Program-made: the position numbers and the translations under genes
Origin: Thermomicrobium sp. CFH 73360
Lineage (GTDB): Bacteria; Chloroflexota; Chloroflexia; Thermomicrobiales; Thermomicrobiaceae
NCBI RefSeq assembly: GCF_023806465.1
Contig: NZ_JAMSLS010000005.1
Span: 62,001 to 126,000, forward strand
Direction: 5' to 3'
Length of the DNA stretch: 64,000 nucleotides
Notes under the pieces: model-generated
Database searches by the model: none
What the model was told of the DNA's origin: nothing
What the model saw: the letters and a program-made list of their open reading frames with translations, nothing else
Shown: positions 1 through 64,000 of the stretch, piece after piece
How positions within the stretch are numbered: the stretch's first letter is position 1
How the letters are laid out: every line of letters starts with the position of its first letter

Positions 1-327
1 CCGCTCCGGCAGTCGCCCAAGGAACACGTTCTCCCCGACCGACAAGGTGTCGATGACGCTGAGCTCCTGGTAGATGATCCCAATACCTTGCGCGAGAGCC
101 TGACGCGGATCGGAGAATCGAACCCGTCGGCCGTCGAGCAGGATTTCTCCTTCGTCAGGCTGGAGCGCACCGGAGAGGATCTTCATCAGCGTCGATTTCC
201 CCGCCCCATTCTCCCCGACGACTGCCAGTATCTCTCCGGGCGAGACACACAGCGACACGCGCTCCAAGGCGACGACACCGGGGAACCGTTTACTGATGTT
301 GCGCGCTTCAAGGACCGGAACGGTCAT
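1..327 (-). CDS. Sugar ABC transporter ATP-binding protein (partial)
   Basis: The frame opens with ATG at 327 and runs off the left edge, leaving 109 residues of the first nucleotide-binding domain. Walker [10 protein letters not shown] is at residues 38-46 and the Q-loop glutamine is at 87 in IIYQELS. This matches the RbsA/MglA/XylG family of about 500 residues with two fused ATPase halves, which powers uptake of monosaccharides from a binding protein. The gene lies 62 bases downstream of the binding-lipoprotein gene on the same strand. The permease gene is expected further left, outside the window. The family assignment is firm; the sugar cannot be read from this fragment. Confidence 0.93.
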
Positions 328-389
328 CGCTTCCCCTTCACCGTCATAGCGGTGGGCCAGGGGCGCTCCAGTCCCCTGGCCCTGATGGC

Positions 390-1441
390 TCACTTCGTGT
401 AGCTGTTGAGGTTCTCCTTCGTCACAACAGTGACGCCGGTATCGATATTCTGGAACGGAGGCTTGGCCTTTCCAGTCAGAATGTCATAAGCCCACTGCAC
501 GGTCAACACACCCATCTGAACCGGACGCTGCACCATCGTTGCTGCGATAATTCCTTCGTCAATCGCCCGCTTCGTCTCCTCCAAATCGTCAAAAGCGACG
601 ATGACCAGCTTTCCGATCCGCTCCTGAAACTCGGGCGACTTGAGCACTTGGGCAAGTGTTGGCCCACCCGTTGCGCTCACGCAGGCGATGCCATTGAGAT
701 CCGGATGTGCCCGCAGCATCGCCTCACTGACCGAGAGCCCCTTCTGGAGATCATCGTCGGTAGCCTGGACGTCAACGACCTGAATGTTCGGTCCGACCCC
801 TTCCTTGAATCCCTCAATACGCGATTCAGGTTGAGCGCACCAAGCCCGCCAGTGATGATCCCGACCTTCCCTTGTCCGTTGAGAAGTTTGACCATCGTCC
901 GGCCAGCAGCTTTGTTATCCGTGCCGATGTACATGACACGCTGGCTGTTCGGGGAATCCGCGTCGAAGGTCATCATCAGAATGCCCTGCTTCATCCCCTC
1001 AGCGATAACCGGCTCGACCGACTTCGGCTCGTTCGGCGAGATCGAGATGGCATGCACCTTCTTGCGGATCAGGTCCTCGATCATCGAGACCTGTTGGGCT
1101 GGATCGGCCTGCTGTGGCGCCACCCACTGGAAGTCCACGCCCAGTTCCTTGGCCTTCTGCTCGCCACCCTTCCGAACATCCTCAAAGAACGGGTGCACGA
1201 GCTTCGGCACCATCGCGACCGTGATCTTCGTCCCCGGGGCGACTGTCGGGACCGGCCCGGCTGCAGCCGCAGTCGTCGGTGTTGCGGCTTGAGCCGGCGT
1301 TGGACTCGCCGCCGGCACGGCCGTCGGCGTGGCCTGGCCACCCCCGCATGCACCGAGAAGCGACAGTCCCGCACCACCAACCAATACCGAACGCAGCAGC
1401 TGCCGCCGCGTTACGAGTCTCCGCATCGTCCGCTCATCCAT
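390..1441 (-). pseudogene. Sugar-binding lipoprotein of ABC transporter, frameshifted
   Basis: This is a type-1 periplasmic sugar-binding protein (ribose/rhamnose class) split over two frames. The N-terminal part starts at ATG 1441, which has GGAGGAG about 7 bases upstream; ATG 1447 would leave no spacing. It has a twin-arginine stretch (TRRQLL) and lipobox LLGAC, so it is an exported lipoprotein. The frame is correct through GGLGALNLN. A shift near 813-823 then moves the coding to the frame reading IEGFKEGVGP through to the stop at 390. Losing one base, or gaining two, explains it. The gene sits between the IclR regulator and the ATPase gene. It may be a true lesion or a sequence error, because both halves are otherwise well conserved. 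Confidence 0.85.
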
Positions 1442-1541
1442 GACCATCTCCTCCCGACTCGTCGATACTTTGCCCATCGAGTCATCAGATCGCCTGATGA
1501 CGTGATGCTCGATCTCCAACGTCACCTCCCCCCACTACGAC

Positions 1542-2378
1542 TCAGCTGTCAGCGACGAGCGCCGAGTGCCACGGAGGCAACTCTGGCTGCCAGGTCCCCT
1601 GCGAAATCTCCCGGTACCCGAGCCGCTGCGAGAGTTCCCGCGCTCCCTCCCAGACTAAGCGTGAAAGCTCCAAGAAGCGCTCCGGCGTATCACGCACGAC
1701 CGGGAACGAAATACTCATCGCCGCCACCATTCGGCCGCGATGGTCGTAGATCGGCGCCGCCACACAGCGGACATCAGGGTTGGATTCGCAGTTGTCCCAC
1801 GCGATCCCTCGCGCCCGCGTCCGTGCCAGCTCTGCCCGTAGAGCATCCACCGAACGGAGACTGTTTCGCGTCATGCCCGGGAGCTCCCGCACACCGGCAA
1901 ACCGCTCGGCAAACTCCTCTTCACTCAGGCCGGAGAGCAACATCTTGCCAACCGCGGTGCAGTGTGCCGGTAGTCGGCGACCGATCGCTGAGACAAGGCG
2001 CAGTGCATTCGTACTGTCCACCTTGGCGATGTAGAAGACGTCCGTCCCCTCCAGCACTGCGATGTGCACTGTCTCGTCACAGGACGCTGCCACCCGACGC
2101 GCCACGATCTGACCTTCGCGCGCGAGATCCAGCCCAGCCGCATAGGCATTACCGAGCTCGAAGACACGGACATCCAGCGCGTAGCGGTGTGGGTTCCCCT
2201 CAATCGGCCGCAAGTAACGACGAGCGACGAGTGTCGCAACGAGCTCATGTGCCGTACTGCGCGGCAAATCCAGCGCTCGCGCAATCTCCGGCACAGAAAG
2301 CGACTCCGGCTGGGGAGACCGCAAGAAGAGCTCGAGGATGTCTAGTGCTCGTTCAACTGCGGGTACGCGTCGCGGCAT
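1542..2378 (-). CDS. IclR family transcriptional regulator
   Basis: The protein is 278 residues, the usual IclR length. An N-terminal winged helix-turn-helix covers about residues 5-70 (VPAVERALDILELF, then SVPEIARALDLPRSTAHELV). A C-terminal effector domain follows, containing the typical LPAHCTAVGKMLLSGL segment. IclR proteins bind small carbon compounds and usually control an adjacent catabolic or uptake operon. Here the binding protein and ATPase of a sugar ABC system follow on the same strand with a gap of about 100 bases, so it probably regulates them and itself. An imperfect inverted repeat just upstream of its start may be the operator. The effector is unknown. Confidence 0.93.
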   Translation of the reverse strand: MPRRVPAVERALDILELFLRSPQPESLSVPEIARALDLPRSTAHELVATLVARRYLRPIEGNPHRYALDVRVFELGNAYAAGLDLAREGQIVARRVAASCDETVHIAVLEGTDVFYIAKVDSTNALRLVSAIGRRLPAHCTAVGKMLLSGLSEEEFAERFAGVRELPGMTRNSLRSVDALRAELARTRARGIAWDNCESNPDVRCVAAPIYDHRGRMVAAMSISFPVVRDTPERFLELSRLVWEGARELSQRLGYREISQGTWQPELPPWHSALVADS

Positions 2379-2385
2379 TTCCGTG

Positions 2386-2413
2386 TGTCCGATATTTCAG
2401 ACACTATCCGACA
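2386..2413. promoter_or_regulatory. Imperfect inverted repeat upstream of iclR-type gene
   Basis: TGTCCGATA at 2386-2394 and TATCCGACA at 2405-2413 are inverted copies matching at 8 of 9 positions, with a 10-base spacer. The repeat begins 8 bases upstream of the regulator start codon, a usual place for an autoregulatory IclR operator. No binding data; inferred from symmetry and position only. Confidence 0.35.
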
Positions 2414-3610
2414 GGTCGTCTCTCGTCTGCGCACAGTCTAGTGCTACAGGAAGGGGCTGTCAACCCTTCCCTGACAGATTTGCTACGTGCCAGGGGAGAA
2501 CAACCGGCCAGCAACGCTTGACTTCCGCTGGAGTACGACCAGGGCGAGCACTCACGCCAATATTTCCTAGAGCGCTTCAGGCGCAGCTCCAGTACTCCTG
2601 AAAACGATCAGGGCGCCGTCACGGCGAGCACTGTTGGACTGCCACTGCGCTCGTGCTCCACGCGGATGACCCGCTCTCGAAACCGGTCTTCTGTCTTCTC
2701 AGCACGGGGAATGGGGTATCGTCATGCCGATCCTCTCCGCAACCCAGGCGTGCACCCCCGTAAGAGCGTGTTGCGTTGTTACCAGCATCCAGATCGCAAC
2801 TGCGGGAACACCGGAAGGTCGGTAAATGCGGTGCCTCAAGCTGCAGCTCGCCTGCTCCCGAAGGTATCACAGGAGGATCAACAAGACCGATCTTGGCGCC
2901 GCGAGGATCCGTCCTCGGCGCTCACTCGGTTCGACCGCCCCGCATCGGGCAGAAGCACCAAGAGTGACCTGGTTCTGCAGTGTAGCAGCCATCCAAGATC
3001 CACGAATTCGAAATCGCATCCCCCGCTGGTGTTCCAGTGACAGGGGACGAGTCAGAGGCACGAAGAGCAGCAACTCAGCAGCACGGTCCAGGGGCCGGGC
3101 TCGCAGACGTCCCTTTGCGTCTCGCATGAAGCGCTGTAACGCGCCAGTGCAGGGGATATGGGAACGAGATCGCCAAGCAAATGATCGCGCAAGGCGCCAG
3201 CCTATTGGAAACGGCAGGCCATCAACGCCACGGTCTCCGCGCGCCAAACTCGATGGAATCGTCTGAGGAATGCCTCTTGACATCCGCTCCACCAGCCATT
3301 ATTGTGTCTCCTGGCAGCGTGAGTACGGTACACAAGCCGGACACGGCATTGTCTGCAGTGTCTGGCTCGTTTCAGTTTTGGGTCAGGTCATCGCTCGCTC
3401 GCACGCAGGAACAGAGGACTGCCTACTGCGTGCATTGGGTTAGCTTTCGATTGGGGAAGGATCGAGCATTTTCGTCGTGGTGTGCCGGATCTGCAGTGTA
3501 TGCACGGGACTCACAGACCCTCCTTGGCCGGTTGGGAAATCCCGGCCGCCACCTCGCCGCTCGCAGTTCCGATTCTGGTTGCGAAGAACCAGGAAGGAGC
3601 GAGCGGGACG
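2414..3610. other. Non-coding or unrecognised 1.2 kb stretch
   Basis: Between the IclR gene and the glutamine-synthetase-like gene I find no frame on either strand with recognisable protein character. The longest open frames (about 140 residues) have shadow-like, Arg/Ser-rich composition. The right end must hold the promoter of the amine operon, but I see no convincing -35/-10 pair. AGGAAGGAG at about 3590-3598 is the ribosome site of the next gene. Confidence 0.5.
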
Positions 3611-4996
3611 ATGAGCAGCCACACCAGCGGTCTTTTGAGCCTCGCCGAACTCACACAACTGGTGGAGTCCGGTGAGATCGACACCGTCATCAACGCCATC
3701 TGCGACATGCAGGGGCGCCTGATGGGGAAGCGCGTGCGGGCCGACTTCTTCCTCGACCATGTTCGCGAGCACGGTACCCACTTCTGCACATATCTCCTCG
3801 GAACCGACATGGAGATGACCACTCCGGGTGGTTACCGCCTCATGAACTGGAAGACCGGTTACGGCGACTGGGTCGCCCGTCCCGACTTTGCCACGCTGCG
3901 GCGTATCCCCTGGCTGGAAGGGACAGCGCTCGTCCTAGCCGATGCGGTCGACGAGGAGACCGGCGAACTCATCCCGGTTGCCCCACGCACGATTTTGCGC
4001 CAGCAGGTCTCGCGGGCCAGCGCTCTGGGCTTCCGTGTCATGATGGCGAGTGAGCTCGAGTTCTATCTCCTCAAAGATTCCTATGACGAGGCCCACGAGA
4101 AGGGGTACCGCGCTCTACAACCCTTCGGCTGGTACAACGAGGACTACCACCTTTTCCAAGGCACCAAAGCTGAACCAATCTACCGGCAGATCCGCAACCT
4201 CATGACCGCCGCCGGAATCCCCATTGAGTTCTCCAAGGGGGAAGCCGCTGCCGGCCAGCACGAGATCAATATCCATTATGCTGATGCGCTCGATTCAGCA
4301 GATCGCGCCATTCTCTTCAAGCACGGCGTCAAAGAGATCGCCTATCTCAACGGCCTCTCCGTCACCTTCATGGCCAAGCCGCATCATACCTGGACCGGCT
4401 CGAGTTCACACATCCACCTGAGCATCTGGGACAGCAATGGCGAGCGAAACCTCTTCTACGATCCTGACGGCCACCCCTACCACATGAGCCGCCTCATGCA
4501 GCATGCCTTAGCTGGTCTCATCGCGCACGCCCGGGAGCTCTCACTCTTCGTCGCCTCGAACGTGAACTCCTATAAGCGCTACGCTGTTGCCAGCTGGGCT
4601 CCGGTCAATGTTGTGTGGGGGCGCGACAATCGCACCTGCGGCTTCCGCATTGTTGGACACGGCCAGTCGTTGCGCATCGAGAGCCGCATCCCCGGCGCCG
4701 ACGCCAATCCCTACCTTGCCTACGCCGCCATGATCGCCGCGGCGCTTGACGGCATCGAGCGCGAGCTCCCACTTCCACCAGAGTACCGCGGCAATGCGTA
4801 CGAAGCCCGCGACGTCGTCCGTGTGCCACGAACGCTCGCCGAGGCAATGATGGAATTCGACCGCTCGACATTCGCTCGCCAGGTCTTTGGTGATCTCGTC
4901 GTCGACCACTACGTCAACATGGCGCGGGTAGAGCAAGAGGCGTTCGATGCGGTGGTCACCGATTGGGAACTGTACCGCTACTTCGAGCGCGGCTAA
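3611..4996 (+). CDS. Glutamine synthetase family ligase (GlnA-like, amine-type)
   Basis: The protein is 461 residues from ATG 3611, preceded by AGGAAGGAG; the frame is open further upstream but without protein character. Class-I glutamine synthetase landmarks are present: ASELEFYL, GQHEINIHYAD, SSSHIHLSIWD, NRTCGFRIVG and the C-terminal ESRIPGADANPYLAYAA. Relatives of this kind include PuuA (gamma-glutamylputrescine synthetase) and the GlnA3/GlnA4 enzymes that glutamylate polyamines or ethanolamine, rather than ammonia-assimilating GlnA. It is followed 13 bases later by an SDR dehydrogenase, then by an amine/ethanolamine-type permease. I infer an enzyme that captures an imported amine as a gamma-glutamyl adduct; the substrate is not proven. 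Confidence 0.85.
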   Translation: MSSHTSGLLSLAELTQLVESGEIDTVINAICDMQGRLMGKRVRADFFLDHVREHGTHFCTYLLGTDMEMTTPGGYRLMNWKTGYGDWVARPDFATLRRIPWLEGTALVLADAVDEETGELIPVAPRTILRQQVSRASALGFRVMMASELEFYLLKDSYDEAHEKGYRALQPFGWYNEDYHLFQGTKAEPIYRQIRNLMTAAGIPIEFSKGEAAAGQHEINIHYADALDSADRAILFKHGVKEIAYLNGLSVTFMAKPHHTWTGSSSHIHLSIWDSNGERNLFYDPDGHPYHMSRLMQHALAGLIAHARELSLFVASNVNSYKRYAVASWAPVNVVWGRDNRTCGFRIVGHGQSLRIESRIPGADANPYLAYAAMIAAALDGIERELPLPPEYRGNAYEARDVVRVPRTLAEAMMEFDRSTFARQVFGDLVVDHYVNMARVEQEAFDAVVTDWELYRYFERG

Positions 4997-5009
4997 GGGA
5001 GGGAAGACG

Positions 5010-5792
5010 ATGGGCACACGGCTGGCCGGCAAAGTCTGCATCATCACGGGAGCGGGTTCCGGGATCGGTCGTGAGTCGGCACTCCTCTTCTCCCAGGAAG
5101 GGGCGAAGGTTGTAGTCGCCGACCTGAATGTGGCGGGTGGTGAAGAGACGGTCCGTCTGATCCAGGAGGCTGGGGGTGAGGCGCTGTTCGTCCGCACCGA
5201 CGTCACGAAGGCAGCCGAGGTCGAAGCCTTAGTCCGCACCGCCGAGGAGACCTACGGCAAGCTCGACGTCATGTTCAACAATGCCGGGATCTTTCCCGAC
5301 GAGGATGGCTCGGTGGTCGACACGCCCGAAGAGGTCTGGGACCGTGTCATGGCAGTCAACCTCAAAGGCGTCTTCCTCGGTTGTAAGTACGCTATCCCAG
5401 CCATGCTGCGCGCCGGTGGCGGCTCGATCATCAATACCGCGAGTTTCGTCGCCATCATGGGAGCCGCTGTCCCCCAGATCGCCTACACCGCGAGCAAGGG
5501 GGGCGTGCTGGCCATGACGCGCGAAATCGCCATCGAGTTCGCACGGAAGAATATCCGGGCCAACGCCCTCTGTCCTGGACCAGTCGACACCCCGCTTCTG
5601 CGATCGATTCTGGCGGATCCAGCCAAGCGGCAACGTCGGCTGGTGCATATCCCGATGGGTCGCTTTGCCCAAGCACGGGAGATCGCCCAGGCTGCGCTGT
5701 TTCTTGCCTCAGATGAGTCGTCCTACGTGACGGCAACCGCCTTCCTTGTCGACGGTGGTATTACTGCTGCCTACATCACACCAGAGGATTGA
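5010..5792 (+). CDS. Short-chain dehydrogenase/reductase
   Basis: A classical SDR of 260 residues. The cofactor motif TGAGSGIG is at 13-20, NNAG at 90-93, and the catalytic Ser145, Tyr159 and Lys163 are all present. The acidic residue after the second strand (VVVADLN) suggests NAD preference. The start at 5010 follows GGGAGGGAAG closely; the open frame extends into the previous gene but has no better start. It is the middle gene of a three-gene unit with a glutamine-synthetase-like ligase and a permease. It may oxidise an alcohol or amino-alcohol intermediate of that pathway, but substrate specificity cannot be read from an SDR sequence. Confidence 0.9.
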   Translation: MGTRLAGKVCIITGAGSGIGRESALLFSQEGAKVVVADLNVAGGEETVRLIQEAGGEALFVRTDVTKAAEVEALVRTAEETYGKLDVMFNNAGIFPDEDGSVVDTPEEVWDRVMAVNLKGVFLGCKYAIPAMLRAGGGSIINTASFVAIMGAAVPQIAYTASKGGVLAMTREIAIEFARKNIRANALCPGPVDTPLLRSILADPAKRQRRLVHIPMGRFAQAREIAQAALFLASDESSYVTATAFLVDGGITAAYITPED

Positions 5793-5822
5793 AGCCGCAA
5801 ATCTTTTGAGAGGAGGGGAGCC

Positions 5823-7364
5823 ATGGGAGAGAGCATCGAACGCGGCGGTGTGCGCTATGAGAAGGTTGGGCAGGACTACCTTGAGCAACGGAAACTACGT
5901 CGGCACGCCAACTGGGTGTTACTCTGGGCCCTCGGTGTCGGCGCAGTCATTTCTGGAGACTTCTTCGGCTGGAACTTTGGGCTCGACGCTGGCGGCTTCG
6001 GTGGGCTCCTGATCGCCACGGTGCTCATGGCGATCATGTACCTCTGCATGGTTTATAGCATCGCTGAACTCAGTACGGCACTGCCCCATGCCGGTGGCTT
6101 TTATTCCTTCACCCGCAGTGCTTTCGGCCCTTGGGGCGGATACTTGGTGGGCGTTACCGACACCATTGAGTACGTCATCACCCCAGCAGTCATCGTAGTC
6201 GGTATCGGCGGCTATATGAACACACTCTTCCCGTCGGTCCCCGTCTGGATCTGGTGGCTCGTCTTCTACGCCATCTTCGTGGGCATCAACATTGCTGGAG
6301 TAGAGATTACCCTTCGGGTCGGTTTAGTCGTGACCATCCTCGCCATGCTTGTGCTGCTGATCTTCTACATTGGCGCGGTCGCCTCCGGCGCCTTCAGCTG
6401 GGATCTGGTTTTCAACATCGAGCCCGATCCAAACCGCGCTGGCAGCTCCACGTTTCTTCCAAAAGGCTTTTTTGGGATTTTTGCCGCTATCCCCTTTGCT
6501 ATTTGGTTCTATCTCGCGATTGAGGAACTCCCGCTCGCTGCCGAGGAAACCCATGATGTTGTGCGGGACATGCCACGCGGTCTGATCACCGGCATCTTCA
6601 CATTGCTTGCCCTCTCCGTGTTCACCTTGATCTTCAACTCGGGCGTGAATGGTGGCGCCGCCCAAATTGGTGTCTCGGGTGCACCGCTCGCCGACGGCTT
6701 CGTTGCTGTCTTTGGAAGCGGTGCAACCACCACTGTCCTCACGCTCATCGCCTTGACTGGGCTCATTGCCAGCTTCCATACGATCATCTATGCCTACGGT
6801 CGCGTCATCTTTGCGCTCTCACGCGCTGGCTACTATCCACGCTTCCTGTCTGTCACTGGGCGCAAGACCCACACACCGCACCGTGCCCTCATCGCTGGTG
6901 CCATCATCGGGCTGCTCTGCGCCTTGATCATTGATCGCTTCGGCACCGGGATTGTGGGAGCTGCACTCTTGAACATGGCCGTCTTCGGCGCAGTTATCTC
7001 CTATGCGGCAGTAATGCTTGCCTACATTCGCCTCAAGGTCACTCGTCCGGAGCTCCCACGCCCCTATCAGAGTCCCTTCGGGATCCCCGGTGCGGCAATC
7101 GGCGCAATCTTGGCAATCGTCGCTCTACTCGCAACCTTCTCCATCCAGGACTACCGTCCTGGCGTCTTGGGAGTCGCCTTCTTCCTGGTGATCGCGATCC
7201 TCTACTTCGCCCTGTACTCCCGTCACAAGTTGGTCGCCCAGGCACCGGAGGAGGAGGTCGCCCTGATCCTGGAGGCGGAGAAAGAGCTCAAGCACCAGTA
7301 CGTCGAGCTCGAGTCAGAGGAAGAGCGCTTGCGCCTGGAACAGCGTGAGGCGAGGGACCGCTGA
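5823..7364 (+). CDS. APC-superfamily amino acid/ethanolamine-type permease
   Basis: A polytopic membrane protein of 513 residues with about 12 hydrophobic segments and a charged cytoplasmic tail rich in Glu/Arg from about residue 480. The first membrane segment carries GVGAVISGDFFGWNFG, which closely resembles the ethanolamine permease branch of the APC superfamily (GVGxVISGxxFGWN). AGGAGGGGAGCC precedes ATG 5823 at good spacing, 30 bases after the SDR stop. With the upstream glutamyl ligase it suggests uptake and use of an amine. General amino acid transport is the alternative. Confidence 0.88.
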   Translation: MGESIERGGVRYEKVGQDYLEQRKLRRHANWVLLWALGVGAVISGDFFGWNFGLDAGGFGGLLIATVLMAIMYLCMVYSIAELSTALPHAGGFYSFTRSAFGPWGGYLVGVTDTIEYVITPAVIVVGIGGYMNTLFPSVPVWIWWLVFYAIFVGINIAGVEITLRVGLVVTILAMLVLLIFYIGAVASGAFSWDLVFNIEPDPNRAGSSTFLPKGFFGIFAAIPFAIWFYLAIEELPLAAEETHDVVRDMPRGLITGIFTLLALSVFTLIFNSGVNGGAAQIGVSGAPLADGFVAVFGSGATTTVLTLIALTGLIASFHTIIYAYGRVIFALSRAGYYPRFLSVTGRKTHTPHRALIAGAIIGLLCALIIDRFGTGIVGAALLNMAVFGAVISYAAVMLAYIRLKVTRPELPRPYQSPFGIPGAAIGAILAIVALLATFSIQDYRPGVLGVAFFLVIAILYFALYSRHKLVAQAPEEEVALILEAEKELKHQYVELESEEERLRLEQREARDR

Positions 7365-7434
7365 GGCACGACGACATCGCATCTTCTCGCCGGCAACAAC
7401 TTGTTCTTCGTGATCGTGTCGCCTCGTGAAGCCC

Positions 7435-7468
7435 GCTGGCTCGGCGTGGCCTCTCGCGCCGAGCCAGC
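7435..7468. terminator. 12-bp perfect hairpin after the permease gene
   Basis: GCTGGCTCGGCG at 7435-7446 pairs perfectly with CGCCGAGCCAGC at 7457-7468 across a 10-base loop, about 70 bases after the permease stop. No U-tract follows, so it may be a Rho-linked or processing hairpin rather than a classical intrinsic terminator. Confidence 0.5.
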
Positions 7469-7948
7469 GCCATCCCAACTGCCGGAGCTCCCTCTGCCGC
7501 AGATCTCCGTTCTGTCTTCTTCGTCGTAACCACCGCTACCTCTTCACCGAATAACCCAAGAGGGTACTGATGAGGAGCGGCTGTACTCGCTTCACGCGCA
7601 TGAAGTCTGCGCTGAGGCTACGCCACTCCTGGCGCCATAACGGTGCCACGCTGGTTGGGGGCGAAGAGATCGTAGAGGATCTCATCGCACTCCACCCTCG
7701 CTCCTTGCTCCGCTCTGGAGGAAGACCGGGGCATCAGCACGAGAAGATGACTGCCGCATCGTCCAGATCAGGCGGCAACATGCTCGATCGGCTGCAAGAT
7801 CAGGATGCTTCGTTGGGACAATGTGAGATTGGTAAGGAAGACTCGCGTCCTTCACAAGACGCTGCCTACCCCGTGGATGAGCCAGCAGCAAGCTTGCCGT
7901 TCCCCTTCCTCCGACGTATGCTGCTGAGAGATGGAGGGAGAGGATCCG
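7469..7948. other. Stretch without recognisable gene
   Basis: After the hairpin no frame on either strand looks coding. The last bases hold GGAGGGAGAGGA at 7933-7944, the likely ribosome site of the small gene beginning at 7949. Confidence 0.5.
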
Positions 7949-8224
7949 GTGGCGACCTTGGCTGACCGCTTGCTCCAGACACTCAAGAAGCACCGCTTTC
8001 AGCCAGTCACCCTGGAAGGGAACGGCTACGTCCTCGAAATCCGCCCCTATCATGGCAAGCTCGAGGCGGGCTTTATCCTGTGGCGCATGGAGGCGGGGCA
8101 GCTCGTGCCGGTGGCGAGCGGACATACTGAGAACCGGCATCTCCTGTCCGCCGAGGGTTTCGCGCTCCAGCTCCCACCCGATGTTGAACGCACTATTGCA
8201 AGCTTGCTCCAGCGCGGGCGATGA
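7949..8224 (+). CDS. Small conserved-looking protein, unknown function
   Basis: About 91 residues from GTG 7949. I prefer this start because GGAGGGAGAGGA lies directly upstream; ATG 7931 would place that sequence inside the gene. The protein opens with an amphipathic helix (TLADRLLQTLKKHRF). A strand-rich centre follows (YVLEIRPYHGKLEAGFILWRME), then a C-terminal helix (PPDVERTIASLLQRGR). It is soluble, without signal peptide, cysteines or known motif. It stands alone between the amine operon and the PrsW-like gene. Composition and ribosome site support a real gene; I do not recognise the family. Confidence 0.55.
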   Translation: MATLADRLLQTLKKHRFQPVTLEGNGYVLEIRPYHGKLEAGFILWRMEAGQLVPVASGHTENRHLLSAEGFALQLPPDVERTIASLLQRGR

Positions 8225-8857
8225 TCCACGGGGACCCTCGGACGCTCGCTTCCTGTTCTTCGACGACTCGCGTCCATATCACCATACACAGTCTGCATGC
8301 ATCGGACACCGCGCAGCAGCCTCTACGAAGGAGCGACTCAGCCTAGAACACGAGGAAGAACGGTGCTGGTTCGTGTCATCCCCGGAGCTCACGGAACTGC
8401 GGCTCATCTGCGACGAGCCTCAACGCGATGTCAAAGACGAGCACTGATCTGCCCCCACCACAGGAGCTCCGGGACCACGAGTGACATTCGCCCCCTGTGA
8501 CTCTATTCCGCTGAGACCGAGCCTGGCACCATCCAGCAGCGGTAACCGGTGATCGTCATTTCCTCGCCTCTGAAAGTCAGATGCCCCTTCCTCCAAATAC
8601 CCCGCTCCACGGTTGCCAGAATTGTCACCAACCACACGCCAGCTCCTCGTCATGCCCCCAGAGTCACCGGCGAATCTTCTCAGCGCTTGAATTCAATCGC
8701 CGCTCCCAGGAGACACCCGTCCGTCCTGCTCCCTGTCCGCCCAACTGTCCCTTCGCTGCCCCTGAAGCAGGGCAACGCACACCGGCTCCACGAACATCGT
8801 CCGCTGCCCGCCGCAGGAGGAGCCCGGTCAATCGACACGTGACACCAGGCTGGCCTC
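8225..8857. other. Stretch without recognisable gene
   Basis: About 630 bases with only short, low-quality frames on both strands and no repeat. The promoter-like pair for the downstream PrsW-type gene begins at 8858. Confidence 0.5.
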
Positions 8858-8886
8858 TTGCACAATGCTCGCGGCTGCCGTAGAGT
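8858..8886 (+). promoter_or_regulatory. Sigma-70-like promoter for PrsW-type gene
   Basis: TTGCAC at 8858-8863 and TAGAGT at 8881-8886 are separated by exactly 17 bases, close to the TTGACA/TATAAT consensus. The strong ribosome site GGGAGGGGG lies 17 bases further on. This implies the transcript begins near 8893 and that translation begins near ATG 8915. Confidence 0.5.
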
Positions 8887-8967
8887 CGGGCAGCGGACCG
8901 GAAGGGAGGGGGAAATGCGATGTAGGGGGTTACCGGTCTTCTCCGTCGAGCGTGGTTCCAGATCCTC

Positions 8968-9771
8968 GTGAGCGGTATTGTCCTCTTCTATGCCCTGAAC
9001 CGCGTCCTGCAAGCGACTCAAAATCCGAATTTTGTCCCCACGCTGCTCGTTCTCGGTGCCTTCCTCGTGCCGGTTGTCCTAGTTCTCTGGGTCTACGAGC
9101 ACCCACTCCCCGAGCCGATCCCCGCGAGTCCGGTCGTCTGGAATTTCCTCTGGGGTGGTGCGCTCGGCGTCATCGTCGCCGGCACGCTGGAATACGATAC
9201 CTATCGGGCACTCGGCGTTCTCCCGCTCCTCGCCGTCGGCTTCATTGAGGGGTCGGCCAAGCTGCTCGTGTCCATTGTCTTTTTCCTCGGCTGGCGATAC
9301 CGGTCGGAGATGGCTGGACTCTTGTTTGGATTGGCAAGCGGAATGGGATTCGCCTCACTGGAGACACTCGGATACGGCTTTACGGCGCTTCTCGCCTCAC
9401 GTGGAAACATAGGCTTGGCTGAGTTTGTCCTACTCGTTCGTGGCCTTCTCTCTCCGGCAGGTCATGCGGCCTGGACTGCACTCGTGGCCTCCGCCCTCTG
9501 GCGGGAGCGCGCTCGTCACGGCCATGCCGGGCTGATCCGGGCGACGCTTGGTGCATTCCTCCTCGCCGTGGCCTTGCACACCCTTTGGGACACGTTCCAG
9601 ATCATGAGTAGTGCGACTTTCGTCGATTGGCTCGGGGTCGAGCTGGTTAGCGGATTTATCGCCCTGCTCAGCATCACGTTGCTCGTCCGCCGCTATCGCG
9701 AGGCACGGCGTCAGGCTGTGGCCGCCGCCAGTGCCGCCAACGGATCCCACCGGAACGGATCGCCTTCGTAG
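8968..9771 (+). CDS. PrsW family intramembrane metalloprotease-like protein
   Basis: A multi-spanning membrane protein of 267 residues from GTG 8968. PrsW-family landmarks are visible: FIEGSAKLLV (the first-Glu/Lys motif, with Gly for the usual second Glu), GMGFASLETLGYG (FAxxE), GHAAWTAL (HxxW) and LHTLWD (HxxWD). PrsW proteins cleave membrane anti-sigma factors or related substrates. The coding character continues upstream of 8968 in the same frame to 8929 (LLRRAWFQIL) without a start codon. The well-placed ATG 8915 is one base out of frame, so the true N-terminus is uncertain. The 3' end overlaps the convergent thiI gene by 61 bases. Confidence 0.82.
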   Translation: MSGIVLFYALNRVLQATQNPNFVPTLLVLGAFLVPVVLVLWVYEHPLPEPIPASPVVWNFLWGGALGVIVAGTLEYDTYRALGVLPLLAVGFIEGSAKLLVSIVFFLGWRYRSEMAGLLFGLASGMGFASLETLGYGFTALLASRGNIGLAEFVLLVRGLLSPAGHAAWTALVASALWRERARHGHAGLIRATLGAFLLAVALHTLWDTFQIMSSATFVDWLGVELVSGFIALLSITLLVRRYREARRQAVAAASAANGSHRNGSPS

Positions 9772-10934
9772 ACGGTCCGCCGTGCTAGACACCGCTCGAC
9801 GAGTGCGGCCACGTCGTAGGCACGTTCGGCCGCTTCCGCCTGCTCGGTCGTCACGCGGGTCGCCGGATGGAGCGGGACGAAGACCGTGCAGCAGTCGTCG
9901 TCGGGGATACGGGAGACGCGCTCTGTCCCAATCCGCACTGCCTCGGCGATGATCTCGTCCTTATTGTTTCCAACAAGAGGTCGGAGTAACGGAAGATCGG
10001 TCACGGCACCAATCGCCCGCATATTCTCCAACGTCTGCGAGGCGACCTGGCCGAGACTCTCGCCGGTCACAATCGCTCCTGCGCCTTCCTCTCGGGCAAT
10101 CTCCGTTGCAAGACGCAGCATAAGTCGCCGGTAAAGGACAACTCGCAACGATGCCTCAGCAGCCAACGCGATCTCTCGCTGCGCGTCGCCGATCGGCACG
10201 ATCACCAGGCGGTTGTAGGGTGGCTGATAGCGCGAGAGATGTCGCGCGAGCTCGACGACCTTCTCAATTGAAATCGGTCGTACATACGGATAAGCATGGA
10301 AGTGGACGAAGGTCACAAAGCACCCGCGCTTCATCAGCCGGTAAGCTGCGACTGGCGAGTCGTACCCACCTGACAGGAGCGCAACGACGCGCCCGCTCAC
10401 CCCCATCGGAAGCCCGCCGGGCCCCGGTAACGATTCACCGCTCACCAGTGCTCGATCGTAGAGCACCTCAACTTGGTAGGTAACGTCCGGACGTGTGAGA
10501 TTGACGGGGGCACCAGTCCGCCTCTGCACAAAGCGCCCGAGTTCTCGCTCCAACTCTGGCGAAGTGAGGGGGAATGCCTTGTTTGTCCGCTTGACCCGAA
10601 TGCGGAAGCTTCCCGGCGGTGGTCCCTGGCGCTCCAAGAGTTCGGCTAACCCTTGCTGCATTGCCTCGACGGTCAGCGCCGTCTCGAGACCAAGCGAGAA
10701 GTTCGCCACGCCAAAGACCCAGCGTAGCCGTTCTGCAACTTCCGGCCAAACCGAGGAGTCCTCCAGTCGAATGATGTAGCGCAGTGCGCGCTCTTGGAGG
10801 CGCGAGACGGGAAGATCGCGCAGCGCATAGCGAAGATTCTCGTACAGTGCACGCTTAAAGAAAGGACGGTTCTGCCCCTTCAGCGCCAATTCATGGACAC
10901 GCGCGATGATGAGCGACGTCATCTGTCGGCTCAT
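9711..10934 (-). CDS. thiI: tRNA 4-thiouridine synthetase ThiI (no rhodanese domain)
   Basis: The protein is 407 residues. An N-terminal ferredoxin-like/THUMP region covers about 1-165. An adenylating PP-loop domain follows, with SGGYDSP at 188-194 and later GAIVTGESLGQVASQTLEN. ThiI activates uridine 8 of tRNA for sulfur insertion and may supply sulfur for thiamine. Its length matches the short form that lacks the C-terminal rhodanese domain of E. coli ThiI. It lies 58 bases downstream of the candidate selenoprotein gene and could share its transcript. The tail overlaps the PrsW-like gene on the other strand. Confidence 0.95.
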   Translation of the reverse strand: MSRQMTSLIIARVHELALKGQNRPFFKRALYENLRYALRDLPVSRLQERALRYIIRLEDSSVWPEVAERLRWVFGVANFSLGLETALTVEAMQQGLAELLERQGPPPGSFRIRVKRTNKAFPLTSPELERELGRFVQRRTGAPVNLTRPDVTYQVEVLYDRALVSGESLPGPGGLPMGVSGRVVALLSGGYDSPVAAYRLMKRGCFVTFVHFHAYPYVRPISIEKVVELARHLSRYQPPYNRLVIVPIGDAQREIALAAEASLRVVLYRRLMLRLATEIAREEGAGAIVTGESLGQVASQTLENMRAIGAVTDLPLLRPLVGNNKDEIIAEAVRIGTERVSRIPDDDCCTVFVPLHPATRVTTEQAEAAERAYDVAALVERCLARRTVYEGDPFRWDPLAALAAATA

Positions 10935-10992
10935 CGCTCACCTCCCGCGCCTCTCTCCCCAGCGCCGTGCGGCCGCTCCGAGCCTTTGGAAC

Positions 10993-11241
10993 TCACTCGA
11001 TACCGAGCCGCGCTCCGACGAGCTCGAGGAGTTCAGCGTCTTCCGGGAAGCGCTTCTTCGCCAGCTTGGAGAAGGCCAACTCGCCATCCACCCAGACCTC
11101 AAACCGACCGCCCGACGAGGGAACCAGCGTAATCTCGGCGAACTGGAGTTCGTATCGATCCAGCAGGAGTTCCACCGCACGGGTGGCACGTCCACGATAC
11201 CCTCAACTCGTGCAGTACTCGATGCGAACCTGATGTCCCAC
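10993..11241 (-). CDS. Rdx/SelW-like thioredoxin-fold protein, candidate selenoprotein (in-frame UGA)
   Basis: GTG 11241, with GAAGGGGG four bases upstream, opens a frame of 82 residues if the UGA at 11203-11205 is read as selenocysteine. The product begins VGHQVRIEYCTS-U-GY. Cys10 and Sec13 form exactly the CxxU motif of SelW-type Rdx proteins. The rest fits the family: a helix RATRAVELLLDRYELQ, then EITLVPSSGGRFEVW, DGELAFSK and a final helix. A fragment starting at ATG 11175 would lack the redox motif and first strand. A SECIS-like hairpin lies just after the UGA and a TATAAT box lies upstream. Rdx proteins are thiol/selenol oxidoreductases of uncertain partner. The alternative is a Cys-to-stop mutation or sequence error. 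Confidence 0.78.
11166..11193 (-). promoter_or_regulatory. Putative bacterial SECIS hairpin
   Basis: Counting from the base after UGA, bases 10-37 fold into a hairpin. GGA, a bulged C, GU, a G/A mismatch and CCACC pair with GGUGG and ACUCC. The apical loop is CGUGC (bases 22-26), with G in its second position. Position, stem and loop G fit what is known of bacterial SECIS elements, which sit inside the coding region directly after the UGA. Drawn by eye; no folding energy computed. Confidence 0.55.
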
Positions 11242-11271
11242 TGTACCCCCTTCGAAGTCTCCAAGTGAGCC

Positions 11272-11277
11272 ATTATA
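11272..11277 (-). promoter_or_regulatory. -10 box TATAAT of candidate selenoprotein gene
   Basis: A perfect TATAAT on the minus strand ends 30 bases before the GTG start at 11241. No good -35 hexamer is visible 16-18 bases upstream. It indicates independent transcription of the Rdx gene, and possibly thiI, rather than readthrough from the lipoprotein gene. Confidence 0.5.
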
Positions 11278-11325
11278 CCCTTCTCCTGGGGAGGGAATCC
11301 TCACCCAGCGAGGGTGCCCTCTGCC

Positions 11326-12474
11326 TCACCGTGCTGACGGCGCAGCGCAGGCTGTCGCGCCTGCCGGTTCAAGCGTGGCACAGTTCTGTGCATGCACTGC
11401 CTCTTGCAGCACAGCGAGCTCGGCGTGAATCGAGACTACCCGACCAAGCTCTGGCGGTGGGCCTTCACAGTGCAACGCGTCTGCACTCCATCCACACCCC
11501 CAGCGGTTATCACTCACGACTGGTGGAGCTTGCATGCGCATCCCCAATGGCAAAAGGTCACTCACCACCACGGCCGACCAGCGCGACACGCAGCCCTCGG
11601 GACCGGCATTCTGTACTCTGATGCGGAGTGTCGCTCTCCATCGTGGCGTGGTACTGAATTCCTCACCAAGCTGAATCGCCTTCTCGAACCCAAACAGACA
11701 AGTGACTGGCGTTAGCGTGGCTGTCGGAGTGGGTAGCAGAGCACTCAAAGACACGCACCGCGCATCGTTCGCGGGGTCAGTATCTCCACTGACAGTAACG
11801 CGGGCACAATTCTCAAGCATTACGCCCGGTTCCACTGCTGCTGTGAAAACGAAATTGGCTGCATAACCAGGTGCCAGACTCTCCCCCGCGGTGCATGTTG
11901 TCCCGACGCAGTGCCAACCGCCCTGCCCACCCACTTCTGTCACCTGAACCTCAGCAAGCTGCCGCATTCCAACGGGCAGAGGATCGCTGACAACTGCGCC
12001 AGGAGAGCAGCTCCCGCTCCCCTGATTCCGCACTGTCAGGGTCACCACGACATTCGTCGTGCCAACCTGTTGGAACAACGACTTCTCCAGGGTGAGGTCA
12101 CAGTAGCCTGCGGGTGTCGCTGGTGGAGGCGGTGGCTCGGTTGGTGTTGCCGTGGGCTGTCCTCGCGGTGGGATTCCGGGGGATGGAGTCGGAATCGATG
12201 GCTGCTCGGCCGCCACGGTCGCAGTGCTGGCCGGTGTCCCCCCCGGGACGACGAGCGTTAGCTCCGGGGTAAACGTTGGCACAGCCGTCGGACTCGGGAA
12301 CGGTGTCGGGCGATTTGACGATTGCGTTGGGCTCCCGAAATCTGCTGTGCCGGTCGGCGTCGACACTGGTCCGATCGTTACGGGCGGCGTGTCACGGGCA
12401 ATCAGTCTCCCCTCACACGCCGCCAGCAGGAAGGTCAGCAGCATGACAGTGAGGAAACGCACTCCCGTGTTCAT
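11326..12474 (-). CDS. Surface lipoprotein with two DUF11-like repeats
   Basis: About 382 residues from ATG 12474; GTG 12492 is an alternative start. Signal peptide and lipobox (LTFLLAAC) put the lipid-modified Cys at residue 20. A Thr/Pro-rich linker of about 90 residues follows, then two beta-sandwich repeats. Each opens with C-x-L/F-x-x-x-K and carries NQGSGSC or NAGPEGC and a W-x-C-x-G motif, as in DUF11-type adhesive repeats. The cysteines are paired in each repeat, suggesting disulfides outside the cell. It is the last of three related lipoprotein genes on this strand. Probable role in the cell envelope; no enzyme motif. Confidence 0.75.
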   Translation of the reverse strand: MNTGVRFLTVMLLTFLLAACEGRLIARDTPPVTIGPVSTPTGTADFGSPTQSSNRPTPFPSPTAVPTFTPELTLVVPGGTPASTATVAAEQPSIPTPSPGIPPRGQPTATPTEPPPPPATPAGYCDLTLEKSLFQQVGTTNVVVTLTVRNQGSGSCSPGAVVSDPLPVGMRQLAEVQVTEVGGQGGWHCVGTTCTAGESLAPGYAANFVFTAAVEPGVMLENCARVTVSGDTDPANDARCVSLSALLPTPTATLTPVTCLFGFEKAIQLGEEFSTTPRWRATLRIRVQNAGPEGCVSRWSAVVVSDLLPLGMRMQAPPVVSDNRWGCGWSADALHCEGPPPELGRVVSIHAELAVLQEAVHAQNCATLEPAGATACAAPSAR

Positions 12475-12651
12475 CCGAGCCCTGCTTGTCACCCGATTCC
12501 TGTACTCAGATTGCTTCCGGAACGCACACCTCCACCCACATCATCTTGGCAATGATACTGTGTCGCCTCGCGACGGTCGCAAGAAGGTGAACTCCACAGC
12601 ACCCAACCGTACCAACCCTCCAGGGATCTCTCAAAAGGCAGGTATCCAGCT

Positions 12652-14181
12652 TCACTGCACGGTCACGCAAAAGACATTGTTCCCTGGCGTTGGATCTTGC
12701 ACGCCGGGGAGAAACGCCCGCACGCAGTTGGTCGCTGGCTTCTGAGTGACTGTTGCCGTGAAGGCGAACTGCACAGCCGATCCTGGCGCCAGTGTGCTCG
12801 TTGACGTGCAGGTCCCTCCTGAACCAGAGATGGTGCAGCTCCAACCACCGGGCGGCGTAACAGTCAACGGCCCACTGAACGTCATCGCTCCTTGGCTCAC
12901 AAAGTCCGTGACCTGTACCCCCGCAGGGCACGGACCGCTCCCCTGATTCGAGACGAAGAGGATGACGGTATAGACCCCAGGCTGGTTCGTCGGCTGCATC
13001 ACCTTATCGACAACAAGATCACAAATGCCGCTCGGTGTGGGCGTCGGCTGTGGTGTCGGCGTGGCAGTGGGCACCAGTGTCGCCGTTGGAGTGGGCGTCG
13101 GCTGTGGTGTCGGCGTGGCAGTGGGCACCAGTGTCGCCGTTGGAGTGGGCGTCGGCTGTGGTGTCGGCGTGGCAGTGGGCACCAGTGTCGCCGTTGGAGT
13201 GGGCGTCGGCTGTGGCGTCGGTGAGGGAGGCGGCACTGGTGTCGCGGTCGGTGTGGGACTCGGGGCCGGCGTGGCCGTTGCCGTTGGCAAGGGAGTCGGT
13301 GTCGAAGTTGGCAGCGGGACCACGGTGACCGCTGACCCACCAGGGCTCTTCTTTGGTGTCGGTGTTGGTGTGGGTAGCGGCTTTGGAGTCCACTGAAGGA
13401 CGACTGTGGGAGGAATGACGATTGTCGGCGAAGGAGAACCAGCGGTATCCGTATCGATCGCCGTCGCCGGGCCGTGTGGAGTCGCCAAACCAGCAGTTGG
13501 CACCGGTACTTTCGTTGGTGTCGGGGCCGGTGCCGGCACACACACAACGAGGGTCAGCGATAAGACCTCGGTGCTGTCATGAACTTCGATATCAAGTTCA
13601 CCATACGTATTCAGATCAGCCAGTGGCACACTCGTCGAGCTTATCGGACTCCAGCCATTCGCTGTGATCATGCTGTATCCCCCCATGGTCACTTGCACGA
13701 AGTTTGGAACAGTGCTTGCTGTCCAGGGGGATCCAAGAATAGAGGAGAACTGCCACCCGTCCGTTATGACAGACGGGTAAAGATGGTAGCGGATACGGAT
13801 ACCGTCATCCGAAGCTGCCCACGTAGCGATCGGACGAGCAACAACGGTTACCCAGTAGTAGACCACCGAACCAGCGCCCGGAATATTGGTGAATGTATGG
13901 AGCACCAGCTTGCCCGGCGCCGCTGGACTGGTCGGGAGCTGCGTGTAGTGCGGTGGATTGTTCAGGTCGCTAACCAGCTGCGGCCGTGGTTGTAACGGCC
14001 CCGGGCCAACGGTCATTGACAGTGGAGTCGCTCCGGGCGGGCAACTTGCCTGCGGCCCAACGATCGGGACCGTCGGGGTCGGTGTTGCCAGTGACCCACC
14101 TCCCAGCCAGCCGCACGCACCCAAGATGAATGCGATGGTCAGACCTGCCACAGCAAAGCCCCATGACCATGGCTGTTTCAT
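12652..14181 (-). CDS. Surface lipoprotein with PT-rich tandem repeats and DUF11-like domain
   Basis: 509 residues from ATG 14181, chosen because GGGGGG precedes it at 5 bases; the frame is open upstream without protein character. Signal peptide ends at the lipobox FILGAC. An N-terminal globular domain of about 200 residues follows, with [20 protein letters not shown] near its end. A Pro/Thr-rich stalk comes next, with near-identical 18-residue repeats. The C-terminus (CDLVVDKVM onward, with NQGSGPC and [13 protein letters not shown]) is a DUF11-like domain shared with the neighbouring gene. The architecture is that of a lipid-anchored surface protein displaying domains on a rigid stalk. Confidence 0.78.
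13037..13252. repeat. 54-bp tandem repeat (three perfect units plus a degenerate fourth)
   Basis: Units begin at 13037, 13091 and 13145 with exact 54-base spacing; a diverged fourth spans 13199-13252. Read on the minus strand each encodes the 18-residue unit [18 protein letters not shown] in the lipoprotein stalk. The in-frame period means copy number can change without breaking the gene. Confidence 0.95.
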
Positions 14182-14445
14182 GTCATCCCCCCAGGTTTGG
14201 TGAAGTCGTCCATTCCTGCTCTGCTCAGCGAAAATCGCAGCACTTCGACCAGGAGGCTTGGTCATGGAGCGATGTGCCTCGATCTCCCGCGTGTGCAGAG
14301 ACGAATGGCCTTCTTGCCAGCTTTCCTCTGTATTGGCGGTTCGACGCCCCCTAAAATGGCTCCCACTCGTACGAATCAAAGCCGAAACGCTTGAGGTTCA
14401 AAGGCGCACATCGAGCAGTCGCAGGAAGCGTCGAGTACTCTGCAT

Positions 14446-15291
14446 TCACCCCCTTTCCATCGTCAAGCAGCGAGCATCATGAGCACCCCACGGCAACATC
14501 TCGCACCAGGTATCGTTCATTGGGTTACCATCGCCCGTGTTTGCCACTGTAGCACAAAGCGTGATTGTGCCATTGAAAGTTCCCATTGCCTGAAAGCCCA
14601 CCTGATACTGGGAAGCGAGAGGATTTCCAAGCAAGCCATTGACTGCCCCGCAGCTCGTACCCGTGCACGACCAGCATCCCGTGCCGTTGTCCTCGTACGC
14701 CGCACCCAAAGCGCCCAGCGCCGGTGATCCGGGAGGGTTTATGGCAAATTTCACCGTGGCCCCCGTCGGGCAGAAGCCACCACCAACATTCTCAAGCCCT
14801 ACCCTAATCGCGTCGATTCCCGGAACAGTCTCTAACAGCTCGATGTTCACTGCACGATCGCACGCAGCGCCTGTTGGACTCACGGAGGTGTCGCCGCTTG
14901 ATGGTGAGGTAGCCGTGGGCGAGAGAGTCGGCGACGGCGTTAACGTCGGGGTCATCGTCGCAGGCGTAGCTAGGACTACCCGCCAGGTTGTCAACGCAGG
15001 TGTCACGGGTGCAGTTGACGCCGCCGGAACGGTCGTGGTCACACTGATTGTGGCATCCGAGGCACTCGATCTCGTCGGGGTGGGCGGACTCCCACTGGGA
15101 GTAACCAAGAAGGACGAGCCGGCCTTCGGCACCACCGTGCGGTCTCCACGAGGGCTCGCTGCGGTCGGTGAGGCTCGCTTCAAATCCGCCGCAGGCCCAG
15201 ACATCGTTGAACACGCTGAACCGCCACACGCTGTAAAACCAACAAGATGAAGGAGCGCGACCGCACGCGAGCAAGCAACCGACAACTGCAT
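14446..15291 (-). CDS. Secreted/lipoprotein-like protein with DUF11-like C-terminus
   Basis: 281 residues from ATG 15291, with GGAGG about 10 bases upstream. The N-terminus is hydrophobic with Cys at FTACGG, consistent with a lipoprotein, though the lipobox is imperfect. A long Ser/Thr/Pro linker (about residues 30-130) leads to one folded domain with RAVNIELLETVPG, NVGGGFCPTG and CWSCTGTSCGA, the pattern of its two downstream neighbours. It appears to be the first of a tandem family of three, transcribed toward lower coordinates. Function unknown beyond an envelope location. Confidence 0.7.
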   Translation of the reverse strand: MQLSVACSRAVALLHLVGFTACGGSACSTMSGPAADLKRASPTAASPRGDRTVVPKAGSSFLVTPSGSPPTPTRSSASDATISVTTTVPAASTAPVTPALTTWRVVLATPATMTPTLTPSPTLSPTATSPSSGDTSVSPTGAACDRAVNIELLETVPGIDAIRVGLENVGGGFCPTGATVKFAINPPGSPALGALGAAYEDNGTGCWSCTGTSCGAVNGLLGNPLASQYQVGFQAMGTFNGTITLCATVANTGDGNPMNDTWCEMLPWGAHDARCLTMERG

Positions 15292-16199
15292 CTTGCACGA
15301 CCTCCTCGTCTTTCGGCGCCCTTCGCATCGCGGTCGCGTCACGTTGTGCGCCGAAAACCTTGCCTCTCTCGGTAACACGAACCTATGGCCGCTCCAACAC
15401 CCCAGTGACAGGACGATCGTAACTCAGCTTCTCTATCTGCCCGCCAGAGACCCTCAAGGATACTTTCAGCACGCCACCCTTACGCGACGGAGCAGTCTTG
15501 CTTCGTAGACGAAGAAACCACCGGTATAGCGCCAACAAAGAGTACCTCCTGCTCCCAGCCCACGGACCATCAGCATCGGGAGCCACTCGTGCAGCTTCGT
15601 CTATCAACGCTTGATTCCCTGCAGCATGGGCCCACCTCCCAACAGCACGTGCAATGCTCAAACGCTCTGCACCGTCCTGGTCTCTGTCGCTCACGCCCGC
15701 ACCGACTGTCCGCCCACACTCTCTTCGGATCAGGTCCGTCAACTTTGGCGCGCCTACGAGCGGATCCTGACAGAACCACTGCTGCGCTTTTCACCCCTTT
15801 CAACGTTGGAGGAGGCCCAACGCTTACAAGCCCGCACGAGCCGAGGAGTGAGCCACCTGTCGCATCCCTGAGGAGTACGCTCTCGCAGCGACACGCTGCT
15901 TTATTCCCCGCCGGGAAAACCGCCGGTCATGAGCTGCATTTCTTCACAGCAGCTTCCTTACCCCCGACAAGAGAGCCGTCACAGCGACCTGCTTCTGGGT
16001 CTGTGCGGGGAGCAAAGAAGAGGTCCCACTCGGCGATATCTCGCCTGCCAGCGCCAAGGAAGGGCCATGAATCGGCCTGGACGCCGATGTTGACAGAGTG
16101 ACCACGGAAGACAGGGACCGTCCCGGTACGGGGCGCTGCTGCTCTTGGGCAACACCGCACAAAGGCGAATCCGTTCGCAGGCTTTATCGGAACTCGGGT
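15292..16199. other. 900-base stretch without recognisable gene
   Basis: Lies between the lipoprotein genes and the sigma factor gene. Frames of 70-170 residues exist on both strands but none has the composition or motifs of a real protein, and I see no remnant of a fourth lipoprotein. The left end carries the ribosome site of the gene ending at 14446. Confidence 0.45.
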
Positions 16200-17507
16200 T
16201 CAGCCGCACTGGAGCTCGAGCGTGTGCTCCTGACCACGTGCAACCTCCAGACGTCGAGTTCCTTGGTCGAGGAGCGGAATACCGTCCCAGGTCACTGCAG
16301 AGAGGGGTGCGACGAACTGAATGTGCACGGGCACGCCAGCAAGCGCAAACATCGCCCCCTCACGGGTGACAGTCACCGGGAAGCTTCCCACGGGGAGTCG
16401 GAAGCGGGTCGGTTGCTCTTGTTTGAACTCCGCTGGAACACCCAAAAGCTCCGCCACCAAGGCAGCCGGACCATCCCATTCCAGGGTCAGTGGTGAACAT
16501 CCGCGGGTCACGGCCGTTACGGGTGCTGTGCCCATTACAAGCCAACCACCAACGGCACCGACAACCATCACGATGGCTGCAATCGTTCCCAGAAGCGCTT
16601 TGCCAGTCCCGCTACCAATGAGCCAGTGTCGAAACTGCTGGACCGTCGTCGGAACACTGCTCATCGGCACGGCGCCCAACGCCTGCTGCACCGCAGCATC
16701 CATGGTGGCACGAAGCTCCGGAGAGGGCATGATCGGAGCCAAGGCGGGAAGGAGTTCTGCCGCGGTCACCACGCGGCGACGATTCCGCTGACAGATTTCA
16801 CACTGCTGGACATGACGAGCCACCGTCCGACGCAGCTCCGGTGTCAATCCGGCAGGCAACTTCACATCGCCCAGCAGATGGTCAAGTTCAGAACACTCCT
16901 GCCGACCATGCCGCGCCAAGAGAAGGACCGTGAAACTCTCCTCGAGGGCATCACGCAGTCGGCTCAGCCGCGTATTGATGGCCCCACGCCGCGCCCCCAC
17001 CGCCTGGGCCACCTCCGCGGGCATCAGATCCTGTCGCAGTGAGAGATCGAGCAGTGCGTAGTCATTCGGATTCAGTCCACGCGCCGCCTGCCACACCAGC
17101 TCCGCGAGCTCGGCCCGCTGAGCGGTCTCTTCCGGCTCCGCCTCGGGACCAGTTGCTGGGAGTTCTGGCTCCCATTCCTCACCCTCAGGTGTGGTAAGGC
17201 GTGAGAAGGTCGTCGTCCGTTGACGACGCAGATGGTCGACTGCCGTATTTCGGGCAATCGTGAAGAGCCAGGCGCGGAGTGAACCGTGGAAGCGGCGTGC
17301 CCGCAGGCTGGTGAGCGCCTTGACGAACGTCTCCTGAGTGACATCAGCTGCTACCTCACGGTCACCGACGAGCCGCGCCACGAAGTCGTACACCCGATTG
17401 ACGTAGCGTTCATAGAGGATGGCGAACGCTTCCGAACTTCCAGCCAGGTACGCCTCAACCAGCTGATCATCAGTGGCTGTACGGAGATCAAACTTGGGCA
17501 CAGCCAT
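16200..17507 (-). CDS. ECF sigma factor fused to membrane anti-sigma domain
   Basis: 435 residues in one chain. Residues 10-90 are sigma region 2 (AFAILYERYVNRVYDFVARLVGD, then DVTQETFVKAL and the AWLFTIARNTAVDHLRR stretch). Residues about 125-200 are region 4 (AEVAQAVGARRGAINTRLSRL). A zinc-binding anti-sigma motif follows, H232-x3-C236-x2-C239. Then come a linker, one membrane helix (about 305-326) and an exterior domain of about 100 residues. Sigma and anti-sigma are normally separate proteins. Here a tethered sigma factor could be released by proteolysis or act at the membrane. No partner anti-sigma gene is adjacent; the lipoproteins downstream on the same strand are possible targets. Confidence 0.88.
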   Translation of the reverse strand: MAVPKFDLRTATDDQLVEAYLAGSSEAFAILYERYVNRVYDFVARLVGDREVAADVTQETFVKALTSLRARRFHGSLRAWLFTIARNTAVDHLRRQRTTTFSRLTTPEGEEWEPELPATGPEAEPEETAQRAELAELVWQAARGLNPNDYALLDLSLRQDLMPAEVAQAVGARRGAINTRLSRLRDALEESFTVLLLARHGRQECSELDHLLGDVKLPAGLTPELRRTVARHVQQCEICQRNRRRVVTAAELLPALAPIMPSPELRATMDAAVQQALGAVPMSSVPTTVQQFRHWLIGSGTGKALLGTIAAIVMVVGAVGGWLVMGTAPVTAVTRGCSPLTLEWDGPAALVAELLGVPAEFKQEQPTRFRLPVGSFPVTVTREGAMFALAGVPVHIQFVAPLSAVTWDGIPLLDQGTRRLEVARGQEHTLELQCG

Positions 17508-17834
17508 CGCGTCGTCTCTCAGTTCCCTTCTTGGTTGCTCTCCCTCTCCTTGAGCCCGACAATCCTACCACCCCGAACGGAGAAGTTTGTTCTTTCACAG
17601 CGGTGCTTGTGACACCAACGCAGACAACTGGCACTGTATTCCATGTCACAGTGATCGGGATACTTCCCATTTTCGGTTTGCCACGGATCACCCACCATGC
17701 GGATGGGTCTCCTGGCCAAGACAGACGCCCATCAACATCACCGCAGAAGCGCAAACGGCTCGCCATCCCTTGCTGAGCGCGGTATCCTTCCCCGCTTGGG
17801 AAGAGAGTGTCAGTGCCCGGCGGCGGGAGGAGTC

Positions 17835-19253
17835 ATGATGCGCATCATGAAGTTCGGCGGCACGTCGGTCGGGAACGCCCCAGCAATTGAGCGGGTGGTC
17901 CACATTCTTCGCGAGGCTTACCAGACTGACGGACGACTTGTGGCAGTCGTTTCCGCCATGAGCGGCGTGACCAATCAGCTCATCGCCGCCGCTCAGACGG
18001 CCGCCGAGGGCGACGAACGCGCAGCGGCGGAGCTGCAACGCGAACTCCTGGAGCGGCACCAAGCCGTCGCCGCCGAACTCATCCCGACCCCCGCACGTCG
18101 TGAGGCCACTGTTGCCCGCTTGGCCGACCTCGCAGGCCGTTGTGCCCGCCTCGTCGAGTCGGTGCACGTCCTGCGAGATCTTTCGCCACGTGCCCAGGAC
18201 TGGATCGTCTCCTTTGGTGAACGCATGAGTGCGGTCCTTGTCGCTGCCGTGCTGGAAGAACGGGGTATCCCAGCTGTCCCTGTTGACAGCGACAAAGTCA
18301 TCGTCACTGACGATCACTTTGGGAGCGCCAATCCGCTCCTCGAGGAAACACGCGCCCGCGCCGAGGCGGCACTCCTCCCTCTTCTGGAAGCCAGGAAACT
18401 CCCCGTCGTCACCGGCTTCTTCGGCGCAACGCCGAAGGGCGCCGTCACCACGCTCGGCCGCGGTGGCTCCGATTTCTCCGCCTCAATCCTGGCACACGCT
18501 CTTGAGGCCGACGAGGTTTGGATTTGGACCGACGTCGACGGTGTCATGACGGCCGATCCGCGGCTTGTCCCGAGCGCCCGCACACTCCCTGCGATCTCTT
18601 TCGCCGAAGCGACGGAACTCGCCTACTTCGGCGCCAAGGTCATTCACCCGCGGACGATGCAGCCGGCCGCCGAGCGTGGCATCCCAATCTGGATCAAGAA
18701 TACGTTCAACCCCGAGCATCCTGGCACGCGTATCGGCCCAGACACCAGCATGAACGGCTCGGTAGTCAAGGCCATCACCGCCATTCCGGGCGTCAGTGTC
18801 GTAACCGTCGAAGGCTCCGGCTTCCTCAGCGTCGCCGACGTCACTGCGCGCGTGTTCGAGACTATCGGACGCACCGGGGTCAATGTCTTTATGGTTTTCC
18901 AGGCCTCCTCGCAGCACAGCCTGGGCTTCGTTGTGCGGCGCACCGATGCGAGCAAGGTTCTGCGAGCACTGGAACGTGAGTTCGAACTTGACCTTCTCAA
19001 GGGACGCGTCGCCCGGATCTGGGAAGAACCCGGAATGGCAATCGTCGCGGTCGTTGGTGCTGGGATGCGCGGCACCCCAGGTGTGGCCGGCCGCGTCTTC
19101 GGAACACTCGGCCAGCACAGGATTAATATCGTGGCGATCGCCCAGGGCTCCTCAGAGCTCAATATCTCGTTCGTCATCCGGGAGGATGAGGTCGCACGGG
19201 CCGTGCCAGCAATTCACGATGCCTTCGGCCTCGGTGGCTCGCCGGCTGACTGA
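17835..19253 (+). CDS. lysC: Aspartokinase (monofunctional, with ACT domains)
   Basis: About 472 residues from ATG 17835 or 17838, with GGGAGGAG just upstream. The kinase domain opens with KFGGTSVG and holds GFFGATPKGAVTTLGRGGSD and the FGAKVIHPRTMQPA segment. The C-terminal 160 residues form paired ACT domains (ITAIPGVSVVTVEGSG, then IVAVVGAGMRGTPGVAGRVF) that bind feedback amino acids. It phosphorylates aspartate, the first step to lysine, threonine and methionine. Length and ACT arrangement fit the larger single-polypeptide class also used for threonine control. No pathway neighbours are present in the window. Confidence 0.95.
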   Translation: MMRIMKFGGTSVGNAPAIERVVHILREAYQTDGRLVAVVSAMSGVTNQLIAAAQTAAEGDERAAAELQRELLERHQAVAAELIPTPARREATVARLADLAGRCARLVESVHVLRDLSPRAQDWIVSFGERMSAVLVAAVLEERGIPAVPVDSDKVIVTDDHFGSANPLLEETRARAEAALLPLLEARKLPVVTGFFGATPKGAVTTLGRGGSDFSASILAHALEADEVWIWTDVDGVMTADPRLVPSARTLPAISFAEATELAYFGAKVIHPRTMQPAAERGIPIWIKNTFNPEHPGTRIGPDTSMNGSVVKAITAIPGVSVVTVEGSGFLSVADVTARVFETIGRTGVNVFMVFQASSQHSLGFVVRRTDASKVLRALEREFELDLLKGRVARIWEEPGMAIVAVVGAGMRGTPGVAGRVFGTLGQHRINIVAIAQGSSELNISFVIREDEVARAVPAIHDAFGLGGSPAD

Positions 19254-19387
19254 TCCTGATCTCTGGCCATCTCCTCCCCCTGCTCGCGACGCCACGACCA
19301 TAGTGCCCAGCCGATGAGCAGAGCCGGGAGGACAACAAATCCGAACACAAAGACCAGCGTACCTGGGCTCGTCCAGTCGATCGTCAC
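19214..19387 (-). CDS. Small single-pass membrane protein, unknown function
   Basis: 57 residues from GTG 19387, with AGGAG two bases further upstream. A short N-terminus leads to one membrane helix (TLVFVFGFVVLPALLIGWALW). A charged tail follows with RREQGEEMARDQDQ. The last 40 bases overlap the aspartokinase 3' end on the other strand. The hydrophobic-then-charged design and ribosome site support it, but the tight Shine-Dalgarno spacing lowers confidence. Such small proteins are often respiratory or transporter accessory subunits; nothing nearby shows which. Confidence 0.5.
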   Translation of the reverse strand: MTIDWTSPGTLVFVFGFVVLPALLIGWALWSWRREQGEEMARDQDQSAGEPPRPKAS

Positions 19388-20221
19388 CGCTCCTGACAAG
19401 ACTCCTCGTCTTCCTTTGCCCAGCTGCTGCCAGCGAGCCAGGCCTTTCCAGGATAGCTTCAGCCTCGCCGCTCTGCTCGGACCCGGTGCACCTCGCATTC
19501 TTGGCTCTCCGTCCTTTTGCCTTCGGCGACACGCCTGAGCCCTTACACCCGCCCCCATGCAATGCCTGCCTGCGTCATCGGTCGGCTCCCGCCGGCACAC
19601 AACACGCCCTCCTACAGAAGGTCGTGAACAGGAAGTTCAGCCGCTGAAGCACACGCATACGCTTCAACTGCCTCACGACTGTCCGTTTCCACAGCATCCC
19701 TCTCTTCCGAGACGGCATTCTCTTCTGACAGAGTCGTGCTTTCCACCGCCGTTCACTCGTATTCACGGTAAGCCCTCTCCGGTACGCAGCTCTCCACAGG
19801 AGGACGGCGCCCGGTCTCTCGTGCAACGTCACGTCCGTACCGGGAGGCCAACGTTGTGTGCAAGACGATAGAGCCGTCCGACGCTCGACGCCCTCGGCTG
19901 ATCGCTCCTGAAGGAGCAGTGGAAGGGATACAACGTCGCGACCACGTGGACGGCGAATCGGGGAAACGAGCTACCAGCCAAGACGTGGAGCGCTCGGACC
20001 ATTGCCTAAGCCAAAGGTCTTACTCGGCAGAGAAACCGAAGATGGGTGATCACGTCAAGACGTGATCGGCCGCAATGTGAGGCCTGCAGAGCCTCTCCTG
20101 CGCAAAGCACTGAAGATTCAACGCCCAATGCAAAGACCCGAATCGACACATCTTTTCTCAAGCATGGAACGCACAACCCGGGTACCATTCCCGTGAAACG
20201 GGCTGCTCACCGAGGGATGGG
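19388..20221. other. 830-base stretch without recognisable gene
   Basis: No convincing coding frame on either strand. A small perfect hairpin GCTCC-TGAA-GGAGC lies at about 19904-19917. No repeat or RNA gene recognised. Confidence 0.45.
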
Positions 20222-20398
20222 ATGATGGACACGCTCGCACTGCTCGCCCTTGTTCTCCTCCTCGCTGGGCTGCTGACCGGACTTGTCAGCGTGCTTCTCC
20301 GACAGTTCGGCATTGCCCCCGCTCGCCCTGACGAGCGCGCCCGGGGGATCGAGCTGCTGGTCGAGCGGCTCCGTGAGCACTTCGAGGCGCGCCGTTAG
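20222..20398 (+). CDS. Small membrane protein, unknown function
   Basis: 58 residues from ATG 20222 (second ATG at 20225), preceded by GAGGGATGGG. A hydrophobic N-terminal helix (LALLALVLLLAGLLTGLVSV) is followed by an amphipathic charged helix (ARGIELLVERLREHFEARR). The stop overlaps the 3' end of the convergent Lon-like gene by four bases. The single-pass layout and sharp hydrophobic/charged split look real. I do not recognise a family. Confidence 0.5.
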   Translation: MMDTLALLALVLLLAGLLTGLVSVLLRQFGIAPARPDERARGIELLVERLREHFEARR

Positions 20399-22890
20399 CC
20401 GTCCTGGTCTTCGTGTTGCTCCGGTTCCGGGTCGGCTGCTTGAGCCTGTCCACGCTGCTCCTCGCGCTCCTCGCGGCGTCCAAAGTCGCGCATGCGCTCG
20501 GCATAGTCACGGAGCCGGTCCATGACTCGCCGATGTACCGTACCCTCAGGGTAGGTACCATCTGGCTGACGTTCTCCGGCGGGCACTCCTGTGAGGATCT
20601 CGATCCCCTGGTCAACCGTCTCCACCGCCCAAATGTGGAAGCGTCCCTCCGCCACTGCCTGAATCACTTCCTCGTCCAGCATCAGGTGCTGGACATTCGC
20701 TGCCGGGATGATGACACCTTGCTCCCCGGTCAGCCCTTGCTCTTTACAAACAGCAAAGAACCCCTCGATCTTCTCATTGACCCCACCGATCGCCTGGATC
20801 TCCCCGTATTGGTTCACCGAGCCGGTCACTGCGATCCCCTGCTTGATCGGTAATCCAGAGAGTGCAGAGAGGAGTGCATAGAGCTCGGTCGAGGAAGCTG
20901 AGTCACCTTCAATCTCCTCGTAGGCCTGCTCAAAGGTGATCGAGGCGCTGATAGCCAGCGGGAAGTCCTGCGCATAGGCACCAGCGAGATAGTTCGAGAG
21001 AATCAAGAAACCCTTGGAGTGGATGGGACCGGAGAGCGCAATCTCCCGCTCTATACTGACCAGATTTCCACGTCCCAGTGAGACACGCGCCGTCACCCGT
21101 GAGGGTTTGCCAAACGCAAAGTCACCGAGCTCGATCACCGCCAGCCCGTTGATCTGACCGACTCGCTCACCTCGGGTCAAAATCTTTAGCGTCCCCTCAA
21201 CAATTAGTTCACGCACCCGCTCGGCTATGAGATCGGAGCGATACCGCTTCTTGCGGATCGCAGTCTCCACGTCTTCGGCCGTCACGATGTCCCGGCCGGC
21301 CTTTCCTGCCCAGTAGCTGGCTTCGGCGACCAGATTACCGATTTCGAGCAGCTGCGACGAGAGCTTGCGCTGGTGCTCTACTTGTCGCGCCCCATACTCG
21401 ATGACCCGAGCAACTGCACTCCGGTCAAAGTGCCGGAGCCCCTGCTCCCGCACCACGCGGCTGATGAACGCCGCATAGCCCATGACATGCTGGTCGCTCC
21501 AGTCCATATCAGGCGCAAAGTCAGCCCGCACACGGAAGAGCTCCCGGAAGTCATCGTCATATGCCGAGAGAAGGTAGTACAGAAGCGGCGAGCCGAGGAG
21601 CACGACCTTCACGTCAAGCGGAATCGGGTCGGGACGAAGTGCAGCAGACGGCAGCACCGCGTACTGCTGACCAAGGTTCTCAATGACCACGCGCCCCGTG
21701 ATGAGCGCCCGCTTGAGCGCATCCCAGGCAAACGGGTTCGAAAGAAGCTCAACAGTATGAAGGACAAGATAGCCCCCGTTCGCCCGGTGCAACGCTCCAG
21801 CACGGATCTGGCTGAAGTCCGTCACCATCGCACCGAAGGTCGCGCGATAGTCGATCCGCCCAACCAGGTTGTAGTACGACGGATTACGCTCAAAGATAAC
21901 CGGCGCGCCGCGCGTCTGGCTATTGTCCACAAAGACGTTCACGCGATAGCGCGCCAGATGCTCCTGCTGCTGGAGGGCTTGGAGCTGGGCAATTGGCGCC
22001 GGCACACCAGGAAGCTGCGGTGGGAAGAAGTCGTGGAGATGTTCCGGGATGTCCTCTCGCACTTGCTCAAGAAACTGCAGCACCTGCGGCAAATCGTGAT
22101 AGCGTTCGCGGAGCTCTTCAAAGAGCCCACCCACCGCAAAGAGTGCGACCTCACGGTCAAGCTGACGCAAACGTTCTGCGGTCTCCCGCTCCAGGCGCCG
22201 CACTTCACGCAGAGCATCTGCGACTCGATCGTGAATTTGGTGATTCCGGCGCTCGAGCTCCGCGCGCACTGGCTCCGGGAGCCGCTCGTACTCTTCTGGC
22301 GCGAGCGGACGCCCCTGAACCACTGGAACGCTGATGACACCAGCCGGCGTGAGCTCGACCGCAAAGCCCAACTGCTGTGCGAAGTGTTGCACTCCTTCCC
22401 ACAGACGTTCCCGCTCCTGGTTGAGTCGTTCCACAATAGCACGGCGTCGTCGGTCATACTCCTCGCTCTCGAACGCTCGCGGGATCGCTTGCTGAGCTGC
22501 GCGGAGAAACTCGTCCATGTCGCGCGCGAGCTGCGCCCCACGTCCAGCAGGCAGAGAGATCGCGACCGGTCGCTCTGGATCCTGGAAGTTATGCACATAC
22601 ACCCAGTCGGGTGGCGTCGGACGCGTGGCCGCGATCTGCTCCACGAGGCGCAACACCGTGCTTTCGCGTCCTGATCCAGGCCGTCCCGCCACGTAGACGT
22701 TGTATCCATAGGTTGGAACCTCGAGCCCAAACTCAAGTGCCTCCAGCGCTCGTGGCTGTCCCACTGTCCCCGCGATCGGCTCAACGTCAGCCGTCGTCTC
22801 GAAGGGCAACATAGCTGGATCAAGGCGCCGTCGTAGTCGCTCAACCGGGACCCTAAGCTCGGTGAGAACACCGCCAGTCGGCTCCTGCAT
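20395..22890 (-). CDS. Lon-related ATP-dependent protease (LonC/YcbZ-like)
   Basis: 831 residues. The N-terminal AAA-type region has GYNVYVAGRPGSGRES in place of a standard Walker A; Arg for Lys is usual in this Lon-related group. A long helical insertion (about 180-330, rich in Arg/Glu) follows. The AAA region then resumes (NPFAWDALKRALITGRVVIENL). The C-terminal Lon protease domain holds EGDSASSTELYALLSALSG with the catalytic Ser, and GGVNEKIEGFF with the catalytic Lys. Predicted to degrade damaged or misfolded proteins, perhaps with weak ATP dependence. A Yip1-family membrane gene lies 42 bases upstream on the same strand. Confidence 0.92.
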   Translation of the reverse strand: MQEPTGGVLTELRVPVERLRRRLDPAMLPFETTADVEPIAGTVGQPRALEALEFGLEVPTYGYNVYVAGRPGSGRESTVLRLVEQIAATRPTPPDWVYVHNFQDPERPVAISLPAGRGAQLARDMDEFLRAAQQAIPRAFESEEYDRRRRAIVERLNQERERLWEGVQHFAQQLGFAVELTPAGVISVPVVQGRPLAPEEYERLPEPVRAELERRNHQIHDRVADALREVRRLERETAERLRQLDREVALFAVGGLFEELRERYHDLPQVLQFLEQVREDIPEHLHDFFPPQLPGVPAPIAQLQALQQQEHLARYRVNVFVDNSQTRGAPVIFERNPSYYNLVGRIDYRATFGAMVTDFSQIRAGALHRANGGYLVLHTVELLSNPFAWDALKRALITGRVVIENLGQQYAVLPSAALRPDPIPLDVKVVLLGSPLLYYLLSAYDDDFRELFRVRADFAPDMDWSDQHVMGYAAFISRVVREQGLRHFDRSAVARVIEYGARQVEHQRKLSSQLLEIGNLVAEASYWAGKAGRDIVTAEDVETAIRKKRYRSDLIAERVRELIVEGTLKILTRGERVGQINGLAVIELGDFAFGKPSRVTARVSLGRGNLVSIEREIALSGPIHSKGFLILSNYLAGAYAQDFPLAISASITFEQAYEEIEGDSASSTELYALLSALSGLPIKQGIAVTGSVNQYGEIQAIGGVNEKIEGFFAVCKEQGLTGEQGVIIPAANVQHLMLDEEVIQAVAEGRFHIWAVETVDQGIEILTGVPAGERQPDGTYPEGTVHRRVMDRLRDYAERMRDFGRREEREEQRGQAQAADPEPEQHEDQDG

Positions 22891-22932
22891 GTCAACCCCC
22901 CCTTCCCAACATCTAGGCTGACATTGCGCTCT

Positions 22933-23442
22933 TCAGCCGGACGCGCCCGGCGGTGTCAAGAAGAGTCCCACCACGGCTGACGCCACATACGCGAGCACAG
23001 CAACGAGCACGGCGCGCAGCGTCCCCACCAAGAGCGTCTCCCGCAGGGCAATGAGCGACGCGAAGAAGACCCAGACGAACGCGAGCGGCACAACCACGAT
23101 CTGCAGCGCCGGCACCACGCCGAACACAAGAAGCAGCGAAGGGGTGAGCGCAAAACCGAGCGTCCGAACGAGCGCCCCCAGCGTTGCGTCGGTTGCCGGC
23201 CCTGGTAGTGCCTTGGTTCCAAAGATGTATGCTGCAACGACAAAGATGATCCAGGAGACATAGGCAGATGCCGCGAGAACACCAAATGCCGTCAGGCCTC
23301 CGGTAGGAAGCCCAACCACCCCCGCAGCCAATGCACACAGTGCTACAACTAAAAGCGCCGGGACCGTTGCTGCCGGATCTTCCTTCAATTCCCGGTAGAT
23401 GGCCGGGTCAAGCCGCAGGGCACCGATAATCCGCCTGAGCAT
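22933..23442 (-). CDS. Yip1-domain membrane protein
   Basis: 169 residues with a short soluble N-terminus (IIGALRLDPAIYRELKEDPAA) and about five hydrophobic segments. This is the layout of bacterial Yip1-domain (PF04893-like) proteins, which start with a similar amphipathic segment. No catalytic residues. The gene lies between a hypothetical gene (gap 15 bases) and the Lon-like gene, all on one strand, so co-transcription is likely. Function in bacteria is unknown. Confidence 0.75.
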   Translation of the reverse strand: MLRRIIGALRLDPAIYRELKEDPAATVPALLVVALCALAAGVVGLPTGGLTAFGVLAASAYVSWIIFVVAAYIFGTKALPGPATDATLGALVRTLGFALTPSLLLVFGVVPALQIVVVPLAFVWVFFASLIALRETLLVGTLRAVLVAVLAYVASAVVGLFLTPPGASG

Positions 23443-23457
23443 CTCTCCCCTCGTCCA

Positions 23458-23862
23458 CTAGCGCCGCTCACGCGGCCAGCCATATTCCTTCACGATCCAG
23501 GCATAGAGCGGGGGTACATCGAGGAACTCAACCCGAAGGCCAAGTGTCCGCGCCTCAATGAGGAACGACTTTAAGCGCTCCGGATCACGATAGAGCCGTT
23601 CCGGCGAGTCGGCGAGAACGACCGCAATCTCGCGAAGCCACATTGCTGTCCGCAGCCCCTTGAGCGCCGGCCGCTCTTCCGGAAACTCCGGGAGAATCTC
23701 GCGAAAAACGCGTGCGACCGTGTACCTCGCCTGTTGTGCGTAGTTCCGCAGTCGCCGCTCCTGCTCGGCGAGCTCGTCTTCTGGCGCCGGCCGCCGCTTT
23801 GCTTCTTTCGGATCGCTTGGCACGCGGGCCGAGAGAAAGAGCGCTGCTGTCTCGCCGCTCAT
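23458..23862 (-). CDS. Conserved-looking hypothetical protein
   Basis: 134 residues, soluble and strongly charged. An Asp/Glu/Lys/Arg-rich N-terminus (SDPKEAKRRPAPEDELAEQE) leads into a helical stretch with YTVARVFREILPEFPEERPA. A predicted alpha/beta end carries LRVEFLDVPPLYAWIVKEYG. No known motif. It lies 35 bases downstream of the dCTP-deaminase-like gene and 15 bases upstream of the Yip1 gene, apparently within one operon. Composition and tight packing support a real gene; I assign no function. Confidence 0.7.
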   Translation of the reverse strand: MSGETAALFLSARVPSDPKEAKRRPAPEDELAEQERRLRNYAQQARYTVARVFREILPEFPEERPALKGLRTAMWLREIAVVLADSPERLYRDPERLKSFLIEARTLGLRVEFLDVPPLYAWIVKEYGWPRERR

Positions 23863-23897
23863 CGTCCGACTCGTTTCATCGGTAGCACACCAACCGT

Positions 23898-24422
23898 TCA
23901 GCCGCGCTCACCGTGGTAGATGCCGCGGTACCCTTCGGTGACCGGCTGCTCGAGCCGGTGAAACACGAGCTGCGCCACCCGTGCCCAGCGCTGCAGTCGG
24001 AACCCCGCTGGGTTGTACACCACCAGTAGGGCCACACCCTGCCCGCTGTATCCAGCATCCCATACAGCGGTGTGCAATGCCACTCCACAACGGAGCAGAC
24101 TTGATCGCGGTCGCGCATACGCCATACAGTCACGCGGCAGCGAGACGGTTTCAGTGAAGCGCAAAAGATATGGCCCCGGCGAAAGCTCCCACCAGCCTTC
24201 GGCATCTGGCTCCAGCGGCTCGAACATCGGCAAGCGTCGCTCCGCCTCGTGCACCCCTATCTGGCCAAGCCCGGCGAAACGGGCCACCGCCGCGGCGGTG
24301 AGATCGATCCCATGTGGCTGGAGCTGCTCTTCCGGTGCCGGGAGCTCTTGTACGAGCGGTGGATCGCCCGCGAGCAGCGCAGCCAGTTGCTCCCGGCTCA
24401 GCACTCCGTCACGCTCCGGCAT
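23898..24422 (-). CDS. dCTP deaminase/dUTPase-fold protein
   Basis: 174 residues from ATG 24422, with GGAGG eight bases upstream. Landmarks of the dCTP deaminase/dUTPase trimer fold are present: QPHGIDLTAAAV near the N-terminus, YARPRSSLLRCGV, and DAGYSGQGVALLVVYNP. These enzymes convert dCTP to dUTP or hydrolyse dUTP to dUMP, limiting uracil in DNA. The absence of a clear deaminase Glu context makes a dUTPase-like role possible. The start overlaps the end of the amidohydrolase gene by 14 bases, indicating translational coupling. Confidence 0.82.
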   Translation of the reverse strand: MPERDGVLSREQLAALLAGDPPLVQELPAPEEQLQPHGIDLTAAAVARFAGLGQIGVHEAERRLPMFEPLEPDAEGWWELSPGPYLLRFTETVSLPRDCMAYARPRSSLLRCGVALHTAVWDAGYSGQGVALLVVYNPAGFRLQRWARVAQLVFHRLEQPVTEGYRGIYHGERG

Positions 24423-25668
24423 CGCGAACCTCCAAAACCATCGGCTGAGCACGGAAGGGATGACCGATCTTGCGGATCGTTCGCTGGTGCTCTGGAAGTT
24501 CCGCCCAAAGATGGAGCGGGCTTGGCTCCGTTCTTGGCAGGATGCGGCCATTGACCATCGTTACGGTGTTGATGAGCAGTTGACGGCCCTGGCGCGCCTG
24601 CAGAGCAACATCATAGAAGGTGAAGTTCCCATCGATGAGGCGGAAGAGTGCGATGTCCGCCGGTGTCCCCTCGGCCAGACACCCTAACTCGGGTCGGCCA
24701 AGAAGCTGGGCCGGCCGCACTGTCACCCGCTCAATGACTTCAGGCAAGCTCAAGCCCAGAGCCAGGAACTTGGAGAGCGTGGTCGGTAAGTCGAACATCG
24801 GTCCCTGGATCGCCAGCTGATGGATATCGCTCGAGATTGTGTCCGGCAAGATCCCTTCAGCCAAGAGTGCCTCGGCTACCGTAAAGTTGAACGATCCAGC
24901 GCCGTGTCCAACATCAAGCACCAACCCTCGCTCGCGTAGCGAGCGAATGGTGGGATGAAGCTTCCCCTCTGGCGTGAGGATACGCATAGTAGCGCCGGTG
25001 AAGCAGTGAGTCAGGATATCGCCCGGGCGCAAGAACGCTGCAACCTCGTCGATCGTCGGTGGGCCATCGCCAATGTGCACCATCAGGGGCACACCGAGCT
25101 CGTCGGCGAGTTTGCGCGCCAACTCGAGCGGCCGGATACCGACACCCCGCGTGGTGTTTGTGTCGATGCGCGCTTTGACCCCAAGAATCACATCTCGATT
25201 GGTCTCGATCATCCGCGCTGCCAACTCCACGTCACAGTAGTCCAGATTGGCAAACTCCCAGGTCGGTGCAACCAGCCCAATCGAGGACAGGTTCAGGAAC
25301 GCAAAGATTCGTACCCGACTCGGCTCAATCACGTAGCGGCGCAGCCCCGGGAAGGTGTACGCACCAGCACTCCCGACGTCGAGCCATGTCGTGACGCCGG
25401 TCCGGGAAGCTACCGGATCAGCCTCGATCCCCCAGTAGGTCGCTCCCCAGTAGACGTGTGTGTGCAAATCGATCAGTCCGGGAGTCACCAACTGTCCACG
25501 CGCGTCCACCACCTGCTCAGCTACGGAGCCGGCAAGTGACGGAGCGACGCGGGCAATACGCCCTTGGCGAATTCCGATATCGAAGCGACCAAAGCGCCCC
25601 GTTCCCGGATCAATCAGATCCCCGCCGAGGATCAGTGTGTCGAAGTGTTCTCGCTGCTCCTCCAGCAT
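24409..25668 (-). CDS. Amidohydrolase/deacetylase family metallohydrolase
   Basis: 419 residues from ATG 25668; GAGGAA lies seven bases upstream, so longer upstream frames are not needed. The metal-binding pair is in GLIDLHTHVYWG. Further histidines are in LMVHIGDGPP, ILTHCFTGATM and SSDIHQLA, and a Lys (GVKARID) may be the carboxylated bridging residue. It resembles dihydroorotase-like and D-aminoacylase/deacetylase members (DUF-type 'amidohydrolase/deacetylase'). Probable cyclic-amide or N-acyl hydrolase; the substrate is unknown. Confidence 0.85.
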   Translation of the reverse strand: MLEEQREHFDTLILGGDLIDPGTGRFGRFDIGIRQGRIARVAPSLAGSVAEQVVDARGQLVTPGLIDLHTHVYWGATYWGIEADPVASRTGVTTWLDVGSAGAYTFPGLRRYVIEPSRVRIFAFLNLSSIGLVAPTWEFANLDYCDVELAARMIETNRDVILGVKARIDTNTTRGVGIRPLELARKLADELGVPLMVHIGDGPPTIDEVAAFLRPGDILTHCFTGATMRILTPEGKLHPTIRSLRERGLVLDVGHGAGSFNFTVAEALLAEGILPDTISSDIHQLAIQGPMFDLPTTLSKFLALGLSLPEVIERVTVRPAQLLGRPELGCLAEGTPADIALFRLIDGNFTFYDVALQARQGRQLLINTVTMVNGRILPRTEPSPLHLWAELPEHQRTIRKIGHPFRAQPMVLEVRDAGA

Positions 25669-25913
25669 GACGGCATTCCTCGCTTTGCCCGTTTCATCCT
25701 CCTGACCTGCCTTGGATCCCTCGAATCCACTGAGACCGGCAAGGCGCAAGCCTGGCTCACTACCCTTGAGGCAATGCTCGCCCATCCGGGCACCGACCGT
25801 CAATGAGGAGGCGTGCATCGCCGGTCACAGTATTCCGTCGGCAGCAGTCCTCCCACTGCCCCCCGTGACAACGCGAAGCATGCAGGCACACCGCCAAAGC
25901 CTTCGTCACCCTC
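25669..25913. other. Divergent intergenic region
   Basis: Separates the amidohydrolase gene (leftward) from the PEP-utilising gene (rightward). Apart from the rightward promoter starting at 25914, and the GAGGAA ribosome site of the leftward gene, I see nothing specific. Confidence 0.5.
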
Positions 25914-25943
25914 TTGACACCCGCATACTTTGCCAACTATAGT
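25914..25943 (+). promoter_or_regulatory. Sigma-70-type promoter of the PEP-utilising protein gene
   Basis: Consensus TTGACA at 25914-25919, an 18-base spacer, then TATAGT at 25938-25943. It lies 50 bases before the ATG at 25993, on the same strand. This is the clearest -35/-10 pair in the window. Confidence 0.7.
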
Positions 25944-25992
25944 GCTGGGAAAGCTCACGGCTAAAGCGACAAGCGAGAAGGGACGGTCACCC

Positions 25993-27816
25993 ATGTCGCG
26001 CGAGCGGTTTCCGTACCCCTGGGAAGTGCCGACACCCCATGGTGCCGAGGGCTGGGAGGAGATGTACCCATACTACCTGATCTCCCGACCCGAGACACAC
26101 GAAGTCGAGCGAAAACTCTTTTGGATCGCCGATAAGATCCACAATCCGTACGTCTGTGTCCCGTTCGATATCCTGCCTCATGAGGCTTGGGGTGTTGCCA
26201 TCTCACAGTATACCAACCGTACGTTCGTCATTCCCGGCGCTCGGGGGATCGAGCGCCGACTCATCAATGGCTATCTCTACCTGGGCTTCGTCCCAGTTGA
26301 GGATCCGCAGGAGATCGAACAGCGTGTTGCCTATTTCCAACGCCGTGCTGGGTACTACTATGAGCATTGGAATCAGCTCTACGAGCAGTGGAAGCGTGAG
26401 CTTGAGGGCATTATCCACGAGATGGAGCAGCTGAGTTTCCAGCCGCTCCCGGAGTTTGAACCAGAAGAGGACGTGTTCACCCGCAAGCTTGGGCGCTCGC
26501 ACCACTTTTACCACACCTATCGAGCCCTAATTGACCGCGTCTTCCAACTCTACCAGCGTCACTTTGAGTTCCTCAACATCGGCTATGCGGCCTATCTGAC
26601 CTTCTTCTCGTTCTGCAAGCAAGCGTTCCCCGAGATCTCTGACCAGACAATCGCTCGGATGGTCGCCGGCATCGACGTTATCCTCTTCCGTCCCGATGAC
26701 GAACTCCGCAAGTTGGCAACCAAGGCCCATCAGCTCGGCCTCAGCCAACGCTTCTTGGCCACCCCCATCGACCAACTCGACCAGCTGCTCACCACGCTCG
26801 GCGATACCCCGGAAGGGCGAGAATGGCTTGCTGCCTTCGAGGCAGCCAAAAATCCCTGGTTCTACTACTCGTCCGGGAGCGGTCTTTACCATGACCACAT
26901 CTCCTGGATTGATGACCTGCGCCTTCCGCTCGCGACGATCCGCGACTACATCAAACAACTCACCACTGGCCAATCAGTCGAGCGTCCCTTGGAGCAACTC
27001 CGCGCGGAACGCGAGCGGATTGCAGACGAGTATCGGCAACTTCTTCCCTCCGATGCGGAGCGCCAGCAGTTCGATCAGCTTCTCCAACTCGCACGCACCG
27101 TCTTCCCCTTCGTCGAGGAACACAACTTCTATGTCGAGCACTGGTCTGGAACAATTTTCTGGCGCCATATGCGGCAGCTGGGCCGGATCCTGGCCGATGC
27201 TGGGGCAATCGACCAGCCGGGTGATGTCTTCTACTTCAACCCCTACGAACTCGAGCGCTTCCTTTTCGATTTCACCTCGGCCTGGGCCACCGGCATTCCC
27301 GTGCGCGGTCGGCAAGAGTGGAAAGATCGCATCGCACGCCGCAAAGAGATCATCGCTGTCCTCCGTGAGTGGACACCCGTCCCCTGTCTCGGTGATGCTC
27401 CTGAGACCGTGAGCGATCCCTTTGCGATCATGCTCTGGGGAGTCACAACCGATCGGGTACGGGAGTGGCTTCGCGGAGAAGTCGGCGGCGGAGCTGTTCT
27501 CACCGGTGTTGCTGCCGCTCCAGGCATTATCGAGGGACCTGCCCGGGTCGTCCGTGATGAGAGTGAGTTACCGATGGTGGAAATCGGTGAAATCCTTGTC
27601 TGTCCGATCACTGCACCGTCCTGGGGGCCAACGCTCGCGAAAGTCAAGGGTGTCGTGACTGATATTGGTGGGATGATGAGTCACGCCGCGATCATTTGCC
27701 GTGAGTACGGTGTCCCGGCAGTCGTCGGCACGGCTTACGCCACAACAACCATCCGCACTGGGCAACGGATCCGGGTCGACGGCAACCGCGGAGTCGTCGA
27801 AGTGCTCGAGGCATGA
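25993..27816 (+). CDS. PEP-utilising enzyme mobile-domain protein (phenylphosphate synthase alpha-like)
   Basis: 607 residues from ATG 25993. Residues 1-500 are a largely helical region rich in Tyr, Phe and Trp with no ATP-grasp motif. The C-terminal 90 residues are the swivelling phosphohistidine domain: APGIIEGPARVV, then GGMMSHAAIICREYGVPAVV with the acceptor His564. Full PEP synthases carry an ATP-grasp domain as well. A lone central-plus-His subunit of this size is the layout of phenylphosphate synthase subunit 1, which works with separate ATP-binding subunits. No such partner gene is nearby. A HAD phosphatase and a GcvT/LigM-like gene follow. The role is inferred only. Confidence 0.75.
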   Translation: MSRERFPYPWEVPTPHGAEGWEEMYPYYLISRPETHEVERKLFWIADKIHNPYVCVPFDILPHEAWGVAISQYTNRTFVIPGARGIERRLINGYLYLGFVPVEDPQEIEQRVAYFQRRAGYYYEHWNQLYEQWKRELEGIIHEMEQLSFQPLPEFEPEEDVFTRKLGRSHHFYHTYRALIDRVFQLYQRHFEFLNIGYAAYLTFFSFCKQAFPEISDQTIARMVAGIDVILFRPDDELRKLATKAHQLGLSQRFLATPIDQLDQLLTTLGDTPEGREWLAAFEAAKNPWFYYSSGSGLYHDHISWIDDLRLPLATIRDYIKQLTTGQSVERPLEQLRAERERIADEYRQLLPSDAERQQFDQLLQLARTVFPFVEEHNFYVEHWSGTIFWRHMRQLGRILADAGAIDQPGDVFYFNPYELERFLFDFTSAWATGIPVRGRQEWKDRIARRKEIIAVLREWTPVPCLGDAPETVSDPFAIMLWGVTTDRVREWLRGEVGGGAVLTGVAAAPGIIEGPARVVRDESELPMVEIGEILVCPITAPSWGPTLAKVKGVVTDIGGMMSHAAIICREYGVPAVVGTAYATTTIRTGQRIRVDGNRGVVEVLEA

Positions 27817-27905
27817 GGGATAGGATCGCGATCCGTAGGAGACACCCGCCATCGTCATTCCACAGCGGAATACCACTGCATGACGCGAAAGGACGAAGAC
27901 ACCGG

Positions 27906-28754
27906 ATGCCGCAAGAGCGACGTTTGACTACGAATGCTGACGACCAGCGGCGAGCGGTCATCCTCCACGGACGACCGCTCGTCCTCGATGTCGATGGGAC
28001 CCTGATTCTCGCCGACTCCGAACAGTGGAATGACCCGCGCCCCCTGCCCGGTGCGAGGGAGTTCCTCGCAAGACTGCGCAAGAAGGGCCGACCGTTCCTG
28101 CTTCTGACGAACGGAACCGCACGGCCACCTGATGACTACATCGGGCGCCTGCGTGCAGCCGGCCTCGATGTCAGACCCGGCGAGCTGCTCACCCCCGCTG
28201 TCGTCGCCGCGGAACTCCTCACCCGCAACCACCCTGGAGAACCGGTCTTTGTCCTCGGCGACAAGGGAGCACGTCAGCCCTTACTTTCTCGTGGTATTCG
28301 GGTACTCGACCGCCGGGAGGCGACGACCGCGCGTGTCGTCTTCGTCGGGTGGGCACCGGCGTTAACGTACGAGGACTTGACGGCAGCTGCACGAGCCATT
28401 TGGGGAGGGGCCGAATTCTGGACGGCGGTCACCGCACGGGCACTCGCAGCGCAAGGGGGACGCGCGCCGGCGATGGGCGGAGCTCTCATGGCGGCCGTTG
28501 CTCACGTCACCTCGACGCTACCCCGCCTCATCGGGAAACCGGCACAAGAGGCGCTTCAGGTCGCGGCCCGTCTACTGGGATTCCCGCTCCGGGACCTGGT
28601 GATGGTTGGAGACGACCTCGAGATCGACGTCTCGATGGCGCGCCAGGCCGGGTGTACCGCGGTGCTCGTACGGACTGGGACGGACCGGGACGCGCCGGAG
28701 GACGTCGCTGACCTGAGCGTGACAGACCTGTCAGAACTCCTTCCCTTCATCTAA
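27906..28754 (+). CDS. HAD-IIA (NagD-like) phosphatase
   Basis: 282 residues from ATG 27906. Motif I is LVLDVDGTLI, motif II is FLLLTNGTA, and the last motif is VMVGDDLEIDVSMARQAG. The C2-type cap between them (residues about 90-200) matches the HAD subclass IIA family that includes NagD and p-nitrophenyl phosphatases. These hydrolyse small phosphate esters such as sugar phosphates, UMP or phosphoglycolate. It lies 89 bases after a phosphotransfer gene and 71 bases before a GcvT/LigM-like gene, all on the plus strand, suggesting shared transcription. Substrate unknown. Confidence 0.87.
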   Translation: MPQERRLTTNADDQRRAVILHGRPLVLDVDGTLILADSEQWNDPRPLPGAREFLARLRKKGRPFLLLTNGTARPPDDYIGRLRAAGLDVRPGELLTPAVVAAELLTRNHPGEPVFVLGDKGARQPLLSRGIRVLDRREATTARVVFVGWAPALTYEDLTAAARAIWGGAEFWTAVTARALAAQGGRAPAMGGALMAAVAHVTSTLPRLIGKPAQEALQVAARLLGFPLRDLVMVGDDLEIDVSMARQAGCTAVLVRTGTDRDAPEDVADLSVTDLSELLPFI

Positions 28755-28825
28755 GGGAGACGAGTGGTCTCCCGAATAGCACTGTGAGGTAGGCGGAAAG
28801 AGTGAGATGAGAGGGGATAGTCAGG

Positions 28826-30256
28826 ATGGCCCAAGAGCGAAAGCGCCGGACGCTCCAGGAACTCCTCGACAGCGTCCCGAATATCGTCGACTACCTGTAT
28901 GCCAATCGGAAGGGTTCGGTCACTCGCGATGCCGTCCAACGACAACCGCCACCGCACGTCTTACCCGAGTACACGAACTGGCGCGACGAGCAGCGCGCGT
29001 GGCGGGAGACAGTTGCGCTCTATGATCAGTCATTTCATATGACGACGAGCATCCTGCGTGGCCCGGATGCGTTGCGGCTTGTCTCATACCTGGCCGTCAA
29101 TAGCTTCCGCACCTTTGGCCCGGGTCGGGCTCGCCATTTTCTCGCTGTGAGTCCACAGGGCTATTACATCGGAGACGGCATCCTCTATTGCCTCACGCCG
29201 GACGAGCTGTTCCTCGTCGGTCGTGCAGCAGGCCATAACTGGGTCCAGTTCCACGCTGAGACCGGCGGCTGGGACGTTGCCTACGAACGTGACGAGATCT
29301 TCACACAAAATCCGACCGGCCGTCGGACAGTCTACCGTTTCCAGGTCGAAGGGCCTCATGCGTTCGCGCTTCTCGAACATCTCACCGGCGCACCGGTACC
29401 GGAGACACGCTTTTTCCACATCGTCACCCTGCGCATCGCCGGCCATGAGGTCTGGGCGCTGCGCCACACCATGGCGGGCGGCCCCGGCTTCGAACTGTTC
29501 GGTCCGTGGGATGAGGGACCAGCAGTGAAGCAGGCGATCATCGAGGCCGGCCATCGTTTCGGTCTCCGGCAGGTCGGTTCGCTCGCCTACTTCACGACGG
29601 CGTTCGAACTTGGCTGGATCCCTCGCCCACTTCCCGCAATCTACACCGGGGACGAGCTCCGTCCCTTCCGTGAGTGGTTACCAGCGACTGCCAACGAAGC
29701 CACCTGGGCACTTGGCGGTAGCTTCGCCTCACCACGCGTGGAGGACTACTACCTGACACCTTGGGAACTGGGGTACGGGCATCTGATCAAGTTCGATCAC
29801 GATTTCATCGGACGTGCCGCCTTGGAGCGGATGGCGAACCAGCGCCACCGCGTGAAAGTCTCCCTGGTCTGGGATCCCGACGATGTTGCTCACGTAATCC
29901 GCTCCTACATGGATACAGACCAACGACCAGCGAAGTACATCGAGTTTCCGCTCTCAACCTATGCCACTTGGCAATATGACGCCGTTCTCGACGACCAGAA
30001 GCGCAGTATCGGCATCTCCACTTACGTCGGCTTCAGCTGGAACGAACGGGCAATGGTTTCTCTCGCTGTCCTTGACCCCGAATACACCGCACCGGGGACG
30101 CGTGTCACTGTGCTGTGGGGTGAGCCGGACGGGGGAGCTCGGAGTCGTCCCTGGCTTGAGCCGCACCGCCAGGTGGAGATCCGCGCGACCGTCGCGCCGG
30201 TCCCACTCAGCGAGTATGCCCGGGCTCACCTGGCAGCGGCTCGACGCGGGCGCTAA
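28826..30256 (+). CDS. GcvT/LigM-like tetrahydrofolate-dependent methyltransferase fold protein
   Basis: 476 residues; GAGGGG precedes ATG 28826. The chain has the aminomethyltransferase (GcvT) fold: TVALYDQSFHMTTSILRGPDA near the start, FQVEGPHAFALLEHLTGAPV, HTMAGGPGFELFGP, a helical middle and a C-terminal barrel with GISTYVGFSWNE. It is longer than GcvT (about 360) and matches LigM and DesA (about 460-470), which transfer the methyl of vanillate or syringate to tetrahydrofolate. Preceded by the PEP-domain and HAD genes. O-demethylation of an aromatic is a reasonable guess; a sarcosine-like substrate is the alternative. Confidence 0.78.
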   Translation: MAQERKRRTLQELLDSVPNIVDYLYANRKGSVTRDAVQRQPPPHVLPEYTNWRDEQRAWRETVALYDQSFHMTTSILRGPDALRLVSYLAVNSFRTFGPGRARHFLAVSPQGYYIGDGILYCLTPDELFLVGRAAGHNWVQFHAETGGWDVAYERDEIFTQNPTGRRTVYRFQVEGPHAFALLEHLTGAPVPETRFFHIVTLRIAGHEVWALRHTMAGGPGFELFGPWDEGPAVKQAIIEAGHRFGLRQVGSLAYFTTAFELGWIPRPLPAIYTGDELRPFREWLPATANEATWALGGSFASPRVEDYYLTPWELGYGHLIKFDHDFIGRAALERMANQRHRVKVSLVWDPDDVAHVIRSYMDTDQRPAKYIEFPLSTYATWQYDAVLDDQKRSIGISTYVGFSWNERAMVSLAVLDPEYTAPGTRVTVLWGEPDGGARSRPWLEPHRQVEIRATVAPVPLSEYARAHLAAARRGR

Positions 30257-30318
30257 GGATGTGGATCCGCTTGTAAGAGGATGGATTCCTCGTGCGGTCT
30301 GGCAACTCGGCTGCTCAC

Positions 30319-31104
30319 TCAAGTCTCAGCAGCGGGGGATCCAGTCATGGAACTTGCGTGCCGCACCCACTCTACGAGCTCCTCGACCCGTTCGCAGTGG
30401 GTACCATACCAGTAGACTTGCCCACAGCCGGAGCATTGCCAGAAGGCCTCCGCGCGCGCCCAGCTCCGCGGCGACACTTTCCCACCCACCGCCTCGCGCT
30501 CCACCTGCTCCAAGATCCCGTTGCACCGCGGACACCGTGTGAATGGCTGCAGGTACCGAGCCAGATCAAACCGACGCACCACCTCAAGCAGCTGCTCGCG
30601 TGGGAGGACAGCACGAATCCAATATCCATGCGTCACCGCTCGTCGCTTGAGGAGCTCGCGGTCCCGCGTCAAGAGGATCCGCCGTTCACTCGCCGCATAT
30701 GCTGCGAGCGTCGCATCGTCCAACCGGCGATCATAGCGCGTATCAAATCCCAGCAGCCGCAGGTATCGCGCCAAACGGCCGAGGTGCACGTCGCAGAGGA
30801 ATCGCGGCTCCCGGAGCGGACGGGGCCGCAACCGCTGCACTGGGCTGATATCGATTGACTCGAAGACGGGATAGATACTCACACGGTCACCGCTGGCCAA
30901 CTGCTGCGTCCAGGCAGCCGGCTCACCGTTCACCAGCACCAGATCGACCTCGGTACGCGGGATGCCGAGCGCCTCAACGAGCTCCCGCACCGTACAGGAC
31001 AGCGGCAGCGGTCGCTCGAAGGGAACCTGCCGCAGCGGGGGCGGTAGGTGGTCGTTAAGTTCCGCATAGACCCGCACCGTGACGGTACCGCTCGACCAGC
31101 GCAT
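30319..31104 (-). CDS. Mut7-C RNase/ubiquitin-fold domain protein
   Basis: 261 residues from ATG 31104, with CGAGGG four bases upstream. Residues 1-80 form a ubiquitin/ThiS-like domain (TVRVYAELNDHLPPPLR, ending in GDRVSIYPVFES). The Mut7-C PIN-like nuclease domain follows, with FLCDVHLGRLARYLRLLGFD, DATLAAYAASERRILLTRD and its acidic residues. A zinc ribbon closes the protein (CPRCNGILE ... CSGCGQVYWYGTH). This arrangement is the standard bacterial Mut7-C protein, a predicted RNase. It is convergent with the GcvT/LigM-like gene. Confidence 0.88.
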   Translation of the reverse strand: MRWSSGTVTVRVYAELNDHLPPPLRQVPFERPLPLSCTVRELVEALGIPRTEVDLVLVNGEPAAWTQQLASGDRVSIYPVFESIDISPVQRLRPRPLREPRFLCDVHLGRLARYLRLLGFDTRYDRRLDDATLAAYAASERRILLTRDRELLKRRAVTHGYWIRAVLPREQLLEVVRRFDLARYLQPFTRCPRCNGILEQVEREAVGGKVSPRSWARAEAFWQCSGCGQVYWYGTHCERVEELVEWVRHASSMTGSPAAET

Positions 31105-31342
31105 CGAACCCTCGCTGTCCCGCCTCAGCAAGAGGGATCACGGTGTCAGACCAGTCGATGACTGAAGAAGCTGCAACGCTCTCAACTCCACCGACCAGGC
31201 ACCTCGCTCCCCATCACACCGCCCTCGATCTGATGCCGTCGGCGAGCCTCCAGGCATCATCGTTCCACGCTGGCACGCATGAGAGCATCACCCGGTACGG
31301 GACGCTTCAGCTGGCGACCTGTCGAAGAGTCGAGCATGCTGC

Positions 31343-32083
31343 TCACGCACCACCGTGCAGCGTCCAATAGGCCTCGAGGTACCCCAACGCTGCGTCCACC
31401 GACGTCGCCCCAAGTGCTTCGGGTTTTACCACGTCGATCTGCACTGCCCGAACCAGTTCTCGCTCGAAGGAGAGCCAACGGGTCTGACGAGCCTGCAGAT
31501 CCTGCTCATCTCCTGTCACTATCTCGTAGAGGCGCTCCTCTGCCAGCTCCCGGGCGGCCACGCTCGGATAGAACTGCTCCCAGTAGACCGTCGGGCCAAA
31601 CGTCGCGACGTAGGTTTCCACACGCGGATCGCGCATCTGCTCGGCGAGCGCCCGGTCGCGCGCAACGCGTTCCGCGATGGTCGCTTCATCCGGCCAGACA
31701 CCGCGCTCAATCGCCGCCGACTCCAGGGCACGGTCACGGATTAACCTTGCCAGCGCCACGGTACGCGGTCCGCTCCGCTCGATCAGCTCACGGGTGCGGC
31801 GGAGTACTGCCACCTGGGTCGTGTCCGTTGTCTCCTTCTCGGCTTCTCGCATCCAGCTCACATTCGCGTTCACCCACTGCTCCATCTCGGCCAGTTCGGC
31901 AGCCGTGATCGCTCGACCGTTCACCAGCACCACTGCCTCAGTGTTCTCGTTGCGTCGCTCGTCCGCAGCCCGGCGGACGAAATCAAGTCCGGGCACCGTG
32001 CCCGGCAACGCCGCAACGACGGACACCAGGCCAACGACGAGCACTCCAGCGAGCGTAAGGAGAAGGGCGAACTGCCACCGCAT
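31343..32083 (-). CDS. Membrane-anchored SurA N-domain-like protein
   Basis: 246 residues with GGAGG six bases before ATG 32083. One N-terminal membrane helix (LLLTLAGVLVVGLVSVVAAL) acts as uncleaved anchor or signal. The rest is helical and charged. The segment VVLVNGRAITAAELAEMEQW is the characteristic opening of SurA/PrsA-type chaperone N-domains, followed by repeated Glu/Arg-rich helices and WEQFYPSVAARELAEERLYE. There is no parvulin PPIase domain. Likely a periplasmic or extracytoplasmic folding helper; clients unknown. Confidence 0.7.
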   Translation of the reverse strand: MRWQFALLLTLAGVLVVGLVSVVAALPGTVPGLDFVRRAADERRNENTEAVVLVNGRAITAAELAEMEQWVNANVSWMREAEKETTDTTQVAVLRRTRELIERSGPRTVALARLIRDRALESAAIERGVWPDEATIAERVARDRALAEQMRDPRVETYVATFGPTVYWEQFYPSVAARELAEERLYEIVTGDEQDLQARQTRWLSFERELVRAVQIDVVKPEALGATSVDAALGYLEAYWTLHGGA

Positions 32084-32197
32084 CAGAAGCCTCCGTATCT
32101 GAGGTTACCAAAGATTCCATGTGCGGCCAAGAGACACACCACCGTGACACCCTGCCGCATCGCAGAAAAGGAACCCCCAAGTACCGCGGTCCTGCGC

Positions 32198-32625
32198 TCA
32201 ACGGAGCGGATCAAATGCCCCAAGATACTGGGATGAAGTCGTGCAGCCACCAGAGGCAGCTCCGCCCGGAGCCATCGCTCCACAACCGATCAGGCTCCAG
32301 GCGTACGCCGGTACTGTGCGCCGCACCTGTCCATCGTGGAGAAAGTACAGGACAGTACCAAGCGAGCGGATATCGCCGGTCGGATTCCGCACCCAAACCA
32401 TGCTCTCGTGTAGCGTCAGGATATTCGCCTCGCGCATGGGGTTCCACGCTGTTCTCCCGGAATAGTTACCGAATAGTACCAAATGCCACCACCAGGCTTG
32501 ATACCGCTCGCCGACCACTCAGAGAAGAGGTGCCCAGAGGCACCGCGTGACACTGCGGTGGAAAGTGCAAATACTAAGAGAAGACTCAGGAGGATCACAA
32601 CCCCTCGAGTAACCCGTGACCTCAC
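32198..32625 (-). pseudogene. Small secreted protein split by a frameshift
   Basis: GTG 32625, with AGGGGG upstream, opens a signal peptide (VVILLSLLLVFALSTAVSRGA) and a mature start with HLFSEWSASGIKPGGGIWYY. Near 32455-32470 the coding moves to another frame, which continues as WNPMREANILTLHESMVWV, then TGDIRSLGTVLYFLHDGQ, to the stop at 32198. Joined, the product is about 140 residues, secreted, of no recognised family. One added base or two lost bases would cause the break. The upstream SurA-like gene is on the same strand, 114 bases away from its 3' end. It may be a real lesion or a sequence error. Confidence 0.5.
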
Positions 32626-32910
32626 TCACCCCCTGATCCTGGTCCCGCGTGTCCATCTTGACCAAGAGCTTAGCAGAGAGAGAGATGTCAAGAGCCCCGC
32701 GAGAGGCGATGGACAGCGCCCACCGGTGAAAAGTCACGAACCGGCCGGCGATCGCGTTTGGCGCTGCCAAGCAGTCCCGGGGTCGGACACGAGCGCAATC
32801 TCGTCCCCGACACCCAGAGCCTTGATGGCTACTCTCAACAGTCAGCGCATTCAGACTCTGCACCTGACTACCGGTATTCCGGAAACCCTGTCAAAGCAAC
32901 CTACCGATCG

Positions 32911-33873
32911 TTATGGTACCTGCTGCAGCCTGCTCTGGTTCCAGAGTTCTTCCACACGTTCAGGTTTCAACGCTCCCGGCTGCAGCGTTTCCACACTGGC
33001 CGAGCCTGCTGCAACCGCCAACCGTAACGCCTCCTCCAGCGGCCATCCTCGTCGAAGCCCGACTGCGAATCCGGCCACAAAGGCGTCCCCAGCTCCAATT
33101 GGGTTCCTTACCTCTGCCTGAGGAGCTGACACGAACCAGAGACCATCTGCCGACGCCACTGCGGCCCCGGCTACTCCTGCTTTCACAACCGTCGCATGCC
33201 GAGTTCTTCCAGCCAGTGCTTGCGCAGCCGCCAGCGCCCGCGCCTTGAGCTCCTCCCGTCTCGCTGTCACCAGTTCCTCACCAGCTCTCCCAAGCACCGT
33301 TTCTGCCTCAAAGACATTTGGCGTGACGATGTCCGGCTCGGCGTCGAGCGCGGCTGCGAGTGCTTCCCCTGTTGCGTCGACGATGATCGGCAGATGGTGT
33401 TCATGGGCCAAGCGCACACACGTCGCATACACCGCGGGTGGTAGGCCCGGTGGCAATGAGCCACTGACGACAACGAGGGAACTCCCAGACAACTCAGCAA
33501 CGAGCAGTTGCAAGAGTGGATAAACCAGGTCCATCGCGAGATCTGGCCCTGGTTCATTGAACACTGTGACTCGCCCTGAGTCTTCAATCACAATGGTGTT
33601 GACGCGCGTTTCCTGCTCGATCCACAGCGGTCGAAGCTCTAACCCCTCCCGCTGCGCGAGTTCCGCAACCAGCCGACCGATCCAGCCACCGAGGATCCCA
33701 ACAACGACTGCGCGTTCCCCAAGCGCTGTCGCCGCCCGCGCCAGGTTCAGCCCCTTCCCACCCGCCGAACGTTCCACTGTACGAAATCGCATGACGGCAC
33801 CCGGTTCAAGTTCGCCAAGGAGTCCAATGCGATCGAGTCCAAAATTCGGCGCAAACACCACGATCTTTGCCAT
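32911..33873 (-). CDS. PfkB-family sugar kinase (1-phosphofructokinase/tagatose-6-P kinase-like)
   Basis: 320 residues from ATG 33873; an adjacent GTG at 33876 is possible. The pattern is that of the FruK/LacC/PfkB branch: AGGKGLNLARAATALG near residue 40, GSLPPGLPPAVYATCV in the middle, and the ATP/anion-hole motif NPIGAGDAFVAGFAVGL with the catalytic Asp near the C-terminus. These phosphorylate fructose-1-phosphate, fructose-6-phosphate or tagatose-6-phosphate. No PTS or sugar isomerase genes are adjacent, so the substrate stays open. Confidence 0.9.
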   Translation of the reverse strand: MAKIVVFAPNFGLDRIGLLGELEPGAVMRFRTVERSAGGKGLNLARAATALGERAVVVGILGGWIGRLVAELAQREGLELRPLWIEQETRVNTIVIEDSGRVTVFNEPGPDLAMDLVYPLLQLLVAELSGSSLVVVSGSLPPGLPPAVYATCVRLAHEHHLPIIVDATGEALAAALDAEPDIVTPNVFEAETVLGRAGEELVTARREELKARALAAAQALAGRTRHATVVKAGVAGAAVASADGLWFVSAPQAEVRNPIGAGDAFVAGFAVGLRRGWPLEEALRLAVAAGSASVETLQPGALKPERVEELWNQSRLQQVP

Positions 33874-33876
33874 CAC

Positions 33877-34356
33877 CCTCGCCCCCAGCCATCACGCAAG
33901 AACGACAAAACATACCAACGCCCCGCGCCCAATGTTCTTGCGGTAAAGTTCCTTGACGTTCGTGCTCGCTTCTCTCAACACACTGGACTGTCTCCGGAAA
34001 CAATCCGAGTCCGACTAGAGAATCATTGCAGCCACCTACAGTAACGCAGAACTGGAGTACGGTCGAGCCTCCTTCTGCACTCAGCATGGCGGGAGACGAG
34101 CGACAGTCCAATCATTCCGCTACGGCAAACCTGTGCCGCTCCCTCTTCAGGCCACGGACCGAAAGCTGGTGACTGAGCGAGCGCCATCATGGCATCGATG
34201 CCCAAGCCCCTGAACGTCACTCTGCCGCCAGGGAAGGAAGCCCAGAGCTCTGCAGTTCTGCCATGGGCACCCTGAACACGCTCTTCGAAGCGCGCTCACC
34301 CCAGTGCGATCCGCTATACTAACGCAGCTGTCCGCAGTGTCGAGGGGAGGGAAGCG
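33877..34356. other. Divergent intergenic region
   Basis: 480 bases without a gene between the PfkB-type kinase and the molybdenum hydroxylase gene. A TATACT box at 34315-34320 and GAGGGGAGGGA just before 34357 probably serve the rightward gene. No -35 match is evident. Confidence 0.45.
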
Positions 34357-36630
34357 GTGCAGGCAACGACACTGCTCGCGCGACCAGTCCGAAGACTCGA
34401 TGGGGAAGCCAAGGTACGGGGGATCGCTCGCTACACCGATGACCTCCACCTCCCTGGCCTTCTGCACGCTCGTCTGGTGACAAGTCCTTACGCCCACGCT
34501 CGCATCATCCGCATCGACACGAGCGCAGCCCGTGCGATCCCTGGCGTCGTTGCCGTGTTCACGGGCCATGACTTGCTCCCGGTCGGCCCCGAGCCAGCCG
34601 AGCGGGCGCGTCACCTCCTCGCACGCGACAAGGCTCTCTACGCAGGCCAGCCCGTGGCGGTTGTCATTGCCGATTCGCCCTACGCCGCTGCTGACGCCGC
34701 CAGCCTTGTTACGGTCGAGTACGAGGTGCTACCTGCTGTGACCGATCCACTCCGGGCCATGCGACCAGACGCACCGGCGATCCGCCCGAAGGAACTGGAG
34801 GGTGAGTGGGCTGAAGCCGGGATGCATGCAACGGTCGCGGGAGGCCAAGAACTCGACGTCCGTCGCCTGCCTGCCAATGTCACTAATGCCGTCCGTTTCC
34901 AGCGCGGCGCCGTCGAACAGGGATTCGCTCAGTCCGATGTAATCATCGAGCGCACCTATCGGACACCGTTTGTCCACCAGGCCTACATCGAGCCGCATGC
35001 CTCGGTCGCCATCCCCCGACCAGACGGCGGTGTGGCGATCCACACCACGACCCAAGGCATGTTCTATTGCCGGAACGTCACCGCGACGACACTCGGGCTG
35101 CCGCATGAGTTGGTCACGATTGTTCCCATGGAGGTTGGCGGCGGCTTCGGTGGCAAGACGGTGCTTCTCGAGCCACTCGTCGCCGCCGTTGCCCTGCGTT
35201 TGGGGCGGCCCGTCAAACTCACGCTGACACGGACTGAGGAGTTCTTGCTGGCCACGCCGGCACCGGCGGCGATCTTCGAATTGCGCGGTGGTTTGCGACG
35301 CGACGGGACACTCACCGCGCTCCAGGCACGCGTTGTCTTCGACTCTGGTGCCTATCCTGGTGCACCGGTCAACATCGCGCTTCTTCTCCTCGGTGGGACC
35401 TATCGCTGGGAGCACCTCGATCTCGTCGGATATGAAGTGTTGACCAACAAACCGGGCACCGGCGCCTACCGCGCCCCCGGTGTGCCCCAGGCGACCTTCG
35501 CGGTGGAGCAATTGGTCGATGAGCTCGCCCAGGCCATCGGGATGGACCCACTGGAGCTCCGACTCCGCAACGCCGCCCGGGCCGGCGACCCACAACCGAA
35601 CGGCGTCCCGTGGCCACCGATCGGGCTCTTCCAGGTGCTTGAGCGCGTCCGCGACCACCCACTCTGGGAAAACCGGCAGCGTGTTCCCAACGAGGGGTGG
35701 GGTATCGCCGTCGGTGGCTGGCCAGGCGGCATCGAGCCCTGTGCAGCGAACGTCCGTCTCAACCACGACGGGACATTTACTGTCACACTCGGTGCCATCG
35801 ATATCACCGGTACGCATACCGTCCTCGCGATGATCGCCGCAGAAGTCTTGGGCCAGCCACTTGAGCGCGTGCGCATCGCACTGCTGCCGAGCGACGCTGC
35901 CCCGTATGCGGGGATGAGCGGCGGCAGCAAGATCACCTACACCGTTGGGCTAGCTGTCAAGGCAGCCGCCGAGGAGGCGCGACGCCAGCTCCTGGAGATT
36001 GCTGCGAACGAGCTTGAGGTTGCACCGGAAGACCTGGAAGTCGTTGAGGGCGCCATTCGTGTGCGAGGCGTTCCCAATCGCCAGATGACACTCCAGCAGA
36101 TCGCGGCCCTCAGTATGGCTTTCGGCGGTCGTTACGCACCGGTGTACGGAACAGGCCGGGTCGCAGTCACGCAGCAGTCGCCAGGATTCAACGCCCAGAT
36201 CGCGCACGTGCGAGTCGACCCCGAGACAGGGCAGGTCGAGCTCCTCGATCTCGTCGCCATTCAGGATGTTGGGCGTGCGCTCCATCCGGCACTCGTCGAA
36301 GGACAAGTCCACGGTGGCGCAGCACAGGGAGTTGGTTGGGCATTGCACGAGGCGATGCGCTGGGACGAGAGCGGCCAACCGCTGAACCCGACGTTCCTCG
36401 ACTACGATCTGCCAAAGGCAAGCCAGCTCCCCTCCTTGCAAGTCGAACTGGTCGAAGTGCCCTCACCGATTGGCCCCTTCGGGGCAAAGGGTGTCGGCGA
36501 ACCTCCAGTTACCCCAACGGCCGCTGCGATCGCCAACGCCATCGCCGACGCCACCGGCTTGCGCTTCACTGAACTCCCGATCCTTCCAGAGCAGGTATGC
36601 GCGGCACTTACTGGTCTTAAGCGACAGTGA
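34357..36630 (+). CDS. Xanthine dehydrogenase-family molybdenum-binding subunit
   Basis: 757 residues from GTG 34357, with GAGGGGAGGGA six bases upstream. The first 120 residues form the a/b-hammerhead domain (KVRGIARYTDDLHLPGLLHA). Molybdopterin-binding segments follow: MEVGGGFGGK, GTGAYRAPGVPQ and the C-terminal FGAKGVGEPPVTPTAAAIAN with the catalytic Glu. It lacks the AYRCSFR signature of aerobic CO dehydrogenase. These enzymes hydroxylate purines, aldehydes or aromatics and need FAD and 2Fe-2S subunits. None is encoded next to it, so partners must lie elsewhere. A lone gene of this type is unusual. Confidence 0.92.
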   Translation: MQATTLLARPVRRLDGEAKVRGIARYTDDLHLPGLLHARLVTSPYAHARIIRIDTSAARAIPGVVAVFTGHDLLPVGPEPAERARHLLARDKALYAGQPVAVVIADSPYAAADAASLVTVEYEVLPAVTDPLRAMRPDAPAIRPKELEGEWAEAGMHATVAGGQELDVRRLPANVTNAVRFQRGAVEQGFAQSDVIIERTYRTPFVHQAYIEPHASVAIPRPDGGVAIHTTTQGMFYCRNVTATTLGLPHELVTIVPMEVGGGFGGKTVLLEPLVAAVALRLGRPVKLTLTRTEEFLLATPAPAAIFELRGGLRRDGTLTALQARVVFDSGAYPGAPVNIALLLLGGTYRWEHLDLVGYEVLTNKPGTGAYRAPGVPQATFAVEQLVDELAQAIGMDPLELRLRNAARAGDPQPNGVPWPPIGLFQVLERVRDHPLWENRQRVPNEGWGIAVGGWPGGIEPCAANVRLNHDGTFTVTLGAIDITGTHTVLAMIAAEVLGQPLERVRIALLPSDAAPYAGMSGGSKITYTVGLAVKAAAEEARRQLLEIAANELEVAPEDLEVVEGAIRVRGVPNRQMTLQQIAALSMAFGGRYAPVYGTGRVAVTQQSPGFNAQIAHVRVDPETGQVELLDLVAIQDVGRALHPALVEGQVHGGAAQGVGWALHEAMRWDESGQPLNPTFLDYDLPKASQLPSLQVELVEVPSPIGPFGAKGVGEPPVTPTAAAIANAIADATGLRFTELPILPEQVCAALTGLKRQ

Positions 36631-36844
36631 CGTACCACTGCCCGTGGGGAGGCCCGAAGGGAGCGGCCGCAAAGAGCCGGCGGCTTGTTGCATCGCGCTC
36701 AGACAACTGGCGCTCAAGGTATCTGATTTCTTCGGGGCTACGGAGCAAGTCGTACGATTACGCTTGACATCGCGAGCCCGGACGCAGTCCCTTCGAACAC
36801 AGCAACCAACCCGGGAGACCAGCCATGCGCCACAGCCGCGGTAC

Positions 36845-37711
36845 CTAGCGGAGCGGCACCGTCTGCCATCGTCCCTGTTCCAGTACGAGGAGTTCCTCGT
36901 AGCCAACCGAACGGAGGAGCTGCGACGCCTCCTCAAACCCCGCTGCCACCTCCGCGGGCTGATGCGCATCTGCCCCAATTGTTACTGGAATCCCGAGTTC
37001 CCAGCATCGGCGCAGGATCCACTCACCAGGATATGGGGCGCCAATCGGCCGTCGCAGCCCAGCGGTATTGACCTCAATTGGGATTTCGGCCCTTTTGATC
37101 GCAAAGAGCGCGCGCTCCACAGCCTCCTGGTACCAGGACTCCGCCTCACGGAAATACCACTCCCCGACGTTCCACTGCTTTACTTTGTCCAGATGCCCCA
37201 CTACCACCGGTATCCGGAGTCCCTGGGCCCACGCAGCAAGCTGCTCCATCAACCGGTAATAGTCCTCGACCAGCCGCCGCACCTCACCCCCATAGACGAC
37301 ATCCACTTGTTGCGCAAACGACTCTGCCGACTCATCAACCGCCCACGGTTGCCCTTCCGGGTCACGGCCAACAAAGTGGAGGCTCACCACCGCATAGTCC
37401 AGCTGGGCTGAAAGGACATGCGCTCGCTGGAACGCGGCTCCACCTGGTACCAGTTCAGCATCCAAGTAATCGAGTTCCACACCGACCCACACTGGGTAAC
37501 TGCCGCGCCAGCGCTCCTGTACCAGACGCGCCTTAGCGACGTACTCCCGGAATCGTTCAAGAGTCATGGTCCAGCTACACGCGAAGGGAACCGGTGCGTG
37601 TGAGGAGACACCGACCGCCGCCAGCCCTGCCGCTTGGGCCGCCGCCACGAAGTCCTCGACCGTTCCCAATCCATCGCAGTACCCCGGGTGATTATGGTAA
37701 CTTCCTCGCAT
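36845..37711 (-). CDS. PHP-domain phosphatase (histidinol-phosphatase HisJ-like)
   Basis: 288 residues from ATG 37711, chosen because GGAGGAG precedes it; ATG 37735 would put that site inside the gene. Metal-ligand motifs of the PHP fold are in order: YHNHPGYCDG at the start, SSHAPVP, GVELDYLD, VVSLHFVG, VVGHLDKVKQWN, and TIGADAHQPAEV near the end. It closely follows HisJ-type histidinol phosphatases (histidine step eight), which are about 270 residues. No other his genes are near, so another phosphoester substrate is possible. Confidence 0.85.
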   Translation of the reverse strand: MRGSYHNHPGYCDGLGTVEDFVAAAQAAGLAAVGVSSHAPVPFACSWTMTLERFREYVAKARLVQERWRGSYPVWVGVELDYLDAELVPGGAAFQRAHVLSAQLDYAVVSLHFVGRDPEGQPWAVDESAESFAQQVDVVYGGEVRRLVEDYYRLMEQLAAWAQGLRIPVVVGHLDKVKQWNVGEWYFREAESWYQEAVERALFAIKRAEIPIEVNTAGLRRPIGAPYPGEWILRRCWELGIPVTIGADAHQPAEVAAGFEEASQLLRSVGYEELLVLEQGRWQTVPLR

Positions 37712-38199
37712 CGCTCCTCCATTTCCCGAACTCATACTCGCCGAACGGATACCGTAGCCTCTGCGCGCGGCATGACCTCACACGCATGCGGCGGATTCCT
37801 AGCCCACACCCCAATCCACCAACATTCTCCAACACAACTGTAACCCCTATCTCTCATCGTCCACGCTCGATCCTCTGGCGCGGCCTCGATTGACTCCGGC
37901 TACACACGATGGCATGCACCGCCACACGGGACAAGTCTCTGAACGTTCATACCCCGAACAGTTCCTTCGCAACGCGTGTCAGAACACGCCTGGTTACCGG
38001 AAATTCCTCTTACAGCATCGCTTCTCATCCTCAACCCGCCGACAAGTCCAAACGGATAACCCACCACGCAAGAACCCTCGGGTAGGCGAGGGAGCTCCAT
38101 GTCACCGCTTCACACGATACGACCACACGGATATCTTGCGCTGAGTCACGCCGCCAGTCACAATCGCACAGACAGGGGGACAATCCATGGGGGGCAGCA
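37712..38199. other. Divergent intergenic region
   Basis: About 490 bases with no recognisable gene. GGGGGG at about 38189-38194 is the ribosome site of the rightward gene at 38200. No clear promoter hexamers. Confidence 0.45.
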
Positions 38200-39234
38200 G
38201 TGCACCGTCACCATGATGAATCGTCTGTTCGCCACACCGAAGCGTATTACCATCTCGTCCTCGAGCGTATGACTCCCCGGGCGACCCCGCCTTTCGAGTC
38301 TGCCGAGATGCAGGAACGCGTCTGGGGACGCCGCTGGGGTGTTGAGAACGACGTCGGGCATCTTCGACTCTGCGTTCTACACCGACCCGGCGATGAGATG
38401 CACGCGATCGACCCGACCGGTCGCTACGACCCGACGATCGGTGCATACATCGATGAGGACGAGCAGTGGTATTGGCGTGACACGATGCCCCCCGACCTCA
38501 TCCGTATGCAGGCCGAGCACGACGCCTTGGCCGCTGCACTGCGTGCCGAAGGCGTTGACATCGTCTATGTCGACTGTCCACCGCGTGATCCGCATGCCGT
38601 TTTCACGCGTGATATGGCAGTTGCTGTGAAAGGCGGCGCCGTCGTCTGTCGACTCGGCCTGGTCGGTCGCCACCCTGACTCCGGCCGGCGTGGGGAGGAG
38701 CGATACATCACGCGGCTCCTTGTCGAGCTCGGTATGCCGATCCTCCACACGATCCACGGTCACGGACTTTTGGAAGGCGGCTCGGTCTGTTGGTTGAACA
38801 GCTCCACCGTGGCGGTCGGCATGTCCTATCGGCAGAACGAGTCAGGCGTCCGCCAGCTGGAAGCGGTGCTGACCGAGCAAGGGGTCCGTGTGATCCGCGT
38901 CCCATTGCCCGGCTACGCTCTTCATCTCGACGGTGCCTGCGTCATGGTCGACTATGATAAGGCGCTCATCAACGTGACGCGGCTTCCCTACTGGTTCCTC
39001 GACACACTCCGTGAACTCGGCATCTCTCCAATCCACGTCTGGCCCACTGAGCCGCACGCCGTCAACTGTCTTGCCGTGCGGCCCGGGCGCGTCATCATCC
39101 CGGCTGGCTGCCCACGCACACGCGAGCGGTTAACCGCTGCCGGTATCGAGACGATTGAAGTCCCCTACGACGAGATCTTAAAGAACGGTGGTGGCATTCA
39201 CTGCTCGACGCCCCCCCTCATCCGCGACCCATGA
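38200..39234 (+). CDS. Arginine deiminase/dimethylargininase-fold hydrolase
   Basis: 344 residues from GTG 38200, with GGGGGG five bases upstream; ATG 38269 lacks a ribosome site. Guanidino-modifying enzyme landmarks are visible: VFTRDMAVAVKGG with the Asp, GHGLLEGGSVCWL, LHLDGACVMVDYDKAL with catalytic His242, and the nucleophile Cys335 in GGGIHCSTPP. The family includes DDAH, arginine deiminase, amidinotransferases and ornithine-forming hydrolases. It probably acts on arginine, methylarginine or a related amide. No arginine-catabolism genes are adjacent, so the exact reaction is open. Confidence 0.85.
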   Translation: MHRHHDESSVRHTEAYYHLVLERMTPRATPPFESAEMQERVWGRRWGVENDVGHLRLCVLHRPGDEMHAIDPTGRYDPTIGAYIDEDEQWYWRDTMPPDLIRMQAEHDALAAALRAEGVDIVYVDCPPRDPHAVFTRDMAVAVKGGAVVCRLGLVGRHPDSGRRGEERYITRLLVELGMPILHTIHGHGLLEGGSVCWLNSSTVAVGMSYRQNESGVRQLEAVLTEQGVRVIRVPLPGYALHLDGACVMVDYDKALINVTRLPYWFLDTLRELGISPIHVWPTEPHAVNCLAVRPGRVIIPAGCPRTRERLTAAGIETIEVPYDEILKNGGGIHCSTPPLIRDP

Positions 39235-39367
39235 GGTGCCCTCACCAGGCAGCGAGAATCGAGCGTATCCACGGTAGATAGGAGCCACGCGCCTGGTTCC
39301 GTGGATTCAGTCGACGGAGACGGTCGCTTCACGCGTCCGTGCGCCAGGCTGGTACAGGCAAAGTGGA

Positions 39368-40366
39368 TCACTCTAAAGGGTCCCCTGCCCCCGCCCATAC
39401 ACGGGCTCGCGAGCCTCACACATGAAGCGGAACGCACAGCGTCCACACTTGCCGCGGAACTGATCCGGGTCACGCAATGCAATGATGAGGGGATGACTCC
39501 GGGAGAGATGAACCACTTTTGTACGCACATCACCGACCGGCAACCGGAGAAAGCCCGCCGGATACACTTCGCCGGTATTCAAGATGAACAGAATCCCATT
39601 GCCGCCTCACTCCGCACCAAAATCGGCGACGACGATACGCCCAGCCGCGCTCGTCGCTGCACCGCCACCCGCCGGTACCATGGCGCCTCGGTTGTCTTCA
39701 TGGCGAACGGAACCTGCTCAGTGACCTCAGCGAGCCAGGTGAGCACAGCCTCCGCTTCATCCGGCGTGAGCGGCGACAGTAGACGCCCGCGGCCTCCGCG
39801 CAGAAGGCAGAAGAGCCTCCAACGCTCGACTCCGAGCTCCCAAACACACTCGAGCATGGCGGGCAGATCATCCCCCGGGAACGGCACAGACGAGCGCGTT
39901 CACCTAAAGGGGAGGCCGAGTTCACGCGCTGTGCGCGCGGCTGTGAGTGCCTAGACGAAACTGTCCTCCACACCACGCAGCGAATCATGTCGCTCTGCTG
40001 TCGATCCATCCGGGCTCCAACGTCGTGCTCCCTGCCTCGCGGAGACAACGAAGCAGAGGAGGTGTCAGTGCAGATGTCCCGCTCGACGTGATCGAGACTG
40101 CAAAGCCACGTTCGCGAGCTCCAGCAATCAGCTTGAAGCGATCCGGACGAGCCAGCGGATTGCCGCCTGACAGCACCAAAGGCGGCAACAAGTAACCAAA
40201 ACCACGCAGCGCATCGGGACGCTACAAAACTTCGTTGGTTGAGAGCAGGAGCGGATGGCGCCAGGGAACGGCTTCCGCTCGGCAATGACGACACGCCAAC
40301 GAGCACGCCCGCGTCAGCTCACAAGACATCAGAAGTGGGCATGCAGCACACTGTAGCGTCGCGCTC
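39368..40366 (-). pseudogene. Decayed radical SAM/SPASM protein gene
   Basis: Fragments of one radical SAM protein appear in the right order over three frames. The cluster motif CSLACRHC follows SCELTRA near 40310. LVLSGGNPLARPDRFKLIA and ARERGFAVSITSSGTS follow. Then come DGSTAERHDSLRG, WELGVERWRLFCLLRGG and TGEVYPAGFLRL, and finally the SPASM-like GKCGRCAFRFMC with GSRARVWAGAGDPLE. In-frame TAG codons sit at 40222-40224, 39951-39953 and 39904-39906. Frameshifts occur near 40045, 39890, 39597 and 39415. The intact family (AhbD/TIGR04053-like, about 350 residues) includes heme-maturation and peptide-modifying enzymes. It lies next to heme-A synthesis genes. The lesions are too many for sequencing error. 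Confidence 0.88.
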
Positions 40367-40380
40367 TTCGCAACGACGTT

Positions 40381-42234
40381 TTAGAACAGGACAGCATCCA
40401 CAACCATCGCTGCGAAGAGTAGCCCAAGATACTGCATCGAGTAGAGGAAGACGCGCTTCGCAAGCGAATCACTCCGTTCGCGGTAGAGTCGCGCAACAAG
40501 CCAGAGGAAACGTGCTCCCAGTACCATTGCAGCGATGAGATAGGGAAGCCCGAGGACACCAAGCGGATAGAAGAGCAGGCTGGTGAGTACCATGGCAATG
40601 GTGTAGAAGAGAATCTGCCGCCGCGTCTCTTCTTCGCCACGAACTGCTGGTAACATCGGCACCCCTGCAGCGGCATAGTCACCGCGCTTGTAGAGCGCCA
40701 GCGCCCAGAAGTGCGGCGGTGTCCAGGCAAACACCAGCAGAAACATCAAGATGGCCGGCAGCGCCACCTGCCCCGTCACCGCTGCCCAACCGACCAGCGG
40801 CGGTACGGCTCCGGCTGCTCCACCAATCACAATGTTCTGTGGTGTGCTCCGCTTGAGCCAGATGGAGTAGACAAAGACATAGAACAGGTTCCCTGCCAGT
40901 GAAAGGAGCGCCGCTACTGGATTCACGAAAGCAGTGAGGACATAGACAGCCAGGACGCTCACGGTCACACCAAAGATCAGCGCAAACTCCGGTGCCAGCC
41001 GACCACTTGGCAATGGTCGTCGCCGCGTCCGCGTCATGATCGCATCGATATCTCGATCGACATAGTGATTGATTGCCCCAGCTCCACCCGAGGCAAGCGC
41101 TCCGCCGATGAGCGCCCAGAACAGCGTGCCAAGGGCTGGTACCCCCTGTGCTGCGACGAGCATGGCGCAGAGCGTGGTGAGCAAGAGTAAGACCATCACA
41201 CCTGGCTTGGTGAGGACGAGGTAGTCACGCAGGACTTCACGAAGGGGGCGACCCGACCGTACGCCACGTGCCGTTCCCGTCGCGGCAGGTACCACTTCCG
41301 CCAGTGGTGTCGCTCGATCGACCAGCGCTGTCAACACGAAGAACACCCAGATGACCGTCGCCACCGCCAGGTGTGCGACGCTCACCGCCGGATGCAGCCG
41401 GAACCAGATGTTTGCTGCCCCTACCAAGACTTGCGCCACCATCAGTGCGGCAGCAGCCAGCGAGAGACCGACCACCCACGGCGCATCACTGCGCAGACGG
41501 CGCACTTGCCAAGCCAGTACCAGGACCAGCAAGACAGCAACCAGTGCGATCAGACGATGTGTCAGATGCACATCCACATTGGTCCAACCGGTCGGAAACC
41601 AAAAACCACCACAGAAAGGCCATTCCGGGCACGCATAGCCGGCACCACGCTTGGCAGTATAGGCTCCGCTAAGCATCAGCACGAAGACCGCACCGATCGA
41701 GGCGAAGATCCACGATCGGACTGGCGAACGCACCGCGCGGCGAGCGAGCTCCGGCCACCACGTTCGGAAGGCCAAAATGACCGCGACCCCAAGGTAGCTC
41801 AACGCCACGCCGAGATGCAGTGCGACGATCGCCGCTTCCAGATGCGTCCACACCGTCACCGCCCCCAGCAGCGCCTGGATGATCACCAGCCCCACCGCGA
41901 CGAGCGGCAACCGCCGTAGCCATGGGTCCGCCGTTCGGAGGCGCCAGCCGGCTAGCGCGACCGCTCCGGTGAGCAGGATGACTCCGAGTGCAATCAGCCG
42001 ATGCACATATTCAATCCACGCGAGGAGATCCCATCCAGGGATCACTTGCCCATTGCACAGCGGCCACTCTGGTCCACAACCGAGCCCGGCCCCGGTAACT
42101 CGCACCGTCCCACCCACGACGATCAAGAGATACCCCGCGATCGCCACCGCCAGCGTGAGCCAACGCATTCGCTGGCTCCCCACTTCGACTGCGCTGTGCA
42201 TCGCTGCCCCCGAGAATGCGTTGTCACCCGACAT
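40381..42234 (-). CDS. Heme A synthase-protoheme farnesyltransferase fusion (CtaA-CtaB)
   Basis: 617 residues with about 16 membrane segments. Residues 20-300 are CtaA/Cox15: paired cysteine motifs CGPEWPLC and CPEWPFC, EYVHRLIAL, HLEAAIVALHLG, VHLTHRLIAL, and a last His in VAHLAVA. Residues about 325-617 are CtaB (UbiA fold), with LTKPGVMVLLLLTT, the diphosphate motif NHYVDRDIDAIMTRTRRRPL and WTPPHFWALALYKRGDYA. Together they make heme O and then heme A from protoheme. The fused form is found in several Chloroflexota. ATG 42201, with GGGGG upstream, is an alternative start. It is 65 bases downstream of the oxidase subunit I gene. Confidence 0.93.
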   Translation of the reverse strand: MSGDNAFSGAAMHSAVEVGSQRMRWLTLAVAIAGYLLIVVGGTVRVTGAGLGCGPEWPLCNGQVIPGWDLLAWIEYVHRLIALGVILLTGAVALAGWRLRTADPWLRRLPLVAVGLVIIQALLGAVTVWTHLEAAIVALHLGVALSYLGVAVILAFRTWWPELARRAVRSPVRSWIFASIGAVFVLMLSGAYTAKRGAGYACPEWPFCGGFWFPTGWTNVDVHLTHRLIALVAVLLVLVLAWQVRRLRSDAPWVVGLSLAAAALMVAQVLVGAANIWFRLHPAVSVAHLAVATVIWVFFVLTALVDRATPLAEVVPAATGTARGVRSGRPLREVLRDYLVLTKPGVMVLLLLTTLCAMLVAAQGVPALGTLFWALIGGALASGGAGAINHYVDRDIDAIMTRTRRRPLPSGRLAPEFALIFGVTVSVLAVYVLTAFVNPVAALLSLAGNLFYVFVYSIWLKRSTPQNIVIGGAAGAVPPLVGWAAVTGQVALPAILMFLLVFAWTPPHFWALALYKRGDYAAAGVPMLPAVRGEEETRRQILFYTIAMVLTSLLFYPLGVLGLPYLIAAMVLGARFLWLVARLYRERSDSLAKRVFLYSMQYLGLLFAAMVVDAVLF

Positions 42235-42299
42235 ACGACACTCGCCGTTAGTCTACTACAACGAGCGTAACCGAGAAATCCGCCGAGTGGTGTCAGGGA

Positions 42300-44033
42300 T
42301 CACCCGATCTTCCACGGCACGCGGCTCAACTCAAACCACGAGAAACCATACAAGAAGATAAACAGGATCAAGAACACGACCGAGATGACTAACGTGCCAG
42401 GCACCTCGAAGGTTCGGTGTGCAGCCGCAGCCGCCGGTTCTCCGCTACCACCGGCAATGGCTGGATAGGGGCTGAACGCTTCGGGGACGATGCGCCCGAC
42501 GGCTGGCCGGGGAGTGCGGTGACCCACAAAGACCGTCGCCACCGCAACCGCGACGAACATCGCCCCGCCGATGACTGCAATAATCCCCCCGATACCCATC
42601 ATCGCGAGGAACACTGCAATCTCCGGCCGCAGTTCTTGCAAGTTCACACCGAGCACCGGCGCGGTTGAGAAGGTGATGTCCCAGTGCCGCCGCGGAACGC
42701 CCCAATGCCCAGCCAATCCCATCCCAAGACCAAGGATGAGCATGCCGAAGCCATAGACGTATGGCTGCCACTGCGCCAGCCGCCGGAACAGCAGCTGACG
42801 CTGGAAGATGAGTGGAACAAGGTAGTACGCAATCCCCATGAACGCCGACGTCGTCCCCGCGACGACCGTCATGTGGAAATGCGCTGGAACAAGCAATGTA
42901 TTATGCGAAATCATGTTCACTTGCGGCCCACCAATGATCACCCCGCTGATCCCGCCTAAGAGCCCAAAGAGAATCATGCTCACGACGAGCGCAGCGAACC
43001 CCGGCTCACCCCACGGCGCTCGGCGTAGCCACTCGAAAAGACCACGGCGATACCCTCGTTCGCGCAGGGCCAGCTCCATCGAGGCTGGGATACTGAAAGC
43101 ATGAATAAGACTGCCCATGACTGCCGCGTACATGAAGTAGCTCGCATTGACGTTCTTGACCCAGGTTCCCAGACCTGGATCGACCAACAGGTGGTGCATC
43201 GCCCCCATGTTGATGAAGAGGACGTAAAGCACAATAGCGATCCGGCTCAACCCTTCGTTCACTGGCCGCGCACCGGTCGTTAGGCTCGCCAGCCCGTACC
43301 ACACGCCAACCATAGCGGCAAGATTCACCTGTTGCGCGCCATGGCCCAGCCCCCAGTACAGCAATCGGTAGATTCCTGGATCGACCTCCGGAATGACTCC
43401 CAGTGTCCAGAGGAACACCGGGAACAAGGCGAGTGCACCGGAGAGCAACGACCAGAGTGCGATGATCGCCGCCCCCATCAACGCGAACGTAAAGAGCGGC
43501 AAGCTCCCAACATCGCCGCGCAAGCGTGCTGCAACAATGTTGACAAAGAAGTGTACGACCGCCAGGATAGCTCCCACCGCGAAAACAAGCACTGCCGCGT
43601 AATACCACGGCGTCTCAGCCCGGAGTGGCGGGTAAGAGGTGAACATCACCGTCGCCTGGCCACTCAGCATCAGCACAGTAGCGATGACCGAGCCCCCAAG
43701 CATCATCACGTAGGCAACCCAGCTCAGCCACGGAATAACCATTCGTGTACTGAGGAGAACGGTACTCGCAAAGATCAACCCCGCGACCTCGAAGAAGAGG
43801 ATCCAGAAGATCAGCATCACCACGCCATGGGTTGAGAGGAATTCATAGAACAGCTTCGCGGCGAGGAGATGCACAGCCTGCCATCGCGTCAAGGTGATGA
43901 GCAAGGCCAATACACCCCCAATCGTGAGATAGACCACCGCCGTCACCGCGTTCAGCATGATCAGTCGCTCGGCCGAGCGATCAACCGACAGACCCGTTAT
44001 CTCGCACCGTCGCATCATTGCTGCTGTCGCCAT
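42300..44033 (-). CDS. Heme-copper oxidase subunit I, B-family-like, lacking the active-site Tyr
   Basis: 577 residues, about 13 membrane helices, GAGGTGGG before ATG 44033. It aligns with Thermus ba3 subunit I. Low-spin heme ligands are His69 and His387, the high-spin heme ligand is His385, and CuB ligands are His231, His280 and His281. In oxygen reductases His231 begins HxxxY, where Tyr is cross-linked to the His. Here the sequence is GHGAQQVN, so position 235 is Gln, and no C-family Tyr is seen near HH280-281. Related families with this loss (eNOR, sNOR) are nitric oxide reductases. Operon: small peptide, CuA subunit, this gene, CtaA-CtaB. O2 versus NO as substrate is unresolved. Confidence 0.9.
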   Translation of the reverse strand: MATAAMMRRCEITGLSVDRSAERLIMLNAVTAVVYLTIGGVLALLITLTRWQAVHLLAAKLFYEFLSTHGVVMLIFWILFFEVAGLIFASTVLLSTRMVIPWLSWVAYVMMLGGSVIATVLMLSGQATVMFTSYPPLRAETPWYYAAVLVFAVGAILAVVHFFVNIVAARLRGDVGSLPLFTFALMGAAIIALWSLLSGALALFPVFLWTLGVIPEVDPGIYRLLYWGLGHGAQQVNLAAMVGVWYGLASLTTGARPVNEGLSRIAIVLYVLFINMGAMHHLLVDPGLGTWVKNVNASYFMYAAVMGSLIHAFSIPASMELALRERGYRRGLFEWLRRAPWGEPGFAALVVSMILFGLLGGISGVIIGGPQVNMISHNTLLVPAHFHMTVVAGTTSAFMGIAYYLVPLIFQRQLLFRRLAQWQPYVYGFGMLILGLGMGLAGHWGVPRRHWDITFSTAPVLGVNLQELRPEIAVFLAMMGIGGIIAVIGGAMFVAVAVATVFVGHRTPRPAVGRIVPEAFSPYPAIAGGSGEPAAAAAHRTFEVPGTLVISVVFLILFIFLYGFSWFELSRVPWKIG

Positions 44034-44042
44034 CGTCCCACC

Positions 44043-44594
44043 TCACTCTGTCACGATGATCCGGCCGATCATGAGATGGTGGCCCAGACCGCAGTACTCA
44101 TTGCAGATTAGTGGAAACTCTCCCGTCTCTTCGGGCGTCAGTTCCAGCACCGCGACATACCCCGGCAAAACCTGCACGTTGATGCTGTGAGGCGGCATCA
44201 CCAGCGAGAAGCCATGTTGCACATCGCGCGAACTGATCAAGAACCGGTAGGTCTCGCCGCGCTTCAGTTGGACCACTGGTTGCCACGCAAAAGCGCGCGC
44301 ATCCAGATACACATCACCACCCGGCGGCGGTGCGACCACTGGCACCCCGTCACGCTGTCCAATCTGGTATTGCTGGATGAACGCCTCCGCCTGTGAGGCA
44401 AAGGTCACCGGATCGACCCGATACGAGTGAAGGCGGTTTTGTTCTTCCCCGATAAGCGGCCAGACGAACGCGATCATCAGGAACATCGCAATGCCCCAGA
44501 TGACCGTCAACCACACCCAGAGCCGCTCGTCACGGCCTAACCCCTCCCACCAGACACCGCGCGGTTTGGCAAGCGCGCTGACTCGGCTCGCCAT
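44043..44594 (-). CDS. Heme-copper oxidase subunit II with intact CuA site
   Basis: 183 residues from ATG 44594, with GGGAGGTG at good spacing. One membrane anchor spans about 25-48 (VWLTVIWGIAMFLMIAFVWP), followed by an exterior cupredoxin domain. The CuA ligands are complete: His127 (DVQHGF), Cys164, Glu166, Cys168, His172 and Met175 in CNEYCGLGHHLM. It accepts electrons from a cytochrome c or copper protein and passes them to subunit I. The single helix and small size match B-family (ba3) subunit II rather than the two-helix A-family form. It lies 9 bases upstream of subunit I. Confidence 0.93.
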   Translation of the reverse strand: MASRVSALAKPRGVWWEGLGRDERLWVWLTVIWGIAMFLMIAFVWPLIGEEQNRLHSYRVDPVTFASQAEAFIQQYQIGQRDGVPVVAPPPGGDVYLDARAFAWQPVVQLKRGETYRFLISSRDVQHGFSLVMPPHSINVQVLPGYVAVLELTPEETGEFPLICNEYCGLGHHLMIGRIIVTE

Positions 44595-44619
44595 TTTCAC
44601 ACCTCCCGCCGAGCGCCCA

Positions 44620-44778
44620 TCACCGACCAAAGAGCGGGATGAACCCCAGATCGATCAAGCCCCAGATCAGGTAGAAGAGCGTCGGCACAACCAGCCCTGC
44701 CATCAAGATCAGAAAAATGTCATCCAACAGCACCTGTGGCCACGGAACACGCTCCGACCGCTCCTCGCGCCCTTCCAT
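44620..44778 (-). CDS. Small single-helix subunit of the oxidase operon
   Basis: 52 residues from ATG 44778, with AGGAGGCGCC directly upstream. A charged N-terminus (EGREERSERVP) precedes one or two membrane segments (DIFLILMAGLVVPTLFYLIW and a short LIDLGFIPLF end). Its stop lies 25 bases before the CuA subunit start, so it heads the operon. Thermus ba3 has a one-helix subunit IIa of about 34 residues; this peptide may be an analogue, though I see no sequence match. Strong ribosome site and operon position support it. Confidence 0.7.
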   Translation of the reverse strand: MEGREERSERVPWPQVLLDDIFLILMAGLVVPTLFYLIWGLIDLGFIPLFGR

Positions 44779-45413
44779 CGGCGCCTCCTTTCGTGTCTCA
44801 CGCCTCTACGCATACTGTAGGAATACAACTCGATCCGTCAAGGGGGAGCACCGTTCGGGACGTTACAAAAACGTGACAATCACTTTATGAAACATCCATG
44901 TTCTATAACCAGAGGAAACAGAGAAATACCCATCGGAGCTATTCTTTCCCACTACCACTTCACCATACGTTTCTTTCCGCGACCTCATATGGCTACTCTC
45001 GCTCCTGTAATTCGCGATTTGCCTTAGACACGGTCCCCAAAGGCAAAAATATCCCCGAGCAACGAGCACTGACTCCTGAGCCTACTAGGAGTCGTGAACC
45101 TTATCCCAAACCAGAAGCATCCACACTGCTCGGAACGAATTGCAGGGGGAGAAGATACGCACGGCTACTCAAGACGACGGACTGAGGTAGACCGAGTCGC
45201 ACACCGCCGCCTTTCACCAGCAACAGGTAGGCCCATGCATTGATGCCCGCGTGACACGGGTCTGGCTCAACCCGGTCATCAATGGACTCAAATCCAGCTG
45301 TCGCGCCTTATGGAATACGCTCGCCTTGGTCGATTCAACCGCTTAACTGCGCCCGGGTGTGAAGAGTTCGCAAGTCGAAGGAGAAATGTGGCTCCCCTGG
45401 TGAATCGACACGA
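44779..45413. other. Intergenic region upstream of oxidase operon
   Basis: About 630 bases without a recognisable gene. It must contain the promoter of the oxidase operon (leftward) and the 3' flank of the CtaG-type gene. The sequence around 44870-45000 is less GC-rich than its surroundings. A hairpin lies at 45071-45093. Confidence 0.45.
45071..45093. other. 7-bp hairpin between oxidase operon and CtaG-type gene
   Basis: GACTCCT at 45071-45077 and AGGAGTC at 45087-45093 pair perfectly across a 9-base loop, about 320 bases after the CtaG-type gene ends. No U-tract on either side; function uncertain. Confidence 0.3.
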
Positions 45414-46772
45414 TCAATACTCGCTCACAATCAAGAGACCAGTCATCTCTCTGAACGCCGGGCCACAGAGTTCCGTGCAGAGGAGCCGGTATTCCCCCGT
45501 TCGTTCGGGACGAATGGTGATGATCGCGACTGTTCCCGGAACCACCCGAACGGCCAGCCGCCGTTCGCCCAAATCGACGAGGAGTCCGTGTGTCACATCA
45601 CTGGCCGAGATATACAGTCGATACTCGGCTCCACGTCGGAGCTTCAGTATCGGGTACCAGCCATCAGATCGCCCGATAAGATACGCCTCCCCACCCGGTG
45701 GAGCGACAATCGGGAGTCCGTTGTGCTCACCAACCCGATACGCCGCAACGAACGTCGCGACCCGCTGCTCGAAGCGTTGCGGATCCTCTTGTTGCCAGCG
45801 GATGCCATCTGCGCTCCGTGCCATAACTGGTGCAATAACTCCGAAGCCTATGAAGGCAAGCGGGACCACGAACAGAGCTATGGTCGCGACCGAAAGGGAT
45901 ACCCGCCTGAGGTTCGGACTTCCCGCGACAGAGCGCAGCGCGCTGGGTCGCGCTGCGCGAAGAAGGAGCGCGAGAAGGACTGCTGCATAGAGCCCTCCAC
46001 CACCCACCCACATAATTGCGCCGCCAAGCCGCTGGTCAGCCAGTGGGTCGATCCCCCACAGAGCGGCCGCCTCGGCGTACACACCGTAGAGGGGGCGTGG
46101 CGCGAGGGTCACGGTCGCGCAGACCAGATCCGTCGCCATCCACGTCGCGAACACAAGAAGCACAGCCGTCTGCGGAGAAAACCGGCGATGCCGTGGGAGC
46201 GGATCCAGCAGCACCGACCAGAACAGAAATGCGCCTCCCAGAAAGCTCACGTGCTCGACCTCATGAAGGAAGGGGACGCGCACTGCTGCATCATAGAGCG
46301 GAGGGTAGTGCCAGAGTGCAAAGGGCCCCGTCGCTGCGAGGAAGGCGGTCACAGGATGCGTGAGCACACGCAACAGTGCCACAAGACGCCGTTGCTGGAC
46401 AAGCCAACGCAGTGTCCCGGCCGGCAAGCCCCGCAGGAACGTGCGGGCCGGTTGCCCCAGGGCGAGTAGCGGTGCCGCGACCAACATCAGGAGCGTATGC
46501 TGCACCATGTGCACGCTGAACCGCACCGTATTCCCGTGGTCGGGGGGACCCATCAGAGCAACCGCGACCACTTCCAGACCGCCCAGGAAGGCGATTGCAC
46601 GCCAGCGTGAGGGGACGAGGCGCCCTGCACGCCGGGCTCCCCGACGAGCAGCCCCATACGCAACTGCCAGACTCAGGAGAAGGACAGTCAACGGCGGATC
46701 GAGGTGCCAGGCTTGAACAAGGTCGGTCGACGTGACAGTGACGTGTAAGAGCGGAAGGAGCGGCGCCAGCAT
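45414..46772 (-). CDS. CtaG-type assembly protein fused to a cupredoxin (CuA-like) domain
   Basis: 452 residues from ATG 46772, with GAGGAG seven bases upstream. Residues 1-275 are the polytopic caa3-type CtaG copper-assembly domain (HMVQHTLLMLVAAPLLALG, GPFALWHYPPLYDAAV, EVEHVSFLGGAFLFW). A further helix (about 292-315) leads to a C-terminal subunit-II-like cupredoxin domain with PPGGEAYLIGRSDGWYP. Of the CuA ligands His395, Cys432, Glu434, Cys436 and Met443 remain, but the second His is Phe440 (CTELCGPAFREM). The domain therefore cannot bind CuA normally. It may donate or hold a single copper during assembly. It lies upstream of the oxidase operon on the same strand. Confidence 0.85.
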   Translation of the reverse strand: MLAPLLPLLHVTVTSTDLVQAWHLDPPLTVLLLSLAVAYGAARRGARRAGRLVPSRWRAIAFLGGLEVVAVALMGPPDHGNTVRFSVHMVQHTLLMLVAAPLLALGQPARTFLRGLPAGTLRWLVQQRRLVALLRVLTHPVTAFLAATGPFALWHYPPLYDAAVRVPFLHEVEHVSFLGGAFLFWSVLLDPLPRHRRFSPQTAVLLVFATWMATDLVCATVTLAPRPLYGVYAEAAALWGIDPLADQRLGGAIMWVGGGGLYAAVLLALLLRAARPSALRSVAGSPNLRRVSLSVATIALFVVPLAFIGFGVIAPVMARSADGIRWQQEDPQRFEQRVATFVAAYRVGEHNGLPIVAPPGGEAYLIGRSDGWYPILKLRRGAEYRLYISASDVTHGLLVDLGERRLAVRVVPGTVAIITIRPERTGEYRLLCTELCGPAFREMTGLLIVSEY

Positions 46773-46814
46773 TTTTCGCTCCTCAGAGAAGGCGCCGCCC
46801 GCGGGAACCACACG

Positions 46815-47291
46815 CTAGCTCTTCGGGACAGGTTGTCCCATTCGCTCTTCGAGCGCTCGAATCGCTTCGCGGTCCCGCGTGATCAGCGTCTCCAGATAGG
46901 CCCGCAGGGTCATCCGCCCGCGGGGCGTCTCGAACTCCTCCTGCCACACCTGATCAGGAAGATCGCGCACCATGGCGAGGGTCGCCTCGCGCGCCGTCCC
47001 AAACTGGCTCAGTAGCACCGTCGGAGTCAGTCCCAAAGCTGTTTGATGGACAGTCAGGAGCGGTTCCCCCTCGTCATCGAGGATCGTCCGCTCACCGCCT
47101 CGCAGCATCTCCTTGATCGCCTGCGAAGCATTCAACTCACGGTTGCGAAGTTGGTAGAGGATCCCGAGCGGACTTGATGGGTCGTCGATCGAACCCGACC
47201 CCGCGTTCATTGCCGCGAGCATCGGCCGGAAACGCTGGTTGAGCTCCCGGTACGTGGCAATCAACGCTTCAATCACGTCTCGATCGGCCAT
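46815..47291 (-). CDS. DinB-like four-helix protein
   Basis: 158 residues from ATG 47291, with GGAGGG upstream. A helical protein whose middle (LLTVHQTALGLTPTVLLSQF, then TAREATLAMVRDLPDQVWQE) and end (RMTLRAYLETLITRDREAIRAL) follow the DinB/YfiT pattern of four-helix, metal-dependent transferases. The usual metal-binding histidine triad is incomplete. DinB-like proteins often use bacillithiol or mycothiol. It lies 42 bases upstream of the CtaG-type gene on the same strand, but without evident functional link. Confidence 0.6.
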   Translation of the reverse strand: MADRDVIEALIATYRELNQRFRPMLAAMNAGSGSIDDPSSPLGILYQLRNRELNASQAIKEMLRGGERTILDDEGEPLLTVHQTALGLTPTVLLSQFGTAREATLAMVRDLPDQVWQEEFETPRGRMTLRAYLETLITRDREAIRALEERMGQPVPKS

Positions 47292-47590
47292 CGACGTCCC
47301 TCCACCACCGCCCGGATTCCGACGATCGCTGTCTACAATAGCGGAAAGTGGAGACAACGCGCAAGTTGTCCACATCACGTCAGAGGTCGCGATAGCACCT
47401 CGAACTTGCGCTATTCCCGGAGATCTCGTCCAACACCCGAGCGCTTGACCGGGGACTCACGTGATGCACCGGCATCCCGATCAGTGCTTCTGTCCAGCTT
47501 CTCGAAGGCTCCACCCGGGACGACGTTCGTACCCACTGTTCTCGATTTCAGTAGCACGTCACTCCTGTTCTCCTATCCTGCACGAGTACG
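47292..47590. other. Divergent intergenic region
   Basis: About 300 bases between the DinB-like gene and the alcohol dehydrogenase promoter. No gene recognised. TATTGT at about 47335-47340 (minus strand) may be the -10 of the leftward gene, with TTGCGC 18 bases upstream. Confidence 0.4.
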
Positions 47591-47619
47591 TTGCTCTTGG
47601 GGCAGCATCATGCTACGAT
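47591..47619 (+). promoter_or_regulatory. Promoter-like pair for alcohol dehydrogenase
   Basis: TTGCTC at 47591-47596 and TACGAT at 47614-47619 with a 17-base spacer, 53 bases before the start codon at 47673. Four of six matches in each box; moderate evidence. Confidence 0.45.
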
Positions 47620-47672
47620 CCGTTCAGTCAGCAAGCGGTTCACCGCTAAACAAAAACGCGAGGAGGTACTTG

Positions 47673-48791
47673 ATGAAATCCCGAGCGGCAGTTCTGTACG
47701 GCCCGACTCGCTCTTTCAGTATCGAGGAGATTGAGGTCGATGAACCGAAGGAGGGGGAAGTCCTGGTCAAACTGGTGGCGACCGGGCTCTGTCACTCCGA
47801 CTGGCACTTCGCCACGGGAGCTGCACCAGTGCGCTTCCCAATGGTCGTGGGCCATGAAGGCGCAGGGATCATCGAGAAGGTCGGGCCCGGTGTCACCGAC
47901 CTCAAGCCTGGCGACCATGTCGTCCTCTGCTACATCCCAGCATGTGGCAAGTGCCGCTGGTGCTTGAGCGGGCTCGCTGCCCTCTGCGATCGCGGTATCC
48001 TCCTCACACAAGGTGCCCAACTCGACGGTACCTTCCGCTTGCACAAGGACGGGCAGGATATCGCCCAGTTTGCGCTCGTTTCGGCGTTTAGCGAGTACAC
48101 GGTCTGCCCGGTCGACTCGGTCATTAAGATCGATCCGGATCTCCCGTTGGATCGGGCATGTCTGGTCGGCTGCGCTGTTCCCACCGGCTGGGGTGCCGCC
48201 GTCAACCGCGCCCGGGTCCGTCCCGGGGAGACGGTGGCGATCTTCGGCACCGGCGGTGTCGGGATGAACGCGGTGCAGGGTGCCGCCATGGCCGGAGCGG
48301 AGAAGGTGATTGCGATCGATTTGGTCGATTGGAAGTTGGAGAAGGCCAAGGAGTTTGGGGCCACCCACACCATCAACCCCACGCGGGAGGATCCGATCCA
48401 GCGGATTATGGACATCACCCACGGCGTCGGCGCCGACGCCACCATCTTGACTCCAAGCTTAGTGACGCCCGCGCTTTTGGCGACTGCCACGCGTGCGACA
48501 CGCAAGGCCGGTCGGACAGTCATCGTGGGGGCCATCGGCCGTGATCCGAATGAACCGGAGACTCCTCCACTCGACCTTATGTTCATGCTCATGGCAAAGG
48601 AAGTCTTCGGGACAATCTTTGGCCATAATGTGCCACGCATCGACATTCCTCGCCTTCTCGCGTTGTACCGTGACGGCAAGCTCAAGCTCGACGAGCTCGT
48701 GACGCGACGCTATCGGCTTGACGAGATCAACCAGGCCTATCATGACGTCGAACAAGGACGCGTCATCCGCGGCGTGTTGATCTTCGACTGA
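47673..48791 (+). CDS. Zinc-dependent alcohol dehydrogenase, NDMA-dependent type
   Basis: 372 residues; perfect AGGAGG lies six bases before ATG 47673, excluding the longer open frame. Catalytic zinc ligands are Cys40 and His61 with Glu62; structural zinc cysteines are 91, 94, 97 and 105. The nucleotide motif is IFGTGGVGMN. The segments LVKLVATGLCHSDWHF, GQDIAQFALVSAFSEYTV and CAVPTGWGAAVNRARV follow the NDMA-dependent, Rxyl_3153-like group known from Actinobacteria and Chloroflexota. In that group NAD stays bound and electrons leave through another carrier. Substrates may be alcohols or formaldehyde adducts. Monocistronic, closed by a hairpin. Confidence 0.9.
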   Translation: MKSRAAVLYGPTRSFSIEEIEVDEPKEGEVLVKLVATGLCHSDWHFATGAAPVRFPMVVGHEGAGIIEKVGPGVTDLKPGDHVVLCYIPACGKCRWCLSGLAALCDRGILLTQGAQLDGTFRLHKDGQDIAQFALVSAFSEYTVCPVDSVIKIDPDLPLDRACLVGCAVPTGWGAAVNRARVRPGETVAIFGTGGVGMNAVQGAAMAGAEKVIAIDLVDWKLEKAKEFGATHTINPTREDPIQRIMDITHGVGADATILTPSLVTPALLATATRATRKAGRTVIVGAIGRDPNEPETPPLDLMFMLMAKEVFGTIFGHNVPRIDIPRLLALYRDGKLKLDELVTRRYRLDEINQAYHDVEQGRVIRGVLIFD

Positions 48792-48818
48792 GAGAGAATT
48801 TCTCGGGAACGGTCTCCT

Positions 48819-48848
48819 CCCTGGGCAGCGGGAGATTGCTGCCCAGGG
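48819..48848. terminator. 11-bp hairpin after alcohol dehydrogenase
   Basis: CCCTGGGCAGC at 48819-48829 pairs perfectly with GCTGCCCAGGG at 48838-48848 across an 8-base loop, 27 bases after the stop codon. No U-tract follows, as with the hairpin at 7435, so this may be the local terminator style. Confidence 0.55.
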
Positions 48849-48969
48849 AAATGCTGTGTTACGGGTCGCATCGGACAGGACAGTCACCCCCATGCTAAGA
48901 TCGCTTCGAGGAACCGGCACTCTTCCGAGTGCCACCCGCATCAGGCACTGTTCGACAGGTAGGCAGACG

Positions 48970-49386
48970 ATGGCTCCGACGACGCCAAATCGGTCGACAC
49001 CGTTACGTTGTCCACTCTGCCGCCGGGAGCTCCAAGACGTGATCATCCGCCAGATCGGTCGGGTCACGGCCCAGCTCCCGTGGCAGCTCCACGCCGGACG
49101 CTGTCCCGAGCATGGTTGGTTCCAGACGGAAGTGATCAGTCGTCCGCCCCGCGAGATCTTCCCAGTCAGCCGCCCGGGCGGGATCGCCCGCCGCATCGTG
49201 CTTGACGACAAGGAGATCTATGCGTTCCCGACCATTTGGAACCGACTCGACACGCGGCAGGAGGTCGACCCCTTCGATGCCCGATTTTGGGAAATTGACT
49301 GGGAGCGATTAGGCGTCCGCCCCCCAACCATGACACCGACTGCCGATGTCGTCGAGACGGTCGGGCGGAGCAAGCGCCATGCCTGA
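48970..49386 (+). CDS. Zinc-ribbon hypothetical protein upstream of mutM
   Basis: 138 residues from ATG 48970, with AGGTAGG upstream. The N-terminus carries CPLCRRELQD and a second pair in GRCPEHGWFQTEV, giving C-x2-C ... C-x2-H, a likely zinc ribbon. The rest is soluble with several aromatic segments (IYAFPTIWNRLD, ARFWEIDWERLGV). The last 8 bases overlap the mutM start, so translation is coupled. No function known; a nucleic-acid link is plausible from context only. Confidence 0.7.
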   Translation: MAPTTPNRSTPLRCPLCRRELQDVIIRQIGRVTAQLPWQLHAGRCPEHGWFQTEVISRPPREIFPVSRPGGIARRIVLDDKEIYAFPTIWNRLDTRQEVDPFDARFWEIDWERLGVRPPTMTPTADVVETVGRSKRHA

Positions 49387-50287
49387 ACTCCCAGAGGTCG
49401 AGGCAGCCCGGCGCGGCATCGCTGAGCAGCTCGTTGGTCGGACCTGTACTGGCTACGAGCTCTATCGCCCACGACTGATTGTCGCACCATCGGGGCTGAC
49501 ACTCGACGCGATCGTCGGCCACCCACTGGAAAGCGTCGGTCGCTGGGGAAAATATCTCTGGCTCGTCTTCCCCTCCTGTGCACTCCTTGTGCACTTGAAG
49601 CTCACCGGTCAGCTCGTTGCGCGCGGAAGTAGTATCCCCGGCTTTGCCGCCGGGCATCCCGTTCCCCCTTATGACGCACCACTTCCACACAAGTCGACCG
49701 CTCTCCGCATTGACTTTGCGCCGGATGCACACCTGTTTCTCACTGACGTGCGCCACTTCGCCCGTGTCCAGCTTCTTCCACCGACTGAACTCCCAGCAAC
49801 GTTGCAGGCACTACGCCTCGGCCCCGACGCCCTCAGTCCAGACTTCACGCTTGACACCTTCCGCACCGCGCTCGCCCGCCGGCGTGGGATACGTCTGAAA
49901 GCAGCACTGCTCGATCAGCGGATCGTCGCCGGGCTAGGCAACATTTACGCCGACGAGAGCCTGTGGGTTTCCCAGCTGCACCCCGAGCGGCCAGTCATGA
50001 CGCTGACCGACGAGGAAATTACGCGGCTCTACTGGGCGATCCATGAGGTGCTGAAGATCGCAGTTCCACTCGGAGGAGCAAAGATCCTGAACGGGCGAGC
50101 GGTTCCCCCGGTCGGCGAGTTTCCCTACGTCCATGGTCGGGCCGGGCAGCCCTGCATCCGCTGTGGCACCGTCATCCTCAAACGCACTGTTGCCGGTCGC
50201 GGAACCTACTTTTGTCCGCGGTGTCAGTCAGCGAAGAAGCCAACGATGGAACCAAGCCCTGAACTCTCGGCACGAGCAGCGTCTTGA
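49379..50287 (+). CDS. mutM: Formamidopyrimidine-DNA glycosylase (MutM/Fpg)
   Basis: 302 residues from ATG 49379 in the overlap with the zinc-ribbon gene. The N-terminal PELPEVEAARRGI gives the catalytic Pro2 and Glu3, and GRWGKYLWL holds Lys58. The helix-two-turn-helix region has DQRIVAGLGNIYADESLW. A C-terminal zinc finger has CIRCG and CPRC pairs around LKRTVAGRGTYF. It excises 8-oxoguanine and nicks the DNA. Length is slightly above the usual 270-290 because of a short tail. Convergent with the HPRT-fusion gene, 7 bases apart. Confidence 0.96.
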   Translation: MPELPEVEAARRGIAEQLVGRTCTGYELYRPRLIVAPSGLTLDAIVGHPLESVGRWGKYLWLVFPSCALLVHLKLTGQLVARGSSIPGFAAGHPVPPYDAPLPHKSTALRIDFAPDAHLFLTDVRHFARVQLLPPTELPATLQALRLGPDALSPDFTLDTFRTALARRRGIRLKAALLDQRIVAGLGNIYADESLWVSQLHPERPVMTLTDEEITRLYWAIHEVLKIAVPLGGAKILNGRAVPPVGEFPYVHGRAGQPCIRCGTVILKRTVAGRGTYFCPRCQSAKKPTMEPSPELSARAAS

Positions 50288-50294
50288 CATTCCT

Positions 50295-51245
50295 TTAAGC
50301 ACTCTCGTGCCGAGCAGCTCCCACAGGCTGCGCGTGCCCATTCGCCTCGTAGACCTCGCGCTTGAGCACGCAGATGAACGGGAGATTACGGTAGAGTTCT
50401 CGATAGTCCAGACCGTAGCCAACAACGAACTCATTCGGTATGGTGAATCCCACGTATTTCACGGGGACTGGAACGAGTCGCCGCTCCGCCTTGTCCAGCA
50501 GCACACAGATCTCAATGCTCGCCGGATTCCGTTCGCGCAGCGTGCGGAGAATGAAGTCGAGCGTCAGCCCCGTGTTAACAATGTCCTCGACCAAGAGGAC
50601 ATGCTTGCCGCTGATATCGAGATCGAGATCCTTCCGAATGGCAACCCCTTCCCGAAGATCGCGTGAGAGCTGCAGGTAATCGATCGCGAGCGGCCGCGTG
50701 ATCGCACGTGCAAGGTCGGCAAGGAAGAATGTAATCCCCTTGAGCACGCCAACGAGCACGAGCGATTCCCCTGCATAGTCCTCGGAGATTTGGCGGCCGA
50801 GCTCGGCGACTCGACGCTGGATCTCAGCCGGGCTCAGGAGTACCCGCTCGATCTGATCTGGCCGGAGTGAAGTGATGTCGACGGAACCGTACCCAAAGCG
50901 CGACAAGATCTCATGATAGTCCTTACGATAGAGAAGGACAATATTCACATGTGGATAGAGCTCTTTGAGACGTCGCACCTTACGGTGCTTGCGCGTCACG
51001 AGGCTCTGCTTCATCGTGGTGAGTTCGACGTAGAGATCTTGCTCGGGGAGGTAGAAGTCCGGGGTGAACTGCTCGGCAATCCGCCCATCCTGCCAGCGAA
51101 GGGGAAACGAACGCGGCTCGTATTCCCAAGCGATACGGTAGAAATCGAGGAACGCTGCAAACTCTGCTTCAGCCGGATGCGCAAAGCGTACCCGTTGTGC
51201 CCGCTCTTCCGGGGCCACCAGCAGATGCTGCACCTCTGCTGTCAT
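50295..51245 (-). CDS. Hypoxanthine phosphoribosyltransferase with N-terminal nuclease-like domain
   Basis: 316 residues. Residues about 136-310 are HPRT: LVLVGVLKGITFFLADLARA, the PRPP loop LLVEDIVNTGLTL, then VPVPVKYVGFTIPNEFVVGYG. Residues 1-130 form an added domain with YEPRSFPLRW, FTPDFYLPEQDLYVELTTMK and KHRKVRRL, the pattern of a PD-(D/E)xK nuclease-like fold. In the PRPP loop the residue equivalent to the catalytic Asp of EDIIDTG is Asn. HPRT salvages hypoxanthine and guanine. The role of the extra domain is unknown. Confidence 0.87.
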   Translation of the reverse strand: MTAEVQHLLVAPEERAQRVRFAHPAEAEFAAFLDFYRIAWEYEPRSFPLRWQDGRIAEQFTPDFYLPEQDLYVELTTMKQSLVTRKHRKVRRLKELYPHVNIVLLYRKDYHEILSRFGYGSVDITSLRPDQIERVLLSPAEIQRRVAELGRQISEDYAGESLVLVGVLKGITFFLADLARAITRPLAIDYLQLSRDLREGVAIRKDLDLDISGKHVLLVEDIVNTGLTLDFILRTLRERNPASIEICVLLDKAERRLVPVPVKYVGFTIPNEFVVGYGLDYRELYRNLPFICVLKREVYEANGHAQPVGAARHESA

Positions 51246-51534
51246 CAGCCCTCCTCATTGCCGACTTTCCCACTTGCACTTCTCCTACTCCTCCCCGCTA
51301 TCAGTATAGCACAACGCAGGCGGCAAAGAGCATTCAAAGGTCAGTGCCATTTTGGCACCATTCTCGTACGGACGCCACGAACCTACTTCTCATCCTCTGT
51401 GGGCTGGGATCACACCGTCAGTACCGTCATGACTACACCGGAAGCTGTTCAAGACCACACCAGTGCCCGACGGGCACGTACCCCGTGTGCATCGCCGCTC
51501 GGTCTGGCTCGCCCACAGCGCCTCAGACGGAAAC
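51246..51534. other. Short gap without gene
   Basis: About 290 bases between the HPRT-fusion start and the 2Fe-2S ferredoxin-like gene end. The segment 51300-51330 (TATAGCAC nearby) may contain a leftward promoter. No gene seen. Confidence 0.4.
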
Positions 51535-52053
51535 CTACTCCTCAGCCGGCAACCCATAGCGGTGCCGTGCCTTGCTCGTCACCGTGATCCGGTCTCCGGA
51601 TTCACCAGGCTTCCGCGCGATGAACCCTCGACGCGCCTGCTCGGCAACCCATACGTCGTCAAATCCGTACCGCTCTGCCAATGCGACGAACGCCTCAACC
51701 GAGAGTGACCCCGCTTCCACCGCCTTTCGATACAACTCGCGCCGGCGCACCTCATCCTCGGAGTCCGGTCGCAGGAGCAGGCGCCCAACCGGATGACCAC
51801 CCGATCGTAACGAGGCGATCACCTCCGGCAGGTCGCTCACTTGAACGTTCCGGTAAATCCAGCCGTGTGGATACACGACGATGTTCGGCCCCAGATCACA
51901 GAGATCGATCGAATCGCAGGTATTCACCATGATCTCGGCATCCAGCCCCGCTCGCTTGAGTTCAAGTCGGAGCCGTGCTGCAACCTGTTGCGCCCCCTTC
52001 TGTGTGCAGTGGTTGGCTGTGCAGACCAGCACGTGCGCTCGGCACCAGTACAT
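51535..52053 (-). CDS. Thioredoxin-like 2Fe-2S ferredoxin domain protein
   Basis: 172 residues. The N-terminal 85 residues follow the thioredoxin-fold 2Fe-2S ferredoxin: HVLVCTANHCTQKGAQQVAA, then VNTCDSIDLCDLGPNIVVYP, giving four cysteines for one cluster. The segment PNIVVYPHGWIYRNVQ with DLPEVIASL is typical. A C-terminal extension of about 80 residues (RRELYRKAVEAGSLSVEAFV, then VAEQARRGFIARKPGESG) is charged and of unknown role. Electron carrier in the cytoplasm. The FixX-like ferredoxin gene lies 628 bases upstream on the same strand. Confidence 0.78.
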   Translation of the reverse strand: MYWCRAHVLVCTANHCTQKGAQQVAARLRLELKRAGLDAEIMVNTCDSIDLCDLGPNIVVYPHGWIYRNVQVSDLPEVIASLRSGGHPVGRLLLRPDSEDEVRRRELYRKAVEAGSLSVEAFVALAERYGFDDVWVAEQARRGFIARKPGESGDRITVTSKARHRYGLPAEE

Positions 52054-52681
52054 GTGCGTGTCCTCTCAAGCTACGACATTCCAAAGATTCATGCTCCTGA
52101 GCGACACAAAGTGCCCTCTGCGCCTCTGGAAAGTGTAAATCTGCTGCGCCCGGTGGATCTCCTTCTTCAGCCCCCTGTCTTCCCCCTCTACTGAAGGCCT
52201 CGCCCCACTTGATCCAGCGCCACTTTGCCACTCTACTCCGCGCTCCGCACCCGCTGATGACGCGGCGACTCACACCAGGCCGGCTCCTGTCAGCGGCGCA
52301 GAGACACCGTACCTGCCGACTCCAACTCCAGGCCGAGCGCCAGCCAGCGCGAGGCATGACGGTCCGCAAGCGCACTTGAAAGCCAAAGGGGACACCCCGC
52401 CCGACGTCGGCGATCATCCGTTGTTTCCCCGGCAACGACGAGGACGCAATGGAGGTGACCAGTACTTTGACTGCTGGGAAACGCCACTGCGTGACGCTGC
52501 ACGGCCCCGCCTCTCACAAAAGATCAGCCAACTTGTCCGCCCCCGGGAACGCAGATATGCGGCACCCGACGCAACACCGAACTTCTCGGGGATCAACTCC
52601 TGCCCCGTGATAACGCCTGCAGATCGCACTGATCCAGCACGGGACCCTTCGCAGAATTCAATCGCGACACGGACAGCGCTG
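52054..52681. other. Gap between two ferredoxin genes
   Basis: 628 bases with no recognisable gene. On the minus strand an ATG at 52687-52689 overlaps the FixX-like stop in the pattern ATGGCTGA and opens about 91 codons (to 52414). The predicted product (IEFCEGSRAGSVRS, then GQELIPEKFGVASGAAYL) matches nothing I know, and its second half is low-complexity. It could be a coupled small gene or chance. Confidence 0.35.
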
Positions 52682-52996
52682 TCAGCCATACCGGTACTGG
52701 ACGCCAAAGCCGCCTCTCGGATAGGTCCAGGCAATGTTCCGGAACTCAAAACAGACAATGCGGCACGTACCGCACTCGACGCATCCCTCATAAGAGAACT
52801 TGACTCGGCCATCCGGCAGTGGCGTATAGCACGCAGCTGGGCAGCACACGATGCATTGTTGACGCTCGCACTGCAGACAGAGATCGGGGTCAATGATCCA
52901 GATATGGGCGCGTTCACGGTCGACATGGTAGGGTGTCGTGGCGAGCTTGCGCTCGAGCCCGGCACGGTCCTGGATGGGATCCATCACTCGTACCAT
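52682..52996 (-). CDS. FixX-like ferredoxin
   Basis: 104 residues from ATG 52996, with GGAGGAAA nine bases upstream. Cysteine groups are LCLQCERQQCIVCCPAACY and EGCVECGTCRIVCFEF, which resemble the FixX/EtfQO ferredoxin-like family that binds iron-sulfur clusters. FixX works with FixABC to pass electrons from flavoproteins to quinone or nitrogenase. No fixABC genes are in this window. It may serve an ETF-quinone oxidoreductase encoded elsewhere. Another small ferredoxin lies downstream on the same strand. Confidence 0.82.
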   Translation of the reverse strand: MVRVMDPIQDRAGLERKLATTPYHVDRERAHIWIIDPDLCLQCERQQCIVCCPAACYTPLPDGRVKFSYEGCVECGTCRIVCFEFRNIAWTYPRGGFGVQYRYG

Positions 52997-53262
52997 CGAT
53001 GATTTCCTCCTCGACCGCCCCCAGTCTAACACGAGGGCTGACGGGACTGCCTTTCACTCTTGTTCATGCCAGCGTTCTCTCTGCGGAAACACTCGGAGAG
53101 CGGTCACCAGAGCCAGCCGCCTCCCGCACCCTTCCTCATTCCCTCATCCTCCCCGAGCCAGCGTTTTGCTGTCTCAACAGGGCTTTCACCATGCTGCCGC
53201 CACGGAGTACACTCTGCGAGCCGGGGCTTTCCGGCCCCGTTGAATGAAAGGCGGCACGATCA

Positions 53263-53868
53263 ATGTCCAATGCGGTCACTCCTCCTGAACGGATCTGTAT
53301 CTTTTGCGGTTCCCGTCTCGGCAACCGGCCAATCTATCGTTTGCATGCCGAGCGTCTTGCCCGGCTCCTTGCGGAGCGTGGTATTGGGATCGTCTACGGT
53401 GGCGGGAGCATTGGACTCATGGGCGTGGTCGCTGACGCCGCGCTCGAAGCAGGTGGTGAGGTGATCGGCGTGATTCCTGAGGTCCTCATGGCACGCGAAT
53501 TTGCACATCCGAACCTCACCCACCTCCATATCGTTCGCACAATGCACGAGCGCAAGGCACTCATGTCAGATCTCGCCGATGGGTTCGTCGCACTTCCCGG
53601 TGGCTTCGGGACACTCGACGAACTCTTCGAGATCGTGACGTGGGCTCAGCTGGGTATCCATAGTAAACCAGTGGTGCTCCTCAACTCTGCCGACTACTAC
53701 CGGCATTTGCTCGCCAGCGTCCGTCACGCGGTCGAGGAGGGTTTTATCACCCCGGAGCACGCTGGGCTCCTGGTTGTGACCGATGACCCCGAAGAGGCAG
53801 TCGAAGCTTTGTTAACCTATCAACCACCGATTGCGGTCCCACGCTGGGTGGGACGTGAAGAGCGCTAG
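53263..53868 (+). CDS. LOG family nucleotide 5'-monophosphate phosphoribohydrolase
   Basis: 201 residues; AAAGG lies upstream of ATG 53263. A Rossmann-like fold starts with CIFCGSRLGNRPIY. VYGGGSIGLMG is at 44-54 and the catalytic PGGFGTLDE motif at 112-120. LOG enzymes release a base from cytokinin or related nucleoside monophosphates and may act as nucleotide-recycling hydrolases in bacteria. The 3' end overlaps the convergent glyoxalase-like gene by four bases. Family certain, cellular substrate unknown. Confidence 0.93.
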   Translation: MSNAVTPPERICIFCGSRLGNRPIYRLHAERLARLLAERGIGIVYGGGSIGLMGVVADAALEAGGEVIGVIPEVLMAREFAHPNLTHLHIVRTMHERKALMSDLADGFVALPGGFGTLDELFEIVTWAQLGIHSKPVVLLNSADYYRHLLASVRHAVEEGFITPEHAGLLVVTDDPEEAVEALLTYQPPIAVPRWVGREER

Positions 53869-54629
53869 CCCCCCAATCGCCGGAGCTGGAAGTGCGCGGT
53901 CCCCAACACGACCTCCGCATCGGTCCAGGCCCACAAGCGAGCGAGCGCCGGTCCCGGTCCGAGCCGTTCCATGCGCTCGACAAGTAGCGGGTTTCCGCCG
54001 GCGGCCAGCCCGATACGCTGCGGCCCCACCGCGAAGTAGTGCACTGTCACACCGAACTCGGCATCGTGCACCAGTTCACCATCCGTCGCAGTCACTGCTC
54101 GCCAGAGCTCGACCGCGTGAGACAGATCCGGTACCGCGATGAGAACCTCCGCCAAACCGCGCGTTCCGTTTGCATGCTCAGCCTGCTGCCCATGTGGGAC
54201 GCGTTCAATACGTGGTGTCACATCCTCGATGAGGAATGGAACCAGACCAGTGAGTTCGTCCAGTGGTGTCGCTCCCTTCCAGGCAATCGTCACTCCATCT
54301 GGCCGCCGCCTGCTGCCCTCACTGAGACGTAGTGTGATGCCGCGTGCGACAATTTGCTCAACATCAGCCTCGAGACCGTCGCTTAGAAGGCAAAGATCGA
54401 TCATCCCCCCACCTAGCTCGCGATACCGGTACCAGCGATGCTCTGGATGCGGTTCGCGAAAGGCGATGAGCTCCAAGTACGAGCCATCCGCGAACCCGAT
54501 TAAGGCATTGTGAGTACCTGTTGGGTGCTCACCACCCCGCACGACCGTAAACCCAGCCTCGTGATATGCCTGAATCGCAGCCTCGAGATCCTCGACCAGG
54601 ATCACAAGATGATCAACGTGTTGCAACAT
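53865..54629 (-). CDS. Glyoxalase-like (VOC) family protein
   Basis: 254 residues from ATG 54629, with GGAGGG upstream. A VOC-type opening (LQHVDHLVILVEDLEAAIQ, then YHEAGFTVVRGGEHPTGTHN) is followed by strand-rich segments (GFADGSYLELIAF). A second betaalpha-betabetabeta unit has EVLIAVPDLSHAVELW. This matches the glyoxalase-like PF13468 domain, in which metal ligands are partly kept (HVDH). No substrate can be named. Convergent with LOG, tails overlapping by four bases. Confidence 0.8.
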   Translation of the reverse strand: MLQHVDHLVILVEDLEAAIQAYHEAGFTVVRGGEHPTGTHNALIGFADGSYLELIAFREPHPEHRWYRYRELGGGMIDLCLLSDGLEADVEQIVARGITLRLSEGSRRRPDGVTIAWKGATPLDELTGLVPFLIEDVTPRIERVPHGQQAEHANGTRGLAEVLIAVPDLSHAVELWRAVTATDGELVHDAEFGVTVHYFAVGPQRIGLAAGGNPLLVERMERLGPGPALARLWAWTDAEVVLGTAHFQLRRLGG

Positions 54630-55344
54630 AGTTACCCTCCTCTGCACTCTCCGAGGCCTATCGTCCCAGTGTATCGGCGGTCTAGGCTCTTGCGCTTCCC
54701 CAATTTACCAATGCTGGTTCTTGTACGGTCTAAGAATGCACGGCGACTCTCACTCTCACGCAAAGGCTCATTGGCACAGCCTCCACCCGTTGCCAGAGAG
54801 AACCGCATCCTGAGTTCCCGCTCTTGGCCTCAATGTGCTGAACATGACCACGAGAGGCGACCGGCACTCGGCCTCTCCACACAAGCTGCTTTTGGTTCTG
54901 CTGCTCTCCCATGCCCCCAACCCTACCAACCGCTGAGCTCAGAAGTAGGAGAGCGTTAGAGCTCCAAGCACTTTCCACCCCCTAGTGCGAGCAACCATAC
55001 GAGACATGGTTGCTCGAGTGCATCACTGCAGGACCTTTTGAGCAAGGAGTAGAGCCCCCTGGAGGATGACGACTACCCGTGGCAAGGCAAACATCTTCCT
55101 GCAGGACCCTAAGGCTGCACACGATGGGATCCTTGAGACCAGCCAGACGTTCTTGCCGAAGCGGAACGCATCTAGGTACACTGGCCGAAGCCGTGCCAGC
55201 GGCTCGCGGCAGCTCGAGGTTTCCGCGAGACGACCGAAGGTCGTTCGGCTGTCCCGCGGGAGCACTCGAGAGTGACGGCGACTGCTTGCTCCCGCACAGC
55301 CATGTGAAGGTTCGAGTCCGAGGTCGCTCAGGACGAAGGACTGA
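54630..55344. other. Intergenic region upstream of mrp operon
   Basis: About 715 bases without a recognisable gene on either strand. A GGTTCGAGTCC-like string at about 55307-55317 looks like a tRNA T-loop, but its arms do not pair. The promoter of the mrp operon should lie here; no clear hexamers. Confidence 0.45.
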
Positions 55345-57668
<2,324 letters not shown>

Positions 57669-57669
<1 letters not shown>

Positions 57670-58091
57670 TGACTGCGCTCCCGTCGCTCATCCTGCGTAC
57701 CGCTGTCCGGTGGATCTCCCCCCTACTGCTGTTGTTTAGTCTCTTCCTGCTTCTGCGTGGACACTACGAACCGGGGGGAGGCTTCAGCGGTGGCCTCATC
57801 GCTGCGACCGGTTTTGCGCTTCTCACCTTCGGCTATAGTTTGAACACGGCACGGCGTTTGTTGCGGGTACCTCCGATCACGCTCGTTGCCGTCGGTATCG
57901 GTCTCAGCCTTGCAACCGGGATCCTTGCGCTCATCACCGGGAAACCGTTCCTTACCGGACTTTGGGTCAAGGTTCCTCTTGCCGGGACAGTGACGCTCGA
58001 ACTTGGCACCCCACTTCTCTTTGACGTCGGCGTGTACCTCACAGTCATCGGCGCGACCCTCACAATGCTGTTTGAGTTCGCAGAGGAGTGA
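57669..58091 (+). CDS. mrpB: Mrp antiporter subunit B
   Basis: 140 residues with four membrane helices. The signature [20 protein letters not shown] near residue 30 is the conserved MrpB loop. The start codon lies in the overlap TGATG with mrpA, so translation is coupled. MrpB is an essential structural subunit of the antiporter. The next subunit follows after 3 bases. Length is normal for MnhB/MrpB. Confidence 0.95.
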
Positions 58092-58094
58092 ACA

Positions 58095-58520
58095 ATGGAG
58101 TTCCTCTTTGCGATCATGATCGGAACACTCTATGGCTGCTCGCTCTACCTCCTGCTGCGCCGTAGCATTGTCAAGCTCGCTATTGGGCTTATCCTTCTTG
58201 GCAATGGAGCAAATCTCCTCATCTTCAGTGCCGGCGGCTTGGTACGGGGTCGCCCACCGCTGGTGCCAGAGGACGCCACCAGCGTGCCCGCCCCGTACGC
58301 CGACCCGCTCCCGCAAGCACTGATCCTGACCGCCATCGTCATCAGCTTCGGCGTACTCGTCTTCGCTGTCGCGCTGATCTATCGAACATACCGCGCCCTG
58401 GCCACTGATGACCTCGACGATCTGACCGCGACCGACCGGCTCGGCGAAGTCCCTGAGGCAGCCCACCAGCCAGTCGTGCCGGTCGGTGTGTCGGCATCGA
58501 ATTCCCAGGACGGACGGTAA
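58095..58520 (+). CDS. mrpC: Mrp antiporter subunit C
   Basis: 141 residues, three membrane helices, NuoK/MnhC-like: [37 protein letters not shown], and [20 protein letters not shown]. It is slightly longer than the usual 110-115 residues because of a charged C-terminal tail ([17 protein letters not shown]). GAGGAG lies at good spacing before ATG 58095, three bases after mrpB. mrpD follows after 3 bases. Confidence 0.95.
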
Positions 58521-58523
58521 GAT

Positions 58524-60038
58524 ATGGGTCTCCTGGTTACCTTACCGCTGCTCCTTTCCTTGGCTTTCAGCCTGACCCTCTTTGCAGTACGTCGCCGCCG
58601 AACGGCGAGCCACGTTCTCGCCATCATCGGTGCCTCGGCACTCCTCGCCTTAGCCATCGCCCTGCTTGTCGTCGTCGCACGTGAGGGGCTCCAAGTGGTC
58701 GCTTTGGGAGAGTGGCCCGCACCTTACGGCATTGTCCTGGTCGCTGACCTCTTCAGTGCAGCGATGGTTCTGATCTGTGCCTTGGTCTCCTGGGCAACGA
58801 TCGTCTATGCGACTGCGTGGATCGACCCAGAACGTGAACGGACGGGCTTCTACCCACTGGTCTTTGCCTTACTTCTGGGAGTTAATGGGGCTTTCCTGAC
58901 CGGTGACCTTTTCAACCTTTATGTATGGTTCGAGGTCATGCTGATGGCGTCGTTCGTTCTCTTGGTTCTCGGAGCCGAACGAGGACAGGTGGAGGGTGGA
59001 ATCAAGTACGTGTCGCTCAATTTGCTCGCCTCGGCGTTCTTCCTCAGCGCTACCGGCATCCTCTACGGCATAAGTGGGACTCTCAACTTTGCTGACCTCA
59101 GCCGAGTACTTTCAGGCACCGACCCCCGAATCCTTGATCTGGTCGCTGTCCTATTCGGGATCGCCTTCGGCATCAAGGCAGGAGTGTTTCCCCTCTTCTT
59201 CTGGTTACCAGCATCCTATCACACACCCCCCGTACCGGTCTCAGCACTCTTCGCTGGTCTGCTGACCAAGGTGGGAGTCTACGCCCTCGTCCGCGTCTTC
59301 ACCCTCCTCTTTGTCCACAATCCCGGGTGGACACATACGCTCCTTCTTGGCTGTGCGGCGCTCACTATGCTCACCGGGGTCTTTGGTGCACTGGCGCAAC
59401 ACGACGTCCGGCGCATCCTCTCATTCCACATCGTCAGCCAGATCGGCTATATGATCTTCGGTCTTGCCCTACTTACTCCGCTCGGCCTTGCAAGCAGTGT
59501 CTTCTACTTGATTCACCACATTGTCGTGAAGACCAACCTGTTTCTAATCGGAGGTCTCATCGAGCGCGCATTCGGTACTGGCTCACTCGATCGGCTCGGT
59601 GGGATATTTCGAGAGCGTGCCTGGCTCGGACTATTGTTCCTGATTCCGGCATTCTCCCTTGCAGGTATTCCTCCGCTCTCCGGCTTCACCGCAAAGCTCC
59701 TCGTTATCCGTGCCGGACTTGCCACGCATTCTTATCTTGCAACGGCAATCGCCGTCGTCGTCGGGCTCTTCACGCTCCTCTCTATGTTGAAGATCTGGAA
59801 CGAGGCATTCTGGAAAGCTCCGCCCGAAGGAGGACACGCAGACACGGCTTCCGTCCAGTACAACGCTCGTCTCATTCTCCCGACCATCGTGCTCGCTGCG
59901 GTCACGCTCTATCTTGGTATTGCGGGTGAGATGCTACTGGGGCTGTCCATGAAAGCCGCCGAGCAACTGCTCGACCCGGCCGGCTACCGTGCTGCTGTGC
60001 TTGGGACAGTCAATCCTGTAGTAATCGCTGGAGGTTGA
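58524..60038 (+). CDS. mrpD: Mrp antiporter subunit D
   Basis: 504 residues, about 14 membrane helices, NuoM/N-like. Visible landmarks are LYVWFEVMLMASFVLLVLG with the conserved Glu, IAFGIKAGVFPLFFWLPASY with Lys, and HIVSQIGYMIFGLALL. Together with MrpA it forms the ion-translocating core. It starts 3 bases after mrpC and its last 4 bases overlap mrpE (ATGA-type junction). Confidence 0.96.
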   Translation: MGLLVTLPLLLSLAFSLTLFAVRRRRTASHVLAIIGASALLALAIALLVVVAREGLQVVALGEWPAPYGIVLVADLFSAAMVLICALVSWATIVYATAWIDPERERTGFYPLVFALLLGVNGAFLTGDLFNLYVWFEVMLMASFVLLVLGAERGQVEGGIKYVSLNLLASAFFLSATGILYGISGTLNFADLSRVLSGTDPRILDLVAVLFGIAFGIKAGVFPLFFWLPASYHTPPVPVSALFAGLLTKVGVYALVRVFTLLFVHNPGWTHTLLLGCAALTMLTGVFGALAQHDVRRILSFHIVSQIGYMIFGLALLTPLGLASSVFYLIHHIVVKTNLFLIGGLIERAFGTGSLDRLGGIFRERAWLGLLFLIPAFSLAGIPPLSGFTAKLLVIRAGLATHSYLATAIAVVVGLFTLLSMLKIWNEAFWKAPPEGGHADTASVQYNARLILPTIVLAAVTLYLGIAGEMLLGLSMKAAEQLLDPAGYRAAVLGTVNPVVIAGG

Positions 60039-60514
60039 GGATGCGGGGGTTCCTCTTAAACGTGTTGCTTGCACTGGTTTGGACGATGGCCGTCGGGCGG
60101 TTCACCTTTCCCCAACTGCTGCTCGGGTTTGTCCTTGGCTTCATCATCGTCGCGATTATCGAGCCACTCTGGGGCAGCCCGAGGTACTTCCCGCGGATCA
60201 CCCAGGGACTCCGCTTTGTCCTCTTCTTCTTCCGGGAACTGGTGCTCAGTAATCTCCGTATCGCCTATGACGTTGTAACCCCCAGACTCCAAGCCCGGCC
60301 ACAAATCATCGCGATCCCTCTGGAAGCGCGCACCGACACGGAGATCACCTTGCTCGCCAACTTCTTAACACTGACCCCTGGGACACTTCCCCTCGATGTC
60401 TCCGCCGACCGGCGCGTGCTCTACGTCCACGCGATGTACGTCGACGACCATGACCGCTTTATCGAAGAGATCAAGCGCGGTATGGAGGCTCGCCTACTGG
60501 AGGCACTCCGATGA
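60035..60514 (+). CDS. mrpE: Mrp antiporter subunit E
   Basis: 159 residues. Two N-terminal membrane helices ([20 protein letters not shown], then [14 protein letters not shown]) are followed by a conserved soluble part with [20 protein letters not shown], then [20 protein letters not shown] and [13 protein letters not shown]. It matches MnhE/MrpE in length and layout. Overlaps mrpD and mrpF by four bases each. Confidence 0.95.
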
Positions 60515-60804
60515 CCGAGCGGCTCGTCGGTCTTCCTGTCTCCTCACCCCTCTTAACGATCGCGATGGTCATCCTCGTCGCTGCTCTGCTCCTTGCGCTC
60601 GTCCGCATTGTGCGTGGACCAACAATCCCTGATCGGGTCATTGCGCTTGACTTAACTGCTTCGCTCGTCGTCGGGCTGTTGCTTTTACTCGGAGCCGTAC
60701 TGCAGCTGTTAGCGATCGTCGATATCGCCATCGTCCTTGCGCTGATCGCCTTTCTCGGCACCGTTGCCTTCGCCTCGCTGATCGAACGGAGGACCCGCGA
60801 ATGA
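60511..60804 (+). CDS. mrpF: Mrp antiporter subunit F
   Basis: 97 residues with three membrane helices. The conserved MrpF loop [20 protein letters not shown] lies between helix 1 and 2, and IALVDIAIV-like [19 protein letters not shown] follows. Start and stop both overlap neighbours by four bases. Length is normal for the family. Confidence 0.95.
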
Positions 60805-61202
60805 TCGCGCTGGTAACTGGACTGCTCGCTTTCAGCGGTGCACTCTTAATGCTGATCGCTGCGGTAGGACTCCTTCGGATGCCGGACTTCTACATGCGCA
60901 TGCAAGCAGCAGCCAAGGCCGGCACGCTGGGTATCCTCTTGATCGTCGCCGCCACGGGGATCACTCTTGGAAGTCTCTCCGCGTTGCTGCATGCCTTTCT
61001 GGCGAGTCTCTTCTTCCTCCTGACCACACCAATTGCAGCACACCTGCTCGGGCGGGCTGCCTACCTTTCGGGCATCCGCCCCATGGTCCTTGAGGATGAA
61101 CTCGCTGGGCGTTACCACCCAGCGACACATGAGCTCCGTAGCAATAATGCTCCGGCCGCCTCCACACCAGGAAGCGACCGAATCGAGGAGACTCCGGCCT
61201 AG
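60801..61202 (+). CDS. mrpG: Mrp antiporter subunit G
   Basis: 133 residues, three membrane helices: [20 protein letters not shown] with the family's conserved R-x-PD-x-Y-x-R-x-H/Q segment, then [20 protein letters not shown] and [20 protein letters not shown]. The charged tail after about 100 is longer than in Bacillus. Last gene of the operon, so all seven subunits are present in canonical order. Confidence 0.95.
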
Positions 61203-61217
61203 AGGTCGGGATCTGCT

Positions 61218-61463
61218 TTACCGCTTCCCCGTGGCCTCCTTCTGTTCCTCATCGCCTACTTGCCGCTTCTGCGCCTTGCGGGCAGCTCGCCACCGCAACA
61301 TCGCCACAGCATCCTCGGGCGTGAGCGGCACACGCCCCTCCTTCGACTGACGGTACTTAAATGGATATCGGTGAGGCACACTGTGCTTCGGTTGCTTCAG
61401 CCGCTGGTTGACTCGCTTTCCTGCCTGCCGACGAAGCTTCTTGACCATCGATTCGACCGCCAT
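61218..61463 (-). CDS. Small basic hypothetical protein
   Basis: 81 residues from ATG 61463, with GGGAGGAAG about 8 bases upstream. Very rich in Lys and Arg (VKKLRRQAGKRVNQRLKQPK, then WRAARKAQKRQ), no hydrophobic segment. A central PLTPEDAVAMLRWR segment is helical. It may bind nucleic acid or ribosomes. It is convergent with mrpG (gap 15 bases) and lies 26 bases downstream of the cupin gene on the same strand. No family recognised. Confidence 0.6.
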   Translation of the reverse strand: MAVESMVKKLRRQAGKRVNQRLKQPKHSVPHRYPFKYRQSKEGRVPLTPEDAVAMLRWRAARKAQKRQVGDEEQKEATGKR

Positions 61464-61489
61464 TTGTGCTTCCTCCCATTTCCTCTACT

Positions 61490-61834
61490 TCACGGCGCCC
61501 TCTCGCGCCGCGGCACAAACATGTTCAACGTCTCGACTTCTTCGTCACCGACGACGGAGGCTCCATGTGGGACAGCAGAGCGGATCACCACCACATCACC
61601 CGGCTCGCAGACGATCTCTGAGCCATCCACCTGCAGAGCGAGCCGTCCACGCAGTACAACTGTGACCTGCTCTTCAGGATGCGCATGCGTCGGAAAAACC
61701 GCCCCCGGAGCGTAGCGATAGCGCACGAGCGTCTGCCGCTCGCCATGTACAGTCTGGCGGATGACACCCGGCTGCGGGCACTCCGGTTCGATTGTCTCCC
61801 ACCGATAGCGTGTGACGGCCGGCAGCTCCTTCAT
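61490..61834 (-). CDS. Cupin domain protein
   Basis: 114 residues from ATG 61834, with AGGTGG upstream; the longer frame runs into trpS. The cupin motif 1 is PTHAHPEEQVTVVLRGR, with the metal-binding His pair and Glu, and motif 2 is CEPGDVVVIRSAVPHG with the last His. A small one-domain cupin that probably binds a metal. Function ranges from dioxygenase to isomerase or sensor. It begins 19 bases after the trpS stop codon, so it probably shares its transcript. Confidence 0.85.
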   Translation of the reverse strand: MKELPAVTRYRWETIEPECPQPGVIRQTVHGERQTLVRYRYAPGAVFPTHAHPEEQVTVVLRGRLALQVDGSEIVCEPGDVVVIRSAVPHGASVVGDEEVETLNMFVPRRERAP

Positions 61835-61853
61835 CGGTCCACCTGCTTCCACG

Positions 61854-62858
61854 TCAGTCGAGTGGCGGGAGCCCGAGTCCGCAACGCTCACGCACCACTG
61901 CCATCTTTGCTGCCGCGAGCTCGCGCGCTTTGGCCGCACCTTCCTGGAGCGTTCGGATGACAATCGCTGGGCTTGCGGCGAGTTCTTCCAGCCGCTCCTG
62001 GATGGGTGTGAGCGCTGAAATGATCACCTCGGCCAAATCCTGTTTAAACTGGCCGTACCCTTTGCCTGCATACCGCTCCTCGAGTTCGGGAATTGGAATA
62101 CCGGCGAGAAGCGAGTAGATCGTCAGCAGATTTGAGATGGCTGGCTTGCGCTCTTCGTCGTAACGAATCACCGTCTCCGAGTCGGTCACTGCCCTCCGAA
62201 TCTTGCGGCGGATGACATCGGGCGGATCACGCAGTTCAATCCGACTGTCCGGATCCGGGTCACTTTTGCTCATCTTCTTCGTCGGATCCGTCAGCGACAT
62301 GATGCGGGCGCCAGCAGGCTTGATGTCCGCTTCCGGTACCACAAAGGTCTCACCGAAAGTGTGGTTAAACCGGATCGCCACATCGCGCGTCAGCTCGATG
62401 TGCTGTTTCTGGTCTTCTCCGACTGGCACGACCGCTGCATCGTAGAGCAGGATGTCAGCCGCCTGCAGGACCGGATAGAAGAACAGCCCGGCACCGACGC
62501 GCTCCTGCCCCTTGGATTTCTCCTTGAACTGCGTCATGCGCCGGAGCTCCCCGAAGGTTGCCAGCGTCCCCAGGATCCAGCACAGCTCGGTGTGCTCCCG
62601 CACGTCGGATTGAACGAAGAGAATCGAACGTTCCGGGTCGATCCCTGCGGCAAGCAACACACTCGCCACCTCAAGCGTCCGCTGGCGGAGCTCCACCGGG
62701 TCGTACGGGACGGTCATGGCGTGGAGATCAACAATGCTGAAGATATTGTCGTATTGATCTTGCTGGAGCACCCAGTTCCGGATTGCCCCGAGATAGTTTC
62801 CCAGGTGAATACCACCAGTCGGCTGGATTCCCGAGAACGCACGCGGCTTCCCCGCCAT
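61854..62858 (-). CDS. trpS: Tryptophanyl-tRNA synthetase
   Basis: 334 residues from ATG 62858, with GGAGG eight bases upstream; ATG 62885 is less well placed. Class I signatures: HLGN at 18-21 in PTGGIHLGNYLGA and KMSKS at 195-199. SDVREHTELCWILGTL and VGEDQKQHIELTRDVA are typical tryptophan-enzyme segments. It charges tRNA-Trp for protein synthesis. Length is standard. The cupin gene follows closely on the same strand. Confidence 0.97.
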   Translation of the reverse strand: MAGKPRAFSGIQPTGGIHLGNYLGAIRNWVLQQDQYDNIFSIVDLHAMTVPYDPVELRQRTLEVASVLLAAGIDPERSILFVQSDVREHTELCWILGTLATFGELRRMTQFKEKSKGQERVGAGLFFYPVLQAADILLYDAAVVPVGEDQKQHIELTRDVAIRFNHTFGETFVVPEADIKPAGARIMSLTDPTKKMSKSDPDPDSRIELRDPPDVIRRKIRRAVTDSETVIRYDEERKPAISNLLTIYSLLAGIPIPELEERYAGKGYGQFKQDLAEVIISALTPIQERLEELAASPAIVIRTLQEGAAKARELAAAKMAVVRERCGLGLPPLD

Positions 62859-63543
62859 CCTCGCTCCTCCCAATTTCCGACCCACGAGGATACCATGACG
62901 ACCGGAACGCGATCGCGATGGCAGTACGGGTCAGAAACTCCGGTGTTGCCTATCCCCTTCATCGGGAGCGAATCTTTCGATCCAGACAATTGGCGTCCTC
63001 GGCCTCGTCCGCCGCTACGCCGACCGCTTCTTCCTAGCCTCTTGCTCGTTCGGATCCGTGCGGCCCACTCAGGCGAGCGTGCGATACCGGCTTTGCTTTG
63101 GCCGTGGCCCAAGACAGCTCTCGTATGGCTCGGGTGAAGGCCAGCCCCGAGCCAGATGCCAGGGTAGACACATCACCCTGACGAAGTGTCCCTTGGTAGA
63201 CCAAACCTGGTACGCACCTTCCGCCGCGCCAGTTCAGGCCACAGAAAAGTACGGAATCTCGGTAAGGCGCACCACCCTCCTGGCCACTCACCTAGGGTCC
63301 TGCGCCTCCGACGTCCAAGCACACGCGCGCCATCCCTCCGCACCATGCGATACGGCCCCACACATGCTGTCCGCGCACTGCACATCATGTCTCTCTGGCT
63401 CTCGGGTGATCGAGGACTCCGTCCCAGAGGTTCCAGTGTCCAACACCCTAAGACTCAAGAAACCGCTGGACACACCTTACGGCCAGTCTGTTGTCGGGCA
63501 TCCCCAGCTGACATCGCCTAGACAAGCACGACACTGTGCTCCT
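62859..63543. other. Stretch without recognisable gene
   Basis: About 685 bases between the trpS start and the thioesterase gene end. Several frames of 60-160 residues exist on both strands, but none has protein-like composition or motif. Confidence 0.45.
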
Positions 63544-63960
63544 TCAGACTGAAGACTCACCCGCCTCGAACGCTCGGCGGAGTTCCTCTGGTACTGGAAC
63601 TGGCCGCATGGTCCGTGCATCGACAAAAACCTGCACAAGATGTCCCGTGACCGCTGGCTCTTCCTCTCCGTCCTTCACCAGAGCGAAGTCCAGCCGGAGC
63701 GATGACCGCCCGATCCTGCTCACCCAAAGACGACACACACCTCGGTCGTGCACCCACAGTGGCTTCCGATAGTCCGCCTCCACGTGGACACGTGGGTTAA
63801 CGATCCCGAGTTCTCGCATCATCCGCAGCGTGTAGCCGAGCCCGCGGAAAAGGGCGTACTCGGCCTGCATCACGTAGCGGAAAACGTTTGGATAGAAGAT
63901 CAACTCCGCAGGATCCGCATCACCCCAGTAAACCACGAACGGTACTTCCACTTGCCGCAC
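63544..63960 (-). CDS. 4HBT-family acyl-CoA thioesterase
   Basis: 138 residues from GTG 63960, with AGAGGAG five bases upstream. Hot-dog fold: FVVYWGDADPAELIFYPNVF, with Asp at the usual catalytic position, then YALFRGLGYTLRMMRELGIV and VEADYRKPLWVHDRGVCRL. This is the 4-hydroxybenzoyl-CoA thioesterase/YbgC pattern. It hydrolyses an acyl- or aryl-CoA; the substrate is not readable. It stands alone at the window's right end. Confidence 0.88.
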   Translation of the reverse strand: MRQVEVPFVVYWGDADPAELIFYPNVFRYVMQAEYALFRGLGYTLRMMRELGIVNPRVHVEADYRKPLWVHDRGVCRLWVSRIGRSSLRLDFALVKDGEEEPAVTGHLVQVFVDARTMRPVPVPEELRRAFEAGESSV

Positions 63961-64000
63961 ACGTACTCCTCTCCGTTCAACCTCTCGCTGCTATCTCGTG

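Follow-up and report, generated by a model that had tools for sequence, protein, structure and literature searches.

Bacterial selenoproteins of the SelW-like type have been known since 2005-2006. Among the selenoproteins of the Sargasso Sea set they are the most abundant family (PMC1088965). They are also known from Deltaproteobacteria, Clostridia and Symbiobacterium, and Cys forms are very few in organisms that use Sec (PMC1794560). In Epsilonproteobacteria these selenoproteins were overlooked by annotation (PMC4607533), and for SelW of Campylobacter jejuni (CJnc60) Ribo-seq and mass spectrometry showed that translation continues past the Sec site to full length (PMC11955535). Here we analyse a candidate gene of this type in a 64,000-nucleotide stretch of DNA from Thermomicrobium sp. 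CFH 73360 (the window), which comes from a 3.06-Mb genome of the Thermomicrobium group that is 99.67% complete. We consider it highly probable (about 0.97) that this gene encodes a selenocysteine-containing SelW-like (Rdx) protein with a thioredoxin fold, as predicted by the comparative data below.

The Rdx reading frame and its annotation

Translation of the minus strand from 11241 to 10993 gives (V/M)GHQVRIEYCTS-UGA-GYRGRATRAVELLLDRYELQFAEITLVPSSGGRFEVWVDGELAFSKLAKKRFPEDAELLELVGARLGIE-UGA. The frame has one internal stop, the TGA at 11205-11203, which occupies the second redox position (CTS-U); the minus-strand sequence thus confirms the single UGA that the original prediction had placed in the redox motif, IEYCTS-UGA-GY. 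The family pattern had also been said to continue after this codon and, with the TGA read through, the Pfam Rdx match (PF10262) does run across it (E 1.2e-23, model positions 1-72 of 74, positions 18-89 of the translated query P0001). The 82-aa protein belongs to the broader family TIGR02174 of NCBIfam (SelT/SelW/SelH; above cut-off, E 7.3e-19), and the top-scoring named family, NF041051 SelTWH_Campy, matches at 79.7 bits, below its curated cut-off of 88. Solved structures of the Rdx family (e.g. 3dex SAV_2001, 2fa8 Atu0228 and 2obk) match the protein by sequence.

The coordinates of the features are collected below. The ribosome site that had been attributed to the gene was found ahead of the GTG start, and purine-rich sites likewise precede the start in close relatives. 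The TATAAT box named in the original prediction is also present, but the promoter scan around the gene found no consensus sigma-70 -35/-10 pair, and its role as a promoter is therefore unproven. The terminator scan around the gene found none.

Features of the Rdx locus in the window
Feature	Position	Strand	Description
selW-like (Rdx) selenoprotein gene, predicted	10993..11241	-	82 aa; GTG start 11241-11239; terminal TGA 10995-10993
In-frame TGA, predicted Sec codon	11203..11205	-	Residue 13, CxxU motif; Cys is residue 10
Ribosome-binding site region	11243..11254	-	GAAGGGGG, AGGGGG-type, 5' of GTG start; read from sequence
TATAAT, possible -10 element	11270..11278	-	~30 bp upstream; recurs as TATAAT/TATACT in several close relatives
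Bacterial SECIS hairpin core	11172..11186	-	CCACC-[CGUGC loop]-GGUGG; from conservation
60-aa remnant from standard-code reading	10993..11175	-	GTG start in 3' arm of SECIS hairpin
thiI (tRNA 4-thiouridine/thiamine sulfurtransferase)	9711..10934	-	Pfam ThiI 1.6e-64, ThiI_fer, THUMP; directly downstream

The ortholog of Thermomicrobium roseum DSM 5159, on the 918-kb plasmid NC_011961.1, is entered in the annotation as WP_012642931.1, an Rdx family protein of 60 aa whose GTG start is the codon in the SECIS 3' arm, with the EYCTSUGY N-terminus lying upstream. The 60-aa frame of the window is the same artefact, as anticipated for a UGA mistaken for a stop, and the N-terminal redox half is missing from public annotation in at least T. 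roseum. Portions of the window match NC_011961.1, and the contig may therefore be part of a comparable second replicon.

Homologues and the SECIS hairpin

To compare homologues we used 61 genomes, including that of the window, and read the codon in every TGA homologue. An Rdx homologue with a TGA is present in 42 of the 61 (41 relatives and the genome itself), always at the CxxU position, and Cys (TGC/TGT) occupies the same column in six other homologues, so that the alignment agrees with the Sec or Cys expected there. The frame and the CxxU motif upstream of the TGA are kept in all 42 genomes, and homologues from Gemmatimonadota and Latescibacterota carry the TGA too. Genes for selA and/or selB were above the curated cut-off in 42/42 TGA genomes and in 9/19 of the others (Fisher p ~1e-6); TGA genomes lacking one of the two may be incomplete. 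No Rdx match, and neither selA nor selB above cut-off, was found in the four genomes of genus g12, of which two are >90% complete. Within the genus, the substitutions 3' of the TGA number 120, 83 and 438 at codon positions 1, 2 and 3, and such a third-position excess is expected where purifying selection acts on a coding sequence.

Some genomes of the order hold Sec and Cys Rdx paralogues together (G023, G024 and G050; L067, L080, L066, L074, L069 and L071), and one of them, G050, has two tandem Sec copies ~50 bp apart.

A survey of the phylum found an Rdx match in 138 of 301 genomes, and roughly two thirds of the matches listed hold one TGA (counted by hand, its position not read). SelW-like selenoproteins are thus a general, conserved trait of the Thermomicrobium group and are probably present in much of the phylum. 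The suggestion that such a protein would be a rarity was not upheld, since Sec-Rdx is a known bacterial family (PMC1088965, PMC1794560) and looks common in Chloroflexota.

Analysis of the sequence 3' of the TGA revealed a conserved SECIS-like hairpin that the original prediction did not mention. It has a 5-bp core, 21 nt between the UGA and the apical loop, a G at loop position 2 and an MFE of about -13 kcal/mol, in agreement with the bSECIS model (PMC13188914), which asks for a loop of 3-9 nt with a G within its first two positions, a stem of 4 bp or more and a spacing of 16-37 nt from the UGA. No Rfam families were found in the window. As a single sequence the fold is no more stable than shuffles (z ~ +0.5), and the support for the hairpin rests on conservation, not on single-sequence stability. 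Across the 31 distinct homologues compared, each of the 155 pair cells is filled by a standard pair (100%), two of the five pairs show changes on both sides (A-U/G-C and C-G/U-A), and the covariation score was reached by 0 of 500 shuffles. When the partner was slid by 1-3 columns as a control, at most 61% of the cells paired and no double changes were seen. The C-G to U-A change occurs in G009 (family f1) and separately in the Gemmatimonadota/Latescibacterota group, indicating that it probably arose more than once. The five pairs are intact in all further TGA homologues (in G030 by inspection), and one or more of them is broken in six of the six Cys homologues read. The covarying positions also alter amino acids (for example Thr/Ala and Val/Ala), so that constraint on the protein cannot be told apart completely from constraint on the RNA, and the comparative counts are inflated by relatedness; the RNA reading is much the better of the two, because the Cys homologues break the pairs.

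Sec-decoding genes and alternative readings

The original prediction proposed that the host decodes Sec and named in advance the genes to be sought. All of them are present in the genome: selA (541.8 bits), selB (361.8 bits), selD (358.7 bits) and a tRNA-Sec gene (74.7 bits, cut-off 47; ARAGORN anticodon UCA; L001:1500-1593, G000:C33). The selD gene (L014:1501-2546, G000:C1) has its own in-frame TGA, within SCAGUAGK, with a hairpin 3' of it, and is predicted to encode a selenoprotein itself. Two FDH-alpha-like genes (L057, G000:C23; L058, G000:C12) carry an in-frame TGA within the motif NQARIUHSS, and 3' of it in both genes lies a strong GGUCU-loop hairpin. Counting the Rdx gene, this brings the candidate selenoprotein genes of the genome to at least four. 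Beside the tRNA-Sec gene, a tyrosine recombinase gene (Phage_integrase; L001:7-1443, G000:C33) ends ~55 bp away, which suggests an integrated element whose attachment site is selC.

These data demonstrate the reading frame and its homology, the presence of the decoding machinery, the conservation of the hairpin and the phylogenetic pattern. In the mechanism that we propose, the ribosome would initiate at GTG 11241 and SelB:GTP:Sec-tRNA-Sec would dock on the hairpin just 3' of the UGA, placing selenocysteine as residue 13 to give a CxxU redox centre whose thiol and selenol could close to a selenenylsulfide, and translation would continue to the terminal UGA at 10995-10993. That Sec is inserted, that the protein is redox-active and that it acts as a small thiol/selenol oxidoreductase are predictions drawn from the sequence.

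Three other readings were weighed against the comparative data and rejected. The TGA could be a true stop, with the 60-aa frame from the GTG at 11175 encoding an independent short Rdx-like protein, as the public annotation of T. roseum has it; this frame by itself does match Pfam Rdx (E 9.6e-14), but only at model positions 22-72, and it lacks the redox motif as well as the beginning of the domain, while the upstream frame and its CxxU are kept in every one of the TGA genomes and the supposed start sits in a hairpin arm without a ribosome site of its own. We regard this reading as extremely improbable. That the TGA reflects a sequencing error, or a nonsense mutation that arose recently in a TGC/TGT Cys codon and left a pseudogene, has an almost negligible probability: a TGA is one base from a Cys codon and the Cys form is present in relatives, but independent genomes across one order share the TGA at this codon, a homologue with a TGA is found in much of the phylum, and the purifying selection 3' of it, the conserved SECIS and the decoding machinery all argue against a lesion.

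Conservation of the frame, taken alone, demands readthrough only, and would be equally served by suppression of the UGA with another amino acid such as Trp or Cys. Against insertion of such a residue stand the full selA/selB/selD/tRNA-Sec set, the restriction of the SECIS-like hairpin to TGA homologues, the use of Cys as the alternative residue at this column and the use of UGA as the terminal stop of the same gene, which make it very unlikely. A selenocysteine at residue 13 is the reading that we retain.

The thiI neighbourhood and known SelW-like proteins

In the nearest family, thiI lies on the same contig and strand as the Rdx gene, 86-858 bp away, in 18 of 18 Rdx-bearing genomes. The gap is 750-858 bp in six of the 18, and both long-gap genomes examined (G007 and G019, from two genera) have an opposite-strand response-regulator gene inside it. 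A shared operon is therefore not general, and for part of the family we reject a strict selW-thiI operon. There are other families in the order that have Sec-Rdx but no thiI above cut-off. Since the operon is not general and Sec-Rdx occurs elsewhere without thiI, we treat a functional link between Rdx and ThiI as a lead only. A search of the literature found nothing on ThiI together with SelW, and the conserved, not strictly operonic linkage is apparently unreported.

To our knowledge, no cellular partner of bacterial SelW-like proteins has been established, and the conserved thiI neighbour offers one candidate that can be tested directly. It is conceivable, though unlikely, that Sec-Rdx is a dedicated reductant of ThiI that recycles the disulfide or persulfide of its catalytic Cys during tRNA 4-thiouridine synthesis; such a role, if true, would account for the adjoining of the two genes throughout the family. 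No match to a rhodanese domain was found in the ThiI of the window. On the other side of the Rdx gene, a run of genes on the minus strand from 11326 to 15378 encodes proline/threonine-rich proteins; two of these have DUF11 domains and one has a repetitive 18-residue stretch near 13000-13400.

The Thermomicrobium gene resembles the bacterial SelW-like set (Sargasso Sea, Geobacter, Desulfotalea and Symbiobacterium; PMC1088965, PMC1794560) in its Rdx domain, its CxxU with an in-frame UGA, the bacterial SECIS directly 3' of this codon and the Sec machinery of its genome, and differs from it in lineage (Thermomicrobium group, Chloroflexota) and in the thiI neighbourhood. The structure aligned, 3dex, has Cys where the Thermomicrobium protein has its predicted Sec. 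In the parts of the open-licence literature available to us, no description of a Sec-Rdx gene in Thermomicrobium was found. SelW of C. jejuni is likewise a SelW protein of ~80 aa, with a UGA for tRNA-Sec, that was overlooked by annotation; it has been seen as a protein, and the Thermomicrobium one is predicted from its gene. Since SelW-like selenoproteins have been known since the first reports and the C. jejuni protein has been detected, the gene is a new, well-supported example of the known bacterial SelW-like selenoproteins and not a new kind.
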